From Thiotrichaceae bacterium (GTDB lineage Bacteria; Pseudomonadota; Gammaproteobacteria; Beggiatoales; Beggiatoaceae): a stretch of 64,000 nucleotides of DNA. The notes beneath the pieces are model-generated. The model was given only the letters and a program-made list of their open reading frames with translations. It ran no database searches and was not told the DNA's origin. Of the stretch, positions 1 through 64,000 are shown piece after piece. Both the position numbers and the translations under genes were made by a program. Numbering within the stretch: the stretch's first letter is position 1; the number at the start of each line of letters is the position of its first letter. The stretch lies in NCBI GenBank assembly GCA_011391085.1, contig JAABRD010000003.1, positions 62,001 to 126,000 of the forward strand, in the 5' to 3' direction.

Positions 1-492
1 GAGAGTTCCGCCATCAGGACTGTAAGCCACTGAAACAACCCAATCTTGATGCCCTTGTAACGTGTATAATAAATTATCACTGTCAGGAGATGGCGGCGGT
101 TCTGCCAATGTGTTAGACGGCGCCAGTTTAGGTGTGGACACGACAGGAGGAGACGCTTCATTGGTTGAGGTTTGAAAGGAGAGGGTCACATCTAATACGG
201 TTCCCCAAGTTTGGACGGCCCATTCAGCAAGACTTTTATCGATTCCTAAATTATCATAGAGCCGCCGCACCAACCGGCTATATACCGTTTCCAAAGGTAA
301 ACCAGTGGGTGGATTTAATAATTCTTTCGTGACACCTTCTCGAATTGCATTGATAAGAATGGAAACTTCCCGTTTGTAGTCGTCGCCACATTTATCTCGG
401 AGGAAGGATTCACAACGTTTATGGTCTTGAGACGCGGAAAAGCCATGTAGTTTAGTAAAATCTTTTAAAGTTTGAATCAGGTAAGTTGGCAT
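1..492 (-). CDS. WD40-repeat protein, 5' part only
   Basis: The reading frame opens at ATG 492-490 and stays open to base 1, so the gene is cut by the window edge (164 codons visible). The first ~105 residues (MPTYLIQTLKDFTKLHGFSA...) form an alpha-helical N-terminal region that I do not recognise. A Pro/Ser-rich linker follows, and the last residues, TLQGHQDWVVSVAYSPDGG, are a typical start of a WD40 blade. The rest of the propeller must lie to the left. Such proteins act as scaffolds for protein-protein contacts, but the partner cannot be told. The ribosome site is weak (AAGGGA, 9 bases upstream). The family call rests on one blade plus the S-P-D-G signature. Confidence 0.75.
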   Translation of the reverse strand, partial: MPTYLIQTLKDFTKLHGFSASQDHKRCESFLRDKCGDDYKREVSILINAIREGVTKELLNPPTGLPLETVYSRLVRRLYDNLGIDKSLAEWAVQTWGTVLDVTLSFQTSTNEASPPVVSTPKLAPSNTLAEPPPSPDSDNLLYTLQGHQDWVVSVAYSPDGGTL

Positions 493-1207
493 AATATTTA
501 TCCCTTGTATTCTATTCCAAGAATCAGGAGTCTAAAGTGTCGCTTTGTCCGGGACAAGGCTAACGCTTTGGAACCCTGAATAATTGTTTGTTACAACGGT
601 GACATGCAAACATGGAACCATTTATGATTAAATATAGAGTGGGCCAAGTATAACGCAGTAAACGTAGGGTGGGCCAGTGTTTATCAGCCCACCTAACTAA
701 CCTACCCCCAGGTGGTGGGCAACGATAAACCTGTTGCCCACCCTACTTGGCTAGGAGAATCAGATGACCTCAAATCAATCTCAACAACTGACAATTAGTC
801 AGTAGTCAGTAGGGTGGGAAACAGGTTTATCGTTGCCCACCACTTCGCCGATTTAAGTTAGAAGGTGGGCAAATAAACACTTGCCCACCCTACCTGGACT
901 GCTTAGAAAATTTAGGTGGTGTTCAGCGGTGCGGTTTTTCTGAAAAACGACAAGAGTTGTAGGTTAGAAAAGAGAGTAGTGAAGCGATGTATAGTGATAT
1001 TCTAAATTTGTACCTTATCCTCTGGAGCGCAATAAGAATTATTGCGCGGTTTCGCGCCGACGCTACGCGGGCACACGGCGCAATAATTCTTATTGCGCTC
1101 CAGAAGAAATGGTACAGGTTCGAAGGAATATTACTATAGGTGATAGAAATATCAGGACTGGTAGCCCTTCCTTACCCATCATCCATATTGCTTCACTACC
1201 CAAAAGT
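493..1207. repeat. Gene-free stretch filled with palindromic repeats
   Basis: No gene is visible. At 532-590 lies a degraded copy of the AGGAGTCTAAAG/CGCTTTGG family. From about 655 to 895 several copies of a GTAGGGTGGGC / GCCCACCCTAC inverted repeat occur. From about 971 to 1203 there is a degenerate MITE-like unit (GTAGTGAAGCGATG on the left, CATATTGCTTCACTACC on the right) carrying the GCAATAAGAATTATTGC palindrome inside it. Confidence 0.6.
1022..1103. repeat. Palindromic repeat, GCGCAATAAGAATTATTGCG family
   Basis: The arms CTGGAGCGCAATAAGAATTA and their reverse complement face each other across a GC-rich spacer of about 30 bases, so the unit can fold into a long hairpin. Related copies occur at 40288-40353 and 61253-61315, with partial copies near 2985, 6420, 10010 and 46340. 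Confidence 0.8.
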
Positions 1208-2071
1208 TTATGGTACGGTAAAAGTCACCGTCACCGCCTGATGTTGAGTCATTGTTATAGGACAATTAGATTGATTGGGTTGACAAGTAACCACATCCCA
1301 GGTAATCTGAGTCGCAGATTCTTCTGTAGAGGTTGCAGTTAATGTAACAGTTGCACCTTCGGGATATTCTGTGATGCCACATTTTTCCTCACAAGTTTGG
1401 TCATTGATGCTGATATTACCTTTTCCAATTTTGGTGACGAACAACGCAAATTTCTTGTCAGCCGTGGTCGTTGGCGCGGAAGTCTCAAAGGCCGCGGCAA
1501 CCACTTTATGGGTGTCGATGGTGAGGTCACAGGTGTTACCCCCGGTAGCATGTTGGCAGTCTCCACCCCAGGTTACCTTAGAATTTGCGGAAGTCGCCGT
1601 GAGGGTGACGGTCGTATGAAGAGGAAATTTAGCCGTGCAGTTTTCGCCACAGTCCAGAGGAAAAGGAGGTCCGCTATCGACACCAGTGTGTTTGCCGGTC
1701 ACGGTGCCGTCACCCGTTTTGAGAATTTTCAATTCGCCATCCAGGCCACACGCACTGGGATTTTCACGGCAGTTATTCACTTCCATTAACCCAAAAAACC
1801 GCATTGCCCACTGCTTGTCCAGGCCGTAATCTAACGGATTGTTATAGCATCCTTCTTTGATGCCGTTGATTTTTTGATCTGTCAGTTCGGTGATGCCAAA
1901 CACGGTGATGGCATGTTCTCTGCTGAAATCACAGTAGTCCACAGGATTTTCACGACAAGCATTACAGCCTGGTTCGTAAATACCCGAAAGTCCTGCCAAC
2001 GCGGGACTACTCAAACTTACTGAAAGAGTGAATAGGGCAATCATGCCCGTGGTTTTCTTAGTTGGTTTCAT
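1208..2071 (-). CDS. Secreted Cys-rich protein with bacterial repeat domains
   Basis: The 287-residue product begins with a clear Sec signal peptide (MKPTKKTTGMIALF..., cleavage after SPALA). The N-terminal half has several Cys residues and three similar segments around the phrases NPVDYC, NNPLDYG and ENPSACG. The C-terminal half holds two copies of a beta-rich module with the pattern C..NC-hydrophobic-TVTLTAT-W-C, like the divergent bacterial repeat domains of exported proteins. Paired Cys suggests disulfides in the periplasm or outside. The start is supported by AGGAG 10 bases upstream. The C-terminus runs into a repeat element at about 1203. Function is unknown. Confidence 0.75.
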   Translation of the reverse strand: MKPTKKTTGMIALFTLSVSLSSPALAGLSGIYEPGCNACRENPVDYCDFSREHAITVFGITELTDQKINGIKEGCYNNPLDYGLDKQWAMRFFGLMEVNNCRENPSACGLDGELKILKTGDGTVTGKHTGVDSGPPFPLDCGENCTAKFPLHTTVTLTATSANSKVTWGGDCQHATGGNTCDLTIDTHKVVAAAFETSAPTTTADKKFALFVTKIGKGNISINDQTCEEKCGITEYPEGATVTLTATSTEESATQITWDVVTCQPNQSNCPITMTQHQAVTVTFTVP

Positions 2072-2140
2072 ACGGAATATTTCTCCTAAAAGAGGTTTAA
2101 AGAGATTGCTTTCCCAAACTGTAAAATTAGTTTAGGAAAG

Positions 2141-2305
2141 CTAAAGGCTTTTTTTTGCGGTGTTAGAGAGAAACTCGGAGTTTATCTTACCCACAGGGAA
2201 TAGAATCGGTTCAGTGGCCCCATCAGTAGGCCCTTCCGTCACTTCGTTTTGACAGCCATGGCCGTTCGGTTCAAGCCGGGAGATGGTTTTCTTCATTTTC
2301 TTCAT
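2141..2305 (-). CDS. Small peptide of 54 residues, possible
   Basis: An ORF on the same strand as, and 69 bases upstream of, the secreted Cys-rich gene. Translation from ATG 2305 gives a Lys-rich start (MKKMKKTISR), a Gly/Asn/Glu-rich middle with a single Cys and a Lys-Ser-Leu end. There is no signal peptide. It could also begin at TTG 2344. The Shine-Dalgarno match is poor (GAGAAACCGAGT). I do not recognise a family. The size and composition would suit a small secreted or modified peptide, but that is only a guess. Confidence 0.35.
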   Translation of the reverse strand: MKKMKKTISRLEPNGHGCQNEVTEGPTDGATEPILFPVGKINSEFLSNTAKKSL

Positions 2306-2315
2306 ACTCGGTTTC

Positions 2316-2984
2316 TCACGGTAAATAAAGTGATTTATACTCAAAAGTTAAACTTTTGATAAACTCTTTCCCCGAACTCTCCGAACTCTCTGTCGGACAG
2401 GGTCTGTTATCTCCATCCTTACCACTAATGGTCTGACGTTCTCTAGTGGCACGAACAATAATCGTTAACTTTCCTGATTGTTCTTCGCTTAGTCGGTGTG
2501 CATGTTCTTGAATTGATTTTCCACTTGGGGCGGGAGGAAAACAGTTATTTTCCTTTGTGGCCTCAAATGGTTTTGCCGTTGTTTTGGGAAAACACTTGCC
2601 AGAAGCCTCTTCCTTCGTAAAAACATCGACATACGTTGGTTCTGGTGAAAGCAGCTTAAAAAAGCAAATCCGAATTTCGTTGCTGTTGTTTAAGTGACTG
2701 GTTTCATTTAATTCCTGTGGCAGTCCGTTACCCTAATTTGAGGTCTTCCTCAGTTAAGCAATAGCGGCCCTTGATTTGCCCTCCATTACGGATACCGATT
2801 TGACCATAGTGGTGGATAAATGCTGACCCAAAGCCGGCATGAGGCCGCAAAATTCGAGTAAAGTTTGGGCGACCTCGTGCATTCGTTGTGCATTCCAATT
2901 GGCCAAGGGGAGATTGAATTTGAGATAGATTTCATCAGGCCACACGCCCGTATCTGGCCAGACGGTGGCACATTCTGCGGGCAA
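2316..2984 (-). pseudogene. Frameshifted gene relic of unknown family
   Basis: Three minus-strand frames join into one plausible protein if two frameshifts are allowed. The first part (from 2984) reads PAECATVWPDTGVWPDEIYL. It then continues in another frame as HAGFGSAFIHHYGQIGIRNG up to TAA 2728-2730, and then in a third frame that is open for 139 codons without any ATG, down to TGA 2316-2318. The 5' end is cut by a fragment of the GCAATAATTCTTATT repeat at about 2985-3003. The long start-less open frame argues for recent decay. The original function is not recognisable. Confidence 0.45.
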
Positions 2985-3021
2985 TGTGCAATAATTCTTA
3001 TTCTATACTTCTGACCACCAA

Positions 3022-3042
3022 TTGAGTTATAATAAACTTAAC
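3022..3042 (+). promoter_or_regulatory. Possible -10 box and inverted repeat ahead of gcvT
   Basis: A perfect TATAAT lies at 3028-3033, inside the imperfect inverted repeat GAGTTA...TAACTC, about 40 bases upstream of the gcvT start. No convincing -35 box is seen, so this is a candidate promoter/operator only. Confidence 0.35.
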
Positions 3043-3069
3043 TCATTGCTAAGTTCCTACATTTTACTT

Positions 3070-4191
3070 ATGCTAAAGAAAACATCCTTATATAAGAAAC
3101 ACTTACAAGCGAATGCCAAAATAGTTGACTTTGGCGGCTGGAAAATGCCGTTGCATTATGGTTCGCAAATGAACGAACATCATCAAGTCCGTCGTGAGGC
3201 AGGCATGTTTGATGTTTCCCACATGGCGGTTATTGACTTGACGGGCCAACGTGTGCGTGAATTTCTACGCTTTTTGTTGGCTAATGACGTTGGAAAATTG
3301 AAAACCATTGGCAAAGCCCTGTATAGTTGTATGTTAAATGAAAACGGTGGAGTGATTGACGACCTCATTGTTTATTACCTAGACGATACCCAATTTCGTC
3401 TCGTGGTCAATGCCGCGACACGAGAAAAAGATATAGCCTGGATTGGCCAACACGCAAATCGATTAGGTATTAAACTCCGCGAACGTCATGACCTTTCTAT
3501 GTTGGCAATACAGGGTCCCCAGGCACGAGAACGGGTTAAGCCACAATTGCCTGAATCTTTGCAAGAGTCTGCCATGACGCTTGAACCTTTTCATGCTTGT
3601 TGGAATGAAGACATGTTTGTGGGACGCACTGGCTACACGGGTGAAGACGGTTTTGAAATTATCCTACCACATCCCAAGGCCGCCGCTTTATGGGACAACC
3701 TTCTTGCTGCTGGAGTCACTCCCGCAGGCTTAGGGGCGCGAGACACATTGCGTCTGGAAGCGGGTCTAAAATTATACGGTGCCGATATGGACGAGAATCA
3801 CACTCCCCTAGATTCGGGTTTAGACTGGACCGTGGCTTGGACCCCAGAAAATCGTGATTTTATTGGTCGCAATGCTTTACAAAACTTGCGTGACAGCGGC
3901 GATCATGACGTCATGGTAAGTCTAGTCTTACTTGGAAAAGGAGTGTTGCGCGGCCATCAAACCGTATATGGGCAGGGAGGAGGGCAAGGATATATTACCA
4001 GCGGTACTTTCTCGCCCACATTAGGCGTCTCCATTGCCTTTGCCCGTTTGCCCGTCGGTCATCATCAACAAGTCACCGTCGTCATCCGTAACAAGGAACT
4101 CCTTGCCCGAGTGGTCAAGCCACCCTTTGTACGATTTGGCAAAGCTAACATTGAATTACCAAAACAACTTGAGGACACTGAAAATGAGTAA
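3070..4191 (+). CDS. gcvT: Aminomethyltransferase (glycine cleavage T protein)
   Basis: GcvT takes the aminomethyl group from lipoyl-GcvH and, with tetrahydrofolate, releases ammonia and forms 5,10-methylene-THF. The 373-residue product has the family's opening ([15 protein letters not shown]), the VSHMAV segment, the folate-site region [13 protein letters not shown] and the C-terminal barrel domain. The frame can be extended to TTG 3022, but ATG 3070 gives the usual family N-terminus and is preferred. The last eight bases overlap gcvH, so the two are co-translated. A pathway partner, gcvPA, follows 0.3 kb downstream. Confidence 0.96.
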
Positions 4192-4582
4192 GAGTAACAT
4201 CCCTGCCGACTTGAAATATGCCAAAACGCACGAATGGGCCCGCGTTGAAGAAGATGGCACCATCACCGTCGGCATCACCGACCATGCCCAGGAACTTCTA
4301 GGAGATTTAGTCTTTGTGGAATTACCCGACGAAGGTCAAGAAGTGGAGGCGGAAGAACAATGTGCCGTGGTAGAATCTGTGAAAGCTGCCTCCGATATTT
4401 ACAGCCCCGTGGCAGGCGAAGTCATTGCCATCAACTCTTCCCTAAATGATTCCCCACAATTGGTCAATAGTGGCCCTTATGATGACGGTTGGTTGTTTAA
4501 ACTCAAACCAACGAACTTAAAAATGGACCTGGCCCAATTGTTGAGTGCGGCACAATATAAGGAACAGATTCAAAATGAGTAA
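4184..4582 (+). CDS. gcvH: Glycine cleavage system H protein
   Basis: GcvH is the small lipoylated carrier that shuttles the aminomethyl intermediate between P, T and L proteins. The 132-residue product has the characteristic [11 protein letters not shown] start and the lipoyl-lysine motif VESVKAASD (Lys67). The start ATG 4184 sits inside the end of gcvT, with a GAGG ribosome site at 4171-4174. A longer frame back to 4034 exists but lies within gcvT in another frame and has no family similarity. Confidence 0.96.
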
Positions 4583-4899
4583 TTGCTAAGAGTTAGCGGA
4601 AAGTGGATAGCGGATAGCTAATGGTGGACCGTGGAAAATGATAACGTGCGGGACTAGAAGCTTCAGCCGGAAGGCGGGGCACGTCACCGGCTAAAGCCTC
4701 TGGTCCAGCAGAGAATGACAACTTACGGGACTAGAGGCTTCAGCCGGAAGGCGGGGCACGTCACCGGCTAAAGCCTCTAATCCCGCAGATTATTGTGCCC
4801 CGACCACCGGCTAAAGCCTCTAGTCCAGCATATTTCATTATCCACTCTCCACTATTCACTATCCGCTATCCACTAACCAATATCCACTAACCAAAAATT
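4583..4899. repeat. Repeat-filled gap inside the gcv cluster
   Basis: Three units of the CTAGAGGCTTCAGCCGG / CCGGCTAAAGCCTCTAGTCC palindrome lie at about 4650-4830, two with near identical GGAAGGCGGGGCACGTCACC centres. Flanking them are runs of the GTGGATAGCGGATAG / ATCCACTATCC type (about 4600-4640 and 4840-4890). No gene is seen. Confidence 0.75.
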
Positions 4900-6255
4900 A
4901 TGCCCTACATCCCCCATACCCCCGAAGATGTCACCAACATGTTGGCTGCCATTGGCGTCAATCATATAGATGACTTATTTGATGAAATACCGCAACAGTT
5001 ACGTTGTGGCAAACTAGAAAGCATCCCGTCAGGGTTGACCGAACTAGAAATTACCAAATTAATGCGGCACCGGGCGCATCAAGATCATCCCATGATTAAT
5101 TTCGTGGGCGCCGGTGCCTATGAACACCACATTCCCGCCGCCGTTTGGGAACTTGCCACTCGCGGAGAATTTTATTCAGCTTACACCCCTTATCAAGCGG
5201 AAGCCAGTCAAGGTACGTTACAACTTCTCTACGAGTTTCAAACCATGATGGCCAATTTAACCGCCTTGTCCGCTTCCAATGCGTCGTTATATGACGGTGC
5301 TTCAGCGTTGGCCGAGGCTATCCTCATGGCAGTGCGGCTGACCAAAACGAAAGCTAAACAAATTCTTCTCCTCTCCACGGTTCACCCCATGTATCGGCGG
5401 GTCGTGCAGACGATTGTTAAAAACCAAGGCATTACGTTAATCGATATTCCATATCATCGGCAACTGGGAACCGTTTCCATAGATGATCTCTCTCAATATC
5501 CCCTGACTGAGGTAGCGGCCCTGGTCATTCCGCAACCTAACTTTTTTGGCAGACTGGAGGAGGTGGATGCACTCACCGACTGGGCCCATGCCCATGACCT
5601 CTTTGTCATTGCCCAAGTCAACCCACTGTCATTAGCCCTCCTCTCCCCACCTGGCAAATGGGGACAACAAGGGGCTGATATTGCCTGCGGAGAAGGACAA
5701 CCCTTAGGTATTCCACTCTCCTCTGGTGGCCCTTACTTCGGCTTTCTCACTTGTAAAAAAGACTACATTCGCCAAATGCCAGGACGTTTGGTTGGACGCA
5801 CGGTTGACTTAGAAGGCAAAACGGGTTACACTTTAACCTTGCAAGCCAGAGAACAACATATTCGTCGTTCCAAAGCCACGTCTAATATTTGCACAAATCA
5901 AGGCTTGATGGTCGTCGCGGCCACCATTCACCTAGCCTTGTTAGGCGCCACTGGAATACAACAAATTGCTTCAACTTGTCATGCGAACTTGACGACTCTC
6001 ATAGATAAATTAACTCAAATACCCGGCGTGTCCAGCGTTTTTGAAGGTCCTTTCTTCCATGAAACCGTCTTACGTTTGAATAAACCTGTTAAGCAAGTTT
6101 TACAAGGGTTAGCAGCCCAAAATATTTTAGGAGGTTACAACCTGACCGAGTCTTATCCCGAATTGGGTGAAAGTCTGTTAGTATGTACAACGGAAATGCG
6201 GACGCTGGCGGATATAGAAAGTTATGCGGGAAAGTTGCAAATGATAATGGATTAA
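4900..6255 (+). CDS. gcvPA: Glycine dehydrogenase (decarboxylating) subunit 1
   Basis: This is the N-terminal half of split P protein, which decarboxylates glycine on pyridoxal phosphate and loads the aminomethyl group on GcvH. The 451 residues match the usual length of subunit 1. Family segments are [34 protein letters not shown] and [10 protein letters not shown]. The PLP lysine is in subunit 2 (GcvPB), which should follow but is absent: the next gene is tadA on the other strand, behind a repeat block. Confidence 0.95.
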
Positions 6256-6273
6256 TGGAAATATAGAAAAACT

Positions 6274-6412
6274 ATGCGGGACTAGAGGCTTCAGCCGGGA
6301 CCGGCGGGACTAGAGGCTTCAGCCGGGACCGGCGGGACTAGAGGCTTCAGCCGGGACCGGCGGGACTAGAGGCTTCAGCCGGGAAATCTCTATTGTTCCG
6401 CCCGGCTGAAGC
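6274..6412. repeat. 28-bp tandem repeat, four copies
   Basis: The unit GGCGGGACTAGAGGCTTCAG plus CCGGGACC is repeated head to tail four times just after gcvPA and is followed by a partly inverted arm. The tandem lies inside the same family of CTAGAGGCTT palindromes seen elsewhere. A partial GCGCAATAATTCTTATTGCG arm follows at 6425-6450. Confidence 0.85.
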
Positions 6413-6489
6413 ATAGCGGGCGCACCGCGCAATAATTCTTATTGCGTTCCAGCGAGAATCGTACAGATTTGAATGAATATTACTATATC

Positions 6490-6960
6490 TTACCGAGTCT
6501 CTATGTGGCGGCGAGTCTTAAAAAACTCTGTCAACACCTTCCCACATTCCTCTGCTAACACGCCACCGACACATTCGACTTGATGATTATGTCGAGTATC
6601 GCGTAATATATCAAACCGACTGCCAGCCGCGCCTGCTTTGGGGTCATACGCACCAAATACGACGCGCTTCACTCGTGCTTGCAAAATTGCCCCAGCACAC
6701 ATGATGCAAGGTTCCAAGGTGACATATAACGTCGTGTCAAGCAACCGATAATTCCGCAAGAGTTGGGCCGCCTGTCGCAATGTCACAATCTCTGCGTGGG
6801 CCGTAGGGTCGCAGGTTGTAATAGGTTGATTCCAACCTTGGGCGAGACATTGATTGGCTTGCACAAGGATGGCACCGACGGGAATTTCATCACAAGTTGC
6901 CGCCTGGGCAGCCAAGTCAAAGGCCTGACGCATCCAATGTAAATCGATATTCTTACTCAT
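6490..6960 (-). CDS. tadA: tRNA-specific adenosine deaminase
   Basis: TadA converts adenosine 34 to inosine in tRNA-Arg(ACG). The 156-residue product has the zinc and proton-shuttle motif HAE (in CDPTAHAEIVTLR) and the second zinc motif PCIMC in TLEPCIMCAGAILQARVKRV, followed by the GAYDPKAGAAGS segment typical of TadA rather than of cytidine deaminases. The start at ATG 6960 gives the usual N-terminus. It is divergently oriented to the unknown gene at 6979, and only 18 bases separate the two start codons. Confidence 0.96.
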   Translation of the reverse strand: MSKNIDLHWMRQAFDLAAQAATCDEIPVGAILVQANQCLAQGWNQPITTCDPTAHAEIVTLRQAAQLLRNYRLLDTTLYVTLEPCIMCAGAILQARVKRVVFGAYDPKAGAAGSRFDILRDTRHNHQVECVGGVLAEECGKVLTEFFKTRRHIETR

Positions 6961-6978
6961 TATTCATTGTGTTATTCT

Positions 6979-7431
6979 ATGGAAGAAACTGAATATAAAC
7001 AAACTTATGAGGCTTTAAATCCCTATCCGTGTGCCTTTGAAAAGGCGATTCTCAGTAGCCGTTGTGGTTGCATTCATTGCCAACGCATTTATCTGGCCGA
7101 ACGGGAAGGCGCCGCCTGTTTATCTCCTCAAGGGGCGGTACCGTGTGCAGAATTGGTCAAGGAGTTACGTGAAAACGCTAAATTTACCCTAAGAGTATCA
7201 CAGGTGCTTGGTCAGTTGCCACATACGAAAGAGATGAAAGTGCAATGTGGTGGCTTGTTGGGCTTACAGGCCGCCGTGTTTCCCGATTTGGCTTCGGAGA
7301 TCAAGGTGGTCAATATTCATGCTTTGGTGAGTCAAGCGATTGCAATGTTTGAAAGGTTAGATAAGTTGCCTTATCAGGACATTATAAAATTCATTGGTCA
7401 TTATTCCGGTCGCCCTTTAAAACATTCGTAA
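6979..7431 (+). CDS. Uncharacterised Cys-rich protein
   Basis: I do not recognise this 150-residue protein. Near the N-terminus, within PCAFEKAILSSRCGCIHCQR, four Cys and one His could bind a metal or cluster. A further Cys pair and a CGG motif occur later. No signal peptide or membrane segment is visible. I start it at ATG 6979, since the alternative TTG 6967 adds only four residues and overlaps the tadA promoter. It ends 10 bases before the HAD phosphatase gene and is likely co-transcribed with it. Confidence 0.7.
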   Translation: MEETEYKQTYEALNPYPCAFEKAILSSRCGCIHCQRIYLAEREGAACLSPQGAVPCAELVKELRENAKFTLRVSQVLGQLPHTKEMKVQCGGLLGLQAAVFPDLASEIKVVNIHALVSQAIAMFERLDKLPYQDIIKFIGHYSGRPLKHS

Positions 7432-7441
7432 CTGTTATTTT

Positions 7442-8020
7442 ATGCACTTTCCACCACATTTGTCCTTTACCTTTGAGATGCTGAGACGCCATCGCCATGC
7501 GCTGGCAGAGATTTATGCGCACAGACAGCCTCGGTTACGCCTTCAAGATATTTCGCCTGAGAGTCTTAAACAACAGGGGATTGAGGTGTTGGTCCTGGAT
7601 TTTGATGGAGTGTTGGCAGCCCACGGTGAAACGGTTCTCACGCCCGAATTGCATTCGTGGTTACAGTCTTGTGTGGCAACGTTTGGGGCGGAACAGGTGT
7701 TTATTTTGTCAAATCAGCCGCGGCCCGATAGGATTGCTTATTTTCACCAACATTTTGCCACAGTGCGGTGTCTTGCGGGGGTGAAAAAGAAGCCGGATCC
7801 ACAGGGGTTGGAACAGGTGATGAGGTTGACAGGACGACCCGCGGCGATGTTGATGTTAGTCGATGATCGGTTATGGACGGGAGGATTGGCGGCTTGTATT
7901 GCTAAGGTGCAATTCACTTATATCACTCGTCCTTACATTCGGTTTTCGAAGCGGCCGGTTCAAGAGTTGTTTTTTATGACGTTGCGCTTTTTGGAACGTC
8001 GGTGGGCGCAGTTGGGTTAG
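7442..8020 (+). CDS. HAD-IIIA phosphatase, YqeG-like
   Basis: The 192-residue product has all four HAD motifs: DFDGVL (nucleophile and acid Asp), ILSNQ, the KKPDP lysine motif and LMLVDDR. Motif order and short cap place it in the HAD-IIIA class, closest to YqeG, whose members act on phosphatidylglycerophosphate or related phosphates. Here the second residue after DFDG is not Thr or Asn, so the substrate is uncertain. The enzyme lacks a signal peptide and should be cytoplasmic. It forms a likely operon with the preceding Cys-rich gene. Confidence 0.8.
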   Translation: MHFPPHLSFTFEMLRRHRHALAEIYAHRQPRLRLQDISPESLKQQGIEVLVLDFDGVLAAHGETVLTPELHSWLQSCVATFGAEQVFILSNQPRPDRIAYFHQHFATVRCLAGVKKKPDPQGLEQVMRLTGRPAAMLMLVDDRLWTGGLAACIAKVQFTYITRPYIRFSKRPVQELFFMTLRFLERRWAQLG

Positions 8021-8053
8021 AGGAGTCCAAAACAGGTTTTGGACTCCAAGGGT

Positions 8054-8743
8054 TTAGTACCATTGTTGTGAAATGTCCACAAACAAGGGTTTCAGTTTCA
8101 CTAAATGTTGTTCTAAACTGACCGATAGCAGTGAAGAAATCGAGAAGAGGGTGGAAAGGACATCTAAGTTGGAATCTGCTTCACTGGCTGCCCGGATGCG
8201 TTGTAGAAAATCATAATTGAGGGTCAACAATTCTTTGAAATGTTTCTTTAAACCATTCAATTCTAAGTCTGTCTGACCGCCATCTTGAAAGATGTAATAT
8301 TGACTCAGTAGATAGGAAGAAGTGACTCGAAATACGATCTCGTCAATGGAAGCAAAGGGGAGGTGATAATGGGCCATACCACGCATCCTAGATAAAGTGG
8401 GACAGGCACTGGTGGCCATGACGAATCCGATGAGGGCCCGTAGGCCGGTTTGCGCATCGCAACGTTTGAAATATTCCCGTTCAGGGGTGATCACGCGCAC
8501 ATTAGTGGCACTGCAAGACAAGATTTCTCGAAATCCCAAAATAATTTCTTTGGCATCAATGGCAACTGGGCAATGGGAAAATTGTTTGGTGCTTAAAGGA
8601 CAGTTGCCACATTGTTTAAACCCTAGTTCAGTCCACTCAGGGTATTCGGATTTTTCCAGCACGGAGGCCCGGGGTCTGGAGAAGTTGATTTTGTAATGTA
8701 ACACCTTGCCATCGTCCATGGTGAAAATATATTCAATGAACAT
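8054..8743 (-). CDS. Uncharacterised paralogue B of a tandem pair
   Basis: A 229-residue protein starting at MFIEYIFTMDDGKVLHYK. The start is set by alignment with its upstream paralogue, which begins with the same residues. A longer frame to 8887 exists but has no counterpart. Conserved features are a CGNCPL motif, a second HCPVAIDA motif, and the block RCDAQTGLRALIGFVMATSACP. The spacing of Cys residues suggests a metal or redox site. No signal peptide is seen. I cannot name the family securely; the function is unknown. Confidence 0.75.
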   Translation of the reverse strand: MFIEYIFTMDDGKVLHYKINFSRPRASVLEKSEYPEWTELGFKQCGNCPLSTKQFSHCPVAIDAKEIILGFREILSCSATNVRVITPEREYFKRCDAQTGLRALIGFVMATSACPTLSRMRGMAHYHLPFASIDEIVFRVTSSYLLSQYYIFQDGGQTDLELNGLKKHFKELLTLNYDFLQRIRAASEADSNLDVLSTLFSISSLLSVSLEQHLVKLKPLFVDISQQWY

Positions 8744-8903
8744 GTCGGGTTTGTCTAGCAGGTTTTTTTTGTTTGTCATGACTTGTGCGAAAAGCGTTGC
8801 TTTGTATAGTAATATTCCTTCACTCTGGTGTCCCCACAACCTCCGTACATGGGGAGAGTTAGGGGTACAAGAGTAGAGGAATATCACTATCTCTCTCGGC
8901 TAT

Positions 8904-9572
8904 TTAAATAAACAAATGTTCGATCTCTTTCAAATGCCTTTCTAAAGATAATGATAACATCGAAGAAATAGTGAACAACGTCGCCAATACGTTCAAATTG
9001 GAATCTGCTTCACAGGCGGCGCGGATACGTTCTAAAAAGTGATAGTTTAAAGTCTGCATTTCCTTATAATAGGCTTTCAATTCGACAAAATCTGAATCAA
9101 ACTTGCCACCTTTTTTATGAATATAATATTGGCGCAACAAATAAGACGAGGTCACACGAAACACGGTTTCATGGAGGGAGGCAAACGGTAGGTGATAATA
9201 CGCCATGCCGCGCATTTTTGAAAACGCGGGACAGGCACTGCTGGCCATGATAAACCCAATTAATGCCCGCAGACCGGTTTGGGCATCAGTACGCTTAAAA
9301 TAGTCACGTTCTGGGGTACGCACATGAATATCCATTTCTTTGCAAGATAATACTTCGGCAAAGCCTATCAATATTTCATGGGCATCAATGGCAACCGGGC
9401 AATGGGAATATTCTTCATTTTTTAATGGACAATGGGGACATTGGTGAAAATCCAATTGAGTCCAAGGCGGGTAAAGACTTTTATCTAAGATATTTTCACG
9501 CGGTCTATCAAATTGTATTTTATAATACAACACTTTTCCGTCATCCATGGTAAAAGTATACTCAATAAACAT
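8904..9572 (-). CDS. Uncharacterised paralogue A of a tandem pair
   Basis: The 222-residue product aligns along its whole length with the gene at 8054-8743, with well over half of positions identical. Shared blocks include MFIEY.FTMDDGKVL.YKI, C.HCPL, HCPVAIDA, AQTGLRALIGF, MRGMA.YHLPFAS and FRVTSSYLL.QYYI. The pair must come from a tandem duplication, and both copies look intact. The ORF-to-ORF gap is 160 bases. The conserved Cys pairs could hold a metal. A repeat block separates this gene from tRNA-Leu. Confidence 0.75.
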   Translation of the reverse strand: MFIEYTFTMDDGKVLYYKIQFDRPRENILDKSLYPPWTQLDFHQCPHCPLKNEEYSHCPVAIDAHEILIGFAEVLSCKEMDIHVRTPERDYFKRTDAQTGLRALIGFIMASSACPAFSKMRGMAYYHLPFASLHETVFRVTSSYLLRQYYIHKKGGKFDSDFVELKAYYKEMQTLNYHFLERIRAACEADSNLNVLATLFTISSMLSLSLERHLKEIEHLFI

Positions 9573-9589
9573 ACTTGATATTCAGCGGG

Positions 9590-9768
9590 GCAGTGGATAA
9601 CGGATAGTGGACTTTAGTGGATAGTGGATAGTGGATAATGGGTAGGAGGTTTAGGAAAGCTGAAATTTCGACCATATTTGAAAACGTTACGGGTTTAGCT
9701 TTCCTAAACCTAAATACCATCCCACCAGCAATTATCCACTACCCACTAAAATCCACTATCTTAAAAAG
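9590..9768. repeat. Repeat block: GTGGATAGTGG runs around a hairpin
   Basis: Runs of GATAGTGGATAGTGGATAAT at 9590-9640 are mirrored by ATCCACTACCCACTAAAATCC at 9733-9760. Between them is a perfect inverted repeat AGGTTTAGGAAAGCT ... AGCTTTCCTAAACCT (9647-9706). The whole region can fold as one nested hairpin. Confidence 0.7.
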
Positions 9769-9770
9769 AT

Positions 9771-9857
9771 TGGTACCGAGGGTCGGAATCGAACCGACAC
9801 AGTGTCACCACTACTAAATTTTGAGTCTAGCGCGTCTACCAGTTCCGCCACCCCGGC
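9771..9857 (-). tRNA. tRNA-Leu (anticodon CAA)
   Basis: Read on the minus strand, the gene starts GCCGGGGTGGCGGAACTGG and ends in CCTCGGTACCA, so the acceptor stem closes (with one G-U and one further wobble) and CCA is encoded. The anticodon arm CTAGA-CTCAAAA-TTTAG gives anticodon CAA. The long variable arm and the GGTTCGATTCC T-arm are those of a class II leucine tRNA. It should read UUG. Confidence 0.96.
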
Positions 9858-9876
9858 TTTTTAACAATGTCTAACT

Positions 9877-9905
9877 AATATGGGGTATGCCATAAGTTTT
9901 TACAA
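9877..9905 (-). promoter_or_regulatory. Possible tRNA-Leu promoter
   Basis: On the minus strand, TTGTAA (9905-9900) and CATATT (9882-9877) are separated by 17 bases and lie about 20 bases upstream of the tRNA 5' end. Both boxes match the sigma-70 consensus in part only. Confidence 0.35.
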
Positions 9906-10039
9906 TATCTTTTTTTTAAAAATTCAAAATTTTTTCAAAAGATCGATTTTATCACCTTTCGTCATCACCGTCACGCCATGACAACAAAAATTCACACAAC
10001 TGGAATGCAAAAATCATTATTGCGCTCCAGAGGAGGTGA

Positions 10040-10510
10040 CTATAACACAAAAAAACCGACAACTCCCAGAAATACCACCATTTCAAATAAAGTGATCACA
10101 ATTAGCATATACGCCACCCGTCTCGCTGTTGGTTTCATTTTCAACCACAAATAGCGCGTATACCAGCGAAACGGCGGAAACCAAGACCCATGTTTCCAAT
10201 GTCGAAAATAGCGATATAACTCGCGTCCCCACGATTCTAAACTGCGATCAACTTCTGCCGAATGACGTTTTCGTTCGGCCATCGATAAACCGCTATAATC
10301 GTCAGCAATAATCAGTATTGCCCCTTGGGCATACGGTTCAATTTTGACCAATGTCTTTCTCTTGAGTCTCTTAGCATAAGTGATTTTTAACCCGTCGTCA
10401 ATCTCTTCTACATGAATGTCTGTATCGATTTCTTGTTCATTACTCAAATTACGCGCCCGCAAATAATGATTTTGGGCGTCTATCTGCCGCCATTCAATAA
10501 ATTCTAGCAT
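10040..10510 (-). pseudogene. N-terminally truncated copy of the 18404-19027 gene
   Basis: The 156 residues from ATG 10510 match residues ~51-206 of the product encoded at 18404-19027, with roughly 85% identity, and end in the same C-terminal membrane helix (VAYMLIVITLFEMVVFLGVV). Similarity continues upstream of the ATG in the same frame (SEFCKDVERLYRINP), then stops at an AT-rich stretch with an in-frame TAA. So the first ~38 residues and the normal start were lost. The remaining frame is intact and could still be translated from ATG 10510, hence a truncated gene or early pseudogene. Confidence 0.7.
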
Positions 10511-10610
10511 GGGATTGATTCGGTAGAGACGTTCGACATCTTTGCAAAATTCACTTAACGTATATATTAGTTTTTAACAGATACCAATTAAAGTGAATAT
10601 ATCAATTTAG

Positions 10611-10746
10611 CATATATAATAATACGTGTATATTCAATATATTACTTGAATTTATCAAAATCAAACATGACAATTTGTCATATATAATAATATCTTTATA
10701 TTCAATATATTATTTGAATTTGATTCAATCATACATGACATAATGT
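10611..10746. repeat. 68-bp direct tandem repeat, AT-rich
   Basis: Two adjacent 68-base units (10611-10678 and 10679-10746) share about 80% identity. Each begins CATATATAATAATA, contains TATTCAATATATTA and TTGAATTT, and ends in CATGACA..TGT. The pair lies 170-300 bases upstream of the lipase gene. Confidence 0.85.
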
Positions 10747-10749
10747 CAT
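10667..10749. promoter_or_regulatory. Paired palindromes ATGACA-N3-TGTCAT
   Basis: Two 15-base palindromes with identical half-sites, at 10667-10681 (spacer ATT) and 10735-10749 (spacer TAA), are spaced 68 bases centre to centre, so about six and a half helical turns. Their position upstream of 10914 suggests binding sites for a dimeric regulator. They may simply follow from the tandem duplication. Confidence 0.4.
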
Positions 10750-10913
10750 AAAAATTACAATAATCATATTGAATGATTAATTCTTTATTTGCACTATTTT
10801 TTATTATAATCAAATGGTTAACTGCAATTGATTAGAGTGTGGCAGATAAATTGCCGTGAACATGGCTGATGTTATCGGCGTTTAATTTTGGTTAATTTTG
10901 AGGAGATGAAGTT

Positions 10914-12680
10914 ATGACACCATTACCATTATATGGAACGTTTTTACTTATCGGGCTGACTGTGGGCCCGGTCTCAGCAGAGGTTCAAGAGTCGAAGCCG
11001 TCCTTCTCGCTGAAAGGAGACCCGAGACCTTCTCACTCTCCTCCCATGCGAGGAGTCGAAAGTTCCCAACGTGCCACGGTTAACACTCAACCACCGCGTG
11101 TTGGTTCAGGTCCACAACCAGTGGCAGTCAGTGACACCACCTTTTTAGTTGACCAAGGTGCCACTCTCGATACCTCTTGTCGGTTCCGTGACGAGGGGGC
11201 CATTACCATTGAAATACCCATAACGCGGGTGGTCGGTGAAGTGGGTAATGACGGCTATCTCGTTAATCCTCAACAACTGATTGCCAAGGGGGTGGTGTCT
11301 GCCAAAGCCACCTTGAGAATACCAATGTACGACATAGACCTTCCTGATGAGGTGGATGAGGTGGAGTTCAACGGGGTTCCTTTGGCCCAATTGACCGGTG
11401 CCGATGAGACTTGGAGGATAAATACGTTTCTGGTTCCCATTGAACGGGTTAAGTTTCCCACACCTCCCTCTATCCTGCCTAACATTCCATCACCGGTGGT
11501 ACCATCACCGGCAATGAATCAAGTGGTTATCAATATTGACACGGCCTCATCTACTCCTTCATGGTGTACCTCAGTGGATTGGGCGGCTTTAAGTTTCAAG
11601 GCCGTTTCCCCGGTTATTTTGATGCATGGTTTCGCGGCACCAAAACACTTTTTTCAAAATCATGGCTTCGTTAAGGTATTACGGGACAATGGACTACAGG
11701 TGGATGATTCAATCTATGTTTGGTCCAATACTATCTTACATACCGCTGGTGAATTAAACCGGAAACTTCCCCCGATGGTTAGAAAATATGGGGTTGATAG
11801 CGTTCATTTGGTTGCCCATAGCAAGGGTGGACTTGATGTTAGAAGCTATCTTGCCAATTATTATCCCGCCCACTCAAAAGACTTTGAGGTGCTTTCATAC
11901 ACCAGTCTTAGTACACCCCATAACGGTTCAGTGCTTTCTGATTTGCTAGAAGCCCGTTCCAAAGCTATAAAGGCCGAGTATGAACTGTATTTCGATAACT
12001 TGCCTGGCTTTGCATACCTACTTACCCAAATAAGTGGTCAACAATACGAAACCATGGATCAACAGTATGCGTCGTTTATGGCAATGACCAAGGCTGCACA
12101 GGATCTTTCTACCAACTCAGTGGCGTCTTTTAACGAGGTCAATTTGCCTCATCTACCTGTGAAAACGGTTTTTAATACGGTAGCCGCAGATGCGGACAAA
12201 AACCTGAATGGCAAAATAGATAGAGATAACCCTGATGAGTATCTTGAGCTTAGAAAAGATCAACCTATGCTTGACACGGCGGATTTATTAGGGTTAGGTC
12301 GTTTAATAATCGATGCTTTTTATCAAGTGTTGAGTGGTACCGCAAGTGTTGAAGTTACTTTTGAAGAGTTCAACAATTGTATGATGCCTGGTGACGGGGA
12401 TCATGATCATTGCATAACTAAGCGTGCCACAGTGGTTGGTTTTCCTCATCGTAACTTGAATGGGGAAGTCAGCCGTGAAGGAAATGATGTGTTGGTAACT
12501 GTGCCCAGCGGTCTCGGATTTGGCTATGTCGCAGATACTTTCTCAAATCATGTGGTTAATGCGAGTGTTCTCTTTGGGGGAGATGGCCGAAATCATTCTA
12601 GTGTGGCGGATGGTGGGGTAGCAGAGAAAGTCTTTGAATGGATTGTTGAAACTGAGAAACAGAATGGAGACCTCCGATAA
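10914..12680 (+). CDS. Secreted lipase-like alpha/beta hydrolase
   Basis: The 588-residue product has a signal peptide (MTPLPLYGTFLLIGL..., cleavage near VSA) and a ~170-residue N-terminal beta-rich region. The alpha/beta hydrolase core starts with the oxyanion-hole motif VILMHGF (about residue 235) and carries the nucleophile elbow VAHSKGG (about residue 300), where A-H-S-K-G replaces the usual GxSxG. A later NHSS segment near the C-terminus could provide the catalytic His. It is exported, so it probably acts on an extracellular ester or lipid. GGAG lies 9 bases upstream of the start, and the next gene starts 2 bases after its stop. Confidence 0.8.
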   Translation: MTPLPLYGTFLLIGLTVGPVSAEVQESKPSFSLKGDPRPSHSPPMRGVESSQRATVNTQPPRVGSGPQPVAVSDTTFLVDQGATLDTSCRFRDEGAITIEIPITRVVGEVGNDGYLVNPQQLIAKGVVSAKATLRIPMYDIDLPDEVDEVEFNGVPLAQLTGADETWRINTFLVPIERVKFPTPPSILPNIPSPVVPSPAMNQVVINIDTASSTPSWCTSVDWAALSFKAVSPVILMHGFAAPKHFFQNHGFVKVLRDNGLQVDDSIYVWSNTILHTAGELNRKLPPMVRKYGVDSVHLVAHSKGGLDVRSYLANYYPAHSKDFEVLSYTSLSTPHNGSVLSDLLEARSKAIKAEYELYFDNLPGFAYLLTQISGQQYETMDQQYASFMAMTKAAQDLSTNSVASFNEVNLPHLPVKTVFNTVAADADKNLNGKIDRDNPDEYLELRKDQPMLDTADLLGLGRLIIDAFYQVLSGTASVEVTFEEFNNCMMPGDGDHDHCITKRATVVGFPHRNLNGEVSREGNDVLVTVPSGLGFGYVADTFSNHVVNASVLFGGDGRNHSSVADGGVAEKVFEWIVETEKQNGDLR

Positions 12681-12682
12681 TC

Positions 12683-13477
12683 ATGGTCTTCAGTCACTTG
12701 ACCCCTCTGATCTGGGTGAGAATGGGATTATTGTTTGGCTGTTTGGGAATGAAAGGATGTAGTATTTTTCCGATTTTCATCACCTCGGACGTTGAATCGT
12801 TTAAAATCCCCGATGCCACCTGGAAGAGTCAGCTTTTGGTACGGCAAAATCCTGGTGGCGAATTGTTATTCAAATTGAGTGATTCAACTTCTCCTGGGGG
12901 TGTTTATCGCTATGTTCCTGAACTCTCTGGGTGGTCAATGTCGTTCTCTCAGGCATGGGAAACGTCGATGGGAGGAATTGTGGCTTGTGGTGACCGTTCC
13001 TTCCTCCAAGGAAGATACTACCCGCCTCAGCCGCTTCTAGCTGGGCAGAAATTTCTGGCTAGTCAAGGAAATTACGCGGTGAATAAGATTGCAGTTCTTT
13101 CGGTAGATGGACCTAGACGAGGAGGTGTTCCTCCCTTTCTGACCGTTGGCGATCTGTCGTGGTTGGCAGGTCAGGTTTATCACCAATTATTTTCGGTCAC
13201 CCCCCTTCAACCACTGGGTCCTCCAGTACGTCTGCCGTTTCAATTAGAACATCCATTTGATGGAATTGAAATCTGTTGGTCACCTGACAATAATTATGTT
13301 ATCTACAACCAATTAAAATTAAAAACAGCGACGACCTCATATTCATATCTTGGGGAGTCTCCAGAGAGTGATAAGCCTTTCGCTGAGAATCATCTGGCTT
13401 ACCAACGACAAAAAGAAAACCGAGGTGATATCCTTATTGCAATCATACGTGTCAATCAAGACAGAGGTGTTTTATGA
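12683..13477 (+). CDS. Uncharacterised exported protein in the lipase operon
   Basis: A 264-residue product that begins with a hydrophobic stretch ending LFGCLGMKGCS, which may be an uncleaved anchor or an atypical lipobox with Cys at residue 26. The C-terminal half contains IEICWSPDNNYVIYNQ, resembling a blade of a TolB/WD-type propeller, but no full propeller is present. It starts 2 bases after the lipase gene and overlaps the next gene by ATGA, so it is translated as part of a three-gene unit. Function unknown. Confidence 0.7.
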   Translation: MVFSHLTPLIWVRMGLLFGCLGMKGCSIFPIFITSDVESFKIPDATWKSQLLVRQNPGGELLFKLSDSTSPGGVYRYVPELSGWSMSFSQAWETSMGGIVACGDRSFLQGRYYPPQPLLAGQKFLASQGNYAVNKIAVLSVDGPRRGGVPPFLTVGDLSWLAGQVYHQLFSVTPLQPLGPPVRLPFQLEHPFDGIEICWSPDNNYVIYNQLKLKTATTSYSYLGESPESDKPFAENHLAYQRQKENRGDILIAIIRVNQDRGVL

Positions 13478-16230
13478 GAAATTGTATTTTTCGCTACCGA
13501 AGAGGTTTACTCAAGTTTGTGGTTCTATGGTTTCTATGGTTTCCTCTAACTGGGGAAACTCAAACGTTTCGAGGTACCGTGGCACTGTTCTCGGCCCAAT
13601 TTGAGGTGGACCGGTTAGCCCCTGGCTTAACGACAGGAGAGAAAACATTCTGTGTGGACGACGCAGATAACTCGATTAGCTTGGAAATTTTTTCCAATGT
13701 GGATGACCTCTTTACTAGAGTGAGTAGCCCTGCCAATCAGCTTTTAGATGCTACTACCATTGGTTTATTTGGTGGTCAATTTGAGGCCTTTGGTAACCCG
13801 TTGGTGTTCGATGACGTGGCAATGCCAATTTTGCCATTCAGCACTCAGGGTTTTCATTACTTGTTTAAATTTCCATCGCTGGGTCCTGGTCAATATACTG
13901 TCGAATTTGAAGCAAACCCCGCTTTGGCCGAAGAGGTTGCAGTTATCACTCAGGTAGTGACCGATAGTCGAATCGCAACCAATGTGTTAGCTAGTCCCAC
14001 AGAACTAACGTTAGGTAAATCAGTCCTGCTAACAGTGCCGTTTTTCAATGGGCAAGTTCCAATGATAGGTGCTAATGTCCAAGTTACTATTATGGGGAAA
14101 AATGTTTCTCCCACGGAATTAACATTATTGGATGATGGTGACAGGGGAGATGTAGAAACCGGGGATGGTCTCTATACGGGAATGTTCACTCCTACCGAAG
14201 TGGGTACTTACGAAGTGGCAGCTAAAATTCAGGCACCAACCTGGATAGGCACCCCCTGTTTCCGCAAAGCCGGTACTCATTTCACCGTCTTCGAACCAAC
14301 CAGCCGGCTGACTGGCACGGTACACGACGAGAGTGTAGATAGTAATGGTGACGGGCGACCCGACCAAGTCCTCGTTCGGGTGGCAACGAATACCGTCAAA
14401 GCGGGTGAATATCGCGCTTTTGTGCATCTTCAAACCGCCAGCGGGCAACAATTATTCCGTTCTAATGCGGCTACCCTAACCACGGGGCTGGGAGAGATTG
14501 CCGTGGCTTTTGAAATCGAGGCCCTGCGCGAATTAGGAGAAGAGGGTCCCTATCAAATTACTCGACTGGGGTTAATTTACTATGGAGAGGATGGTGCGAT
14601 TGAGAGTGACCACTTAATCCAGGTTGGGACCACTCAGGCTTACCACCTAGACCAATTTGAAAAACCGTTATTTTCGTTAACAGGTGTCACCACCAGTCAA
14701 GGTATCGATGCCGACGGTAACGGTCTATTTGAACAATTGCGTGTAGCTATCGAGATTGAAGTGGCCCAAAGTGGTTTTTATACCTGGACGGTGAATCTCA
14801 CCGACTCGAATGAGGAGATGATTACTTTTGCCACCAGTGAAGACTATTTCTATGCAGGAATTAACCAGATGGTCGTGAATTTTGACGCGCCGACGCTGGA
14901 ACAGTTTGGGGCCGATGGTCCCTATCTTCTAAGAGATTTAGTTCTCCAAGGTCCTGCCATTTTCCAGATAGTCGAACGAGCGGGAGAAACCCCTGCCTTT
15001 CCAGTCACTCAATTTTTCTCCGCTTACAGTGTTTCAGGTTATCTCTTAGATGACGCGGGAAAGCCTTTGGCCGACGTCTTAGTAGAGGTTAATGGACAAA
15101 CGGCACTGACCAACGAGAAAGGCTACTACCAGATTAAAGGGTTGGCCGCCGGAAACTACACGGTTACCGCCCGTAAAGAGGGCTATATCTTTGAGTCTGT
15201 CAGTCTTACCCTGAACCAGAACCAACCGGTGGCGACCGTGACGGTGACGGGGAGTTTTAAACCGTCGTCGCCAGCGATTCTCATAGGTACCCAATCCTGT
15301 GAGAACAACAGTGTCGTCGTCAGTCACAATCGTGTGGTTCTCTTGACTGAAGAAGGACAAGAGATACATTCGTTTGACTCCGGGTTTACTGGCAAAGGAA
15401 TCCACCTGAGTGCTGCCGACGTTAACCAAGACCAGTTGACTGATATAATGGTCAGTGACCTGGCCAAAGGGAATAACATTGCCATCTTCACTGCCAAAGG
15501 CACCCCACTGGCTTCATTTCAGGTACGCGGAAATAACCAAGGAATTAAGTTAGCGACGGGTGACTTAGCAGGGAATAACCGTCCTCAACTGGTCACCAGT
15601 TCTCAAGCGAAAGATGACCGGGTATCGATTCATCAAACTAATGGCACTTGGCTTCAGAACCTGACCGTGTTGGATAGTCAGAGGGAGTTTAACTTGGCCA
15701 CAGGAAATATCATGGACGATGGCCGTGAGGAAATTATCCTCTCGTTAGCGACCTCAACCCCAAGTAATAATGTTTTAGTTTTCAACGGTGGGGGAACGTT
15801 GTTAACCTCCTTGACGGCCTGGTTAACGGAATCCAAGGGAGGTAAAGCCCCTGGGGTGGTGGTCACTACCGGCGATGTCAACGGTGATGGCGTTGACGAA
15901 ATCATTGTGGGACCTGCTGAAAAGGCTAAAGAAGATACCATAGCGATTTATACGGCCGCGGGTACTTTAGTCAGTGTCTTCCGAACCTCACTCCCAGACG
16001 AGGAGAAAGCCGCCGGCTGTACTTCTTATTATAATCGTGGCATAGTTCTTACCGCAGGTGATATAGACCTCGATGGCAAAGCCGAGATTATCGTCAGTCG
16101 CAAAGGTGGCCGCGTGGTTCGTCTCTTTACTGCAGGCGGGGTGCTAATAAGAAGTTTCCAAGGTGCCAATCACGATTATGCTATTTCTGATTTGGCTTTT
16201 GGAGAGAAGGTAGAAAAACTTTCCCCATAG
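13474..16230 (+). CDS. Large modular surface protein with FG-GAP repeats
   Basis: The 918-residue product has a basic N-terminus and hydrophobic signal (FVVLWFLWFPLTG). Residues ~30-260 hold a beta-sandwich ending in a DDGDRGDVETGDGLYTG segment, typical of choice-of-anchor-type modules. Two calcium-loop modules (SVDSNGDGRPDQVLVRV, GIDADGNGLFEQLRV) follow, then a carboxypeptidase-regulatory-like domain (YSVSGYLLDDAGKPLADV) near residue 515. The last ~320 residues are an FG-GAP/VCBS propeller (GDVNGDGVDEIIVG, GDIDLDGKAEIIVS). Such proteins act in adhesion or matrix binding. It overlaps the previous stop by ATGA. Confidence 0.8.
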   Translation: MRNCIFRYRRGLLKFVVLWFLWFPLTGETQTFRGTVALFSAQFEVDRLAPGLTTGEKTFCVDDADNSISLEIFSNVDDLFTRVSSPANQLLDATTIGLFGGQFEAFGNPLVFDDVAMPILPFSTQGFHYLFKFPSLGPGQYTVEFEANPALAEEVAVITQVVTDSRIATNVLASPTELTLGKSVLLTVPFFNGQVPMIGANVQVTIMGKNVSPTELTLLDDGDRGDVETGDGLYTGMFTPTEVGTYEVAAKIQAPTWIGTPCFRKAGTHFTVFEPTSRLTGTVHDESVDSNGDGRPDQVLVRVATNTVKAGEYRAFVHLQTASGQQLFRSNAATLTTGLGEIAVAFEIEALRELGEEGPYQITRLGLIYYGEDGAIESDHLIQVGTTQAYHLDQFEKPLFSLTGVTTSQGIDADGNGLFEQLRVAIEIEVAQSGFYTWTVNLTDSNEEMITFATSEDYFYAGINQMVVNFDAPTLEQFGADGPYLLRDLVLQGPAIFQIVERAGETPAFPVTQFFSAYSVSGYLLDDAGKPLADVLVEVNGQTALTNEKGYYQIKGLAAGNYTVTARKEGYIFESVSLTLNQNQPVATVTVTGSFKPSSPAILIGTQSCENNSVVVSHNRVVLLTEEGQEIHSFDSGFTGKGIHLSAADVNQDQLTDIMVSDLAKGNNIAIFTAKGTPLASFQVRGNNQGIKLATGDLAGNNRPQLVTSSQAKDDRVSIHQTNGTWLQNLTVLDSQREFNLATGNIMDDGREEIILSLATSTPSNNVLVFNGGGTLLTSLTAWLTESKGGKAPGVVVTTGDVNGDGVDEIIVGPAEKAKEDTIAIYTAAGTLVSVFRTSLPDEEKAAGCTSYYNRGIVLTAGDIDLDGKAEIIVSRKGGRVVRLFTAGGVLIRSFQGANHDYAISDLAFGEKVEKLSP

Positions 16231-16255
16231 AACAAACACCTCTGCTTAGTCAAGC

Positions 16256-16356
16256 CACCTACTTGTACCTCACTCGTAGGGTGGATTAAGCGAAGCGTAT
16301 CCACCACCTTTTATAGATTTTGGTGGATACGCTTCGCTTAATCCACCCTACGATGG
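16256..16356. repeat. Inverted repeat with GTAGGGTGGATTAAGCG arms
   Basis: GTAGGGTGGATTAAGCGAAG and its reverse complement face each other around a short AT-rich loop, forming a ~90-base hairpin between two surface-protein genes. A related palindrome is nested in 20997-21177. Confidence 0.8.
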
Positions 16357-16464
16357 ATGGATAGAGAGTGCAAAAACGGAGGAATATCACTATACCTTGT
16401 GCCTCACTACCCCAAATTTAGTCATCGAGGCCGGCATGATCAGTGCCCTGATTTGGAGGTTCAG

Positions 16465-18264
16465 ATGAAAACTAAAATATGTAGTTATGCTGTAATGTCT
16501 GCGATGGCAGGTTTTTTTTCGTCAACTCTGATGGGTTCAGTATCAGCGGCACCAAACCAGGTGACACTGAAACCGCTTACCGCGGATTATCAAATCGATC
16601 TACGGAGTCAACTAAGACAGACATTGACGTTTCCGGTCGTGAGTGGCAACGAGTTAACCATCAATGTGCATTCCGCAAGCAACGCCCTTACCCTGAAACT
16701 TCGACTACCTGACGGTACCGTGCTGGATAAGCAGAATGCTTCTCAATCTGGAGTGAGTTTTGAAGTCTTTAGTCCAACCACTGCCGAAGAAGAAATCTTG
16801 GTGTCACCCACAGCCATGCAACTCATCAAGATGCGAAACCCGTCCCCTGGTTCGTATGAATTGCAGGCCGAAGGCGCCGCTACCACGGTCGTGCCCGTGC
16901 AAGTGACTACGGTCGGTAGTGGTTTGCGTACCGGTATCATTATGGGGAAGAGTGAGTTTGAGGTTCTCCTTGGTCAAAAAGTAACCATCGCGGTGGTCGT
17001 CTTTGAACAGAATCGGCCCCTCACCAATGCCACCGTACAAGGCAAAGTATTGAGAATCGTGAATGACAGTTTGCTGGAAGAGGCTTCTCTGAGTTTTATT
17101 GATAATGGCCAAAGTAGCGATGCCCGTGCCAATGATGGACTGTACTCGGTTTCCTATGAACCAGCACAGACAGGTGGCTACTTGATTACCGCAAACCTAC
17201 AAGGTACCACTTCTCAAGGCTTACCTTTTGAAGCCAATGAAGGAGGACGGTTGGTAGTGAATCCTCCTGAGGTTAAGTTGAACGGGGTCTTTCATGACCA
17301 AGGTGTTGATGAGGATGGTGATGGTTATTTCGACTTTGTTAAGTTCTTGTTTGAGGCGGAAGGGCCACGTAGTGAAGGTACCTACTATATACACCTTCAT
17401 CTGCAAGCCTCGAATGGCAACAAGGTGGGGTCCGTAGGACGTATCTCGGACTCTGTAGCACCCTTGTCGGTAAACTTTCCTGCGGAAGAGTTGAAGAAAC
17501 TGGGTACGGATGGTCCCTACCATTTGACCTTTATTACCTTAACGCATGATCACCGTTTTTTAAGTCGTTTAGAGAATTTGGGTGATTCCAATGCCTATCG
17601 TTTGGATGCCCTGGAACGAGAAAATACTTTGTTACGTCCACTGAACGCAGACCGCGGGGTGGATGTGGATGGTGATGGGTTATTTGATTGGCTGGAAGTG
17701 GTTTTCGGTGTAGATGTACTGATTAGCGGTTATTATGGCATTTCTGCCGCGCTTGATCTACCCAACCAGCCGAGAAATACCGACTTGGATAACACTGGGC
17801 TGACCTCGGTTTATCTACCGCGTGGCAACCACCATATTACGTTAGCTTTCTCTGGAGAAAAAATAGGTCGTTCAGGTCAGAATGGACCTTATGTTTTGAA
17901 TGGGGTGTTGGTTTATCCGCTGTTCCAAACACGGGCTTCGGCCTGGGCAAAACAATTGGGAACAACACAACCTTATTCTTATTCTCAGTTTGTAGGAAGT
18001 GGCCCTGGCGACCCTAAAACCCTGTTGGGACGATTGCTGAAACAGTTAGATGCCCTCAATCTCAACCGGGGACTGAAAAACAGTTTGCGAGTGAAACTGT
18101 TGGGGACGCAAGCGGCCTTGGAAAAGGACAAGACTTCTGCCGACCATAAAATCAGGGCCTTTGTCAACGAGGTAGTAGCACAAAGAGAAAAAACCATTCC
18201 ACCGGCGGAGGCTGATTTGTTGATTAATGGGGGAATGATTTTGGTGGGATTGTTGTCCCCCTAG
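16465..18264 (+). CDS. Modular surface protein, relative of 13474-16230
   Basis: A 599-residue exported protein. The start ATG 16465 is chosen for its strong GGAGG site (16455-16459) and the signal peptide that follows (MKTKICSYAVMSAMAGF..., cleavage near VSA). The frame upstream is a repeat. Domain order matches the neighbour: beta-sandwich with SDARANDGLYSVSYEP, then two calcium-loop modules (GVDEDGDGYFDFVKFLF, GVDVDGDGLFDWLEVVF). It lacks the regulatory-like and FG-GAP domains. A basic, Leu-rich helical tail of ~80 residues ends in a hydrophobic stretch. It probably derives from duplication of the neighbour. Confidence 0.78.
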   Translation: MKTKICSYAVMSAMAGFFSSTLMGSVSAAPNQVTLKPLTADYQIDLRSQLRQTLTFPVVSGNELTINVHSASNALTLKLRLPDGTVLDKQNASQSGVSFEVFSPTTAEEEILVSPTAMQLIKMRNPSPGSYELQAEGAATTVVPVQVTTVGSGLRTGIIMGKSEFEVLLGQKVTIAVVVFEQNRPLTNATVQGKVLRIVNDSLLEEASLSFIDNGQSSDARANDGLYSVSYEPAQTGGYLITANLQGTTSQGLPFEANEGGRLVVNPPEVKLNGVFHDQGVDEDGDGYFDFVKFLFEAEGPRSEGTYYIHLHLQASNGNKVGSVGRISDSVAPLSVNFPAEELKKLGTDGPYHLTFITLTHDHRFLSRLENLGDSNAYRLDALERENTLLRPLNADRGVDVDGDGLFDWLEVVFGVDVLISGYYGISAALDLPNQPRNTDLDNTGLTSVYLPRGNHHITLAFSGEKIGRSGQNGPYVLNGVLVYPLFQTRASAWAKQLGTTQPYSYSQFVGSGPGDPKTLLGRLLKQLDALNLNRGLKNSLRVKLLGTQAALEKDKTSADHKIRAFVNEVVAQREKTIPPAEADLLINGGMILVGLLSP

Positions 18265-18403
18265 TCAAGGAGGTAGTCACAGCACCAATAGATGAAGTGT
18301 TCGTGAACTAAGACCGCCGAGGTGCTTTTCGACCGCGGCGGTCTGGCCGAACGTTTCACCACTACCTTGTGCATCACTACCGAGTTTCTTTACTGAGTTT
18401 CTT

Positions 18404-19027
18404 TTAGAATAGCACAAAAAAACCGACAACTCCCAACAATACAACTATTTCAAACAAGCTAATAATAATTAGCATATACGCCACCCGTCTCGCTGTCGGT
18501 TTCATTTTCAACCATAAATAGCGCGTGTACCAGCGAAACGGTGGAAACCAAGACCAGCGTTTCCAATATTGGAAATAGCGATATAACTCGCGTCCCCAAG
18601 ATTCTAAACTGTGGTCAATTTTTGCCAAGTGACGTTTTCGTTCCGCCACGGATAAGCCACTGTAATCGTCAGCAATAATCAACGTTGTGCCTTGGGCATA
18701 CGCTTCAATTTTGACCCATGTCGTTCTCTTGAGTCCCTTAGCATAAGTGATTTTCAAACCGCTGTCAATCTCTTCTACATGAATTTCGGTATCGATTTCT
18801 TGGTCATTACTCAAATTACGCGCCCGCATGTAATAAGTTTGGGCATCCAATTGCCGCCATTCAACAAATTCCAGCATTGGATTGATTCGGTAGAGACGTT
18901 CGACATCTCTGCAAAATTCACGTAGCCATGTCACTGAAAAAGGCGTAAAGACTTGTACCAAAGCAGAATCGTCACTAGGCAGATGAGAAAATGTGGAAGG
19001 TTGAGAAGATTGAAGGTGTAGGTTCAT
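18404..19027 (-). CDS. C-terminally membrane-anchored protein of unknown function
   Basis: The 207-residue product is cytoplasmic in its first ~180 residues, with a beta-rich middle (EIDTEIHVEEIDSGLKITYA) and a basic aromatic stretch (WFPPFRWYTRYLWLKMKP), and ends in one transmembrane helix with almost nothing after it, so it is tail-anchored. I know no name for it. It begins 3 bases after the stop of the universal stress protein gene and is surely co-transcribed. A truncated second copy lies at 10040-10510, on the other side of the secreted-protein island. Confidence 0.75.
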   Translation of the reverse strand: MNLHLQSSQPSTFSHLPSDDSALVQVFTPFSVTWLREFCRDVERLYRINPMLEFVEWRQLDAQTYYMRARNLSNDQEIDTEIHVEEIDSGLKITYAKGLKRTTWVKIEAYAQGTTLIIADDYSGLSVAERKRHLAKIDHSLESWGRELYRYFQYWKRWSWFPPFRWYTRYLWLKMKPTARRVAYMLIIISLFEIVVLLGVVGFFVLF

Positions 19028-19030
19028 ATT

Positions 19031-19507
19031 TTATGGATAAGGCACCACAAGCAAAGGCACCGGCAAAAAACGCGACAACATGTCGCAATTCATACGCGAA
19101 TTAAGTCCCGGTTGGTCTTTCGGACGCGGGGAACCCATGACCACTAAATCAAATCGCTGAAGGTTTTCCACCTGTAACAAACATTCCGCCGGCTTACCCA
19201 TTTTCACTTCAAAACGATAAGCAATCGCCTGCCCCTCCGCCAGGGCTTTAACTCGTTGTGTATTTTCTTGAATTTCTCTCGTCAACTCCCCTTCTACATA
19301 ACTGCCAAAACGAATTTGAGTGATAGCATTATTTAACCAATCATCTCCTAACATGCCTTTCCATAAGTCAGGGACGACAATCAAATGATATAAGGACCGA
19401 ATGGGTCCTGACAATAAGTTAATAGCCACTGTTTCTGCCGCGCAGGCGCCTGGGGTGCCATGACTGGCCAGCAGAATGTTTTTGCAAGGCATTTCAAATA
19501 ACGACAT
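19031..19507 (-). CDS. Universal stress protein (UspA family)
   Basis: A 158-residue alpha/beta protein with the Usp opening KNILLASHGTPGACAAETVA and closing motif LVVMGSPRP...SRFLPVPLLVV. The nucleotide-binding glycine motif G-2x-G-9x-G(S/T) is only partly kept. The frame extends upstream to 19576, but that part translates the GGAGTACGGAATTTATTCCG repeat, so ATG 19507 is preferred (ATG 19486 is also possible). It is followed at once by the tail-anchored gene. Confidence 0.85.
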   Translation of the reverse strand: MSLFEMPCKNILLASHGTPGACAAETVAINLLSGPIRSLYHLIVVPDLWKGMLGDDWLNNAITQIRFGSYVEGELTREIQENTQRVKALAEGQAIAYRFEVKMGKPAECLLQVENLQRFDLVVMGSPRPKDQPGLNSRMNCDMLSRFLPVPLLVVPYP

Positions 19508-19521
19508 AATCTTATACCGTC

Positions 19522-19672
19522 GTTGGAGTACGGAATTTATTCCGTTTCGATAGACGGAATAAATTCCGTACTCCAACTGCTGGAACGGAATAAATTCCGT
19601 ACTCCAACGGCTGGAACGGAATAAATTCCGTACTCCAACGGCTGGAACGGAATAAATTCCGTACTCCGTTGT
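19522..19672. repeat. Tandem GGAGTACGGAATTTATTCCG repeats
   Basis: Four palindromic units of GGAGTACGGAATTTATTCCG / CGGAATAAATTCCGTACTCC, with short GGCTGGAA spacers, fill the gap between eno and the stress protein gene. The same family occurs at 44520-44560 and 50531-50642. Confidence 0.9.
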
Positions 19673-19675
19673 TAC

Positions 19676-21177
<1,502 letters not shown>

Positions 21178-21197
21178 TCGTCATTATCTATTATCCA

Positions 21198-22007
21198 TTA
21201 TTTTTTCACACACTCATCAATCCTCTTCAACTTCTCCAACAACGTCTCCATCTCCCCCAACGGCCACATATTTGGCCCATCACTTAACGCCCGGTCTGGT
21301 TGCGGATGCGTTTCCATAAATAAACCTGCAATCCCCACGGCCACAGCGGCACGGGCTAACACAGGGACAAATTCGCGTTGTCCTCCCGACGACTGACCTA
21401 GCCCCCCCGGTTGTTGTACGGAATGAGTTGCATCAAATATCACAGGGCACCCCGTGTCACGCAGAATCACCAAGGCCCGCATGTCAGAGATTAACGTATT
21501 ATAACCGAAAGAGATGCCTCGTTCACAGACCATAATCTGTGAATTACCCGTTGCCCTCGCTTTTTCGACGACATTGACCATATCCCAAGGCGCCAGAAAT
21601 TGACCCTTTTTAATATTCACAGGCAACCCTTGCTGGGCCACCTTTTGAATAAAATCCGTCTGCCGACATAAAAACGCCGGCGTTTGCAATACATCTATCA
21701 CACTGGCAACCTCTTGTAAAGGGGTATCTTCATGGACATCGGTCAACACTGGCACACCGATTTGGGTCCGAACTGTTTCCAAAATCCGCAGCCCCATTTC
21801 AGTTCCCAACCCTCGAAAACTTTGGTGAGAAGAACGGTTGGCTTTATCAAAGGAAGATTTATAAATGAACGGAATCTTTAATTTATCTGTTATTTCTTTC
21901 AATTGCCCCGCCGTGTCTAAAGCCAATTGTTCAGATTCAATGACACAGGGGCCGGCGATGAGAAAGAAGGGATTATGTGAACCAATTTCAAAGTGACAGA
22001 GTTTCAT
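21198..22007 (-). CDS. kdsA: 3-deoxy-8-phosphooctulonate synthase
   Basis: KdsA condenses phosphoenolpyruvate with arabinose 5-phosphate to make Kdo-8-phosphate for lipopolysaccharide. The 269-residue product has [45 protein letters not shown] and [14 protein letters not shown]. It looks slightly short but complete. The frame extends to 22058, but this part is the end of a MITE-like repeat, so ATG 22007 is chosen. No Shine-Dalgarno is visible. The N at KANR and lack of an obvious Cys in the metal site region place it with typical proteobacterial enzymes. Confidence 0.96.
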
Positions 22008-22026
22008 AATGGTGTGATGAATAATG

Positions 22027-22192
22027 GGTAGTGATGCAATCTGGGTGAAATAACGCACGGTTTCTCGTCGGTCTGGAACTCTGATTGAGATGATTAAATG
22101 AGGACTCTGATAAGGAGATTTTACTAATCATAGTTCATCTGAAAATCATTCTAATCAAAGTTCAGACAGAGAACCCACATTACCTCACTACC
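22027..22192. mobile_element. MITE-like element, 166 bp
   Basis: Terminal inverted repeats GGTAGTGATGCAATCTGGGT on the left and AACCCACATTACCTCACTACC on the right bound a 125-base core. The core is also partly palindromic (TCTGATTGAGATGATTA ... AATCATTCTAATCAAAG). The copy at 23809-23973 has the same ends and the same core. It has no coding capacity. Confidence 0.8.
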
Positions 22193-22384
22193 GAATAATG
22201 AAAGAAACCTTAACCACCAGGTTTGGTAGGGTGCGCCTTACGCACCACTTTGACACCGTGCGGTTTCTCATTTGAATAACCTCCAAATTAATTTATGGGT
22301 AAATAAAATGCGGTAGTCGGAACGCTGGGGCGTTGCTTACAATGTTCTTGCACCAGTAACAGAGGAACTAAGAAAACGAATTTT
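22193..22384. other. Gap with a short GTAGGGTGCGCC repeat
   Basis: Contains one arm of the GTAGGGTGCGCCTTACGCACC family at about 22226-22250 and otherwise nothing I can identify. Confidence 0.5.
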
Positions 22385-22789
22385 TCAAACACACTTCTCC
22401 ACTTTCTTACAGATTCCCTTGACTCTCTTCAACAACGTTTCAGCTTCTTTTTGACTGATGACTTCACTCGGCAAAATAATTTCATCACCCATCAATCGTG
22501 GATAGAGAAGTTTATTTCTAAGATGTGTGAGTGATTGGGCCACTTCTGAAACATCGGTAACTCTCTTATACAACCATTTTCTCATGGCTACAGCAACAAA
22601 CTGATGGATTTTACTATCATGACCCATAGGATAGTCCTCTCCCACAGAAGCACATAAAGCACCTCCTATAGATTCAAACGCATGGTACGCATAGAAGCCC
22701 ACCGCTTCAGGAAGACCCGCTTTAAGCATAAGGTCAGCCGCAAGCAGGGCGCGTCTGGAAATATCCACGTAAGCATGTTTAAGTTCCAT
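22385..22789 (-). CDS. HEPN-domain protein
   Basis: A 134-residue helical protein. The segments FYAYHAFESIGGALCA, HDSKIHQFVAVA and SLTHLRNKLLYPR follow the HEPN four-helix pattern. The RNase motif R-x4-6-H appears as RNKLLY, with Tyr where His is expected, so it may be inactive or non-nucleolytic. The start ATG 22789 overlaps the upstream gene by 11 bases, which implies coupled translation. HEPN proteins are often toxins paired with a nucleotidyltransferase antitoxin, and the upstream gene may play that part. Confidence 0.65.
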   Translation of the reverse strand: MELKHAYVDISRRALLAADLMLKAGLPEAVGFYAYHAFESIGGALCASVGEDYPMGHDSKIHQFVAVAMRKWLYKRVTDVSEVAQSLTHLRNKLLYPRLMGDEIILPSEVISQKEAETLLKRVKGICKKVEKCV

Positions 22790-23225
22790 GATGAGTTTCC
22801 ATCGTTTTAGAGAAAACCATAATGCCGTGTCTATGTATCTCTGCATAAATCTCACCTCGTAGCCGGCTTTCTGCTTCCCAAAGCTTTGAAAAAATGGGTT
22901 GAATGACCGGTAAAATGAGAGTTTCTAAATGAAACGGCACAAGTACCTTTGCCAACTGGGTCACGGCGGAAAACTGCCTTCTAAAACTGCCAAAAGCATA
23001 CAACGTGATAGAGATAGGCACCTCATTCTGGTCTTTGGCAATCTTTGTCACGATAATCGTCGAAACCGAACTCAGTTTCCCATTGTGAATAACTTGTTGT
23101 AACAAATCTAAACTGTTCCGCAACTGGTCGTCAAGACGTTTGGGGAATTTCTGTTCGTAAACACTATAGGGCACCACGGCCAACAGTTGTTCTTCAAGAT
23201 GTTTAGATGAGGTAGTTGGTTTCAT
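22779..23225 (-). CDS. Partner of HEPN gene, possible degenerate nucleotidyltransferase
   Basis: The 148-residue product contains TLYAFGSFRRQFSA, which resembles the GS motif of MNT-type nucleotidyltransferases (FGS-x-ARG), but the D-x-D catalytic pair that should follow is missing. It is a close paralogue of the next gene upstream (23203-23733): both share SVYEQKFPKRLD / NVYYQKFPKRLD, SSVST.IVT and YAFGSFRR. A strong GGAGG site precedes ATG 23225. Its 3' end overlaps the HEPN gene. The nucleotidyltransferase link is tentative. Confidence 0.6.
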   Translation of the reverse strand: MKPTTSSKHLEEQLLAVVPYSVYEQKFPKRLDDQLRNSLDLLQQVIHNGKLSSVSTIIVTKIAKDQNEVPISITLYAFGSFRRQFSAVTQLAKVLVPFHLETLILPVIQPIFSKLWEAESRLRGEIYAEIHRHGIMVFSKTMETHHGT

Positions 23226-23733
23226 ATATCAGCCTCCAAATATATTTTGGGGATAGTTCAGGAGTCCAAAGCGAAGCTTTGTCAGTCATATGGCAAAGCT
23301 TCGCTTTGGACTCCTGGGTCAAATCATTCTTAGAAAACACGAGAATACCCTGCGTTTGCACTTCCGTATAAATTTGCCCTCGTTTCTGGCTTTGAACTTG
23401 CCAATCCTTTGCCAAAATCGGTTTAACGATAGGCAACATCAGAGTTTCCATACAAAACGGTGCAAGTGCTTCAGCCAACTGTTTCTTCGCCGAATACGGT
23501 CTCCTAAAACTACCAAAAGCATACATCGTCACTTCATCCTTAGTCATCTCGGTCACTATCACCGTGGAAACGGAGGACCGTTTGTTGGGTTGAATCATTT
23601 TTTGTAGCACCGCCAACCGGTTGCGTAACCCACTATCCAGACGTTTCGGAAATTTCTGATAATAAACATTGTAAGGGACCAATGTCAACAGTTGTTCTTC
23701 AAGATTTTTAGAGTTTAATGTAGTTAGTGTCAT
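23203..23733 (-). CDS. Second partner paralogue, C-terminus altered by a repeat
   Basis: Residues 1-137 align with the 22779-23225 product up to the shared phrase H/QGI(M/L)VFSK. After that, the frame runs through a GGAGTCCAAAGCG palindrome at about 23260-23318 and translates it as a foreign tail (DLTQESKAKLCHMTD... to NYLI). The tail overlaps the start of the next gene. A GAGGAAA ribosome site precedes ATG 23733. The gene is probably expressed, but its natural end has been replaced. Confidence 0.6.
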   Translation of the reverse strand: MTLTTLNSKNLEEQLLTLVPYNVYYQKFPKRLDSGLRNRLAVLQKMIQPNKRSSVSTVIVTEMTKDEVTMYAFGSFRRPYSAKKQLAEALAPFCMETLMLPIVKPILAKDWQVQSQKRGQIYTEVQTQGILVFSKNDLTQESKAKLCHMTDKASLWTPELSPKYIWRLIYETNYLI

Positions 23734-23808
23734 ACGTTTTCCTCGAATACTTTACTTTGATTTAAGAAACTCAGTTTTTTCCAAAAACTGAGTTTCTCTT
23801 CCAATTTC

Positions 23809-23973
23809 GGTAGTGATGCAATCTGGGTGAAATATCGTGCGGTTTCTCGTTGGTCTTGAACTCTGATTGAAATGATTAAATGAGGGCTATGAAAGGAGGA
23901 TTGACTAATCATAGTCCATCTGAAAATCATTCTAATCAGAGTTCAGACATTTCACCCACATTGCATCACTACC
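23809..23973. mobile_element. MITE-like element, 165 bp
   Basis: Same family and same core as 22027-22192: ends GGTAGTGATGCAATCTGGGT and CACCCACATTGCATCACTACC, with the inner arms CTCTGATTGAAATGATTAAA and AATCATTCTAATCAGAG. It sits between pgk and the HEPN operon. Two related copies within 2 kb indicate recent movement or duplication. Confidence 0.85.
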
Positions 23974-23995
23974 CCAATTTCCAGCTTAACCTAAC

Positions 23996-25177
23996 TTACT
24001 TCTCTTCCGCCCTCTTCTCCAACATCTCCACCGCCGGCAACTTCTTGCCTTCCAAAAATTCTAAGAAGGCACCGCCACCGGTGGAAATGTAGGAAATCTT
24101 ATCACTCACACCGTACTTATCTATCGCCGCTAACGTATCGCCACCACCTGCAATCGAGAAGGCAGGGCTGGCCGCAATGGCATCGGACATAGACTTGGTA
24201 CCACCGCCAAATTGGTCAAACTCAAAGACGCCCACGGGTCCATTCCACACAATGGAACCAGCCTTCTTGATAAGTTCTGCATATTGTGCCGCCGTCTTGG
24301 GTCCCACGTCAAAAATCATGTCATCATCGGTCACTTCTGAGACCAATTTGGTAGTCGCCGGTGTGTCAGCGGCAAAGGCTTTTCCTACCACCACGTCCAC
24401 TGGGATAGGAATATCCGCACCACGAGATTTGGCATCCGCTATCAACTCTTTCGCGGTATCAATCAAATCGGCTTCATAGAGAGATTTGCCGACTTTATAA
24501 CCCGAAGCCGCTAGAAAAGTGTTAGCTATGCCTCCTCCCACAATGAGTTGATCAACCACCTTGGAAAGAGATTTCAGGACGGTCAGTTTGGTAGAAACTT
24601 TAGAACCACCCACAATGGCAACCAGTGGCCGGGCTGGATGTTCTAAGGCTTTCCCCAATGCGTCCAACTCACCCGCCAACAGGATGCCAGCGCAAGCCAC
24701 GGGGGCAAATTTACCCACGCCATGAGTAGAAGCTTCGGCACGGTGGGCGGTGCCAAACGCATCCATCACATAAATATCACACAAGGCTGCCATCTTTTGG
24801 GCAAGGTCATCCTTGCTTTTCTTTTCGCCCTTGTTGAAACGCACATTTTCAAACAGGACCACTTCGCCGTCGGCCACTTCTACACCATTTAACCAGTCTT
24901 TGACCAGTTTGACAGGTTTACCCAACAATTTACTCATGTGTTGGGCGACGGGGGCCAATGAATTTTCTTCACTGAACTCGCCTTCTGTGGGTCGTCCCAG
25001 GTGAGACATGACCATGACTTTGGCACCAGCTTTCATGGCATGTTGAATATTGGGCAAGGAGGCGCGAATACGAATATCGCTGGTCACTTTGCCTTCTTTC
25101 ACGGGGACGTTGAGGTCTTCACGAATGAGGACTCGTTTGCCTTTCAAATCAAGGTCGGTCATTTTGATGACGCGCAT
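23996..25177 (-). CDS. pgk: Phosphoglycerate kinase
   Basis: Pgk transfers phosphate from 1,3-bisphosphoglycerate to ADP in glycolysis. The 393 residues match the family. Signatures are [13 protein letters not shown], the substrate-binding VMSHLGRP, the KVSTKL hinge region and [13 protein letters not shown] near the C-terminus. GGAG lies 10 bases before ATG 25177, which supports this start over the Met six codons later. It follows a HEPN-type gene by 24 bases on the same strand, so the two may share a transcript. Confidence 0.98.
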
Positions 25178-25201
25178 AGGTTCAATCTCCTTAGTAGTTG
25201 G

Positions 25202-25777
25202 TTATTTTTGCCTGGTAAATATCAGAGTATCAAATTGATGATAAACGATTCTTAATGCGTCAGGGTCAGGGATGACCCTTGGATAAACTTGCTTAAAATA
25301 TCTGCCATGGGCGTACCAGTGTCTAATCTGAGAGAAATATCCTGTGAGTTCAGAACAGTTTTTAGAGAAATTCTTATCGATATGTTTGAAATACCCTTTG
25401 ACCGTATCCAGAATGTCCTCTAGCCGCACTTTTTTACAGACAGACTCTAATGGTTTGTTATATTCACCGGTACGTTTTCTGAAATCTTCACACAAGGATA
25501 AGTATTCTTTAGACAGACCATCTTTTCTTCTGAATTTAATCGTTGCATTATAATCCTGTCGAATGTTGGCCTCCAATTTGGTTAATAGTTTGAATATCGC
25601 ATCCAATTGTAGTTCTTCAATGAGAGAACATTTTTCTTTTTGAATCTTGTCGGTCTCGGTGAATTTGAAGAAAAAATGATGGTCATTCAACTCTGTAACA
25701 GCAACCTTTAATAATAAGAAATCTGCCACAATAGTCTCGCAAGTAAACTCCCTTAAATTCAATTCTTCGACCCTCAA
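25202..25777 (-). CDS. HEPN-like protein with R-x4-H motif
   Basis: A 191-residue, mostly helical protein. IRHWYAHGR near residue 155 matches the R-x4-6-H active-site motif of HEPN ribonucleases, with a helix before it (SKNCSELTGYFSQIRHW). The start is TTG 25777, overlapping the TGA of the upstream gene as TTGA, so translation is coupled. Together they look like a two-gene toxin or defence cassette. No known toxin family was recognised by eye. The end lies 24 bases upstream of pgk. Confidence 0.65.
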   Translation of the reverse strand: MRVEELNLREFTCETIVADFLLLKVAVTELNDHHFFFKFTETDKIQKEKCSLIEELQLDAIFKLLTKLEANIRQDYNATIKFRRKDGLSKEYLSLCEDFRKRTGEYNKPLESVCKKVRLEDILDTVKGYFKHIDKNFSKNCSELTGYFSQIRHWYAHGRYFKQVYPRVIPDPDALRIVYHQFDTLIFTRQK

Positions 25778-26277
25778 AAGTTCTCAACAAATTCAGTAAT
25801 AATCTCTTCAAAATTATCCCGATTAAACTCATAAGTCTCCAAATGAGTACGAGAGTATCTTTCGGCCAATAACCATTTTCCTTCTTTCTCTTGGAGGACC
25901 AACATCACGGTACGCAATCCCAACCGCATATCTACACGCCCATAGGCATCTATAATATTGGCACCGACAGGAATAAATTTGATGGTTTCACCGTTGAAAA
26001 ATTGGATGACCAAACTATCTGCTAGATGTTCTTCAAAAAAGTTAACTTTTCCATTTGTTCTGTTTGTGGAAACTGCTACATAGCGGCCTGATGGAACTGC
26101 TTCATGCCTAAATATCAACAGGTTATTTTCAGCCAACGGAGTTAACCAATCAATGATTTGCTGATAGAGTTCCTGTACCCTCTGTTCCCAATGTGTTTCA
26201 TCAAAATTTGATTCTTGGCGTGCTTTGAAAAATAGTTGTCTCTTTTGTTCAACGAATTCTTGTAAAGCGGTCATCAT
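25774..26277 (-). CDS. Partner of the HEPN-like gene, unknown
   Basis: A 167-residue soluble protein. The N-terminal third is helical and charged (ALQEFVEQKRQLFFKARQES), followed by a beta-rich part (VNFFEEHLADSLVIQFFNGETIKFIPVG). I do not recognise the family. The start is ATG 26277, supported by the strong GAGGAGAG site just upstream. A frame back to 26310 exists but precedes that site. The stop overlaps the HEPN-like start. By position it could be the antitoxin or sensor of the pair. Confidence 0.65.
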   Translation of the reverse strand: MMTALQEFVEQKRQLFFKARQESNFDETHWEQRVQELYQQIIDWLTPLAENNLLIFRHEAVPSGRYVAVSTNRTNGKVNFFEEHLADSLVIQFFNGETIKFIPVGANIIDAYGRVDMRLGLRTVMLVLQEKEGKWLLAERYSRTHLETYEFNRDNFEEIITEFVENF

Positions 26278-26412
26278 TTCTCTCCTCTTCAAAAACTCTG
26301 TTTCTCCCAAAAACAGAGTTTCTTGCTATTGAATTTTTGTCTAGTATATTATTGAGTTATGTGATTTTGGAAAAATCCAGAGTTTAAATCTATCACAAAG
26401 TTGTTGCAGTTC

Positions 26413-26493
26413 TCAGGGCACAGCAGTTTGCGAAAACAACGCAAATATCAGAAGAAACACGAGTACAAGCAATCTGTTATACAGTATTTGCAT
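26413..26493 (-). CDS. 26-residue hydrophobic peptide
   Basis: A very short ORF (ATG 26493 to TGA 26413) with an ideal AAAGGAGG site 5 bases upstream. The peptide MQILYNRLLVLVFLLIFALF plus SQTAVP is a single membrane helix with a basic residue before it. Size and shape resemble type I toxin peptides or small membrane modulators. It lies between the 51-residue gene and the HEPN-like cassette on the same strand. No function can be assigned. Confidence 0.55.
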   Translation of the reverse strand: MQILYNRLLVLVFLLIFALFSQTAVP

Positions 26494-26574
26494 AAATTCC
26501 TCCTTTCCCACCTGTTATTGTGTTAAATGAAACAGATACTATCACATCTAACAACAGAGTATCTGCATGGTCGA

Positions 26575-26730
26575 TTATTTATGATTGTTATTAACAAGAT
26601 TTTTTCCCTTCATTTTAGCGACTGCCGCTTCCGCCCTGGCTTTGGCGGCCAATTTTTCTTTTGCGGTGGCAACTTCTCGTTTTCGAGTCGCTTCATCTTT
26701 GGGAGAATGGTGGGGGTCAATGTTAACCAT
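26575..26730 (-). CDS. 51-residue basic, Ala/Lys-rich protein
   Basis: The ORF from ATG 26730 to TAA 26575 has a good AAGGAG site. The product starts MVNIDPHHSPKDEATRKREV and continues as one long amphipathic helix rich in Lys, Ala and Arg (EKLAAKARAEAAVAKMKG), ending in Asn and His. It carries no signal peptide. A role in nucleic-acid binding or a coiled coil is possible, but no family is recognised. It heads the small-gene and HEPN cassette on this strand. Confidence 0.6.
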   Translation of the reverse strand: MVNIDPHHSPKDEATRKREVATAKEKLAAKARAEAAVAKMKGKNLVNNNHK

Positions 26731-27616
26731 GGTATTTCTCCTTAACTATGTCGATATGAGTAAGGTAACAATAGGTAAACAAACGGACAGGTCTCGGCTA
26801 TTTTTTGTCTGCTAAGGTTAGCATATTCTATATCAAATTTCTATTTCTATGGCAAATAACGGTAGTAATGATTCAGGAGTCCAAAGCGTCGCCTTGGCCC
26901 CCTGGGGCTGGGACAATTACCATATATTTTAGATATAATTATTCAACGCTGTCCTCGGTTAGTATAGGAAATTTTTAAAATCAAATAGTTATAAACTAAT
27001 TACGAAAATTTTACTGAATAAAAAATGTAACAATTAATGAGTTTATCAGACTCAAATGTGAGAGTCAACTTCACGTCAAAATTATTACTGTAAGGGTAGT
27101 GAGGCAATGTGGGTGATTTTCCTAGTAGGGGGAAACCTTTGTGATTGCCCGCGGTTATGGCAACTTTCATCCATGTCACCCCGACATCACCGACATTGCA
27201 TCACCCCCCAAATAATGTTATCATAAAGTATCGAAGCAAAAGTTTTCTGGTAAAATAGAATGAATTAGGACTTACGCAGATCACCTGAAATCAATGGCAA
27301 CGAGAAACTGAGTTTCTTTGACATTTTTGCATAAGTCCTATGAATAATGAATAACAGGAACCGGGTGTTCGCCTAGTACCGGTCTGGATTTTCTCATTGT
27401 TTATTATTTGGTAGTGATGCAATGTGGGTGATAGACACTTCCCCCACCCCCGGCCCTTCCCCCAAATGGAGAGGGGAGAACGGCGGCACCAGTGGTTTTC
27501 TCCCCTCTCCCTCTGGGAGAGGGGCCGGGGGTGAGGGTAAACATATCACCCAGATTGCATCACTACCCATTATTCATTGGAATTTATTATTCAGCAGAAT
27601 TTATTATCCTTATCTC
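26731..27616. other. Gene-free stretch of 0.9 kb with several repeats
   Basis: A degraded GGAGTCCAAAGCG palindrome lies at 26872-26930, AT-rich DNA without reading frames at 26930-27080, a MITE-like unit at about 27093-27214 (GTAGTGAGGCAATGTGGGTG ... CGACATTGCATCACCCCCC), a fragment GAGAAACTGAGTTTCTTTGA at 27300, and a full MITE at 27410-27567. The promoter of the two-component operon should lie at its right end but is not obvious. Confidence 0.6.
27410..27567. mobile_element. MITE-like element, 158 bp, GC-rich core
   Basis: Ends GGTAGTGATGCAATGTGGGT and ACCCAGATTGCATCACTACC. The core is a different palindrome from that in 22027-22192, built of CCCTCACCCCCGGCCC / GAGAGGGGCCGGGGGTGAGG arms. 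Very similar copies lie at 30836-30997 and 58416-58568. An ORF through it (from 27422) only reads the repeat. Confidence 0.85.
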
Positions 27617-28297
27617 ATGCGTATCTTAATTATTGAAGACGATCAAGAAGTCGCAAAATATCTTGCCAACGGGCTAACCGAAGCAGGGCATCTGGTTGAC
27701 CAGGTTACCGAAGGTAAAACCGGGTTAACCACGGCTACTTCTGAAAACTATGATGTCATGATCATTGACCGTTTATTACCTCAAATCGACGGGTTGACCA
27801 TTATTAAAACTCTTCGTGCCTACGGTAATCAAACGCCGATTCTCGTTTTAAGTGCCTTATCCCAAGTGGCCGAACGGGTCCGTGGTTTACAGGAAGGTGG
27901 TGATGATTATCTCACTAAGCCTTTTGCATTTAGTGAACTGTTGGCTAGAATCGAGGCGTTGCAACGGCGGCGGGTGCTGACTGCCAAGACGGAAACGACC
28001 CTACGAGTGGGTGACTTGAACCTGGATTTGTTGACCCGAGAGGCCCGACGGGCGGGACAATTGTTGGATTTGCAACCGCGTGAATTTATGTTGCTAGACT
28101 ATCTGATGCGACATGCAGGGCAAGTGGTCACTCGTACTATGTTATTAGAGGAGGTTTGGGGTTATCATTTTGATCCGCAGACCAACGTGATTGATGTTCA
28201 TATCAGTCGCTTGCGGTCGAAACTGGATAAAAATTTTGAAAAGTCTATGTTACACACCGTCCGCGGCACAGGGTATATTCTCCATGAACCCGGTTAA
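27617..28297 (+). CDS. OmpR/PhoB-family response regulator
   Basis: The 226-residue product has a receiver domain with the acidic pair IIEDD, the phospho-acceptor in YDVMIIDRLLPQIDG (Asp51), the Ser in LVLSALS and the TKPF lysine. A winged-helix DNA-binding domain follows, with the features LTREARRAGQLLDLQPREF and the recognition helix TNVIDVHISRLRSKL. The start ATG 27617 gives the canonical MRILIIEDD; the longer frame from 27422 reads a MITE. It overlaps the sensor kinase gene by 14 bases. Confidence 0.95.
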   Translation: MRILIIEDDQEVAKYLANGLTEAGHLVDQVTEGKTGLTTATSENYDVMIIDRLLPQIDGLTIIKTLRAYGNQTPILVLSALSQVAERVRGLQEGGDDYLTKPFAFSELLARIEALQRRRVLTAKTETTLRVGDLNLDLLTREARRAGQLLDLQPREFMLLDYLMRHAGQVVTRTMLLEEVWGYHFDPQTNVIDVHISRLRSKLDKNFEKSMLHTVRGTGYILHEPG

Positions 28298-29675
28298 ATT
28301 GTTGCATACTTCGACATTTCGTTTAGCCATGCTATACATGGTCTTGTTTAGCAGTTCGGTCTTTATTTTATTTAGTTTTATCTACTGGGAGATGGTCGGT
28401 TATATGGCCATGCAAATCGAAACAACCATTGAAGCGGAAACGGAAGGGTTAGGGGAACAATATCGGCGCGTGGGAATCGAAGGCTTGATAGCCGTGATTG
28501 AGGAACGTATCAGCAAAAATCCGAAGGATTCTTCAGTGTACTTACTGACCATGCCAAACTATACTCCTTTAATAGGAAACTTAAAGGAATGGCCACTGGT
28601 TCCACACACGCCAGGGGGGTGGTTAAACTTTTCCTTGACAAACGTGATGGGGAAATCCAATTCATACCATCAAATTCGTGCCCGTCGTTTTCGTTTAGCT
28701 GACGGTGGTTATCACTTGTTAGTGGGACGAGACGTTCGGGAATTGAATGCCACGCAAAGCATGATTATTCATGCGTTGGGATGGGGACTGGCGATGACGG
28801 TAGGATTGGCATTGCTAGGTGGACTGATGATGAGTTGGAGTACGGTGCGGCGAGTGGAAGTGATTAATCAAACTTGTCGTGATATTATCACTGGTGATTT
28901 AACTCGTCGCATTCCGAACAAAGGAATTGGGGACGATTTTGACCAATTAGGCGATAATCTGAATGCCATGTTAGATCGGATTGAAACGTTGATGGCAGGG
29001 GTGCGCCAGGTGGCTGACAATATTGCCCACGACTTACGGACGCCTTTGACTCGACTGCGGAATCGATTAGAACAGTTACGAGGACAGGTGACTGATAATC
29101 AACAATGTGAGGAATTGATTGAGAAAAATATTGCCGAAGCGGACCAATTGTTAGCCACTTTCAATGCCTTGTTACGGATTGCCCAAATTGAATCCGGTAG
29201 TCGTCTCGATTGTCATGTCCAAGTCAATTTGGTCACCTTAGTTCAAGACGCCGCAGAATTGTACGAAGTGTTAGCACATGAAAAAAATCAGTCCTTCACT
29301 ACCCAGTTGACCAGAGGTGACATCAGGGTGTGTGGAGACCGTAATTTATTGTTTCAGGCATTGGCCAACTTGTTAGATAACGCCGTCAAATATACGCCCA
29401 GCGGGGGTCACATTCATCTCTCCTTAACTCAGCCAGAGAACGTTGCAGAGATTCGGATAGTTGATACAGGTCCTGGGATTCCAGAGGAGGCAAAAGAAAA
29501 AGTGTTTGAACGCTTTTTTCGCTTAGAACGGAGTCGCAACACGCCAGGCAACGGGTTAGGACTGAGTTTGGTAGTCGCTGTCGCAAAATTGCACGACTCT
29601 CAAATTAGATTGGAAGATAATAGACCAACAGGTATAGAAGTGGTATGGGTATTAAATTTAGTGAATGGTGGATGA
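28284..29675 (+). CDS. Sensor histidine kinase
   Basis: The 463-residue partner of the preceding regulator. TM1 covers ~12-37, a periplasmic domain of ~130 residues follows, and TM2 lies near 168-192, leading to a HAMP domain. The H box is NIAHDLRTPLTRLRN, and the ATPase part has the N box LANLLDNAVKYTP, the G1 box DTGPGIP, the F box RFFRLERSR and the G2 box GNGLGLSLV. All catalytic motifs are intact. The domain order is that of EnvZ/QseC-type kinases. The signal sensed is unknown. Confidence 0.95.
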   Translation: MNPVKLLHTSTFRLAMLYMVLFSSSVFILFSFIYWEMVGYMAMQIETTIEAETEGLGEQYRRVGIEGLIAVIEERISKNPKDSSVYLLTMPNYTPLIGNLKEWPLVPHTPGGWLNFSLTNVMGKSNSYHQIRARRFRLADGGYHLLVGRDVRELNATQSMIIHALGWGLAMTVGLALLGGLMMSWSTVRRVEVINQTCRDIITGDLTRRIPNKGIGDDFDQLGDNLNAMLDRIETLMAGVRQVADNIAHDLRTPLTRLRNRLEQLRGQVTDNQQCEELIEKNIAEADQLLATFNALLRIAQIESGSRLDCHVQVNLVTLVQDAAELYEVLAHEKNQSFTTQLTRGDIRVCGDRNLLFQALANLLDNAVKYTPSGGHIHLSLTQPENVAEIRIVDTGPGIPEEAKEKVFERFFRLERSRNTPGNGLGLSLVVAVAKLHDSQIRLEDNRPTGIEVVWVLNLVNGG

Positions 29676-30058
29676 GGTAATCGTTTCGAAGTTATTCTTT
29701 AGGAGTCCAAAGCGAGGCGTTGTCCGGCGCCGGACAACGCTTCGCTTTGGACTCCTGGGTATGGTGGTGACTCCTGGGCATGACGGTGCTTTGCCAGGTG
29801 ACAGAGATTATTTTTTCAATGTTAAGAAAATTTTTTCATAACTAGGTTATTACTTATTTTTCAGTATTTTAATATTATATATCGCATAATAAAGAAGTGA
29901 TTTACCACCGCTATTTTATTCATGTCACTAGACTAACTCTATAAATAACACTAAACTAGCGTTTTTAGTTACAGAAATACTTTAAAAAACTCTCGCATCT
30001 TATTCAAAAATAATTTCAATTTCAATTTCACTATCTTAACATGGGATATGTTTCCAAC
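29676..30058. repeat. Gap with a perfect GGAGTCCAAAGCG palindrome
   Basis: At 29702-29755 two 27-base arms (GGAGTCCAAAGCGAGGCGTT, GTCCGGC and their complement) face each other with one mismatch and no loop. The rest (29760-30040) is AT-rich and holds no visible gene. The promoter of the FlgO-like genes may lie there. Confidence 0.75.
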
Positions 30059-30775
30059 ATGAAAACACTATTGCTAATAATGGCAACCCTGACAACCTTG
30101 CTAGTCACAGGTTGCGCTTACCGTGCCATCCCGCTGGCGGTTTCTTACCCTCTCAGCACTCAAAATCGTATGCAAGCGGCCCATCATTGGGATGTGCTTG
30201 CCGAACATTCGGCGGACCGACTTGCCCAAACCCTAGAAGTCACTTTCCCCAATGCTGTTGTCAAACCGGCCCTGTTTATACGGTACACGCAAGAACAAGA
30301 AAAGATTCCATTTGCTAGGGCGTTTTTCCACATGCTAACCAGTAAACTGGTTCAAAAGGGTCTCGTTGTCGTCAATAATGCCGATGCCAGTAACGCCCTG
30401 ATGATCGACTATGATGTTCAAGTGGTGGAACATAAAGACCGGCGCCGTTTCAATCCACCTCTGGGAAGTTACACTGTCTTAGGCAGTCTCGTTTGGCTAG
30501 TCGCCCGTGGCATCGACAAGTGGGGTGATGCGACTTTAGCGGTCTATCCCTTGGTGGCAGGTGCAGAAGCCTATACTGCGGCTAAATACTACTTGCCTGG
30601 GGAAACCAATACCGAGGTTGTTATCACGACTTCGGCCAGTCTGGGACAACAATATGTGTTTCAGGAATCCAATGTGTATTATGTCAACACCGGTGATGCT
30701 GACCATTACGAACAAGGAGGCAAAACCTATCAAGTCGTTGGTTGTCCAACGCCGCCTGGGAGTTGCCGTTACTGA
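30059..30775 (+). CDS. Outer membrane lipoprotein, FlgO-like
   Basis: A 238-residue product starting MKTLLLIMATLTTLLVTGCAY, a textbook lipobox with Cys19 (counted from ATG 30059; an upstream ATG at 30041 adds six residues). The body, including HSADRLAQTLEVT, IPFARAFFHMLTSKLVQKGL and NALMIDYDVQVVEHKDRR, fits the alpha/beta fold of FlgO, though less well than its neighbour. A hydrophobic patch (LGSLVWLVARGI) occurs in the middle. FlgO proteins are outer membrane lipoproteins tied to motility in Vibrio. No flagellar gene is present here, so the role is open. Confidence 0.65.
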   Translation: MKTLLLIMATLTTLLVTGCAYRAIPLAVSYPLSTQNRMQAAHHWDVLAEHSADRLAQTLEVTFPNAVVKPALFIRYTQEQEKIPFARAFFHMLTSKLVQKGLVVVNNADASNALMIDYDVQVVEHKDRRRFNPPLGSYTVLGSLVWLVARGIDKWGDATLAVYPLVAGAEAYTAAKYYLPGETNTEVVITTSASLGQQYVFQESNVYYVNTGDADHYEQGGKTYQVVGCPTPPGSCRY

Positions 30776-30835
30776 GTCAAGCGTTCAGGGGACCAAAGCA
30801 CAAAGCTACGCTTTAGACTCCTGTATGCAATTATC

Positions 30836-30997
30836 GGTAGTGATGCAATCTGGGTGATATTCATGTTGCCCTCACCCCCGGCCCCTCTCCCAGAGGGCGT
30901 GGGGAGTGTGGTGACACCAGTGGTTTTCTCCCCACGCCCGTAGGGAGAGGGGCCGAAGGGGTGAGGGGAAACATATCACCTACATTGCATCACTACC
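30836..30997. mobile_element. MITE-like element, 162 bp, GC-rich core
   Basis: Ends GGTAGTGATGCAATCTGGGT and CACCTACATTGCATCACTACC with a CCCTCACCCCCGGCCCCTCT core. Same subfamily as 27410-27567 and 58416-58568. It lies between the two FlgO-like genes. Confidence 0.85.
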
Positions 30998-31085
30998 CAA
31001 TTATCCAGTACGCATATCCAGGAGTCTAAAGCGTAGCTTTGTGACCTGGGTATTAATTAACTGAGTATCCATTATTGAGAATAAC

Positions 31086-31628
31086 ATGATGAAACCGACA
31101 CTAACCCAATTAACTCTAAGTTTCCTCTTCCTTCTCCTCTTTACCGCAGGATGTTCCAAGGAAGTGAAAGACACCGATTTGGTCAAAGCCAGCTACCGGG
31201 CTACGGATGCCCTGCTAAAGAGTGCTAAGGAAATGGAACTTTATCCGAACAAACCCATTTTGGTTGCCAGCTTTGTCGACATTGACGATGTGCAACAATC
31301 TTCCACTTTAGGACGCACCTTGGCAGAACAAATGGGGTCCAAATTTACGCAAAATGGCTATAAGGTCATAGAACTCAAACTCCGTTCTAACAGCGTCTTC
31401 GTGCGAGGTTCGAAAGACTCTGATGAAGGTGAATTTATGTTGTCGCGAGAACTTCAAGACTTGAGTTTTCAACACGACGCCCACGCCGTTCTGGTGGGTA
31501 CCTACGGTAAAGGGCCTGAAGTCGTCTATGTCACGGCTAAACTCATTCGCACGAGAGACAGCGTGATTTTAGGTTCTTACGATTTCAGCCTCCCTGTGGG
31601 TAAAAATACCAGAAAGATGTTGCAGTAG
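31086..31628 (+). CDS. FlgO-family outer membrane lipoprotein
   Basis: The 180-residue product starts with a lipoprotein signal ending LLFTAGCSK. The mature part matches FlgO well: PILVASFVDIDDVQQSSTLG, RTLAEQMGSKFTQNGYKVIE, GEFMLSRELQDLSFQHDAHA and VGTYGKGPEVVYVTAKLIRT. FlgO is an outer membrane protein of unknown mechanism, needed for flagellar stability in Vibrio. The start could be either of two adjacent Met codons. A MITE and a GGAGTCTAAAGCG fragment separate it from the upstream FlgO-like gene. Confidence 0.8.
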   Translation: MMKPTLTQLTLSFLFLLLFTAGCSKEVKDTDLVKASYRATDALLKSAKEMELYPNKPILVASFVDIDDVQQSSTLGRTLAEQMGSKFTQNGYKVIELKLRSNSVFVRGSKDSDEGEFMLSRELQDLSFQHDAHAVLVGTYGKGPEVVYVTAKLIRTRDSVILGSYDFSLPVGKNTRKMLQ

Positions 31629-31774
31629 AAATCGAATGGGCAACCTTATATGGTTGCCCACGAGGGTAAATAGTTCACCCACATTGCATCACCACCCAAC
31701 CACCGCCGGCAACCATAAGGGTTGCCGCATCACCCCTCTTACCTCACTACCTAAGCATTTATGTAGAGAACACT
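31629..31774. repeat. Short MITE-like remnant
   Basis: CACCCACATTGCATCACCACC at about 31675 and CCTCTTACCTCACTACC at the right are degenerate MITE ends around a GGCAACC / GGTTGCC inverted repeat. No gene. Confidence 0.5.
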
Positions 31775-32533
31775 ATGAATCGCAATCAACTCAATCCAAT
31801 TAACCTTGCCTTTAGCTTTGCTTTAGGGATGTCAACCGTTCTCCCAACACTCAGTCTGCCAGTGCAAGCCGCTGAGATAATTTACAATCCACCCCCAGAG
31901 ATTGCCCAAGTTCATCGTGACAGTGTCAGTCAATCACGAGGTCCCTCGCGGGGACCCTCACGGGGGCCCTCGCGCAGTACCACAGCTTGCCAAACCATTG
32001 CTGACGATTTTGATTTGCGTGTTTTAGTACCTGGCAACGGTTATACCTTGTTTGATCAACCGTCTCTCTACTGGTCCATTTCGCAACCTCTGACAGGACA
32101 ATTTATTTTCACCTTGAAACCAGCTACCATCGCTTCTGCTTCTGGTGCAGTAGAATTTCCACCCGCGGTGGTTGAACAAACCCTTGAACTGTCTGTGAAA
32201 GCTGGGATTCAATCTGTGTCTCTCAAACAGTATGACGTCAGTTTAGAAGAAAACAAGGAGTATGAATGGTCGGTGTCTTTAGTATGTTCCACCAAGGAAC
32301 CTTCTCTAAACATTTTTGACACGGGCAGGGTTAAGCGCGTCAAACGTCCTGCTAAGATGGAAACGATGTTAAAGGAGGCAACTCAATCACAGTTGCCTTA
32401 TCTTTACGCGGAAATGGGTTTTTGGTACGACGCCCTTTCGAGTTTGTCAGAACTGATTGATAAGCGGCCAGAAGAGAAGGAATTGCTTCAAGTACGTGCC
32501 AGTTTTCTTAAACAAGGGGGATTTTTGAAGTAG
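31775..32533 (+). CDS. DUF928 family exported protein
   Basis: The 252-residue product has a signal peptide (cleavage near VQA). It next contains a threefold RGPS repeat, then the DUF928 domain: RVLVPGNGYTLFDQPSLYWS is the LVP-x-T-PTF-W motif of this family, followed by a beta-rich body and a helical C-terminus (LYAEMGFWYDALSSLSELID). DUF928 proteins are common in cyanobacteria and filamentous gammaproteobacteria, often near CHASE2 sensors, and have no assigned function. It is probably periplasmic. Confidence 0.85.
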   Translation: MNRNQLNPINLAFSFALGMSTVLPTLSLPVQAAEIIYNPPPEIAQVHRDSVSQSRGPSRGPSRGPSRSTTACQTIADDFDLRVLVPGNGYTLFDQPSLYWSISQPLTGQFIFTLKPATIASASGAVEFPPAVVEQTLELSVKAGIQSVSLKQYDVSLEENKEYEWSVSLVCSTKEPSLNIFDTGRVKRVKRPAKMETMLKEATQSQLPYLYAEMGFWYDALSSLSELIDKRPEEKELLQVRASFLKQGGFLK

Positions 32534-32584
32534 AGTCAGGAAGGGAGGAGTCCAACACACGTTTTGGACGACACTGTCTGACAT

Positions 32585-32818
32585 GCTGGAGTGGAGGCTT
32601 TAGCCGGCGAGAGTTAGCATGGAGTTAAACGCCGGGAAAAGCCACCGGCTAAAGCCTCTACTCCAACACCGCTACCGGCTAAAGCCTCTACTCCAACACC
32701 GCCACCGGCTAAAGCCTCTACTCCAACACCGCTACCGGCTAAAGCCTCTACTCCAACACCGCTACCGGCTAAAGCCTCTACTCCAACACCGCTACCGGCT
32801 AAAGCCTCTACTCCAAGA
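32585..32818. repeat. 30-bp tandem repeat, six copies
   Basis: From 32641 a unit of exactly 30 bases, CCGGCTAAAGCCTCTACTCC plus AACACCGCTA, repeats six times with one or two changes per copy. An inverted arm TGGAGTGGAGGCTTTAGCCGG at 32588 lets the block fold back. It is a tandem expansion of the CTAGAGGCTTTAGCC palindrome family. There are no spacers, so it is not a CRISPR array. Confidence 0.9.
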
Positions 32819-32900
32819 CTAAATTTTGGGGATGGGTTCAACAAAGAATTGACAACCTTTCGTAAAGTTGTCAACTCTCGTTCACCTCCCCAAGTGTTCA

Positions 32901-34553
32901 TCACTTAATGAACTCTCGTTTAGCATATCCCGTTGTGCCATCTTCCAGTTCGATCTTGTACCACTCGCCGGCATTTTCCAAAATTCGTACCTTTGACCCC
33001 TTAGCTGCTTTGGTAACAACTTTGGCGGATTGACTCTTGCCGGACCGGATATTGAGAGGAGAACCTTTCGTCACAACCATCCCAGAATTTCCTTTACCTA
33101 AATTCCCTTTACTTCCTTCTTCGTCAGCCGCACCGGCGGCAGTTTCTTGTTCAGCTACACCAGGTTGGATGAATTGGCTACTGGCGTAACCAGTTTTGCC
33201 GTTTTTCAATTGCACTTTGTACCATTCGCCTTCTTTCCCCAAGATGCGTACTTTTGAACCTTTAGCCACTTTGCCCACCACTTTGGCTTCGGTGCTTTTA
33301 TCGGACCGAACATTCAACGGTGAACCTTGAGTCACAACTTCGCCCTCTCCACCTCCTGTCGCGGCTTTTTCCAGCTTGCTGAGAGTGGCTTTATCAGTGT
33401 CTGCTGGCAAACTCAGAAGGGTCTTACTACTGCCACCCAGTTTGATTAGGTTACGTTGCACATAACCCGTCGTACCATCATCGAGTTGGACTTTGTACCA
33501 ATCACCGGCCTTTGCTACCACTTGTACTTTGGCGCCCTTGTCGACCTTAGCCACGACTTCGGCTTTGAGACTGCCACTAGCACGTACATTGGCGGGTGAA
33601 CCTTTGGTAGCTACGACTCCTTCGCCTTTCAGGGTGTCTTCCTTAACCGGTTTTTGGGTGTCAGTATCGGTTTTCTCGCCAGCCTTAGTGGCACTTTCTT
33701 TCTTATCGGATTTGGAAGCGGAAGTTGCCTCGCTGTCTGCTTCTTCACCACCTAGTTTGATGTAACTACGGTTAGCATAACCGGTGGTGCCATCGTCGAG
33801 TTGAACCTTATACCATTCGCCGGTCTTTTTCAAAACGTGGATTTTCGAACCTTTCTTGGCGGTGCCTACAACCTTGTCGTCCTTACTCATGCCGGCACGA
33901 ATGTTCAAGTCACCCGTTTTGGTGATGACCACCCCCGTTTCTTCTGTGTCGTCGGCGGCCGCTTTCGCATCGGAAGCGTCCTCTTTCGTTGCGTCTGTAG
34001 CCCCCAACTTCAGGTAACTGCCCAGAACATAACCGACTTTGCCGTCGTCTAGTTCGACCTTGTACCACTCGCCGGAACTATCTAGTACATGCAGTTTATC
34101 GCCTTTTTTGGCCTTGCCAATAGCTTTGCTATCAGTACCCTTGCCGGCCCGAATATTGACTGAGGTACCCGTCACCACCCCCGTTTCACCATCCTTGTCT
34201 TGGCTGTTGCCAGTGTCTGTATCTTTGTCTGTCGCCTTATCTCCCGCATCCGCCGCGCCTAATTTTATATAGTCCTTGCGGATATAGCCGACTTTGTCAT
34301 TCCCCAAGTCGACTTTGTACCACTCGCCAGAGGTTCCTAAAATATGCACGGCGTCCCCTGTTTTCGCTTTGCCAATCAACTCTGAGTTAACAACATCACC
34401 GGCACGAATGTTAACACTACCTCCCTTTTCCGTCGTGATCACACCAGACATTTCACCGCTGGTCGTTCCCTCGGCAGCACCTGTTGGTACGGTCATCAAA
34501 CTGACCGAAAAAATAACGATGGGAATGGATAATTTCCGAATCATGGTCTTCAT
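32901..34553 (-). CDS. Secreted protein with six bacterial SH3 domains
   Basis: A 550-residue exported protein with signal peptide (MKTMIRKLSIPIVIFSVSLM, cleavage after TGAAA or nearby). The remainder is six SH3b units, each built as VNIRAG...GWYKV.LDDGKVGY...YIKLG, joined by acidic Ser/Thr/Lys linkers. Bacterial SH3 domains bind peptidoglycan or other wall polymers, so this is probably a periplasmic or surface adhesin-like protein. There is no catalytic domain. ATG 34553 is chosen since the frame above it (to 34670) is not signal-like and crosses a repeat-rich gap. Confidence 0.88.
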   Translation of the reverse strand: MKTMIRKLSIPIVIFSVSLMTVPTGAAEGTTSGEMSGVITTEKGGSVNIRAGDVVNSELIGKAKTGDAVHILGTSGEWYKVDLGNDKVGYIRKDYIKLGAADAGDKATDKDTDTGNSQDKDGETGVVTGTSVNIRAGKGTDSKAIGKAKKGDKLHVLDSSGEWYKVELDDGKVGYVLGSYLKLGATDATKEDASDAKAAADDTEETGVVITKTGDLNIRAGMSKDDKVVGTAKKGSKIHVLKKTGEWYKVQLDDGTTGYANRSYIKLGGEEADSEATSASKSDKKESATKAGEKTDTDTQKPVKEDTLKGEGVVATKGSPANVRASGSLKAEVVAKVDKGAKVQVVAKAGDWYKVQLDDGTTGYVQRNLIKLGGSSKTLLSLPADTDKATLSKLEKAATGGGEGEVVTQGSPLNVRSDKSTEAKVVGKVAKGSKVRILGKEGEWYKVQLKNGKTGYASSQFIQPGVAEQETAAGAADEEGSKGNLGKGNSGMVVTKGSPLNIRSGKSQSAKVVTKAAKGSKVRILENAGEWYKIELEDGTTGYAKREFIK

Positions 34554-34895
34554 AATTTGAGTTTCCTGTGTTTCAAGTATAAAATAGCATAAAGATGGTA
34601 GTAATGAACAAGGTAGTAGAGATGACTCTGTTAGCCAGACCATTGCGGTTTTGAACACCTCAAGGGTCAAACTTCACGACATATTCATCTCTTGCTACCC
34701 AATGTGGTGGTGTTTATAGACGTAATGGTTCAGGAGTCCAAAGCCATGACAAAGCTTCGCTTTGGACTCCTGGGTATGGTACCATTAATCATTACAACAC
34801 TACCAAATAACCAGTCCAACCATGGACGTTTTTTCCGTTTAATAGCATTTTAAATGATACCCCATTCTAGGTTGACTCGTCAAGTAAGGAATTTT
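34554..34895. repeat. Gap with GGAGTCCAAAGC palindrome
   Basis: A compact palindrome CAGGAGTCCAAAGCCATGAC / AAAGCTTCGCTTTGGACTCCTG lies at 34732-34772. At 34610-34700 there is a degenerate MITE-like piece. No gene is seen. Confidence 0.55.
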
Positions 34896-35417
34896 TTGGG
34901 TATTTACCTTCATCAAATGAAAGGTTTTACTCTTATAGAACTTTTAGTGGTTGTCATCATTATAAGCATTATTTTGAGTTTTGCCACACTTTCTATAAAT
35001 CAAGGTGGTGCCGCCCGCCAATTGGAACAAGAGGCGCAACGGTTAGCCTCCCTATTGCGGTTAGCCAGCCAGCAGGCCATCTTGCATGGCCAAGAATTTG
35101 GAGTATCTTTTGACCAGGATGAGTATCGCTTTTATCAATTGCAAGGTCAAGCCTGGCAAATACTTCAAGAGGATATTTTTCGCCCCCATAGTTTACTTTC
35201 TGGCCTACACTTAGAATTGCGTATCGAGGGGGCCCCGGTCACTTTGGGCGAAACATGCCAAAATTCCTCATGTTTGCCGCAACTATTACTTTTATCTAGT
35301 GGTGAACTTACCCCCTTTGCGGTGATGTTCACGGTGCCTGTAGATAATTCTCTTAGCTATCAACTCACAGGTACAGCAACGGGAGAAATAATTATACAAC
35401 ATGATGATTCTCAATAA
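34896..35417 (+). CDS. gspH: Type II secretion minor pseudopilin GspH
   Basis: GspH is a minor pseudopilin at the tip of the type II secretion pseudopilus. The product has the prepilin peptidase site MKG-FTLIELLVVVIIISII, with conserved Glu5, and a GspH-like C-terminal domain (RLASLLRLASQQAILHGQEFGV, LLLLSSGELTPFAV). No ATG has a ribosome site. TTG 34896 has AAGGA five bases upstream and gives a 10-residue leader, so I prefer it over ATG 34917 or 34854. It overlaps gspI by 17 bases. Confidence 0.82.
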   Translation: MGIYLHQMKGFTLIELLVVVIIISIILSFATLSINQGGAARQLEQEAQRLASLLRLASQQAILHGQEFGVSFDQDEYRFYQLQGQAWQILQEDIFRPHSLLSGLHLELRIEGAPVTLGETCQNSSCLPQLLLLSSGELTPFAVMFTVPVDNSLSYQLTGTATGEIIIQHDDSQ

Positions 35418-35778
35418 AAGAATCGCTGGTTTTACCCTACTTGAAGTGCTAGTGGCACTGGCTATTCTAGCCATTGCCCTTGCAGCAGTAATTAAGTCGA
35501 CGACCGAAAATGCGGAAAATCTCCGCTATCTACGTGACAAAACACTGGCCCAGTGGGTAGCCAGGAATGTTATCACGGACCTTCAAGTGCGCAATCAATG
35601 GCCTGACTTGGGAGAGACGAAAGGCCAAGCCAGAATGGCTAATCAAGATTGGTATTGGACATTGCAAGTATCAGAAACGATGGATAAGGAATTACGACGA
35701 TTAGATGTGCAAGTACGTGATCGGGAAGAAGCTAGGGAACCGGTGGGCGTGTTAGTGGGATTTGTAGGGGCACCATGA
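35401..35778 (+). CDS. gspI: Type II secretion minor pseudopilin GspI
   Basis: A 125-residue protein with leader MMILNKRIAG and processed start FTLLEVLVALAILAIALAA. The body matches GspI (TLAQWVARNVITDLQVRNQWPD, WYWTLQVSET...LRRLDVQVRD). GspI initiates the pseudopilus tip together with GspJ and GspK. Those two genes should follow, but the next 230 bases are repeats and then an unrelated gene. The start overlaps the end of gspH. Confidence 0.9.
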   Translation: MMILNKRIAGFTLLEVLVALAILAIALAAVIKSTTENAENLRYLRDKTLAQWVARNVITDLQVRNQWPDLGETKGQARMANQDWYWTLQVSETMDKELRRLDVQVRDREEAREPVGVLVGFVGAP

Positions 35779-35867
35779 CCCTTATCCAGGAGTCCAAAAC
35801 AACCTTAATAGGAGTCTAAAGCACATGTTACATCACTCCTCCCTGTTTCGTTTATTCGATAGTGATG

Positions 35868-35954
35868 CAATGTGGGTGTATAGAAATATCAGGACCGGCA
35901 GTCCTCCAAAGGCTATCAATCCTTGCCCATAATCCACATTGCATCACTGCCGTC
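35868..35954. mobile_element. Short MITE-like element
   Basis: Ends GATAGTGATGCAATGTGGGT and AATCCACATTGCATCACTGCC around a 45-base core with a GGACCGGCAGTCC hairpin. Same family as 42104-42161. Confidence 0.75.
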
Positions 35955-36014
35955 TATCCCATATAATATGTTCTGAAGCCAATTCCTGACCTTACTAAAC
36001 CGCCCCCATTATTT

Positions 36015-36935
36015 ATGACCACAAACGATGATTTTCTAAAAAATTTATTTGACGACTTTACCGTTGATTTTGGCGCCTGGCTACTATCCCAGCCCATTCA
36101 AAGTGCCACGCTATTGAATGTAGAATTGCCAGCACAACCGAAGACCTTCGTAGATCGAGTCAGTTTGGTCACGTTGGCCAATCAACTCCAAATCCATTTA
36201 CATGTTGAATTTCAAGGCCGTCGTAGCCCTCTGCCGGTCCCTGACCGAATGTTGGAATATCTGACTCGCCTTGACCAAACCTACAAAAATCCAGTTTGTA
36301 GCGTCGTAATTTATGTAGGACGCTGGGCTGGCAGTAAAGATGAAGGACACCACCAACGTATTTGTCCTGCCACTGGTCTAGTGACCTTGGAATGGCGTTA
36401 TCGGGTGATACGATTATGGCAAACGCCAGCTAAAGTCTTGTTGGACTTGGATAAAATCCCCCTATTAGCGTTGGTTGGATTGACCCGTATTGACCACCCA
36501 GAGGAGGTTATTCCTTATGTGGTGGAAAAAATCCGGAGTGTGACAGATGTCACTGTACGCAAACAGTTATTCACTGTTTTAATTTCGTTAGCTGAAGAGG
36601 AGAAAATAGCCACTATGATTGAAGGAATGTTATACCCAGAAGAAGATTTGTTAATAGACACCCCCTTTCTACGCCGGATGCGGGAAACGAGTTGGCGCGA
36701 GGGTCAAACGACAGGCCGGGCCGAAGGCCGGGCCGAAGGCCGTACTGAAGGACTGAGAGATGGCCACAAGCAAGGAAAATCCGATTTGCTGTCACGCCTG
36801 TTGTACCAACGTTTTGGTGAGTTACCCGCCTGGGCCAATAGCCGATTGCAACAAGCCAGTGTGCAAGAATTGGAACGCTGGAGTTTGCGTGTGTTAGATG
36901 CGCAACGGTTGGAACGGGTTTTTGAGGAGGAATAA
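36015..36935 (+). CDS. Rpn-like / DUF4351 PD-(D/E)XK protein
   Basis: A 306-residue protein. The N-terminal half contains IHLHVEFQGRRSPLPVPDRM, in which HVEFQ matches the E-x-Q/K core of PD-(D/E)XK nucleases of the Rpn/transposase-nuclease group. A low-complexity stretch (REGQTTGRAEGRAEGRTEGL) of Gly/Arg/Glu repeats follows, and the C-terminus (LLYQRFGELPAWANSRLQQA ... VLDAQRLERVF) is the DUF4351 motif. Such proteins are recombination-promoting nucleases found in many copies in filamentous bacteria. It is complete. Confidence 0.85.
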   Translation: MTTNDDFLKNLFDDFTVDFGAWLLSQPIQSATLLNVELPAQPKTFVDRVSLVTLANQLQIHLHVEFQGRRSPLPVPDRMLEYLTRLDQTYKNPVCSVVIYVGRWAGSKDEGHHQRICPATGLVTLEWRYRVIRLWQTPAKVLLDLDKIPLLALVGLTRIDHPEEVIPYVVEKIRSVTDVTVRKQLFTVLISLAEEEKIATMIEGMLYPEEDLLIDTPFLRRMRETSWREGQTTGRAEGRAEGRTEGLRDGHKQGKSDLLSRLLYQRFGELPAWANSRLQQASVQELERWSLRVLDAQRLERVFEEE

Positions 36936-37347
36936 ATGGAGGAGACCTTTGGAGGGATTCCGAAGGTCTGTTTTGATAACTTCAGTATTATGGTTTGGGT
37001 GGTGAGGCAGGTAGTGTTGCATTGGTAATGGTTGGTAGTGATGCACAAAGTAGTGGTGATGATCACCAAAGCCTTCTGGTCTTAAAGACCTGTCAGATTT
37101 AAACCACTACCTTGTGCATCACTACCGAATATTCAATAGTTCCATCATAAAAAGTACCTCCTCGAATTGGAAAGTTAACCACTTTTCTGCTATCATACAG
37201 ACAGTGAAAGTGATATTAGACAACACAATTTATCATTCCGTTTGAAATGATAATTTTTGAGTTGACACGCGAAACGATGGTTATTATTTATTCATTTACA
37301 ACCCTCAACCGCTAACACCGTTATTTTACCGCCAAGGCCGTTTTTCT
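36936..37347. other. Gap with a variant MITE
   Basis: A unit from about 37034 to 37124 has ends TGGTAGTGATGCACAAAGTA and CCTTGTGCATCACTACC, i.e. the MITE family with CACAAAG in place of CAATGTG. The rest is AT-rich and should hold the promoter of the XRE gene. Nothing else is seen. Confidence 0.55.
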
Positions 37348-37827
37348 ATGCAAATTTGTGAAAAAATCCGATTACGACGAGAGTTAAAAGGCTGGACCCA
37401 ACAAGAAATAGCATGTCACTTAGATATGTCACCGAGTGGTTACGGAGACATTGAACGCGGTGAAACAGATGTGACCTTGTCCAGATTACTACTCATTGCC
37501 AAGGTACTTGAGATCAGTTTGGCCGAACTATTCGACCTCAATGACAAAAATATTTTTCAAGTTGGAAATCATTGCACACTTGAAAATTCATCACAAATCA
37601 ATTCTTGTTCTCCACCATCTTCGGCCATCCAATATGAACTTGAAAAATCGCGCTTACTGGTCGAACAGAAGGACAAAGAAATCGAACTACTCAGGCAACA
37701 GAATGCGGATTGCGGATTTAAGAAAAATTATTCAGCTCCAATAAAAAAACTTGCCAGGTCAGGCGTCCAAAACGTAGCTTTGTACAGACAAAGCTATGCT
37801 TTGGACGCCTGGGTTTTGACTCTTTAA
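37348..37827 (+). CDS. XRE-family regulator with altered C-terminus
   Basis: A 159-residue product. Residues 1-65 are a helix-turn-helix XRE domain (KIRLRRELKGWTQQEIACHL, YGDIERGETDVTLSRLLLIA). A Ser/Asn-rich linker and a short coiled coil (EKSRLLVEQKDKEIELLRQQN) follow. The last ~25 residues (SGVQNVALYRQSYALDAWVL) are translated from a GGCGTCCAAAACGTAGC palindrome at 37757-37813, so the natural C-terminus has been replaced. The DNA-binding part is intact and it may still work. Confidence 0.8.
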   Translation: MQICEKIRLRRELKGWTQQEIACHLDMSPSGYGDIERGETDVTLSRLLLIAKVLEISLAELFDLNDKNIFQVGNHCTLENSSQINSCSPPSSAIQYELEKSRLLVEQKDKEIELLRQQNADCGFKKNYSAPIKKLARSGVQNVALYRQSYALDAWVLTL

Positions 37828-37866
37828 CTTAAAATGGAACTGGTAAAATGTGGTTATAACCGCTTC

Positions 37867-37902
37867 AAAGCAAAGAATAAAGCAAAGAATAAAGCAAAGA
37901 AT
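37867..37902 (+). repeat. 12-bp tandem repeat, three copies
   Basis: AAAGCAAAGAAT is repeated three times without a mismatch, just upstream of the small ORF at 37947. Confidence 0.9.
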
Positions 37903-37946
37903 AACGATTGAAGTTTTGCCAACCACTCTCATTTTTGATGTATGAT

Positions 37947-38096
37947 ATGTCTTTTATCATCAACTATTCTCAAGACCATGTCATTGCACTTCCAACGGCA
38001 TTAATAGCACGTCTCCAACTGGCGAAGCAACAAATTGCGACGGGACAATTAATTGAAATAGAGCATGTCGATGATTTAGATAAGCTATTGACATGA
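37947..38096 (+). CDS. Small protein of 49 residues, uncertain
   Basis: An ORF giving MSFIINYSQDHVIALPTALI and a C-terminal acidic stretch (EIEHVDDLDKLLT). It could also start at ATG 37938. No good ribosome site is visible, but the composition is protein-like (alternating hydrophobic and charged, no repeat DNA). Its size and acidic end would suit an orphan antitoxin. I do not recognise the family. Confidence 0.4.
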   Translation: MSFIINYSQDHVIALPTALIARLQLAKQQIATGQLIEIEHVDDLDKLLT

Positions 38097-38364
38097 GAAG
38101 ATTACAATTTACCTCAGTGGTACCGGATTAGAGACTTTAGTCAGAAGTGACGGAGAACTAGAGGCTTACGCCTCCATGCTATTAAGTTAAGTGCAATGGG
38201 TAGGGTGCGCCCTACGCACCGAATAGACGTGGTGCGATTTTTAAAATGGTGCGTAGGACGCACCCTACCTTAACTTGATGGGATGGCATTGAGGCTTTAG
38301 TCCTACGCACCGAATAGATGTGGTGCGCTTTCTGCAATGGTGCGTGGGACGCCCCCTACTTTAT
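38097..38364. repeat. Nested palindrome block
   Basis: Like 20997-21177, a CTAGAGGCTTACGCC / GAGGCTTTAGTCC outer pair (about 38150-38303) with ATTAAGTTAAG / CTTAACTT next to it encloses an inner GTAGGGTGCGCCCTACGCACC / GGTGCGTAGGACGCACCCTAC pair. No gene. Confidence 0.75.
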
Positions 38365-39498
38365 TTACCCCCGATACTTCCGCAAATAATACCATTCAAA
38401 GAAGCGTTTAGCCCAATGGAAAAAGATCGTTTTGGGAGTCAAAAAGGCCCGTTGGGGACTGCGGTACACCATCATGCCGCTGTTGAAGGTGTCCACAATA
38501 CAAATCAGTTCCGATTTAAAAGTTTGTACAACCTGCTGATTGTCGAGTTCTTTAAGCACATTGACAGCAGCCACTTCTGCTTGTAAATCAGCTAGATGCG
38601 CTTGTTTAGGTAACCAATCTGGACCTGGGAAACTGCCGCTGTCTCCGGCGACATAAATGCCTTTGAAACCGGGGACCCGACAGTAAGCATCGGCTTTGAT
38701 GAAACCGCCTTCAGACAAGGGGAGGTTGCTGTTAGCTACCCAGGCGGGACCTGTGACGCCGGGCATGAAGAGAGTTAAATCGCTATGAATGTCTCTTCCT
38801 TCCGTGTGAATGGCGTGGGCACTGAAACTTTTGAGTTTATGACCCAAGTAGGCATGAATGTGGAGTTTTTCCATTTCCGCAAGCAAGGCTTTGACTGCTT
38901 TTTCGCCTAAGCGTTTGCCAGGTTCTTGGGCAGGACTGAAAAAGATAAGTTCAAAATTTTTACGCCGTTTCTGTTGACGTAACAAAGTGTCAATTCCAAA
39001 GAGAAATTCAAAGACGGGCCCGCCTCGAACCGCGGCTGGTTCAAGGGGGTTGGCAGAGAAACCAAAGGCCAGAGTGCCTCCGTCAAGTGCCGCCAGACGT
39101 TCACTGTAGGCGTGTACGGGGGCATAGCCTTCACAGGGAATGAACGCATGTTCAATGCCTGGCAATTTTTTGAGGAACCGTGCGCCTGTCGCAATGATGA
39201 GGGAGTCGAAAGGAGTGGAGGTACCAGAGTCCGTGTGAACCTGCCGCGCCTGAGGGTCTAACTGGATGACATTGCCTTGCTGGTAGGTGACTTGATAACG
39301 TTGAAAAAATTTGTCCAGCGAAACGGTTAAATCTTGTTCATTACGCAATCCCGACGGCACCCAAATTAAGCTGGGGTAATAGAACAAGACAGGACGTGGT
39401 GAAATGAGGGTAATGGTGTCACGATAGCCACGTTTGCGAAGAGTTCTAATGGCAGTGAGTGCCGCAAAACCGGAACCCAGTATAACGATTTGAGACAT
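38365..39498 (-). CDS. FAD-dependent oxidoreductase, sulfide:quinone reductase-like
   Basis: The 377-residue product has the FAD Rossmann start MSQIVILGSGFAALTAIRTL, a second dinucleotide region, and the FAD C-terminal motif IYVAGDSGSFPGPDWLPKQA. The layout (single flavin, SLIIATGARF, membrane-facing aromatic C-terminus WAKRFFEWYYLRKYRG) is that of the sulfide:quinone reductase/flavocytochrome c group. Cys residues in FIPCEGY, AYCRVPG and ELICIVD may form the redox disulfide. If it is SQR it would oxidise sulfide to sulfur and reduce quinone. The exact substrate is not proven. Confidence 0.75.
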   Translation of the reverse strand: MSQIVILGSGFAALTAIRTLRKRGYRDTITLISPRPVLFYYPSLIWVPSGLRNEQDLTVSLDKFFQRYQVTYQQGNVIQLDPQARQVHTDSGTSTPFDSLIIATGARFLKKLPGIEHAFIPCEGYAPVHAYSERLAALDGGTLAFGFSANPLEPAAVRGGPVFEFLFGIDTLLRQQKRRKNFELIFFSPAQEPGKRLGEKAVKALLAEMEKLHIHAYLGHKLKSFSAHAIHTEGRDIHSDLTLFMPGVTGPAWVANSNLPLSEGGFIKADAYCRVPGFKGIYVAGDSGSFPGPDWLPKQAHLADLQAEVAAVNVLKELDNQQVVQTFKSELICIVDTFNSGMMVYRSPQRAFLTPKTIFFHWAKRFFEWYYLRKYRG

Positions 39499-39528
39499 AA
39501 TTATTTCCCCTTTTGTAGTTTTCAGTTC

Positions 39529-40221
39529 TCACAGTTTATAGAGAGTGAGGATAAATGTGAAGACTTTGGAAGTGTATGATCCGCGTTGATGGTGGTCGAT
39601 GTTAGGCGTAAGTAGAAAAAACCAGACCGTGGCTAACATCAATAACAGGCTTGACATTTTATATCTAAGACTCATTATTTTAAAGGCACTTCCAAACGAT
39701 TTTTTCAATTTTCGACCTTTTAAATCAACGCTATACATTTCGTCTAACAGTAAATGGACAAGATAGCCCGTTGTGACAAAGCCTCCTCCAATCCAGGCTT
39801 CCCATTCTGGAACTTTGATAAAATGGTAAGAACCTGCGGTAATGGCTAAACCAAAACAGAAGGCTGCTAGAATGGAGTGAAAATTACCACGATGAACAGT
39901 GAGTTTAGTTATCCATTGGTAGAGACTATAGTATGCACCAAAGTATATCAGAATACCTAGCGTCAATAATTCAAGGGTGGTAAAACGTTCCTGTATGCTA
40001 ACCGTGACCAGGGTGGCAACTAATATGCCTGAGAGTGAAAAAAATAGTCGGGCTGGGATAGATTTGGGGGCATCTAAATCAGGCAAGAGACCACCTAGTG
40101 TCCCCAGCAACGTGTAAAAAAAAGCGACCTTGGGGGTAGTCAGATGCGTGACGAGTAAACCGGTTGCTAACATGCTACTGATTACGGTGGCAGTGGTGAA
40201 ATGCGTTTGGAAAGTGGCCAT
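39529..40221 (-). CDS. YdjM/DUF457 family membrane-bound metal-dependent hydrolase
   Basis: A 230-residue integral membrane protein with about five helices. It has the family motifs GGLLPDLDAPKS (metal-binding Asp pair), TVHRGNFHSI (His residues) and VHLLLDEMYSVDLKGRKLKK. Family members such as E. coli YdjM are LexA-regulated or of unknown function. The start ATG 40221 is preferred; the frame extends to 40263. It lies 30 bases upstream of the SQR-like gene. Confidence 0.8.
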   Translation of the reverse strand: MATFQTHFTTATVISSMLATGLLVTHLTTPKVAFFYTLLGTLGGLLPDLDAPKSIPARLFFSLSGILVATLVTVSIQERFTTLELLTLGILIYFGAYYSLYQWITKLTVHRGNFHSILAAFCFGLAITAGSYHFIKVPEWEAWIGGGFVTTGYLVHLLLDEMYSVDLKGRKLKKSFGSAFKIMSLRYKMSSLLLMLATVWFFLLTPNIDHHQRGSYTSKVFTFILTLYKL

Positions 40222-40287
40222 GAGTTTTAGGGAGAGTAGAGCGTATCGAACCCATGAGTCCAAAACGTAGCTTTAAATCATACCCCT

Positions 40288-40353
40288 CTGGAACGCAAGA
40301 AGAATTATTGCGCTACGCGGGCGCACGGCGCAATAATTCTTATTGCGCTCCAG
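40288..40353. repeat. Palindrome, GCGCAATAATTCTTATTGCG family
   Basis: Left arm CTGGAACGCAAGAAGAATTA and right arm TAATTCTTATTGCGCTCCAG around a short GC-rich centre (GCTACGCGGGCGCACGGCG). Confidence 0.85.
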
Positions 40354-40442
40354 ACGGAATCGTATAGATTTGAAGGAATATTATTATATCCATGTTCTGG
40401 CAAAGCTACGCTTTGGATTCCTGAATCTGTAATCTGTATATA

Positions 40443-41009
40443 CTAGGCGTGCCCAGCTTCCCCCGTCATCAAGTTCACATCGATTCCCAAAGAAGCCGCC
40501 GCCGCTTGCCAACGTTTGGCAGGAGGCGTATTGAAAATAATATTGGTGTCCACCGGCGCAGTTAGCCAGGCATTTTCGGCAATTTCCTGTTCTAACTGTC
40601 CTGCGGCCCAACCCGCATAACCCAGGGCCACTAAAAAACGTTGAGGGCCTCTACCTTGGGCAATGGCTATTAAAACGTCGCGTGAGGTGGTGATTCCTAA
40701 ATCATCACTCATGGTCAACATCGCTTCCCAATCGCCTACCGGTTGATGAATGATAAAGCCACGTTCTTTGGCCACAGGACCACCGTCATAAATCGGCACT
40801 CGTGACACTCGTGGTTCTTCCAAGTCAATATTCAGATGTTCAAGAATATCCCCAAGTGAGACTTTCATGGGACGATTAATAATGATGCCCATTGCGCCCT
40901 CTTCGTTGTGCATACAAATATAAGTCACGGTATGAAAAAAATTAGAGTCTGCCAAATTGGGCATTGCAATGAGAAAGTGGTTGGTTAAATTGAGGGTTTC
41001 AATGGACAT
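40443..41009 (-). CDS. YqgE/AlgH family protein
   Basis: A 188-residue product with the family motifs LTNHFLIAMPNLADSNFFHT, YICMHNEEGAMGIIINRP, PIYDGGPVAKERGFIIH and ALGYAGWAAGQLEQEI. AlgH is a regulator of alginate synthesis in Pseudomonas, but most relatives have no clear role. ATG 41009 gives the usual MSIETLNLTNHFL start; the longer frame is a leader of no similarity. It follows the TonB-like gene by 60 bases. In related genomes ruvX comes next, but here YdjM does. Confidence 0.93.
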   Translation of the reverse strand: MSIETLNLTNHFLIAMPNLADSNFFHTVTYICMHNEEGAMGIIINRPMKVSLGDILEHLNIDLEEPRVSRVPIYDGGPVAKERGFIIHQPVGDWEAMLTMSDDLGITTSRDVLIAIAQGRGPQRFLVALGYAGWAAGQLEQEIAENAWLTAPVDTNIIFNTPPAKRWQAAAASLGIDVNLMTGEAGHA

Positions 41010-41069
41010 GATGAGGTTAATGAAAAATGAATAGTGAATAACGAATAATAATGGTTTGGTCTTCATTAT

Positions 41070-42029
41070 TCAATGTGTCGTCACTTTTTTCTTGTTTTTA
41101 TAACTAAATTCCCAAGTTCTGACAATGTGTAGAACCTCAATTTTTTCCTTACGAATGCTGTTTGGAAAAGAGGGAAAAGGGGCAACTTTACGGATACTGA
41201 GACGGGCAACTCTTTCTAATTCTGGGGAACGAATGGAAGATTTGATAAGTTTGATGTCGTTTATAGTGCCGTTGGCGTTAATGGCCACATCTAATACAAT
41301 AACCCCCTCGATTCGTTTGCCCAGTTTCTGATATTCCTTATTGGCAGACGGTTCTGCTTTTCCACGCCAATTTTCCATGTATTCCACATAAATAGATTCT
41401 TTGGTACTGGAATTAACATATTTATGTCGTACCGGTCTTCTGACGAAATTTTCAAATCGTTCATTCAGTTCTGCTTGAATACTAGCCAATTGACTCAATT
41501 CGGCAAATATCAACGTGTCAAGATTAGGAAGTTCCTCAGGAAAAATGACTGTTTCTTCTCCATCTGCTTGTATCTCCTTTATCGGTTCTTCAGGTGGTCG
41601 AATGGGTACAAGAGGTTGTTTCTCAATTTGAAAGCTAGAAGGTTGCAACGTGAACAATTGCATAAGTTCGGGTTCAATTGGATTTGCCGCGACTTGCAAA
41701 GGTGGTGGAATGGCCACTAATTCGGCCGTTGGTCCGGGGAAAGGGGCCAGCGTGGGGGTAGAAGGACGTGCTTGTTTTTTTGGATCCCCTTGACCACTCC
41801 CGTCTTGAGTCACTTGGGCTAAAAAATCGGGTTTTTCAGGCACCGCAGACGTTTTTTTCTGCACCAAGATAACGTCCATCGTCGGAAACGCATGTACTTT
41901 GCCAGAAGGGGGCATGACGAAACTGAGTCCGGAAATGGTGAAGACATGAAACATCGTTGAAATGAGTAAAAAAACCGCAAACAGTTCCATATACGGACTG
42001 ATAGAAAAGGAGGGGAAGTTCATTTTCAT
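41070..42029 (-). CDS. TonB-like energy transducer
   Basis: The 319-residue product has an N-terminal membrane anchor (MELFAVFLLISTMFHVFTIS), a Pro-rich periplasmic linker (residues ~80-180) and a C-terminal TonB domain (EGVIVLDVAINANGTINDIK, SSIRSPELERVARLSIRKVA, HIVRTWEFSYK). TonB proteins pass proton-motive energy to outer membrane transporters. The linker is long. Start ATG 42029 is chosen over the frame to 42128, which reads a MITE. The tonB-yqgE order is common in gammaproteobacteria. Confidence 0.88.
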   Translation of the reverse strand: MKMNFPSFSISPYMELFAVFLLISTMFHVFTISGLSFVMPPSGKVHAFPTMDVILVQKKTSAVPEKPDFLAQVTQDGSGQGDPKKQARPSTPTLAPFPGPTAELVAIPPPLQVAANPIEPELMQLFTLQPSSFQIEKQPLVPIRPPEEPIKEIQADGEETVIFPEELPNLDTLIFAELSQLASIQAELNERFENFVRRPVRHKYVNSSTKESIYVEYMENWRGKAEPSANKEYQKLGKRIEGVIVLDVAINANGTINDIKLIKSSIRSPELERVARLSIRKVAPFPSFPNSIRKEKIEVLHIVRTWEFSYKNKKKVTTH

Positions 42030-42103
42030 AATTTTAAAGGTCAAGTTGTGGAACTGTGATGGATATGATATGTGTGATGGATGTGATTGTATGATAAGGA
42101 ATG

Positions 42104-42161
42104 GATAGTGATGCAATGTGGGTGACATTCATGTTACCCTAACCCACATTGCATCACTACC
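42104..42161. mobile_element. Minimal MITE-like element, 58 bp
   Basis: Just the two ends, GATAGTGATGCAATGTGGGT and AACCCACATTGCATCACTACC, with a 17-base centre. It is almost identical to 58030-58080 and shows the core is dispensable. Confidence 0.85.
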
Positions 42162-42176
42162 AAGGAATTAAAGCAT

Positions 42177-42262
42177 TGGTGGACTAGAGGCTTTAGCCGG
42201 TGGTTTTTCCCCTGAATTTAACTCAGTGCCAACCCCCTCCGGCTAAAGCCTCCACTCCACCG
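42177..42262. repeat. CTAGAGGCTTTAGCCGG palindrome
   Basis: GTGGACTAGAGGCTTTAGCC and CCGGCTAAAGCCTCCACTCC face each other across about 45 bases, just downstream of the isocitrate dehydrogenase gene's end on the other side of the TonB-like gene's leader. Confidence 0.8.
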
Positions 42263-42309
42263 GGGCCCGTTTCAGTTGGTCATTTTTGAGATGGGTTCAT
42301 TATGTTAGA

Positions 42310-44064
42310 TTACAAATCAATTGGCACCCACCCAAACTTCTCGACGGTCCGCATAATGTCAGTGTAAGTGACAATCCCAATCGGTTGCTGATTCTTTTCC
42401 ACAATGATGCGACGAATATTGGCTTGACTCATCAACGTCACACATTCATGTAATGAAGTGTCCACTGGCACCGTTTTCAGCGGTTTAGATGCCACTTCAC
42501 TGACCTTCACATTGGCCGGCGAGAGGTTGGCCAGAATGACTTTCGTCACCACATCATTTTGGGCGAATATTCCCCATTGTCCCTGACTATCTGGTTCTAC
42601 CAACACACCACTGATATTATGTTGATTTAGTTCGTGCATCGCCTCTTCCACGGTCATGTCCGATTTAACCGTGAACAACGTGGTGGACATAATGTCACCC
42701 ACCGTATGCGGCGTCCGTCCAGATTCCAATTCTGCCGTCGGCGACTGACGCAGTGCCTCGCGGGCTTCGCGAACCTTGCCGCCAAATTCCTTCTCATATT
42801 GCGCCCGTAGCGATTCCACATCGATACCACCCTCGATGGTGCGAATAATGGCATCGGCAAAACCGCTGGTGGACACTTCAATGGCCCCTTGCATTTGCCG
42901 GGCAAAATCGTAAGTGACAATTTTCTTTTTCACCACTTCGGGATAAGCAGTAGAAATTAAATCGGCGGCTTCCTTCCAACCAATGTATTCTAGCATGTTC
43001 ACGCCACTAAATAAGAGAGAACCAGGGTTGACTTTATCCTGATTGGCATATTTAGGTGCCGAACCATGAGTGGCTTCAAATAAGGCCACAAAATCACCGA
43101 TATTGGCCCCTGGGGCAATCCCCACGCCACCTACTTCTGCGGCAATGGCATCGGAGAGGTAATCACCATTTAAGTTCATGGTGGCAAGCACGTCAAACTC
43201 TTCGGGCCGCAATAACATCAGTTGGAAAATAATGTCAGCAATGCGGTCCTTAATCACAATCTTGCCTGCCGGTTGCTTCCCGCCATACTTGCTGTACAAC
43301 TCCTCTTCCGTGATGGTATACTCCCCAAATTCCTCCCGCGCCAGTTCATAACCCCAGTTCCGAAACGCGCCTTCGGTGTACTTCATAATGTTCCCTTTGT
43401 GAACCAAAGTGACACTTTCGCGCTGGTGGTCAATAGCATATCGAATCGCTTTTCGGATCAGACGCTTACTGCCAAACGGACTGATAGGTTTAATCCCGAT
43501 GCCACTGTCATCAAAAAATTTCGCGCCCATCTCCTCCTTGAGGAACTTCTCCACTTTGCGCATTTCTGGAGAACCGGATTTGTACTCAATCCCAGAGTAA
43601 ACGTCTTCCGTATTTTCACGAAAGATGATGACATCCACCTTTTCAGGATGACGCACGGGGGAGGGAACGCCGGGATAGTAACGGACGGGACGCACGCAGG
43701 CATACAAGTCTAAATCTTGACGTAATGCCACGTTTAAAGACCGAAATCCGCCACCCACAGGGGTGGTCAGGGGACCTTTGATGGAGACCATGATTTCGGG
43801 CAACAAATCACGAGTTTCATCAGGAAAGATGGTACCATATTTTTCCATGGCCTTTTCGCCCATGTATAATTCCATCCAGTGGATTTTGCGTTTTCCACCA
43901 TAAGCCTTGTCCACGGCGGCATCCCAAATTCGCAAACAGGCCCGCATAATATCGGGGCCAATGCCGTCACCTTCAATATATCCCAAAATGGGGTTGTCAG
44001 GTATGACGAGTTGGTGGTTTTGAACAGTAATCTTAGCGCCCTTCGAAGGGAGTGTTAATGACAT
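42310..44064 (-). CDS. icd: NADP-type isocitrate dehydrogenase fused to CBS domains
   Basis: Residues 1-~430 are an isocitrate dehydrogenase, which oxidatively decarboxylates isocitrate to 2-oxoglutarate in the TCA cycle. Signatures are [12 protein letters not shown], the phosphorylatable Ser109 in [36 protein letters not shown] and [10 protein letters not shown]. Residues ~450-575 are two CBS domains ([56 protein letters not shown]). CBS pairs usually bind adenosyl nucleotides, so they may regulate the enzyme by energy charge. ATG 44064 has AGAGG upstream. The normal enzyme is ~415-420 residues. Confidence 0.95.
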
Positions 44065-44476
44065 AGGTTTAGAACCTCTGAATGATAATGAATAATGAAT
44101 AATGAATACCGGACTAGAGGCTTTAGCCGGTGGTAATGGATACCGGACTAGAGGCTTTAGCCGGTGGTGGTAGCACATCATCCGGTTGAAGTCTCTAGTC
44201 CGTTCCGAATTTTCTCATTATCCATTATTCATTATCAATATTCAACTCGATTAGCAAAATTTAATTTTGAGAAACCGAATTTCTTACTCGAAAACGACCT
44301 TTTGCGAACTTGATAATGACTAATGAATTTTATAATTTTCTGATAAACTAATTCATTTATCCTTTCAGTTGCGTAAGTTTTATCTCGTTCCCACGCGCCA
44401 GCGGTCATCCTTATACACAAGTTTTTATGTAGTTGATTAACCTAAAGATGTTAGCCAGGTAGGGTGGGCGTGTGCC
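44065..44476. other. Gene-free stretch with repeats
   Basis: GGACTAGAGGCTTTAGCCGG is repeated at about 44113 and 44148 with an inverted arm at 44180-44203, flanked by AATAATGAATAATGAATA and its complement. Beyond 44235 the DNA is AT-rich and has no protein-like frame. Confidence 0.6.
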
Positions 44477-44824
44477 TTACCGTTGCCCACCAACTCCTTG
44501 ACGACTATAGAAGTTGGGATTCCGTCTTGCTTCAGAAACGGAATAAATTCCAGACTCCAACTTCTTTTCGGATTGAAAGCTTTTCAAAAAAATAAATCCG
44601 AATGCGTCCCCAATTTTGTAAATCAACAACCAATCAGGTTCAATGTGACATTCATAAAAACCTTGCCAGTTTCCTACTAGCGGATGTTTCTTATATCTTG
44701 ATTCTAAGATGCCTTTAGTAGCGAGTTGTTCAATGACAGATTTTATCTTGACGAGAGATTTGCCACGTTTTTGCATTCGTTGGAGGCTTTACTCAAATTT
44801 TTTAGTCGTAACAATCGTCAGCAT
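44477..44824 (-). pseudogene. YafQ-like toxin gene with in-frame stop
   Basis: The reading frame from ATG 44824 starts directly after the antitoxin stop and reads MLTIVTTKKFE, then TAA at 44791-44789, then SLQRMQKRGKSLVKIKSVIE and on to the family hallmark ECHIEPDWLLIYKI. YafQ proteins have a Lys codon (AAA) where this TAA sits. The C-terminus is also wrong: after FIFLKSFQ the frame enters a GGAATAAATTCC-type repeat, so the usual R-T-G-S-H-S-D-L-F end with its catalytic His is absent. The toxin should be dead at both ends, though residues from 44776 could be made from an internal ATG. Confidence 0.8.
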
Positions 44825-45064
44825 TTATAACCCCAACTTGTCGAATAGCGCGTTAGCCGAAGCATATCGGTTGACATTTTCTCGGTTCTCCGCCTCCTGA
44901 ATGGCTAGTTGGGTGCTAGTATTGTAGTTAGCTATCGAATGAACCGTGTCGGCCAGAATGGTGTGACTATCATGGTTTAACAACCACTGGGCAAAGCAGT
45001 TTTGTTCCGATTCAGATAACTCGGTAGTTAATTTGTTAAATGCGCGTGTTAATAAGGCTGTCAT
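44825..45064 (-). CDS. RelB/DinJ-type antitoxin, now orphaned
   Basis: A 79-residue product. The position, ending exactly where the YafQ-like frame begins, and the C-terminal part AIQEAENRENVNRYASANALFDKLGL match the toxin-wrapping end of RelB/DinJ-like antitoxins. The N-terminus is helical (TRAFNKLTTELSESEQNCFAQW) rather than a clear ribbon-helix-helix. The frame is intact. The antitoxin family name is inferred from the partner. Confidence 0.65.
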   Translation of the reverse strand: MTALLTRAFNKLTTELSESEQNCFAQWLLNHDSHTILADTVHSIANYNTSTQLAIQEAENRENVNRYASANALFDKLGL

Positions 45065-45157
45065 AATAAGAATTTTGGTCAGAACAGAATCAGAATTTGC
45101 AGAATGGGTTGAGTGTTATTCTGTTAATTCTTAAATTCTGATTCTGACAAGAAATAA

Positions 45158-45281
45158 GTTTATCACCACGAATTAGCAAATGCAACCCTTTCCTCCTCTC
45201 TCATTCGCATTTTCCATCATTCGTGGTGAAACCGTGATGAACCCAATTCATCTGCGTCATCTGCGATTCAGACCAAAAAAG
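45158..45281 (+). repeat. Direct repeat, left copy, beside PIN cassette
   Basis: Starts AGTTTATCACCACGAATTAG and ends TCATCTGCGATTCAGACCAA. It contains its own inverted pair ATCACCACGAAT / ATTCGTGGTGA. The second copy is at 46077-46210, and the PIN toxin-antitoxin genes lie between them. Confidence 0.85.
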
Positions 45282-45356
45282 TAATTGCCCTCCAACTTCT
45301 TGACGACATCAATGGTGGGCAATCAAACAAACGTTGCCCACCCCACATAGACTCGT

Positions 45357-45539
45357 TTACAGTTTTACCGAAGGGAATGTCACCTTTGGCAAATTCAAGT
45401 GATATTCCGCTTTCAACTGAGTTACCACCGTTTTCAGTTTTTTTAGATATTCCTCTCTGGTCAACAATTGGTCTTCCAGACGACATTGTTCCTTCCAGGA
45501 ACGAACTTCTAGTAGCGAGGGGGATTCTTCTTCAATCAT
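45357..45539 (-). CDS. Candidate antitoxin of the PIN gene
   Basis: A 60-residue acidic-to-basic helical protein (LLEVRSWKEQCRLEDQLLTR, EEYLKKLKTVVTQLKAEYHL) that starts 8 bases before the end of the PIN gene and is thus coupled to it. The EVR-x-W-K-E pattern resembles the small antitoxins that accompany PIN toxins in cyanobacteria and filamentous gammaproteobacteria. It may be a VapB-like partner placed after the toxin. The end at 45357 touches a repeat. Confidence 0.55.
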   Translation of the reverse strand: MIEEESPSLLEVRSWKEQCRLEDQLLTREEYLKKLKTVVTQLKAEYHLNLPKVTFPSVKL

Positions 45540-46008
45540 CTTTTGAGACCTCCAAAGGGGTGATGAGTTCTAATTTCTTGACATAACCTTGGGTGAGATT
45601 CACCCCATTAATCTTTTCCATCTTTCTGAGGTTAGCCAAATGTTTCAAGTTCCAACTAATCAACGCATCTAATTCATAGACGGTAGCCACGGCGGCATGT
45701 TTAGAATCGGCGTCGGCAGTCATTGGCAAAATGCCTTGTGCAAGATATTGGTCTGCCAATTCTAGCACAGCTTCATTAACATCCAATTCTTGAGGTCGGT
45801 ATTCCGCAATGAGTTGTAACAGCAATTCTCTTTTTCTGTGGGAAGCTCTGGCAATTTCTTTTAGTACCACCTCTGAAATAAAGATTTCATAGGCGCCTTT
45901 TTTAATCTGTTCAAAAAATTGCAAGGTGCTCATCTTTTGGTCGAGTGCATCATCCGCATAGTAGAAATTCCAGACCGAAGTTTCCAAATAAAGTTTCAGT
46001 TTTCTCAT
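45532..46008 (-). CDS. PIN-domain ribonuclease toxin
   Basis: A 158-residue product with the PIN fold's acidic residues: Glu/Asp in LYLETSVWNFYYADD near the start, Glu in FISEVVLKEIARA, Asp in ADADSKHAAVATVYELD and Asn in LISWNLKHLANLRK. PIN toxins (VapC group) cleave RNA. The W-N-L-K-H-L-A-N motif is seen in a PIN subfamily of filamentous bacteria. The frame is intact, with a coupled small downstream gene. The whole cassette is bracketed by direct repeats. Confidence 0.85.
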   Translation of the reverse strand: MRKLKLYLETSVWNFYYADDALDQKMSTLQFFEQIKKGAYEIFISEVVLKEIARASHRKRELLLQLIAEYRPQELDVNEAVLELADQYLAQGILPMTADADSKHAAVATVYELDALISWNLKHLANLRKMEKINGVNLTQGYVKKLELITPLEVSKDD

Positions 46009-46076
46009 TCAATCCCTCTTCAGTAAGTAAATTTTTTACATAACAGTTTTTCCAATGGTCATGTGGACGAGGATTA

Positions 46077-46210
46077 GTTTATCACCACGAATCAGCAAAT
46101 ACAACCCTTCCCTCTTTCCTAATTCACATTTTCCAGCATTCGTGGTGAAACCGTAATGAAGCAAATCCACCGTCGTCATCTGCGGTCATCTGCGATTCAG
46201 ACCAGAAAAG
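46077..46210 (+). repeat. Direct repeat, right copy, beside PIN cassette
   Basis: Same order and orientation as 45158-45281: AGTTTATCACCACGAATCAG, then CATTCGTGGTGAAACCGTAA, then CATCTGCGATTCAGACCAGA. It is about 80% identical, with a 10-base internal duplication of GTCATCTGCG. Confidence 0.85.
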
Positions 46211-46527
46211 CGAGCGTAGGGTGCGTTAGGCGCGTGTGTTTGCGCCGTAACGCACCCTTTCTGGTGGCTTGGTGGCAATTTATACAAGGGGGTGCGTTAC
46301 GCTAACGCTAACGCACCCTACGTTCTACGTTCTACGCTGGAGCGCAATAAGAATTATTGCGCAATAATTCAGCAGATTGGGTACCCACCCTACATAGACT
46401 ATAACAATGAGTTGACTTCCTCATTGACTTCTATTACAATATTCAAATAGCCAACCTCTCTAAGTTTAAGTTTTCAAAATGAGTATAAACCATAATTTTT
46501 ATATGTCTTCTTCTAAAAAAACGGGAA
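46211..46527. other. Repeats between PIN cassette and FGE gene
   Basis: GTAGGGTGCGTTAGGCGC / GCTAACGCACCCTACG arms at about 46214-46322, then a single GGAGCGCAATAAGAATTATT arm at 46339-46368. The last 100 bases are AT-rich. Nothing coding is seen. Confidence 0.6.
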
Positions 46528-46545
46528 CCCCCGCTTACGCGGAGG
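46528..46545 (-). terminator. GC-rich hairpin after the FGE gene
   Basis: On the minus strand a 7-bp stem (CCTCCGC / GCGGGGG, one G-U pair) with a GTAA loop lies about 40 bases after the stop codon and is followed by CCCG and seven T. It fits an intrinsic terminator. It also resembles the hairpin that follows variable regions of diversity-generating retroelements (7-10 bp stem, 4-base loop), although the known loops are of GRNA type. Confidence 0.6.
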
Positions 46546-46582
46546 GAAAGGCGTAAAGGGTAAAAGAATAAAGATAAAAGGC

Positions 46583-49500
46583 TTACATCCTGGCGAGGCG
46601 AAAACCGACATCGTAGCCTCGGTCCGCACGCGCGTTCCTGCCGCGGGTGGACGCACGCACCCACCGCGGGTCGTAGTACCAAGCACCGCCGCGAATCACA
46701 CGAAGGCTGCCATCATTGGCACGATTATTGCTAGAGCCATCCTTATTGGCATCATTTTCACCCGCACACTCTAACTCTTTACCACTATATTTCTCCTCAT
46801 ATTCTGAACAAGTCCATTCCCAAACATTTCCCACCGTATCGCACAATCCAAACGGATTGTACACAAAAGAACAAACTGGGGCAGTTAATTTATTATCCCA
46901 TTGACTTCCACAACCATCACAATTCGCATGATTACCACCAATCTCATTACCCCACCAATAATCCGTTTCCGTCCCAGCCCGTGCTGCATATTCCCATTCC
47001 GCTTCCGTCGGCAAACGATACGACTCACCTGTCAACTCACTTAACCATTCTGCATAAGCCGTCGCACCATCCCAAGAGACATTAATCACCGGACGCTTAC
47101 CACGTCCCCAACCCCTATCACCAGGCTTTTCTTGCCCCGTTTGTTCAGCAAAATAGTCATATTCCTCAAACGTCACTTCATGGCGACCCATTGCAAAACT
47201 TTTTACTGAAACAGCATGAACCGGCTGTTCATCAGCAAACCCTGTTCCTTGTATATCACCCATTCGAAATTGACCGGCGGGAATAGTGACCATTTCTGGC
47301 AACACTGGAAAAGTAATATACCACACCTGTCCATCACTTGTCAACACCACTCTACTAATTTTTAATTGTTCCCCCCCAACTTCCACTTGCACATACAATG
47401 GCTTTTGAGAATTATTCTGCCAAAAAGAATCAGCCACTTGAGAAGTCATCTCAACTCTCCCCAATTTCAGCAACCCCAAAAACTTTACCCAAGTTGCCTG
47501 CCATTCCAAAGTAACAAATAATTTTTCAGCCTTCGCATTATAATTCTTGAGAGAAGCCACCCCCACTTGATAACGTGCCTCACCTTGTGAACTGGCTTGA
47601 TTAAACTCCGCCAGCAACCGTTCACGACGCGCTTGAAACTCTTGCGCACTTTCAAAAACACCACGTTGTGGATTAAGAATCTCAGGAAGATTAGACGATT
47701 CAGGCAACCCCAACACATACAAAAAACTCCCCACAATTCCCAAGACTCCAACCCACATCACCATACTCATTGCCCATCTCAATTTTGGTAATTGTGTTGA
47801 TGTCACAAACTTCGACATCACTTCAAGTACCACCTTTGGCACCCTAACACTCAATGGATCTGCCAAAAACGTCAAGAATATATAATCTCGCAACGCACTC
47901 CGCTTGTCAACTGTTTTAGACAAAATCGGCAATAATTTTTTTACCAAAGTTAACCAACCCTTCTGTTGTTCTCTCGCCACCTCCAACCGAAACTCCCCTT
48001 TTCCCCCTTCCACAGCCGTCAGCAACAACACTTGCAACGCTTCCCGTATCTCCTTTTCCTGCGCCAAAGACAAGTCCTTCACTAACTTCTCCCGCAACCA
48101 ATTGGGCATGTAGCCATAACGAAACCAAGATAACCGGGCTAATTTTGCCAATCGTTCCTCATTGAGAACCTGCAATGCTTCCCCCAAATACAACGTCAAT
48201 TGCCAGCGTAATTCGGGATACACCGCACAGGCACTGAACCAATCATAGCCCGTTGCACCTAAAAACTGACGCACTTGCGCTAACAATTCCGTCACTGTTT
48301 CAGCCTCTGGTGCATGACGTTCCAAATAACGACGGGGACGGTCTATCAACATCTCCGGAAAAGGTGATTCTGGAGAAGACGCAAGGTCTGCTTTTCTCTG
48401 TTCATTGATATATTCCACCAAGACAGTTAAACCCTTTTCATTGGCGGGCAAGACGAGAAAACCTGCTTCGTCTTCTAATAACTTCTCACGATAGCCCCAT
48501 TGTGGTTGCGCTTCCAAAGTGAACAAAGTACGTTGTGACCAATCAGACAATTGCGTCACCCACCCCGCCAATTCGCCCGTAATGGGATGAATGAACCCTT
48601 GACCATCAGTAAAAATTAACAAGCGATGCTGCGGATAACGCCCTGCCAATTCGGGCAGAGTCAGCGGTGGCAATTGCGGTTGTTCTGGATAACACCGCCG
48701 TGGGTCGGCATCAAAATAATAACGGGTGATAAACACTTCCTCCGCTTCCAACCGTTTGACCAAAGTATTGATAAACTCAGCTTGATGGTCTCTAAACGTG
48801 GTGCGGTCTATCAATACCAAATATTCAGGAGAGGTTTGCACCGTGCCCATGACCGGCGTAAACCATCCTCCCGCTTGAATCGTTTTGGCCAAGGTCGTCT
48901 TCACGTCCAAATGAGAAGTAGGCAAAGTGAAATGTTTGCGCAACCCTTGGGCTACCCGTTGCAACGGTACAGAGGAGAATAACTGGTGTTGATGCCCCTG
49001 AACCAAAAATTGTTGGAGGTCGGGTTGCGTGGAGACCGTTTTGCGGGCTAGAAAACGATGCACTTGGTATTGCCACCATAACCACCAGGTCAAAAACAGA
49101 AACAAGGGGAGTAATAAAGTTAGCCCAATATTCCATTTGGATTCCCAAATATTTTGCGAAAGAGTGGGTTGGGAAGGAGGTATCGCGATCTTTGAAGTTT
49201 CTGGCGGCAATCCCGACGGTTTCACCACTTCAGGCGCAGGTGAAGAAGTGGTTGTTTCATCAATAGGTTTGGTTACTTGAGGAGACTTAAGTTCAGAACT
49301 ATCTTGGTTTAATTTGAATAATTCCATAGGTACTAAAATCAACATCAATACCAATACCAGTCGCCAGGTCCATTTCCAAAACGTCATGCCTCGACTGATA
49401 GATTTTAATTCAATTTCTAAAGACGAAGGTTGCGACTTCACTTCGATTCTCGTTTCAAATCGACTCACCCATTTCTCGAAATGCAGGACAAAGTCTTCTT

Positions 49501-49705
49501 GTTCTTTTAGTGAATGACATAATACCGGGGCCAAGAAAGTCTGCAAGTCGGCTAATTTAGCGGGCAAGCGACCTTGGGCAGTGAGTGCCAGAATTAAATT
49601 TTGCACCGTGATAAATTGTTCTAGGCCGATGTTGTAGCCAAATCTGGTGCGTAATTCATCGATAAAATTGAGAAGGTCTTGAGTGAGAGTGTTAGGGTTA
49701 AGCAT
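46583..49705 (-). CDS. vWA-like/FGE-domain membrane protein, conflict-system effector or sensor
   Basis: A 1040-residue protein. Residues 1-90 are a helical domain. TM1 lies near 113-130 and TM2 near 191-212. Residues ~290-430 have a vWA-like fold (SPEYLVLIDRTTFRDHQAEF, HRLLIFTDGQGFIHPITGEL), in which the metal-site D-x-S-x-S is degenerate (DRTTF). A third hydrophobic stretch (WVGVLGIVGSFLYVLGL) follows at about residue 650. The last ~240 residues are a formylglycine-generating-enzyme (SUMF1) domain: MVTIPAGQFRMGDIQG, RHEVTFEEYDYFAEQ, YRLPTEAEWEYAARAGTETD, NPFGLCDTVGNVWEWT. The C-terminus RGGAWYYDPRWVRASTRGRN...GFRLARM is much richer in GC than the rest and fits a variable region. In this operon it probably couples a surface or ligand-sensing FGE fold to the MoxR ATPase. 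Confidence 0.85.
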   Translation of the reverse strand: MLNPNTLTQDLLNFIDELRTRFGYNIGLEQFITVQNLILALTAQGRLPAKLADLQTFLAPVLCHSLKEQEDFVLHFEKWVSRFETRIEVKSQPSSLEIELKSISRGMTFWKWTWRLVLVLMLILVPMELFKLNQDSSELKSPQVTKPIDETTTSSPAPEVVKPSGLPPETSKIAIPPSQPTLSQNIWESKWNIGLTLLLPLFLFLTWWLWWQYQVHRFLARKTVSTQPDLQQFLVQGHQHQLFSSVPLQRVAQGLRKHFTLPTSHLDVKTTLAKTIQAGGWFTPVMGTVQTSPEYLVLIDRTTFRDHQAEFINTLVKRLEAEEVFITRYYFDADPRRCYPEQPQLPPLTLPELAGRYPQHRLLIFTDGQGFIHPITGELAGWVTQLSDWSQRTLFTLEAQPQWGYREKLLEDEAGFLVLPANEKGLTVLVEYINEQRKADLASSPESPFPEMLIDRPRRYLERHAPEAETVTELLAQVRQFLGATGYDWFSACAVYPELRWQLTLYLGEALQVLNEERLAKLARLSWFRYGYMPNWLREKLVKDLSLAQEKEIREALQVLLLTAVEGGKGEFRLEVAREQQKGWLTLVKKLLPILSKTVDKRSALRDYIFLTFLADPLSVRVPKVVLEVMSKFVTSTQLPKLRWAMSMVMWVGVLGIVGSFLYVLGLPESSNLPEILNPQRGVFESAQEFQARRERLLAEFNQASSQGEARYQVGVASLKNYNAKAEKLFVTLEWQATWVKFLGLLKLGRVEMTSQVADSFWQNNSQKPLYVQVEVGGEQLKISRVVLTSDGQVWYITFPVLPEMVTIPAGQFRMGDIQGTGFADEQPVHAVSVKSFAMGRHEVTFEEYDYFAEQTGQEKPGDRGWGRGKRPVINVSWDGATAYAEWLSELTGESYRLPTEAEWEYAARAGTETDYWWGNEIGGNHANCDGCGSQWDNKLTAPVCSFVYNPFGLCDTVGNVWEWTCSEYEEKYSGKELECAGENDANKDGSSNNRANDGSLRVIRGGAWYYDPRWVRASTRGRNARADRGYDVGFRLARM

Positions 49706-49762
49706 AATAGGTTAAAGTTAAGTGGATTATTCAACTCGATGTTCAAATTCTTTTTCAAAACT

Positions 49763-50026
49763 CTGCGGGACTAGAGGCTTCCGCCAGGTCGGGCGGGACT
49801 AGAGGCTTCCGCCGGGGGCCGTTCCCGGTGATTTGACGCCGTTCTGCGCCCCTCCGGCTAAAGCCTCTAGTCCAGCGGAACAGAACGGTGGACTAGAGGC
49901 TTCCGCCGGGGGCCGTTCCCGGTGATTTGACGCCGTTCTGCGCCCCTCCGGCTAAAGCCTCTAGTCCAGCGGAACAGAACGGTGGACTAGAGGCTTCCGC
50001 CGGGGGCCGTTCCCCGTGATTTGATT
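49763..50026. repeat. Tandem CTAGAGGCTTCCGCCGG repeats, ~105 bp units
   Basis: A ~105-base unit (GGACTAGAGGCTTCCGCCGG, GGGCCGTTCCCGGTGATTTG, CCCTCCGGCTAAAGCCTCTA) is repeated twice almost exactly, with a third copy cut at about 50026, where it has run into a gene remnant. Each unit is itself a palindrome. Confidence 0.9.
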
Positions 50027-50113
50027 ATGTTCTGCGTCCTCTATTTCGTTTTGGTAGAACTTAAACAGTGCGTTGGCATCAAAATAATATCTGGATTCTG
50101 GGGAGTGAGTCAT
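49961..50113 (-). pseudogene. 5' remnant of a PIN-like gene
   Basis: Six bases after the receiver gene an ORF starts MTHSPESRYYFDANALFKFY, and continues QNEIEDAEHN. The R-Y-Y-F-D-A-N-A-L-F-K-F-Y segment matches the first strand of PIN toxins (hydrophobic-D-x-S/N-A-L-x-K). After about 32 residues the frame enters the CTAGAGGCTTCCGCC repeat and soon stops. Only the N-terminus of the original gene survives. Confidence 0.55.
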
Positions 50114-50119
50114 TGGATT

Positions 50120-50524
50120 TTAGTCCTGTCTAGGCAGTGCGGCCAAGAGTTGTTCAATCTCTTTCAGCGACAGAAAGCCTGTCAATTCTTTGAGTTTGTT
50201 CAGTAATTCTTCCAGCAACAGTCCAGATTTTTCAAACCAAGCCCTGACTCCCGCGTTAAGTGCCGTGATGACATCTTCTCGATTGCCTTCTCCTGGTCCA
50301 CTTAAAACAATCACATCCGTTTCAATCTTCTCCTCAGCGGCCCGGCGAATCAAATCTAATCCATTTAAACCTGGCAACTGAAGAGAGACTAATGCTACAT
50401 CAAATTCGCCCTGACGTAGCTTGTCTAACCCTTCTAAACCATCTTGGGCGGTGTCGACTTGGAAACCTTGTTGAGTCAAAAATTGACCGTAAGTGTTAAG
50501 TAATTCAGGGTTGTGGTCAACCAT
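50120..50524 (-). CDS. Degenerate receiver-domain protein
   Basis: A 134-residue single-domain response regulator. The fold is clear (MVDHNPELLNTYGQFLTQQG, LPGLNGLDLIRRA, TDVIVLSGPGEGN), but the phospho-acceptor Asp is replaced by Ser (FDVALVSLQLPG, Ser47) and the second acidic residue by His (VDH). So it probably signals without phosphorylation. The frame runs upstream to 50641 through a GGAGTACGGAATTTATTCC repeat. If translated from there, the first 37 residues would be repeat-derived; ATG 50524 loses the usual I-L before V-D. It follows the MoxR gene by ~120 bases. Confidence 0.8.
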   Translation of the reverse strand: MVDHNPELLNTYGQFLTQQGFQVDTAQDGLEGLDKLRQGEFDVALVSLQLPGLNGLDLIRRAAEEKIETDVIVLSGPGEGNREDVITALNAGVRAWFEKSGLLLEELLNKLKELTGFLSLKEIEQLLAALPRQD

Positions 50525-50530
50525 GAGAAT

Positions 50531-50642
50531 TTGGAGTACGGAATTTATTCCGTTTTGGTTTTGGAGTACGGAATTTATTCCGTTTTGGTTTTGGAGTACG
50601 GAATTTATTCCGTTGCCAACGGAATAAATTCCGTACTCCAAA
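50531..50642. repeat. Tandem GGAGTACGGAATTTATTCCG repeats
   Basis: Three direct copies of TTGGAGTACGGAATTTATTC plus CGTTTTGG, and one inverted copy, lie between the MoxR gene and the receiver gene and run into the receiver's N-terminal codons. Confidence 0.9.
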
Positions 50643-50647
50643 ACCGC

Positions 50648-51658
50648 TTAAACCATTACTGATACAATATCACCTTTCTTCAACCATTTCTCAGCCATTT
50701 CTTGATCTTCCCGCGTCTTCACCAAACTACTCAAAGTCTCTTTAACCCTATCAGCAGGCCGAGTAGCCAACGGATTCTCTTCCTCTTTAAACATGTCTCG
50801 CAACACCTGTAACCAATTTAACAACTCCGCAGTCGCTGGTTTCTTCCGCAAACTGGCCTGTCGTAATTGTGCGAAAATGTCTAATGCGTCATTCAGAAAG
50901 GGACTACCTTGTTTGAGATTTTCTCCCAACCGTGTTTCCACAATCTTGACCAAACGTTCACGGTCTGGAAAAGAAATATGGTAGTAAATACAACGACGTA
51001 AGAAGGCATCGGGTAAGTGTTTTTCCGAATTACTGGTTAACACCAGAATCGGGGAAAACTGAGGACCCGCTTGGATAAGTCGGTTCTCTAATTCGGGAAT
51101 GCGAAAATATAAATTTTCTACTTCATTGAGAATATCATTGGGAAAATCGCGAGGGGCTTTGTCGATCTCGTCAATGAGGACTATGGAACGACGAGGTTCA
51201 CGATAATTTGTCTCTGCCAACGGCAAAAATGGTTGAATCTGTTCAGCAGGTTGAGTCAACAAAATGGCCGTACCTAACGCATTGAAAGTAAAATATTTAA
51301 GAGGGTCAATGACCGTCCCCGCTGGTTGCGTTTGAATCGCCCGGAAGTGACTTAAAGCGTCATAGAAATAAAACAAATCGCGGGCGGTGCTGGTGGACTT
51401 CGTTTCAAATTTTAGAGGCGGTTCTAGTCCCAGTTGATAAGCCAAACTATAGGCCAGTTGTGTTTTGCCGGTGCCAGGTTCGCCGGAGAGTAATAACGGT
51501 TGTCCCAAAAGCAGGGCGACGTTGACTGCGTCCACCAGTCCTTTCTCAGGTAGGTAGGCGTCGGGACGAGTTTGGGAGAGGTGGCGTGACGGGGGTAACG
51601 CTACCGGTGTTGCTGGACGTTGCGGAGGAGGTTGGGGGGTGTAAAAGGGGTAGTTCAT
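50648..51658 (-). CDS. MoxR-family AAA+ ATPase
   Basis: A 336-residue AAA+ protein. Walker A is GEPGTGKT (59-66), Walker B is IVLIDEID (159-166), sensor 1 is in LVLTSNSEKHLPDAF and the Arg finger in FLRRC. The opening YLPEKGLVDAVNVALLLGQP and the phrase FETKSTSTARDLFYFYDALS are those of the MoxR type found with vWA and EAD proteins in conflict loci rather than of the DUF58-linked type. It would remodel its partner in an ATP-dependent way. Its ATG overlaps the stop of the EAD2-iSTAND gene (ATGA). Confidence 0.92.
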   Translation of the reverse strand: MNYPFYTPQPPPQRPATPVALPPSRHLSQTRPDAYLPEKGLVDAVNVALLLGQPLLLSGEPGTGKTQLAYSLAYQLGLEPPLKFETKSTSTARDLFYFYDALSHFRAIQTQPAGTVIDPLKYFTFNALGTAILLTQPAEQIQPFLPLAETNYREPRRSIVLIDEIDKAPRDFPNDILNEVENLYFRIPELENRLIQAGPQFSPILVLTSNSEKHLPDAFLRRCIYYHISFPDRERLVKIVETRLGENLKQGSPFLNDALDIFAQLRQASLRKKPATAELLNWLQVLRDMFKEEENPLATRPADRVKETLSSLVKTREDQEMAEKWLKKGDIVSVMV

Positions 51659-52818
51659 GGTTTATTTCTATCATTACAGTATTTTTCACGTAAAAATTCA
51701 ACTTCTTTAACGACAGGTTCCATAGGCAGTTTATCCTTCTCAGCGAAAATCTGACGGAGTTCTCGCAATAATTCAGGGTGACGACAATCTGGTAAATACT
51801 TTCTCGCCCATTCTTCCACATCGAGGCTTCTAATATCCTGTAATTCTGGCAACACCACCCCAGGTACTGAAAACTTGGCGAGAAAATCTTCTTTGGCCAG
51901 ATTTTCAAACGTTTCCCTGATAGTTTGATTAACTGATGTTCTCTTGAACAAACGGTGAAACCAGCTATTTTTCACATTATCTTGATAATGAAAAAACACA
52001 CATATCAACAATAGTTGGTTAGGGGCAAGGGAACAGTTCCAATCACTCCAAAAACGAATGAAAGACTCAAGTAGTTTTTCTTTCTCACAGTCTAGCCAAT
52101 GTTCAGTGTACATGTGAGTGTGGAGTATCACAGGAAAAGGATAAGTGGCAACTTTTCGAATAATTTCTGTGACTTTAACTTCAGCGTATCTATCAGATAA
52201 CAGGGCTTCTGCTAAACTAATTCGAATACTCTCATGTAAGTCATTCAGATTATCAATATTGCAATTAATATGATAGGACGCCACGCCCTCTTTACTCAAG
52301 GTAAAATCCGGGATTAATTCTTTTTCCAGACGAGTTAAAAAGGTATCGCTACATTGGTTCTCGTTACTGTGAATAAAACAAAGCAGAGGACCTGTATTAT
52401 CAGGACATTTTCGTATCGTCTTAATTGCAGAAATTAATTTTGTAGTTTGCTTATCACGGTTAATCAAATAGGGTAACAATGAACCTTTGTTCGCTTTTTT
52501 AGGGGACAAATTAGATTTATCTTTCGTCTGATAACTAGACAGCCCTAAATTATCTATTAATTCCTCAACTTGTTGCAATGGAATAGTCTCCCCCTCAAAG
52601 ACACGAATAGTTGCCACCAACTCAGTTAAACCGTTTGGATATTTTGAACAGGTTTCAACAATCTTTATGACTTGGTCTCGATTGGTTGAACCATGAGGAA
52701 TGGCATTGGACATGTTTTTGGGTAGCTGATTCAATAGCGCGGAAAGTGAATGTTGGTCTTTGAGGCTAGGACATTCTAACAGTGCCTCGACTAGTTTTAA
52801 GAGGTGGTTAGTTAACAT
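51655..52818 (-). CDS. EAD2-iSTAND conflict-system protein
   Basis: A 387-residue protein. Residues 1-90 match effector-associated domain 2: LLKLVEALLECPSLKDQHSL, SNAIPHGSTNRDQVIKIVET, CSKYPNGLTELVATIRVFEG. Residues ~110-330 resemble the inactive STAND domain (SLLPYLINRDKQTTKLISAI, GPLLCFIHSNENQCSDTFLT): a P-loop-like start without the Gly-Lys-Ser/Thr motif. A short helical tail ends the protein. EADs are adaptor domains that bring an effector to its partner by like-with-like pairing. The stop overlaps the MoxR start, which strongly supports a shared function. Confidence 0.75.
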   Translation of the reverse strand: MLTNHLLKLVEALLECPSLKDQHSLSALLNQLPKNMSNAIPHGSTNRDQVIKIVETCSKYPNGLTELVATIRVFEGETIPLQQVEELIDNLGLSSYQTKDKSNLSPKKANKGSLLPYLINRDKQTTKLISAIKTIRKCPDNTGPLLCFIHSNENQCSDTFLTRLEKELIPDFTLSKEGVASYHINCNIDNLNDLHESIRISLAEALLSDRYAEVKVTEIIRKVATYPFPVILHTHMYTEHWLDCEKEKLLESFIRFWSDWNCSLAPNQLLLICVFFHYQDNVKNSWFHRLFKRTSVNQTIRETFENLAKEDFLAKFSVPGVVLPELQDIRSLDVEEWARKYLPDCRHPELLRELRQIFAEKDKLPMEPVVKEVEFLREKYCNDRNKP

Positions 52819-52834
52819 GATTTACAAGTTGTCT

Positions 52835-52975
52835 CCAGAATCGGTAAGTAGTGAAGCAGAAATTTTCTGGTATAATGACGCCCTTACCCTCACCCCCCGG
52901 CCCCTCTCCCTCTGGGAGAGGGGCCGGGGGTGAGGGCGACGATTGAAAATACGGTAAAATTTCTGCTTCGGTACT
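52835..52975. mobile_element. Second type of MITE-like element
   Basis: The ends AAGCAGAAATTTTCTGGTAT and GGTAAAATTTCTGCTTC are inverted, so the unit differs from the GGTAGTGATGCAAT family, yet the core CCCTCACCCCCCGGCCCCTC / GGGCCGGGGGTGAGGGC is shared. A half copy of the same ends occurs near 27229-27260. Confidence 0.7.
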
Positions 52976-53154
52976 TAACAAGTTTAAATTATCTAAGAGT
53001 GGCTTTTTTTATCAAATTTTCTGAATATACTGAGATAGTATACCAAATCAACTTCAGAAATCCAATCAATTTCAGAAATCCAATCAACTCCAAGAGTCCA
53101 AAGCGTAGTTTTGTCACGTACAAAGCCACGCTTTGGACTGTATGGTCACTTAAA
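52976..53154. repeat. GGAGTCCAAAGCG palindrome and short direct repeats
   Basis: AATCAACTTCAGAAATCC-type 18-base direct repeats lie at about 53045-53085, then GAGTCCAAAGCGTAGTTTTG and its complement to 53143. It could act as a terminator for the transglutaminase gene. Confidence 0.6.
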
Positions 53155-55107
53155 TTAGGTTCGAAACCAACGTACCTTTTGTCGAAATTGAGGAAGATAG
53201 ACAGGTTGACTACGGTAACGGATTTTGATATACAGTTCTACAATTTCTTGAACTGATGTCGCCAACTCCGGACGGATCGCAGAGACACGATGGGCAAAAG
53301 TGAGAGGGCCTTCGTAAGGGTGACGAGATAACCCGTGGCGTGCTAATTTTTGGCAAAAGCGGTGATAAATATCTTGCGCTGGGTCTTGGGTGACGAAGCG
53401 AGATCGTAGCCACATCCAGGTAGAAATCGTCAAAAATAGCACTGCAACCGTCATGAAGAGTATCATCACCAGTCCTTGCCAATCTAAATTTGGTAACCCC
53501 AAACGACTTAACAATTGTTGCTGACGTTGCTTGTCATATCCCAAAATCCATTGATTCCAAGAATTATTCAAAGCATCCCAGCCGTTACCAAGTTGTTGCC
53601 AAAGTTGCACCACCAGGGAGTCGTTTTGAAAAGCGAGACCTAGAGAAGAAAAATCGGTGGGGAGGGCTGTATCAATTCCCATTTCAATTCGTTCTGGGGC
53701 TACCGCTGCGGTGGGGTCAATACGTACCCAACCGCGATCGGCTAACCAGACTTCGGTCCAAGCATGGGCGTCGCGTTGACGAACAATAAGATAGTTGCCC
53801 AGAGGGTTGACAGTGCCTCCTAAATAGCCGGTGACAATTCGAGTGGGAATGCCAGCAGCCCGCATGAGTACGGTGAACGCCGCAGAGTAATGTTCACAAA
53901 ACCCTTGATGAGTTTCAAATAGAAATTCATCTATGGTATCCTTCTCTAACGAAGCAGGAGTATAGGTATAAATAAACGATTCCTGTTTAAAATATTGTAG
54001 GGCACGTTGAATAATTTGTTCTGGTGTCGAAAATTCACGGCGCCATTGTTCTGCCATCGCCCGGGCCCGCAGATGTTTTCTTTGCGGTAACCGTAAAGCA
54101 AGGTCATAAAGTGACATACTTATCACGTTTGCATGATATTCCGGGTAAGAACGCAAATCATAGCGTATTCGTTGTTGAATGGGAAGGAAAGCTAAGATTT
54201 GGTAATCAGCCGTCATCTTACTTTGCGAAGGTAGCCGTTGAGGTAAATCTAGGGCAAACAACCAGGTTTGATTGTGCGGTTCTAAAGTGAGAGTATAATC
54301 ATACGGTTCCCCCAGTGGTTGAAAAGCGCGTTGAGGTTCTATAAAATATTGACGTGTCGTCATTTTCCACTCCCGTCCGTTGGACCACCAGAAGACGGGA
54401 CCACGCCAGTAACGTTGGTTGGAAGGAGGAATGGTATCTGCAAAGGTGACACGAAAGGCAATCTCATCGGAAAGACTCAGTTCACTAAGGTTCCCAAAAG
54501 ACATTTGGTCACTTAAACCAGTGATAGCGCGTTGTGTGTCTTTTGGCACCGCCCAAAAGGAGCCTGAGATTCGGGGAAAGAAGAGAAACATGACCATCAT
54601 CAATGGCAGTGCTTGCATCAGCAATTTGAAAGAAAGACGTAACCGTTGGCGGATAAAGAGACTGTCATTGTGATCGTTTAAACTAATCAAGGTTGCGGTA
54701 GTCACTAAGGTGACGATCCCCATATAGAGGGCTGTGGGAATGGTTTGAGAATGTAAGAAGTTGGTGACAATCAAAAAATAACTGAGAAAACATAACAGCA
54801 AAGCGTCACGTTGCTGGTTCATTTCCAACATTTTTAGACCACTGAGGGCAATTAAAAGGGCAACTCCTGCTTCTTTCCCAAAGATGGTGCGGTAACTGAG
54901 TAAAATACCTGCCAGGATGAAAATGACGATGGTCAGTTGTATCCAATTCCCAGGGAGTCGTTTTTGATAACGAGTGAGAAAATAACGCCATATAAGGAGA
55001 ATGGCGAAGGTAAGAGGGACCCACCAAGCGAGGTGGAACAGATGCGGCGAAACGACTAGAATGAGGGTCGTCATTAACCAGAGGAGGAGAGGTAAACGAG
55101 GGTACAT
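53155..55107 (-). CDS. TgpA-type membrane transglutaminase
   Basis: A 650-residue protein with the order DUF3488 (five to six membrane helices, residues 1-~190), a periplasmic transglutaminase core and a C-terminal helix with a cytoplasmic DUF4129 part. The catalytic triad is Cys in HQGFCEHYSAAF, His in RQRDAHAWTEVW and Asp in GWVRIDPTAAV. TgpA is essential in Pseudomonas aeruginosa, with an unknown periplasmic substrate. It is paired with the DUF58 gene upstream, as usual. The intervening 200 bases are repeats. Confidence 0.94.
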   Translation of the reverse strand: MYPRLPLLLWLMTTLILVVSPHLFHLAWWVPLTFAILLIWRYFLTRYQKRLPGNWIQLTIVIFILAGILLSYRTIFGKEAGVALLIALSGLKMLEMNQQRDALLLCFLSYFLIVTNFLHSQTIPTALYMGIVTLVTTATLISLNDHNDSLFIRQRLRLSFKLLMQALPLMMVMFLFFPRISGSFWAVPKDTQRAITGLSDQMSFGNLSELSLSDEIAFRVTFADTIPPSNQRYWRGPVFWWSNGREWKMTTRQYFIEPQRAFQPLGEPYDYTLTLEPHNQTWLFALDLPQRLPSQSKMTADYQILAFLPIQQRIRYDLRSYPEYHANVISMSLYDLALRLPQRKHLRARAMAEQWRREFSTPEQIIQRALQYFKQESFIYTYTPASLEKDTIDEFLFETHQGFCEHYSAAFTVLMRAAGIPTRIVTGYLGGTVNPLGNYLIVRQRDAHAWTEVWLADRGWVRIDPTAAVAPERIEMGIDTALPTDFSSLGLAFQNDSLVVQLWQQLGNGWDALNNSWNQWILGYDKQRQQQLLSRLGLPNLDWQGLVMILFMTVAVLFLTISTWMWLRSRFVTQDPAQDIYHRFCQKLARHGLSRHPYEGPLTFAHRVSAIRPELATSVQEIVELYIKIRYRSQPVYLPQFRQKVRWFRT

Positions 55108-55308
55108 TTGAGATAAAATAGTGGATAGTGGACTTTAGTGGATAGTGGATAGTGGATAGCGGATAGCGGATAGTGGATAGTGGATAGTGGATAGCAGAGG
55201 TTGACAATGGCCAAAATTATCCGCGGGACTAGAGGCTTCAGCCGGAAATTGGGGTACGCCACCGGCTAAAGCCTCTAGTCCAACAGACTTTTCACTATCC
55301 ACTCTTTA
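55108..55308. repeat. GTGGATAGTGGATA run and CTAGAGGCTTCAGCCGG palindrome
   Basis: About 80 bases of GTGGATAGTGGATAGCGGAT repeats (55125-55200), then GGGACTAGAGGCTTCAGCCG and its complement at 55225-55287. No gene. Confidence 0.85.
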
Positions 55309-56361
55309 TTATCCATTATCCAGAGTGCCATACAAAGCTAGAATTTGTAAACATTGTTCCCGGTGTTGTTCGCCTGTGTTAGGTTCTAACGTGTTGCCAG
55401 GAATTTTGAGACCATACAGGGCGCCTTGACTGTCTGCGATTAATATCCATAAACAGAGTTGTGACAAGGCGGTTTCCAGATGATTGAGATGACTTACGTC
55501 TTCCCAAGTTAGCCAGACTATAGAGACACCTAGACCACCAAATTGTTTAATTAACCAAGGTTGTCCGCGTGCCACCGCTTTCCAGTCCAGATGACGTGGT
55601 GAATCACCCAGTTGGTAGTTACGATAACCGATAAAGTCATCTCCTCCGCCTGTATGAGGATTGCCTTCACCCGTATGGTTAGCTTGATTGCCTTTCGGTA
55701 AGACCTTATGTCCAATCGGTTGGGGATAAACCAGCGTAGAAAAATCCAGATGGATGTAAGACCAGGCTTGGAAGAGTCCCACGGGAAAGGTTGTATACAC
55801 GGTGACAGGTCCTAACGACAATTTGCCGCGGCGCGGCGCCAGCACAGGAAGCGTGAGAATCACTCGTTGATCGGCAGGAATGTCTATCGTGAAGGGCATA
55901 TCTTTGGCAGAGAGAGGAGAGTTTAATTTGCCACTGTGGATCAAAGAAAGGAGAATCGGTTTTTTTTCAAAAGGTTTAAATGCGGTATCTTGCCAAATGA
56001 GGGCATAACGGGTAGGATAACCACGGTTGTCTATCCATAATTGAAATTGCACAGTTTCGCTTACAAAGACGGGCATCACTTTACCTGTTTCGATACGCAA
56101 TCCTAAGAGGTTGCGATGGGTATGTAAAATGGAGATGAGGGTCATACTACTTAGCAAGAAGGTAAGGGCATACCCCATACTGTTGTTGTAATTCACGGAA
56201 CCCAGTAGCATGATAATGAGGAGAAAACCAAAAAAGATACCGGAACGGGTGGGGAGGACAAAGATGTGGGGGCGGTCCAGTAACACGGTGCTAGGTTGGA
56301 GAACTGGGCGACGGAAGTGTAGGCGGAGGTTTTTTAGGAAGGATAAAGTGGTAGTCATCAT
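55309..56361 (-). CDS. DUF58 domain protein
   Basis: A 350-residue protein with two N-terminal membrane helices (SGIFFGFLLIIMLLGSVNYN, ALTFLLSSMTLISILHT), a beta-rich periplasmic domain and the DUF58 core: DDFIGYRNYQLGDSPRHLDWKAVAR. In most Proteobacteria it forms a moxR-DUF58-tgpA unit. Here TgpA follows downstream, but no MoxR gene is upstream; the nearest MoxR gene (50648) is of another type. The C-terminal part is a vWA-related fold. Function unknown, probably linked to the envelope. Confidence 0.92.
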   Translation of the reverse strand: MMTTTLSFLKNLRLHFRRPVLQPSTVLLDRPHIFVLPTRSGIFFGFLLIIMLLGSVNYNNSMGYALTFLLSSMTLISILHTHRNLLGLRIETGKVMPVFVSETVQFQLWIDNRGYPTRYALIWQDTAFKPFEKKPILLSLIHSGKLNSPLSAKDMPFTIDIPADQRVILTLPVLAPRRGKLSLGPVTVYTTFPVGLFQAWSYIHLDFSTLVYPQPIGHKVLPKGNQANHTGEGNPHTGGGDDFIGYRNYQLGDSPRHLDWKAVARGQPWLIKQFGGLGVSIVWLTWEDVSHLNHLETALSQLCLWILIADSQGALYGLKIPGNTLEPNTGEQHREQCLQILALYGTLDNG

Positions 56362-56512
56362 GTTTTTAAAATTTAGTCAATTTTCTTAGGTAGTGCCGAA
56401 ACGAGAGTGACGAACCTACTAGGACTGCCTGTCCTAACGGTTCACCCAAATTTTAGTGCCACTGAAAATTGTTCAGTTTCATTTCTATTAGTAACTTATT
56501 TTTCATCATTTT

Positions 56513-57892
56513 ATGAACAACTTTGATAAACCTTGGGGTGGTCGTTTCACCCAAGCAACGGATGTCTTTGTGGAAGCTTTTACCGCGTCTGTGAATTTTG
56601 ATAAACGTTTGTATGAGTATGACATCATGGGTTCCATTGCCCATGCCAAAATGCTTGCCCAAGTTGGAATCTTGACCAGGACGGAGTGTAACAGCATTGT
56701 AGAGGGGTTGCAAGCCATTCAGCAAGAAATCTTAGAAGGGAAGTTTGAATGGTCGGTGGCATTGGAGGATGTCCACATGAACATTGAGACGGTACTGGTA
56801 CAAAAAATTGGGCCAGTGGGCAAGAAACTGCATACAGGTCGTTCGAGAAATGACCAGGTCGCAACGGATATTCGTCTGTATTTGCGGTATGAAATTGATT
56901 TGTTAGGTGCCCAGATAACACGCTTGATCAAGATTCTTGCGGAAGTCGCAGAACGCGAAGCCGATACCATTATGCCAGGGTTCACACATCTACAAAGTGC
57001 CCAGCCTATCATATTTGGTCATCACTTGTTGGCGTGGTGTGAAATGTTGTTACGGGATCGAGACCGGTTACAAGATTGTCGGAAGCGCGTTAACTGTTTG
57101 CCGCTGGGGGCCGCCGCGTTGGCAGGTACCAGTTATCCTATAGACCGTCGATATACGGCCCAACTGCTAGGTTTCGAGACGGTAGCTGAAAATTCTTTGG
57201 ATGCTGTAAGCGACCGTGATTTCGCGATTGAATTTACGAGTTGCGCAACATTGTTGATGATGCACTTATCCCGCTTCTCAGAAGAGATTGTCTTATGGTC
57301 TTCCGCCCAGTTTAACTTCATTGAATTAAGTGATGCGTTCTGTACCGGTTCCTCCATCATGCCACAGAAGAAAAATCCAGACGTACCAGAACTGGTGCGG
57401 GGGAAAACGGGGAGAGTGTATGGTCACTTGATCAGTTTGTTGACGTTGATGAAATCTCAACCATTGGCTTATAACAAAGATAATCAGGAGGACAAGGAGC
57501 CGTTGTTTGACACGATAGATACCTTGAAAGGGTGTTTGCGTGTGTACGGAGACATGATGCCATCGATACGAGTGAACCGGGAAGTCATGTATCAAGCGGC
57601 TGGAAGAGGTTTTACCACGGCCACAGATTTGGCCGATTATCTGGTGAAGAAGGGAATGCCATTTCGAGATGCCCACGAAGTGGTCGGCAAAGTGGTACGT
57701 CATGCCATTGACACCCACTGTCATTTAGATGAAATCAGCCTCGATGTGCTTAGAAGTTTTTCTGTGCTAATTGAGGAAGACATATATGTTAAATTGACAT
57801 TAGAAGGTTCTGTGGCAAGCCGTCATCATTTTGGAGGAACTGCACCACAACAAGTGCGTAAAGCAATAAAGCGTTTGCGAGGTCGTTTTTAA
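56513..57892 (+). CDS. argH: Argininosuccinate lyase
   Basis: ArgH cleaves argininosuccinate into arginine and fumarate, the last step of arginine synthesis. The 459-residue product has [40 protein letters not shown], the Ser-loop signature [20 protein letters not shown] and [12 protein letters not shown] near the end. Length matches the family. There is no obvious ribosome site, and the start is set by similarity. It stands alone on the plus strand. Confidence 0.98.
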
Positions 57893-58029
57893 AGACAGTG
57901 CCAGGCGATAACATCACGCCACAGTTATGCTTGGCAAGCCTCTTCAACCAAAACGGTATAAAACATGCAAGGTGTTACGCAAGATTTATGCCTCTTTTGA
58001 TAAGAGGAGAAACGAATAGAATATTTAAT

Positions 58030-58080
58030 GGTGATGCAATATGGGTGATATGTTTCCCTCACCCACATTGCATCACTACC
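58030..58080. mobile_element. Minimal MITE-like element, 51 bp
   Basis: GGTGATGCAATATGGGTGAT and ATCACCCACATTGCATCACTACC-type ends (right end to 58080) with almost no core. Near copy of 42104-42161. Confidence 0.8.
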
Positions 58081-58415
58081 GAATATTTTACATAAAATTC
58101 GGCAAAATCCTAAGTTTTGATAAAAAAAGACCTAAATGTCATAACTCAGTAAAAAATCATTAATTCTATTGACAAAATGATTATTTTATGTTATTGTCTT
58201 TAATTAAGATTATTCTCTTTAAATAGAGTTTTCAAAATTCAAGAATGAATGAGATTTATTCTTCAATGAAGATTTTTAGGACTTCCGCAAAAACGTCAAA
58301 GAAACTCAGTTTCTTTAAAGGAACAGGGTTTCTGGTCACCGTTGATTTCAGATGAGTTGCGCAAGTTTTAAGTCTGCCTGAAACAATATCAGATGACATA
58401 ATGATAACATTCTTT

Positions 58416-58568
58416 GGTAGTGATGCAAAGTGGGTGATAGACACTTCCCCCAGCCCCTCCCCCTACAGGCGCGGGGAGAACTGCGATACCCGTGGTTTTC
58501 ACCCCTCTCCCCCTGGGAGAGGAGCCGGGGGAGAGGGTAAACATATCACAAAGAATTGCATCACTACC
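58416..58568. mobile_element. MITE-like element, 153 bp, GC-rich core
   Basis: Ends GGTAGTGATGCAAAGTGGGT and AAGAATTGCATCACTACC. Core of CCCCAGCCCCTCCCCC / GGGAGAGGAGCCGGGGGAG, as in 27410-27567. Confidence 0.85.
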
Positions 58569-58600
58569 CATTCTTTCTTTAATTAACTTTTGGAGTATAT

Positions 58601-60370
58601 ATGAAACAATCTCGCAACAAAATATTTTTAGCCATGTTCGGCACCTTAATCAGTGGTTGTGCCGCGGTGGAAATTTTTTTTGGCAAAGACCTCAAAGAAC
58701 TACCCAACTACCGTCTCAGTGCAGGAGATTTGGTCCAAGTGGAGGTGTCTGAAACTCGTCAGCAAGTCAATTTACAAATTAGTAAATCGGGAGAACTTTC
58801 TTACCCCCCCTTCTTCAAGGAGGTGCAAGCTTCTGGATTAACGGTTGCTGAACTGTCTCAAACTTTATCTTCAAAATGGCAAGGTAAAGCAACCAAACCT
58901 AAGCCGAAAGTCAATGTCACTCTGTATCGTTTTCAAGAAGGTGATACCGTCCATCTCAATGTTGTCGGCAAACATACATTCAACACCACGGTCATCATAG
59001 ATGCTACTGGGATGGTGTCTCATCCTAAATTAGGTGAGTTACGAGTCGCTAATTTAACACCGGAAGACCTAGAACAACTGGTGATGACCAAGTTGAAAGT
59101 GACTTATCCAGAAGACCGTCCCCAGGTCATGGTAGCTTTGTTAGCGGATAAGCAAGTCAAAGCGGTTCGGACCTCTCTCCCCAAAGCAGTGAGTGCCCCA
59201 ACGTCTTCACCGGAACCAGGACCTTCAAACTCCGGGCAACAGGGACAAGGGTCTGGAAAAGATGAGGATACGATAAACAAGGGCCGCCAAGTGGGACCTT
59301 TTCTCGCATATCCTGAAGTGGGGACAACGGTGGTGCATGACAGCAATATTTTTCAGTCTCCAGACAATGAAAGAAGTTCTTTGGTCTTCACTATCAACCC
59401 TGGTTTAAAATTGAAAAGAAATTGGCAAGGTAGTAACTATGCTTTAGCATTAGCCAGTCCCATCGGAATTTATGCAGACAGTTCTAACGACAACTACGTA
59501 GATGGCCAATTTTCTGCCCAGGCGGACTGGAAGTTACCGCGTAGTTTGGGCTTGAAATTTCTTGGAGAATACCTGAGAGGACATGACTCTCGTGGGGCAA
59601 CCGACCGTCCTGATGCGGGGGAACCGAATACCTGGCATTCTGGCCGTATCAGTGTCACTGGTAGTTATGGACGCAAGGAGACCCGGGCACGTTTAGAAGT
59701 GGGTGGAAATTTTACTCTCAAGCGTTATGACCAGTTTGGACTCCCTGAAAAATTGGACGATAAAAATATTGCCAACCTCAATACCACGTTGTTTTACCAA
59801 GTCTTGCCAAAAACGTATCTACTGGGTAAAATTCAATATGCGAGTACCGATTATGTCTCTTCACTTTCGACGGTAGACAGTCAAGAAATGAAATACTCCA
59901 TCGGTGCCACTTGGGATGCGACGGCAAAGACCAGTGCCAATATCGAACTGGGGTATCGTAACAGAAGCTATGATGCCACTGGTGTAGAGAATGTATCAGG
60001 TATCTATTGGAATGCTGGGGTCCAATGGAAACCGTTGAGTCACTCAATATTAGATTTGACGACCAGCAAATTCGTAGATGATGCGACAGGGATAGGCAGT
60101 TATATTTCCCAACAGAATGTTGGAGTGGCTTGGAAACACAAATGGAGTCCACGTATCCTGTCCTCTGCCAACTTTTCCATAGGTACTTCTGATTATGGTG
60201 GAAGTTCTCGAAACGATGATTTGTACAACTACGGAGTTAACCTGACCTATCAATATCGCAAATGGTTAAATGTGGGAACTGGCGTGCAAATGAATCACCG
60301 AGATTCTAACAATGACCATTTTGACTATGACAAAACCGTGTTTTCGGTGAACTTACGGGCCACTTTCTGA
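58601..60370 (+). CDS. Polysaccharide export lipoprotein fused to a beta-barrel
   Basis: A 589-residue protein. A lipobox ends at Cys20 (GTLISGC). Residues ~34-110 are a Poly_export domain as in Wza (YRLSAGDLVQVEVSETRQQV, ISKSGELSYPPFFKEVQASG) and residues ~115-195 a second SLBB-like part (DTVHLNVVGKHTFNTTVIID, MVSHPKLGELRVANLTPEDL). A Ser/Pro/Gln linker to ~235 follows, then ~350 residues of alternating beta strands ending in Phe, typical of an outer membrane barrel of the BBP2 type (FLAYPEVGTTVVHDSNIFQS). Export of a polysaccharide through the outer membrane is likely. It pairs with the next gene. Confidence 0.82.
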   Translation: MKQSRNKIFLAMFGTLISGCAAVEIFFGKDLKELPNYRLSAGDLVQVEVSETRQQVNLQISKSGELSYPPFFKEVQASGLTVAELSQTLSSKWQGKATKPKPKVNVTLYRFQEGDTVHLNVVGKHTFNTTVIIDATGMVSHPKLGELRVANLTPEDLEQLVMTKLKVTYPEDRPQVMVALLADKQVKAVRTSLPKAVSAPTSSPEPGPSNSGQQGQGSGKDEDTINKGRQVGPFLAYPEVGTTVVHDSNIFQSPDNERSSLVFTINPGLKLKRNWQGSNYALALASPIGIYADSSNDNYVDGQFSAQADWKLPRSLGLKFLGEYLRGHDSRGATDRPDAGEPNTWHSGRISVTGSYGRKETRARLEVGGNFTLKRYDQFGLPEKLDDKNIANLNTTLFYQVLPKTYLLGKIQYASTDYVSSLSTVDSQEMKYSIGATWDATAKTSANIELGYRNRSYDATGVENVSGIYWNAGVQWKPLSHSILDLTTSKFVDDATGIGSYISQQNVGVAWKHKWSPRILSSANFSIGTSDYGGSSRNDDLYNYGVNLTYQYRKWLNVGTGVQMNHRDSNNDHFDYDKTVFSVNLRATF

Positions 60371-60436
60371 ACCAAATTAGAGTTCAAATTCGATAAAGAA
60401 TTTGGACTCTAAAATTTTTCAGTGATAGAAAATGTT

Positions 60437-61093
60437 ATGAAAATGTATAAATTATTAATTGTCGTGCTGTATGCGTTAGTGGTAGGATGTACTACCACGC
60501 AGGAATTATTTGAAAGCAATTTAGGAAGTGGTTCAAATCCAAGTAACAATAACACGACTTCTCCTCGTCAAAATTCCACTACCGGCAAAAAAGACTCTCT
60601 TCCAAACCGAATCGGAACTTTTCCAGCAACGAATATGTTGTCACACTATCAACTGGGACCTGGAGATTTGGTCAGTATTAAAATCTTTGGTGAAAATGAC
60701 CTGAGTACCGAAACACGCCTGAGTGATGGCGGCACCATTTCATACCCACTGCTGGGCGAATTACAGGTATCTGGTTTGACCATTGGTGAATTGGAAACGA
60801 AAGTCGCCAATAAGTTAAAAGAAGGTTACTTAGTCAATCCCAGAGTGACGGTTACCATCTTAGAATATCGCCAATTTTTCATCAATGGTGAGGTTCAAAA
60901 ACCCGGCGGTTATGCGTTTATGCCAGGTTTAACGGTCAATAAAGCGATTTCTTTGGCCGGTGGATTTTCTCAAGTGGCTTCGAAGACCGCCATTTATATC
61001 ATTCGTGACGGTCAAGAAAAAGCCCTTCCCGCTGGTTTGAACACATTTGTTCAGCCAGGTGATATTATTACCGTTAAGGAAAGTTTTTTCTGA
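60437..61093 (+). CDS. Wza-like polysaccharide export lipoprotein
   Basis: A 218-residue lipoprotein (signal MKMYKLLIVVLYALVVGCTT) with a Poly_export domain (YQLGPGDLVSIKIFGENDLS, TISYPLLGELQVSGLTIGEL) and an SLBB domain (FFINGEVQKPGGYAFMPGLT). It lacks the long C-terminal helix of full Wza, as is common for exporters of the Wza-truncated type. The frame opens at GTG 60422, but ATG 60437 gives a better signal peptide. It lies 66 bases after the barrel fusion gene and is probably in one operon with it. No tyrosine kinase/co-polymerase gene follows here. Confidence 0.9.
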   Translation: MKMYKLLIVVLYALVVGCTTTQELFESNLGSGSNPSNNNTTSPRQNSTTGKKDSLPNRIGTFPATNMLSHYQLGPGDLVSIKIFGENDLSTETRLSDGGTISYPLLGELQVSGLTIGELETKVANKLKEGYLVNPRVTVTILEYRQFFINGEVQKPGGYAFMPGLTVNKAISLAGGFSQVASKTAIYIIRDGQEKALPAGLNTFVQPGDIITVKESFF

Positions 61094-61149
61094 AGAACAG
61101 CTACGAATTGATTTGATATACTGCATAACGTAACAATCTGAACTTGACA

Positions 61150-61180
61150 GGGATAACACCCCTTCGTGGGGTGTTATCCC
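61150..61180 (+). terminator. Perfect 13-bp hairpin after the export operon
   Basis: GGGATAACACCCC, loop TTCGT, GGGGTGTTATCCC. It lies 57 bases beyond the stop of the export gene. There is no T run after it, so it may be a transcript-end stabiliser or attenuator rather than a classic terminator. Confidence 0.6.
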
Positions 61181-61252
61181 ACGCCGCTACCGATACTCAA
61201 ATTGTCAAGCTATGCAGTATAGTCATATTCCTCCAAATTTGCACATTTTCCG

Positions 61253-61315
61253 CTGGAGTGCAATAAGAATTATTGCACAGCGCAAAGTGGCACAATAATT
61301 CTTATTGTGCTCCAG
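61253..61315. repeat. Palindrome, GCAATAAGAATTATTGC family
   Basis: Arms CTGGAGTGCAATAAGAATTA and TAATTCTTATTGTGCTCCAG around a short centre. Same family as 1022-1103 and 40288-40353. Confidence 0.85.
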
Positions 61316-61358
61316 CGGGAATCGTACCGTGGAAATACGATTATATCATTATACATAC

Positions 61359-62000
61359 CTAAAATTTAATCTCCTTCAATTGCACCCCCAGACTCTCCCA
61401 TATTGTCGCCAAATGACAAGCATAACCAGAATCAATTTCCACTTTGTGAAGAAACCACACCTTCTCCTCCAGCAACGCCTGGGAACCTTGCAGAAGAATG
61501 GATTCTAAAGGAATATATAACCCTCTCCCATCCGCTTTCATCACACTTTCTTTGCAAGTCCAGTAGTCAAAAAATTTCGGGTAAGACACTTCGGGAACGG
61601 TAATGGCAGACCACTCTTCCAAAGACATGTGACTGCGAAAATCTGATACTTCAATGGGTCGCATCTTTTCAATGTCGATGCCGCCGCGGCCACCTTTGAA
61701 TAAGGCGCAAACGACATATTCTCCAGAATGGGATAAATTGAAATCTAAGGAGGAATCGATAAAAGGTCGTCCATGTTTCTCATGTTGGAGGAGGTTTAAA
61801 CAATGGGTTGGATAACCCGCTTCCACTAAGCCGCGTTGTAACAGCAAGTGACTCAGAAGGGAAGAGTGCTGATCTTGCCATCTGAGATAACGAAGGGCCC
61901 GCGTCTGAAAAGAGAGAGGCACTTTGTTTAAATAATATTGCCACTTTTCTGTTGAAAAGGGTTGGTGAAAGGAGGTATAAAGAATGTCAACGATGTTCAT
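61359..62000 (-). CDS. 4'-phosphopantetheinyl transferase, Sfp type
   Basis: The enzyme adds phosphopantetheine to carrier proteins such as the one in the adjacent peptide synthetase. The 213-residue product has the family motifs NLSHSGEYVVCALFKGGRGG, IDIEKMR (Mg-binding Asp-x-Glu) and FFDYWTCKESVMKADGRGL (the WxxKEA-type motif). Length ~220 and internal symmetry match Sfp rather than AcpS. Start ATG 62000 is chosen; the frame runs up to 62033. It lies 97 bases downstream of the NRPS gene, on the same strand, beyond a palindrome. Confidence 0.93.
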   Translation of the reverse strand: MNIVDILYTSFHQPFSTEKWQYYLNKVPLSFQTRALRYLRWQDQHSSLLSHLLLQRGLVEAGYPTHCLNLLQHEKHGRPFIDSSLDFNLSHSGEYVVCALFKGGRGGIDIEKMRPIEVSDFRSHMSLEEWSAITVPEVSYPKFFDYWTCKESVMKADGRGLYIPLESILLQGSQALLEEKVWFLHKVEIDSGYACHLATIWESLGVQLKEIKF

Positions 62001-62096
62001 GGTTGGGTTGCTAAATTGTAGGGTGCGTCCCACGCACCACTATGGCACATTGTGATTTTCCATACGGTGTGGTAATGGTGCGTAGGACGCACCCTA
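62001..62096. repeat. GTAGGGTGCGTCCCACGCACC palindrome
   Basis: GTAGGGTGCGTCCCACGCAC and GGTGCGTAGGACGCACCCTA are inverted with a ~35-base loop, between the phosphopantetheinyl transferase and the NRPS genes. Confidence 0.8.
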
Positions 62097-64000
62097 CTAT
62101 TGTTGCGTAGAATTAGCCACTATTAAACACTCCCTTAACTGCCGTCCCAACTCCTCGATTTGAGGAGATAAAAATAAATTGTCATGATACCCTACCACTT
62201 CGTAAATTTCTACCTCGCCCGTTGTCCATTTCTGTAACCAGTACGAATTTTGTTCACGCCACTCGCGAGACAAAAATAGCGTTACGTGGCCTGGATAGGG
62301 ACGTGGTTGATATTTTTCCAAGGCTTCATAGAAGGCACTAATAAACAACATATCTTGACTCTTGGGAGGCATCAGGGCAGTCTTTCCATGATAATAAAAT
62401 TTATCCTTCCATTTGTTCATAGTCAAGACCAATTGTTCCTGGGTAAAACGCAACTTTTGCTGAATCTTATGGAACAGATAACCGGGGCCAAATTCTAATA
62501 GATTTTGCCAATGCCGAGAATACCCTTGTTGCGGTTCCCAAATCAAGTCGATGAAACCTAAAAAGGCCACTTTCTCTCCTCCCACACGCAGTTGCTGGGC
62601 CATTTCAAAGGCAATCACGGCATCTCCGCAGAAGCCTCCCAAATAATAAGGGCCGTGAGGTTGCACGGTTTGAATTTCTTGAAGATAACGTTGGGCAATG
62701 CCTTCGACACTCAGATAAGTTGGATTATTGTAGTCCTGCAAGCCAAATAAATTCAATCCATACACCGATTGCATACTTCCCAAATGCGGTGCCAGTGCCC
62801 TGGCGTAATTGGTTGAACCAATGAAAAAGAATGCTGGACGAGACCCGTGGAGTTGAATCGCCACCAACGCCCGGGGCGTCTTGGGGGAAGTGGTTTCGCG
62901 CAGAACTTCCGCCAGTTGGGCAATGGTAGGCATTTGAAACAACGTTATCAATGAGATACTTTTTCCAAACGTCTTATTGATGCGTTCTAGTAACGTGACA
63001 GCCAATAAAGAATGTCCTCCCAGTTCAAAAAAATTGTCATGTCGACCTATCGGTTGCACCTTCAACAATTTTTCCCACAACTCGGCCACTTGGCGTTCCA
63101 CAACATTTTGCGGTTCTGCCGAAATATCCTTTCGAGTGATTGGAGGCGATTTAGGGGACAAGTCAGTTTTGTCACTGTCAATCACGGGCAAAGTTTTTAT
63201 AGAAGGAGGTAACAGAGGGAAGTCCGACAGACGTTGTTGAGGGTTGGCCACCACATTTTCTAACAAAGTCTCAAGATGGTCAGCCATCCGCACAATGGTG
63301 GTTGCCTCAAATAAATCGGTGCTGTACTCAAAACGCCCAATGATTCCTGTCGGTCTCTCATCTAATTCCAAGGTTAAATCAAATTTAGCGGTCCCTGTAT
63401 GCACGTCAAAATGATGCAGTTCCCAACCTGAGTTCAGATTAGCCACCGGCGGATCAAAAGTGAAAGTGACTTGAAATAGAGGATTAGCACCGGCCACGCG
63501 GTTGGGTTGGAGGGCTTCGACTAGATATTCAAACGGTAAATCTTGATGGGTGTATGCGTCTAACGTGACTTTTTTAACTCGTGTTAAGAGTTCTTGAAAA
63601 CTCGGATCACCAGAAAAATCGGTACGCAACACCAAGGTATTGAGGAACAATCCACACATTCTCTCCCATTCGGGACGGTTGCGATTGGCTTTCACGGTGC
63701 CTACCATGATGTCCTCTTGCCCTGAGTAACGGTGCAACAAGGTTTGAAAAGCGGCTAAGAGGGTCATCGAAAGGGTCACGCCTTCTTGACGACTTAGAAC
63801 TTTAAGGGCGTCGGTCAATGACTTAGACCACGCAAAAACGTGCATCGCCCCTTGAAAAGTCGGCGTGGCAGGACGCGGGTGGTCAGTAGGCAATTCCAAA
63901 ATGGGGAGGTTCGCTAGTTGCTGTTTCCAATAAATCAGTTGCGGTTCTAACCGAGAAGGAGATAACCAATGGCGTTGCCAGATAGCAAAATCAGGATATT
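62097..64000 (-). CDS. Nonribosomal peptide synthetase, terminal C-PCP-TE module, 5' partial
   Basis: The gene runs off the right edge, so its start is not seen (the TTG at 63899 is internal). The visible ~634 residues begin within a condensation domain (YPDFAIWQRHWLSPSRLEPQ, ILELPTDHPRPATPTF, RYSGQEDIMVGTVKANRNRP, NTLVLRTDFSGDPSFQELL). A linker of ~40 residues leads directly to a peptidyl carrier protein with the phosphopantetheine Ser in FFELGGHSLLAV, then to a thioesterase. There is no adenylation domain between C and PCP. The TE nucleophile elbow is YYLGGFCGDAVIAFEMAQ, in which Cys sits where Ser is usual; the product may be released by a Cys-type thioesterase. The product is unknown. Confidence 0.92.
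   Translation of the reverse strand, partial: YPDFAIWQRHWLSPSRLEPQLIYWKQQLANLPILELPTDHPRPATPTFQGAMHVFAWSKSLTDALKVLSRQEGVTLSMTLLAAFQTLLHRYSGQEDIMVGTVKANRNRPEWERMCGLFLNTLVLRTDFSGDPSFQELLTRVKKVTLDAYTHQDLPFEYLVEALQPNRVAGANPLFQVTFTFDPPVANLNSGWELHHFDVHTGTAKFDLTLELDERPTGIIGRFEYSTDLFEATTIVRMADHLETLLENVVANPQQRLSDFPLLPPSIKTLPVIDSDKTDLSPKSPPITRKDISAEPQNVVERQVAELWEKLLKVQPIGRHDNFFELGGHSLLAVTLLERINKTFGKSISLITLFQMPTIAQLAEVLRETTSPKTPRALVAIQLHGSRPAFFFIGSTNYARALAPHLGSMQSVYGLNLFGLQDYNNPTYLSVEGIAQRYLQEIQTVQPHGPYYLGGFCGDAVIAFEMAQQLRVGGEKVAFLGFIDLIWEPQQGYSRHWQNLLEFGPGYLFHKIQQKLRFTQEQLVLTMNKWKDKFYYHGKTALMPPKSQDMLFISAFYEALEKYQPRPYPGHVTLFLSREWREQNSYWLQKWTTGEVEIYEVVGYHDNLFLSPQIEELGRQLRECLIVANSTQQ

What the first reader, a model, noticed from the sequence alone, without database searches (positions are those of the whole stretch)
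58601..60370. Wza-type export domain fused to an outer membrane beta-barrel
Seen: lipobox, Poly_export and SLBB-like domains, then a linker and a ~350-residue strand-rich C-terminus ending in Phe. Known: Wza crosses the outer membrane with a helix barrel made of C-terminal helices, and EPS loci often carry a separate BBP2-type barrel. Inference: the fusion joins periplasmic channel and outer membrane pore in one chain, paired with a normal short export protein at 60437-61093.
Basis: partly seen in the sequence, partly recalled or inferred. Interest (0 to 1): 0.6.

Follow-up and report, generated by a model that had tools for sequence, protein, structure and literature searches.

The report
Sugar-export pore fused to docking domains
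This gene joins an outer-membrane pore of the kind thought to let sugar polymers out of bacteria to two copies of a periplasmic domain that normally sits in a separate partner protein; it is a real but rare rearrangement, shared with a Thiomargarita genome, of a known type of export machine.

Summary
The ORF at 58601-60370 (+) is real: 589 residues with a lipoprotein-like start, TWO tandem Poly_export (Wza D1-type) domains, a flexible linker and an 18-stranded BBP2_2 barrel. It is not an assembly join: a Thiomargarita genome has a matching fusion (36% identity; its first D1 copy recognisable only by alignment) at the same site after argH, and the two barrels form one clade (98/97). Fusions are rare: 2 of 42 genomes of the order; among 398 genomes drawn from the phylum no listed match spans both parts except the window's (list cut); 0 of 35 other long barrel ORFs. 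Relatives mostly encode barrel, OPX ring protein and PCP as separate adjacent genes. Most likely it is the outer-membrane porin of a composite OPX/beta-barrel translocon, carrying a built-in D1 pair that tethers it to the periplasmic machinery (the adjacent 223-aa OPX or the PCP arm), not a complete channel in one chain. The window genome's PCP lies on another contig; in the Thiomargarita genome no canonical PCP or short OPX was found. New variant of a known kind; mechanism inferred.

The parts
58601..60370 (+). fusion gene, 589 aa: lipoprotein-like start, Poly_export x2, linker, BBP2_2 barrel
58601..58660 (+). signal segment with lipobox-like LISGC (Cys20, Ala at +2)
   Evidence: read from sequence; the Thiomargarita copy lacks a Cys here, so a lipid anchor is not conserved
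58697..58921 (+). first D1/Poly_export domain (residues 33-107)
   Evidence: 4e-12; Pfam also counts two stretches
58922..59137 (+). second D1/Poly_export domain (residues 108-179)
   Evidence: (7e-15)
59147..59278 (+). Ser/Pro/Gly-rich linker (residues 183-226)
   Evidence: pLDDT <50 at 183-224; shorter in the Thiomargarita copy
59279..60367 (+). 18-stranded BBP2_2 outer-membrane barrel (residues 227-589), C-terminal Phe
   Evidence: PF10082 139.2 bits; model; AlgE first by Z, 21.4
60377..60412 (+). hairpin followed by a T-rich stretch between the two genes; possible attenuator or terminator
   Evidence: 1 found, 3.4 expected in shuffles, so not significant
60422..61093 (+). short OPX gene (223 aa from GTG; ATG at 60437) with lipobox-like start: Poly_export + one SLBB
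   Evidence: lipobox read by eye
56513..57892 (+). argH, the upstream neighbour shared with the Thiomargarita locus (72% identity)

Best explanation
The gene encodes the outer-membrane porin of a composite OPX/beta-barrel polysaccharide translocon, in which the barrel has gained an N-terminal pair of Wza D1-type domains. Shown here: the domains, the predicted barrel fold, and a common origin with the Thiomargarita fusion. Inferred: the barrel is the exit pore for an exopolysaccharide; the adjacent 223-aa OPX (Poly_export + SLBB) forms the periplasmic ring under it; the Wzc-like PCP on contig C92 feeds it; and the D1 pair acts as a tether that captures the OPX ring or the PCP arm and holds the barrel over the channel. 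That could matter because the export genes are no longer clustered in this genome. One barrel per ring is assumed.
For: Domains. 18-stranded barrel in a model with mean pLDDT 83; by VIA-align the first twelve rows are AlgE (Z 21.4 to 20.3; best row rmsd 4.2, 306 aligned). The same barrel family sits beside an OPX gene in 11 of the 14 loci. In the fetched relatives barrel and OPX usually lie beside a further ORF of about 730-830 aa; Pfam names the one tested Wzz/GNVR/AAA, and Wzz or PCP matches fall in that place in G017, G026, G032, G003 and G009. The fusion is the only BBP2_2 match in its genome, and a PCP (56% identity over its best piece) with a CpsB/CapC gene remains on C92. The Wzc forearm touches Wza D1 (PMC12881504 passages), so a D1 tether could reach a PCP. 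Same site after argH and one clade.
Against: None of the eight Pfam-tested neighbours in the window is a polysaccharide gene. The Thiomargarita copy persists although no Wzz match and no short OPX were found in that genome (130 contigs, so absence is not certain). Foldseek's own order puts a siderophore receptor first and AlgE 11th, and by Z OccK7 (20.3) is nearly as good as AlgE, so the fold alone does not show sugar export. The D1 copies are diverged and the Thiomargarita first copy is missed by the profiles. The lipid anchor is not conserved. No complex was modelled.
Confidence: 0.57

Rival explanations
1. Mixed ring: the two fused D1 domains take the places of two OPX subunits in an eight-membered D1 tier, so that one fusion chain plus six neighbouring OPX chains make one translocon with exactly one barrel.
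For: Two D1 copies in tandem in one chain; each is more like the neighbouring OPX D1 (z 13.5 and 14.0) than like the other copy (z 6.9); a full short OPX is the next gene.
Against: The copies keep only 14 and 17 of 28 conserved D1 positions; the D2 tier would be incomplete, as the fusion has no SLBB; no short OPX was found in the Thiomargarita genome.
Confidence: 0.13
2. Self-sufficient exporter: the fusion works alone, its D1 pair forming a minimal periplasmic vestibule and no separate OPX ring being needed.
For: The Thiomargarita fusion lies between argH and a trpE-like gene with no other OPX hit in the roughly 10 kb fetched on either side; genome-wide the only other Poly_export match there is a 401-aa frame of a different locus.
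Against: The window genome keeps a short OPX directly downstream; no SLBB domain in either fusion.
Confidence: 0.12
3. Ordinary or decaying porin: the D1 pair is a leftover of a gene rearrangement with little function, and the Thiomargarita copy is drifting.
For: Fast divergence: 36% between the fusions against 72% for the adjacent argH; the first D1 of Thiomargarita keeps 9 of 28 conserved positions and scores z 2.8 against the neighbouring OPX D1.
Against: The D1 region is kept in both lineages in an open frame; the second D1 is recognised in both; the barrel and its C-terminal Phe are intact in both.
Confidence: 0.16

Closest known systems
EpsX/EpsY (WzpX/WzaX) composite OPX/beta-barrel translocon of Myxococcus xanthus (PMC9601211, PMC9603273)
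   Same: 18-stranded barrel with AlgE as closest structure, next to a short Poly_export + SLBB OPX for which no Wza_C helix domain was reported
   Different: there barrel and OPX are separate chains; here the barrel itself carries two further D1 domains and no D2, and no PCP or other polysaccharide gene was found nearby
BBP2_2 (PF10082) / EpsL-type barrels of EPS loci
   Same: nearly the whole PF10082 profile matched, 139.2 bits
   Different: NCBIfam EpsL scores 67.2 against a cut-off of 275, so it is EpsL-like, not an EpsL by that model; none of 35 other long BBP2-type ORFs checked has the D1 pair
GfcD/YjbH
   Same: precedent for a barrel with an attached SLBB-like domain in one chain of a capsule system (passages of PMC9603273; PMC11494523 passages)
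   Different: two barrels per chain and an SLBB-like periplasmic domain; here one BBP2_2 barrel and two Poly_export domains
Other BBP2_2 fusions seen here (SPOR x3, SH3, OEP)
   Same: a BBP2_2 barrel with an N-terminal accessory domain
   Different: no Poly_export found in them

Membership tests
BBP2_2 (PF10082) | match above the curated cut-off over the barrel profile | tested here: met
   139.2 bits, cut-off 23.7, profile 6-377 of 378
EpsX/Wzp-type porins | 18-stranded barrel, AlgE-like | tested here: met
   18 strands counted in the predicted model; AlgE first by Z (21.4), with Occ porins within about 1; Foldseek ranks AlgE 11th
EpsL (TIGR03014) | score above the equivalog cut-off | tested here: not met
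   67.2 of 275 bits
OPX proteins (definition quoted in PMC9603273) | Poly_export domain | tested here: met
   fusion 87 bits, neighbour 82.7 bits, cut-off 28
OPX proteins (definition quoted in PMC9603273) | at least one SLBB domain after Poly_export | tested here: not met
   none reported for the fusion at E<=1; met by the neighbour
Composite OPX/beta-barrel translocon (PMC9601211) | short OPX (<=280 aa) encoded within five genes of an OM barrel | tested here: met
   223-aa OPX directly downstream
[quoted passage not shown]
   none among eight Pfam-tested neighbours in the window; of seven further ORFs beyond the window one is isoamylase-like and none an export or capsule gene. The PCP lies on another contig. 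This was a filter of that survey, so it lowers the claim of a clustered system, not of the mechanism
Composite OPX/beta-barrel translocon | barrel and OPX interact and stabilise each other | not testable with these tools
   needs pulldown, mutants or complex prediction

The most novel reading that the evidence does not exclude
The tandem D1 pair replaces two of the eight OPX subunits, so that one fusion and six neighbouring OPX chains build an asymmetric ring with exactly one barrel: a built-in answer to how an eightfold ring recruits a single pore.
Probability: 0.12. Interest if true: 0.62.

Novelty: new variant of a known kind. Interest (0 to 1): 0.42.

Why it matters
Composite OPX/barrel translocons were proposed from separate genes; a natural chain that links the D1 module (the PCP-facing part in Wza-Wzc) to the barrel supports the idea that these parts work in one machine, and gives a construct in which barrel-to-ring stoichiometry and docking could be tested directly. 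Its retention in a Thiomargarita genome in which no short OPX or canonical PCP was found asks whether the ring is always needed.

Tried and rejected
Assembly or frameshift artefact: rejected, because a second genome has a fusion of the same kind at the same site. Simple read-through of neighbouring genes: unlikely, because in 9 of the 11 loci with both genes separate the barrel gene comes before the OPX gene, which would give barrel-OPX and not OPX-barrel order; the two Marithrix loci have the OPX first, so that order does exist. SLBB in the fusion: rejected. Recent tandem duplication as origin of the two D1 copies: not supported, each resembles the neighbouring OPX more than the other copy, but about 78 residues cannot settle the history.

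Structure without an alignment failed (pLDDT 30). The second job used 22 rows, in which the last four to six residues of each of the nine D1 fragments are misplaced into the barrel (I took A5 over A4 and A6, which were worse). The fold search barely tested the D1 part; PgaA and Wza are not among the rows shown, which excludes nothing. A single-sequence search of solved structures gave only PslD at E 0.35, and a profile of A2 gave only weak porin matches (OmpF, 0.0024). Tblastn in plasmids found 11 records, none covering 80% of the query, barrel part only. In one search one of the 23 reference rows keeps only 4 of 28 positions, probably by misalignment; it was left in. Papers: no description of a Poly_export-BBP2 fusion was seen in searches or in the parts of papers named in the report; supplements were not read and most subscription journals are not held. 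Searches (ring structures; polysaccharide in Thiomargarita and Beggiatoa) gave nothing on the fusion in their listings.

Full report
Observation. The ORF 58601-60370 on the + strand is open throughout and encodes 589 aa. Pfam gives Poly_export (87 bits, two stretches) and BBP2_2 at 227-588 (139.2 bits); no SLBB model was reported at E<=1. A D1 profile built here from 27 OPX sequences of relatives (the window's neighbour included, some rows identical) finds copies at 33-107 and 108-179. The next gene, 60422-61093, is a short OPX with Poly_export and one SLBB. The lipobox LISGC was read by eye; the Thiomargarita copy has no Cys at that place.

Structure. Without an alignment the model failed (pLDDT 30). 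With 22 rows from the window and from related-loci loci, mean pLDDT is 83.1 and pTM 0.61; residues 1-33 and 183-224 are below 50, the D1 pair is mostly 80-90 and the barrel mostly above 90. I count 18 strands in the barrel. In the second look by VIA-align the top twelve rows are AlgE (Z 21.4 to 20.3), followed at once by OccK7 (Z 20.3) and other porins; Foldseek's own list is headed by a siderophore receptor, with AlgE at rank 11. So the fold is an 18-stranded porin with AlgE slightly ahead, not proof of sugar transport. The D1 part was barely tested by that search.

Relatives. Among 57 genomes (own genome included) 17 have a match. In the order as held (42 genomes, 19 with a match) 15 genomes show barrel sequence; in G011 and G022 it is cut by contig ends; of the other 13, the window genome and G010 have the fusion and 11 have a separate barrel (G783 judged from its frame length only). 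G010 contig C104 has the same length as DYNP01000004, a Thiomargarita MAG (L040). Of the 14 loci, L040 is fused, 11 have barrel and OPX as separate ORFs, and L046 and L049 could not be resolved by my ORF caller.

The Thiomargarita fusion. It aligns with the window protein end to end at 36% identity. Its second D1 is found by Pfam (47.5 bits) and by the D1 profile. Its first D1 is below both; I call it a D1 only because it aligns with the window's first copy (z 12.0, 25 identities over 78 residues), and against the neighbouring OPX D1 it scores z 2.8 only.

Wider survey. In 398 genomes drawn from the phylum (132 with a match) no listed match other than the window's spans both parts; the list was cut. 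In 369 genomes drawn from the class, 144 have PF10082 matches (list also cut). I fetched 40 loci, chosen mostly for long barrel frames, from these two lists, not every one listed. With the two fusion loci added they gave 37 barrel ORFs of at least 440 aa; only the two fusions have a Poly_export/OPX hit. Other accessory domains do occur on BBP2_2 barrels: OEP (L094), SPOR x3 (L106), SH3 (L109).

Origin. A tree of 21 barrels puts the two fusions together (98/97; 96% of 200 bootstrap trees), though the G010 branch is long (1.15). Both lie downstream of argH (72% identity between the two argH); a search of the ORFs of 32 fetched loci (L022-L053) with the window's argH finds it in the fusion loci only (L022 and L040 are the same place, L038 is the window). 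One fusion event before the two lineages split is the simplest reading. The fusion changes faster than argH (36% against 72%).

Genome setting. The fusion is the only BBP2_2 match in G000 and in G010. G000 has Poly_export in three ORFs: the fusion, its neighbour and a 386-aa paralogue at C75:40290 beside a 710-aa ORF and a glycosyltransferase; G010 has a counterpart of that locus. G000 has one Wzz match, a PCP on C92 (best piece 56% identical to a relative's PCP) next to a CpsB/CapC gene; G010 has no Wzz match and only a weak 22% match, to the ORF of the paralogous locus. Both genomes are draft assemblies (99% complete or more by the tool's figures), so absence is likely but not certain. Around the pair in the window Pfam finds argH, DUF58, transglutaminase, AAA, EAD2/iSTAND, sulfatase-modifying, PPTase and NRPS genes; beyond the window NRPS, LysR, protease-like, isoamylase-like, YfiO and pseudouridine synthase genes.

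Mechanism. In the Myxococcus model an octamer of EpsY D2 domains lies under one EpsX barrel (PMC9601211, sections 9 and 11 read; abstract and outline; passages). In E. coli the Wzc forearm touches Wza D1 (PMC12881504, passages only). The fusion lacks D2 and brings two D1s, separated from the barrel by a flexible linker, so I favour a tether or docking role over a complete channel in one chain. The fused D1s keep 14 and 17 of 28 conserved positions (9 and 15 in Thiomargarita) against a mean of 24.9 in the 23 distinct reference rows, a comparison that favours the references because the positions were chosen on them. This suits an adapted docking module better than a standard ring subunit, but does not exclude the mixed ring. 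Against any ring-based reading, I found no short OPX in the Thiomargarita genome.

Known or new. The OPX classes described in PMC9603273 (section 6 read; abstract and outline; passages) do not include a BBP2 fusion or a Poly_export tandem without SLBB; GfcD is a precedent for a barrel with an SLBB-like domain (PMC11494523 passages). My paper searches showed no report of this fusion. I rate it a new variant of the composite OPX/barrel translocon, of moderate interest. On rechecking, the lone profile-level support for the Thiomargarita first D1 proved weaker than first written; I moved one point of confidence from the best explanation to the relic rival.

Noticed in passing
L094:2574-5177 (G274): A TolC-type OEP domain and a BBP2_2 barrel in one 867-aa ORF.
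   Followed up: no
L106:3197-5824 and L109:2050-3687: BBP2_2 barrels with three SPOR stretches and with a bacterial SH3 domain respectively: other periplasmic adaptors on the same barrel family.
   Followed up: no
L028:6623-9724 and L030:7103-10177 (Candidatus Marithrix; G003, G027): OPX proteins of 1033 and 1024 aa with about ten SLBB-type repeats, against one to four in the other relatives looked at.
   Followed up: partly
G000:C92:3723-6128 (L079:3561-6149): The window genome's PCP matches one stretch of a relative's PCP (about 268-325) twice, which may mean a lengthened periplasmic arm.
   Followed up: no
window 61151-61179: Perfect hairpin GGATAACACCCC-TTCGT-GGGGTGTTATCC after the OPX gene, one copy in the window within three mismatches.
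   Followed up: partly
window 58505-58537, 52904-52936, 27505-27537: GC-rich palindromic element, three copies in the window within three mismatches, none in 100 shuffles.
   Followed up: partly
window 51655-52818 and 46583-49705: EAD2 + inactive STAND protein near an AAA gene and a 1040-aa ORF with a C-terminal sulfatase-modifying domain; might be a conflict or signalling cluster.
   Followed up: no
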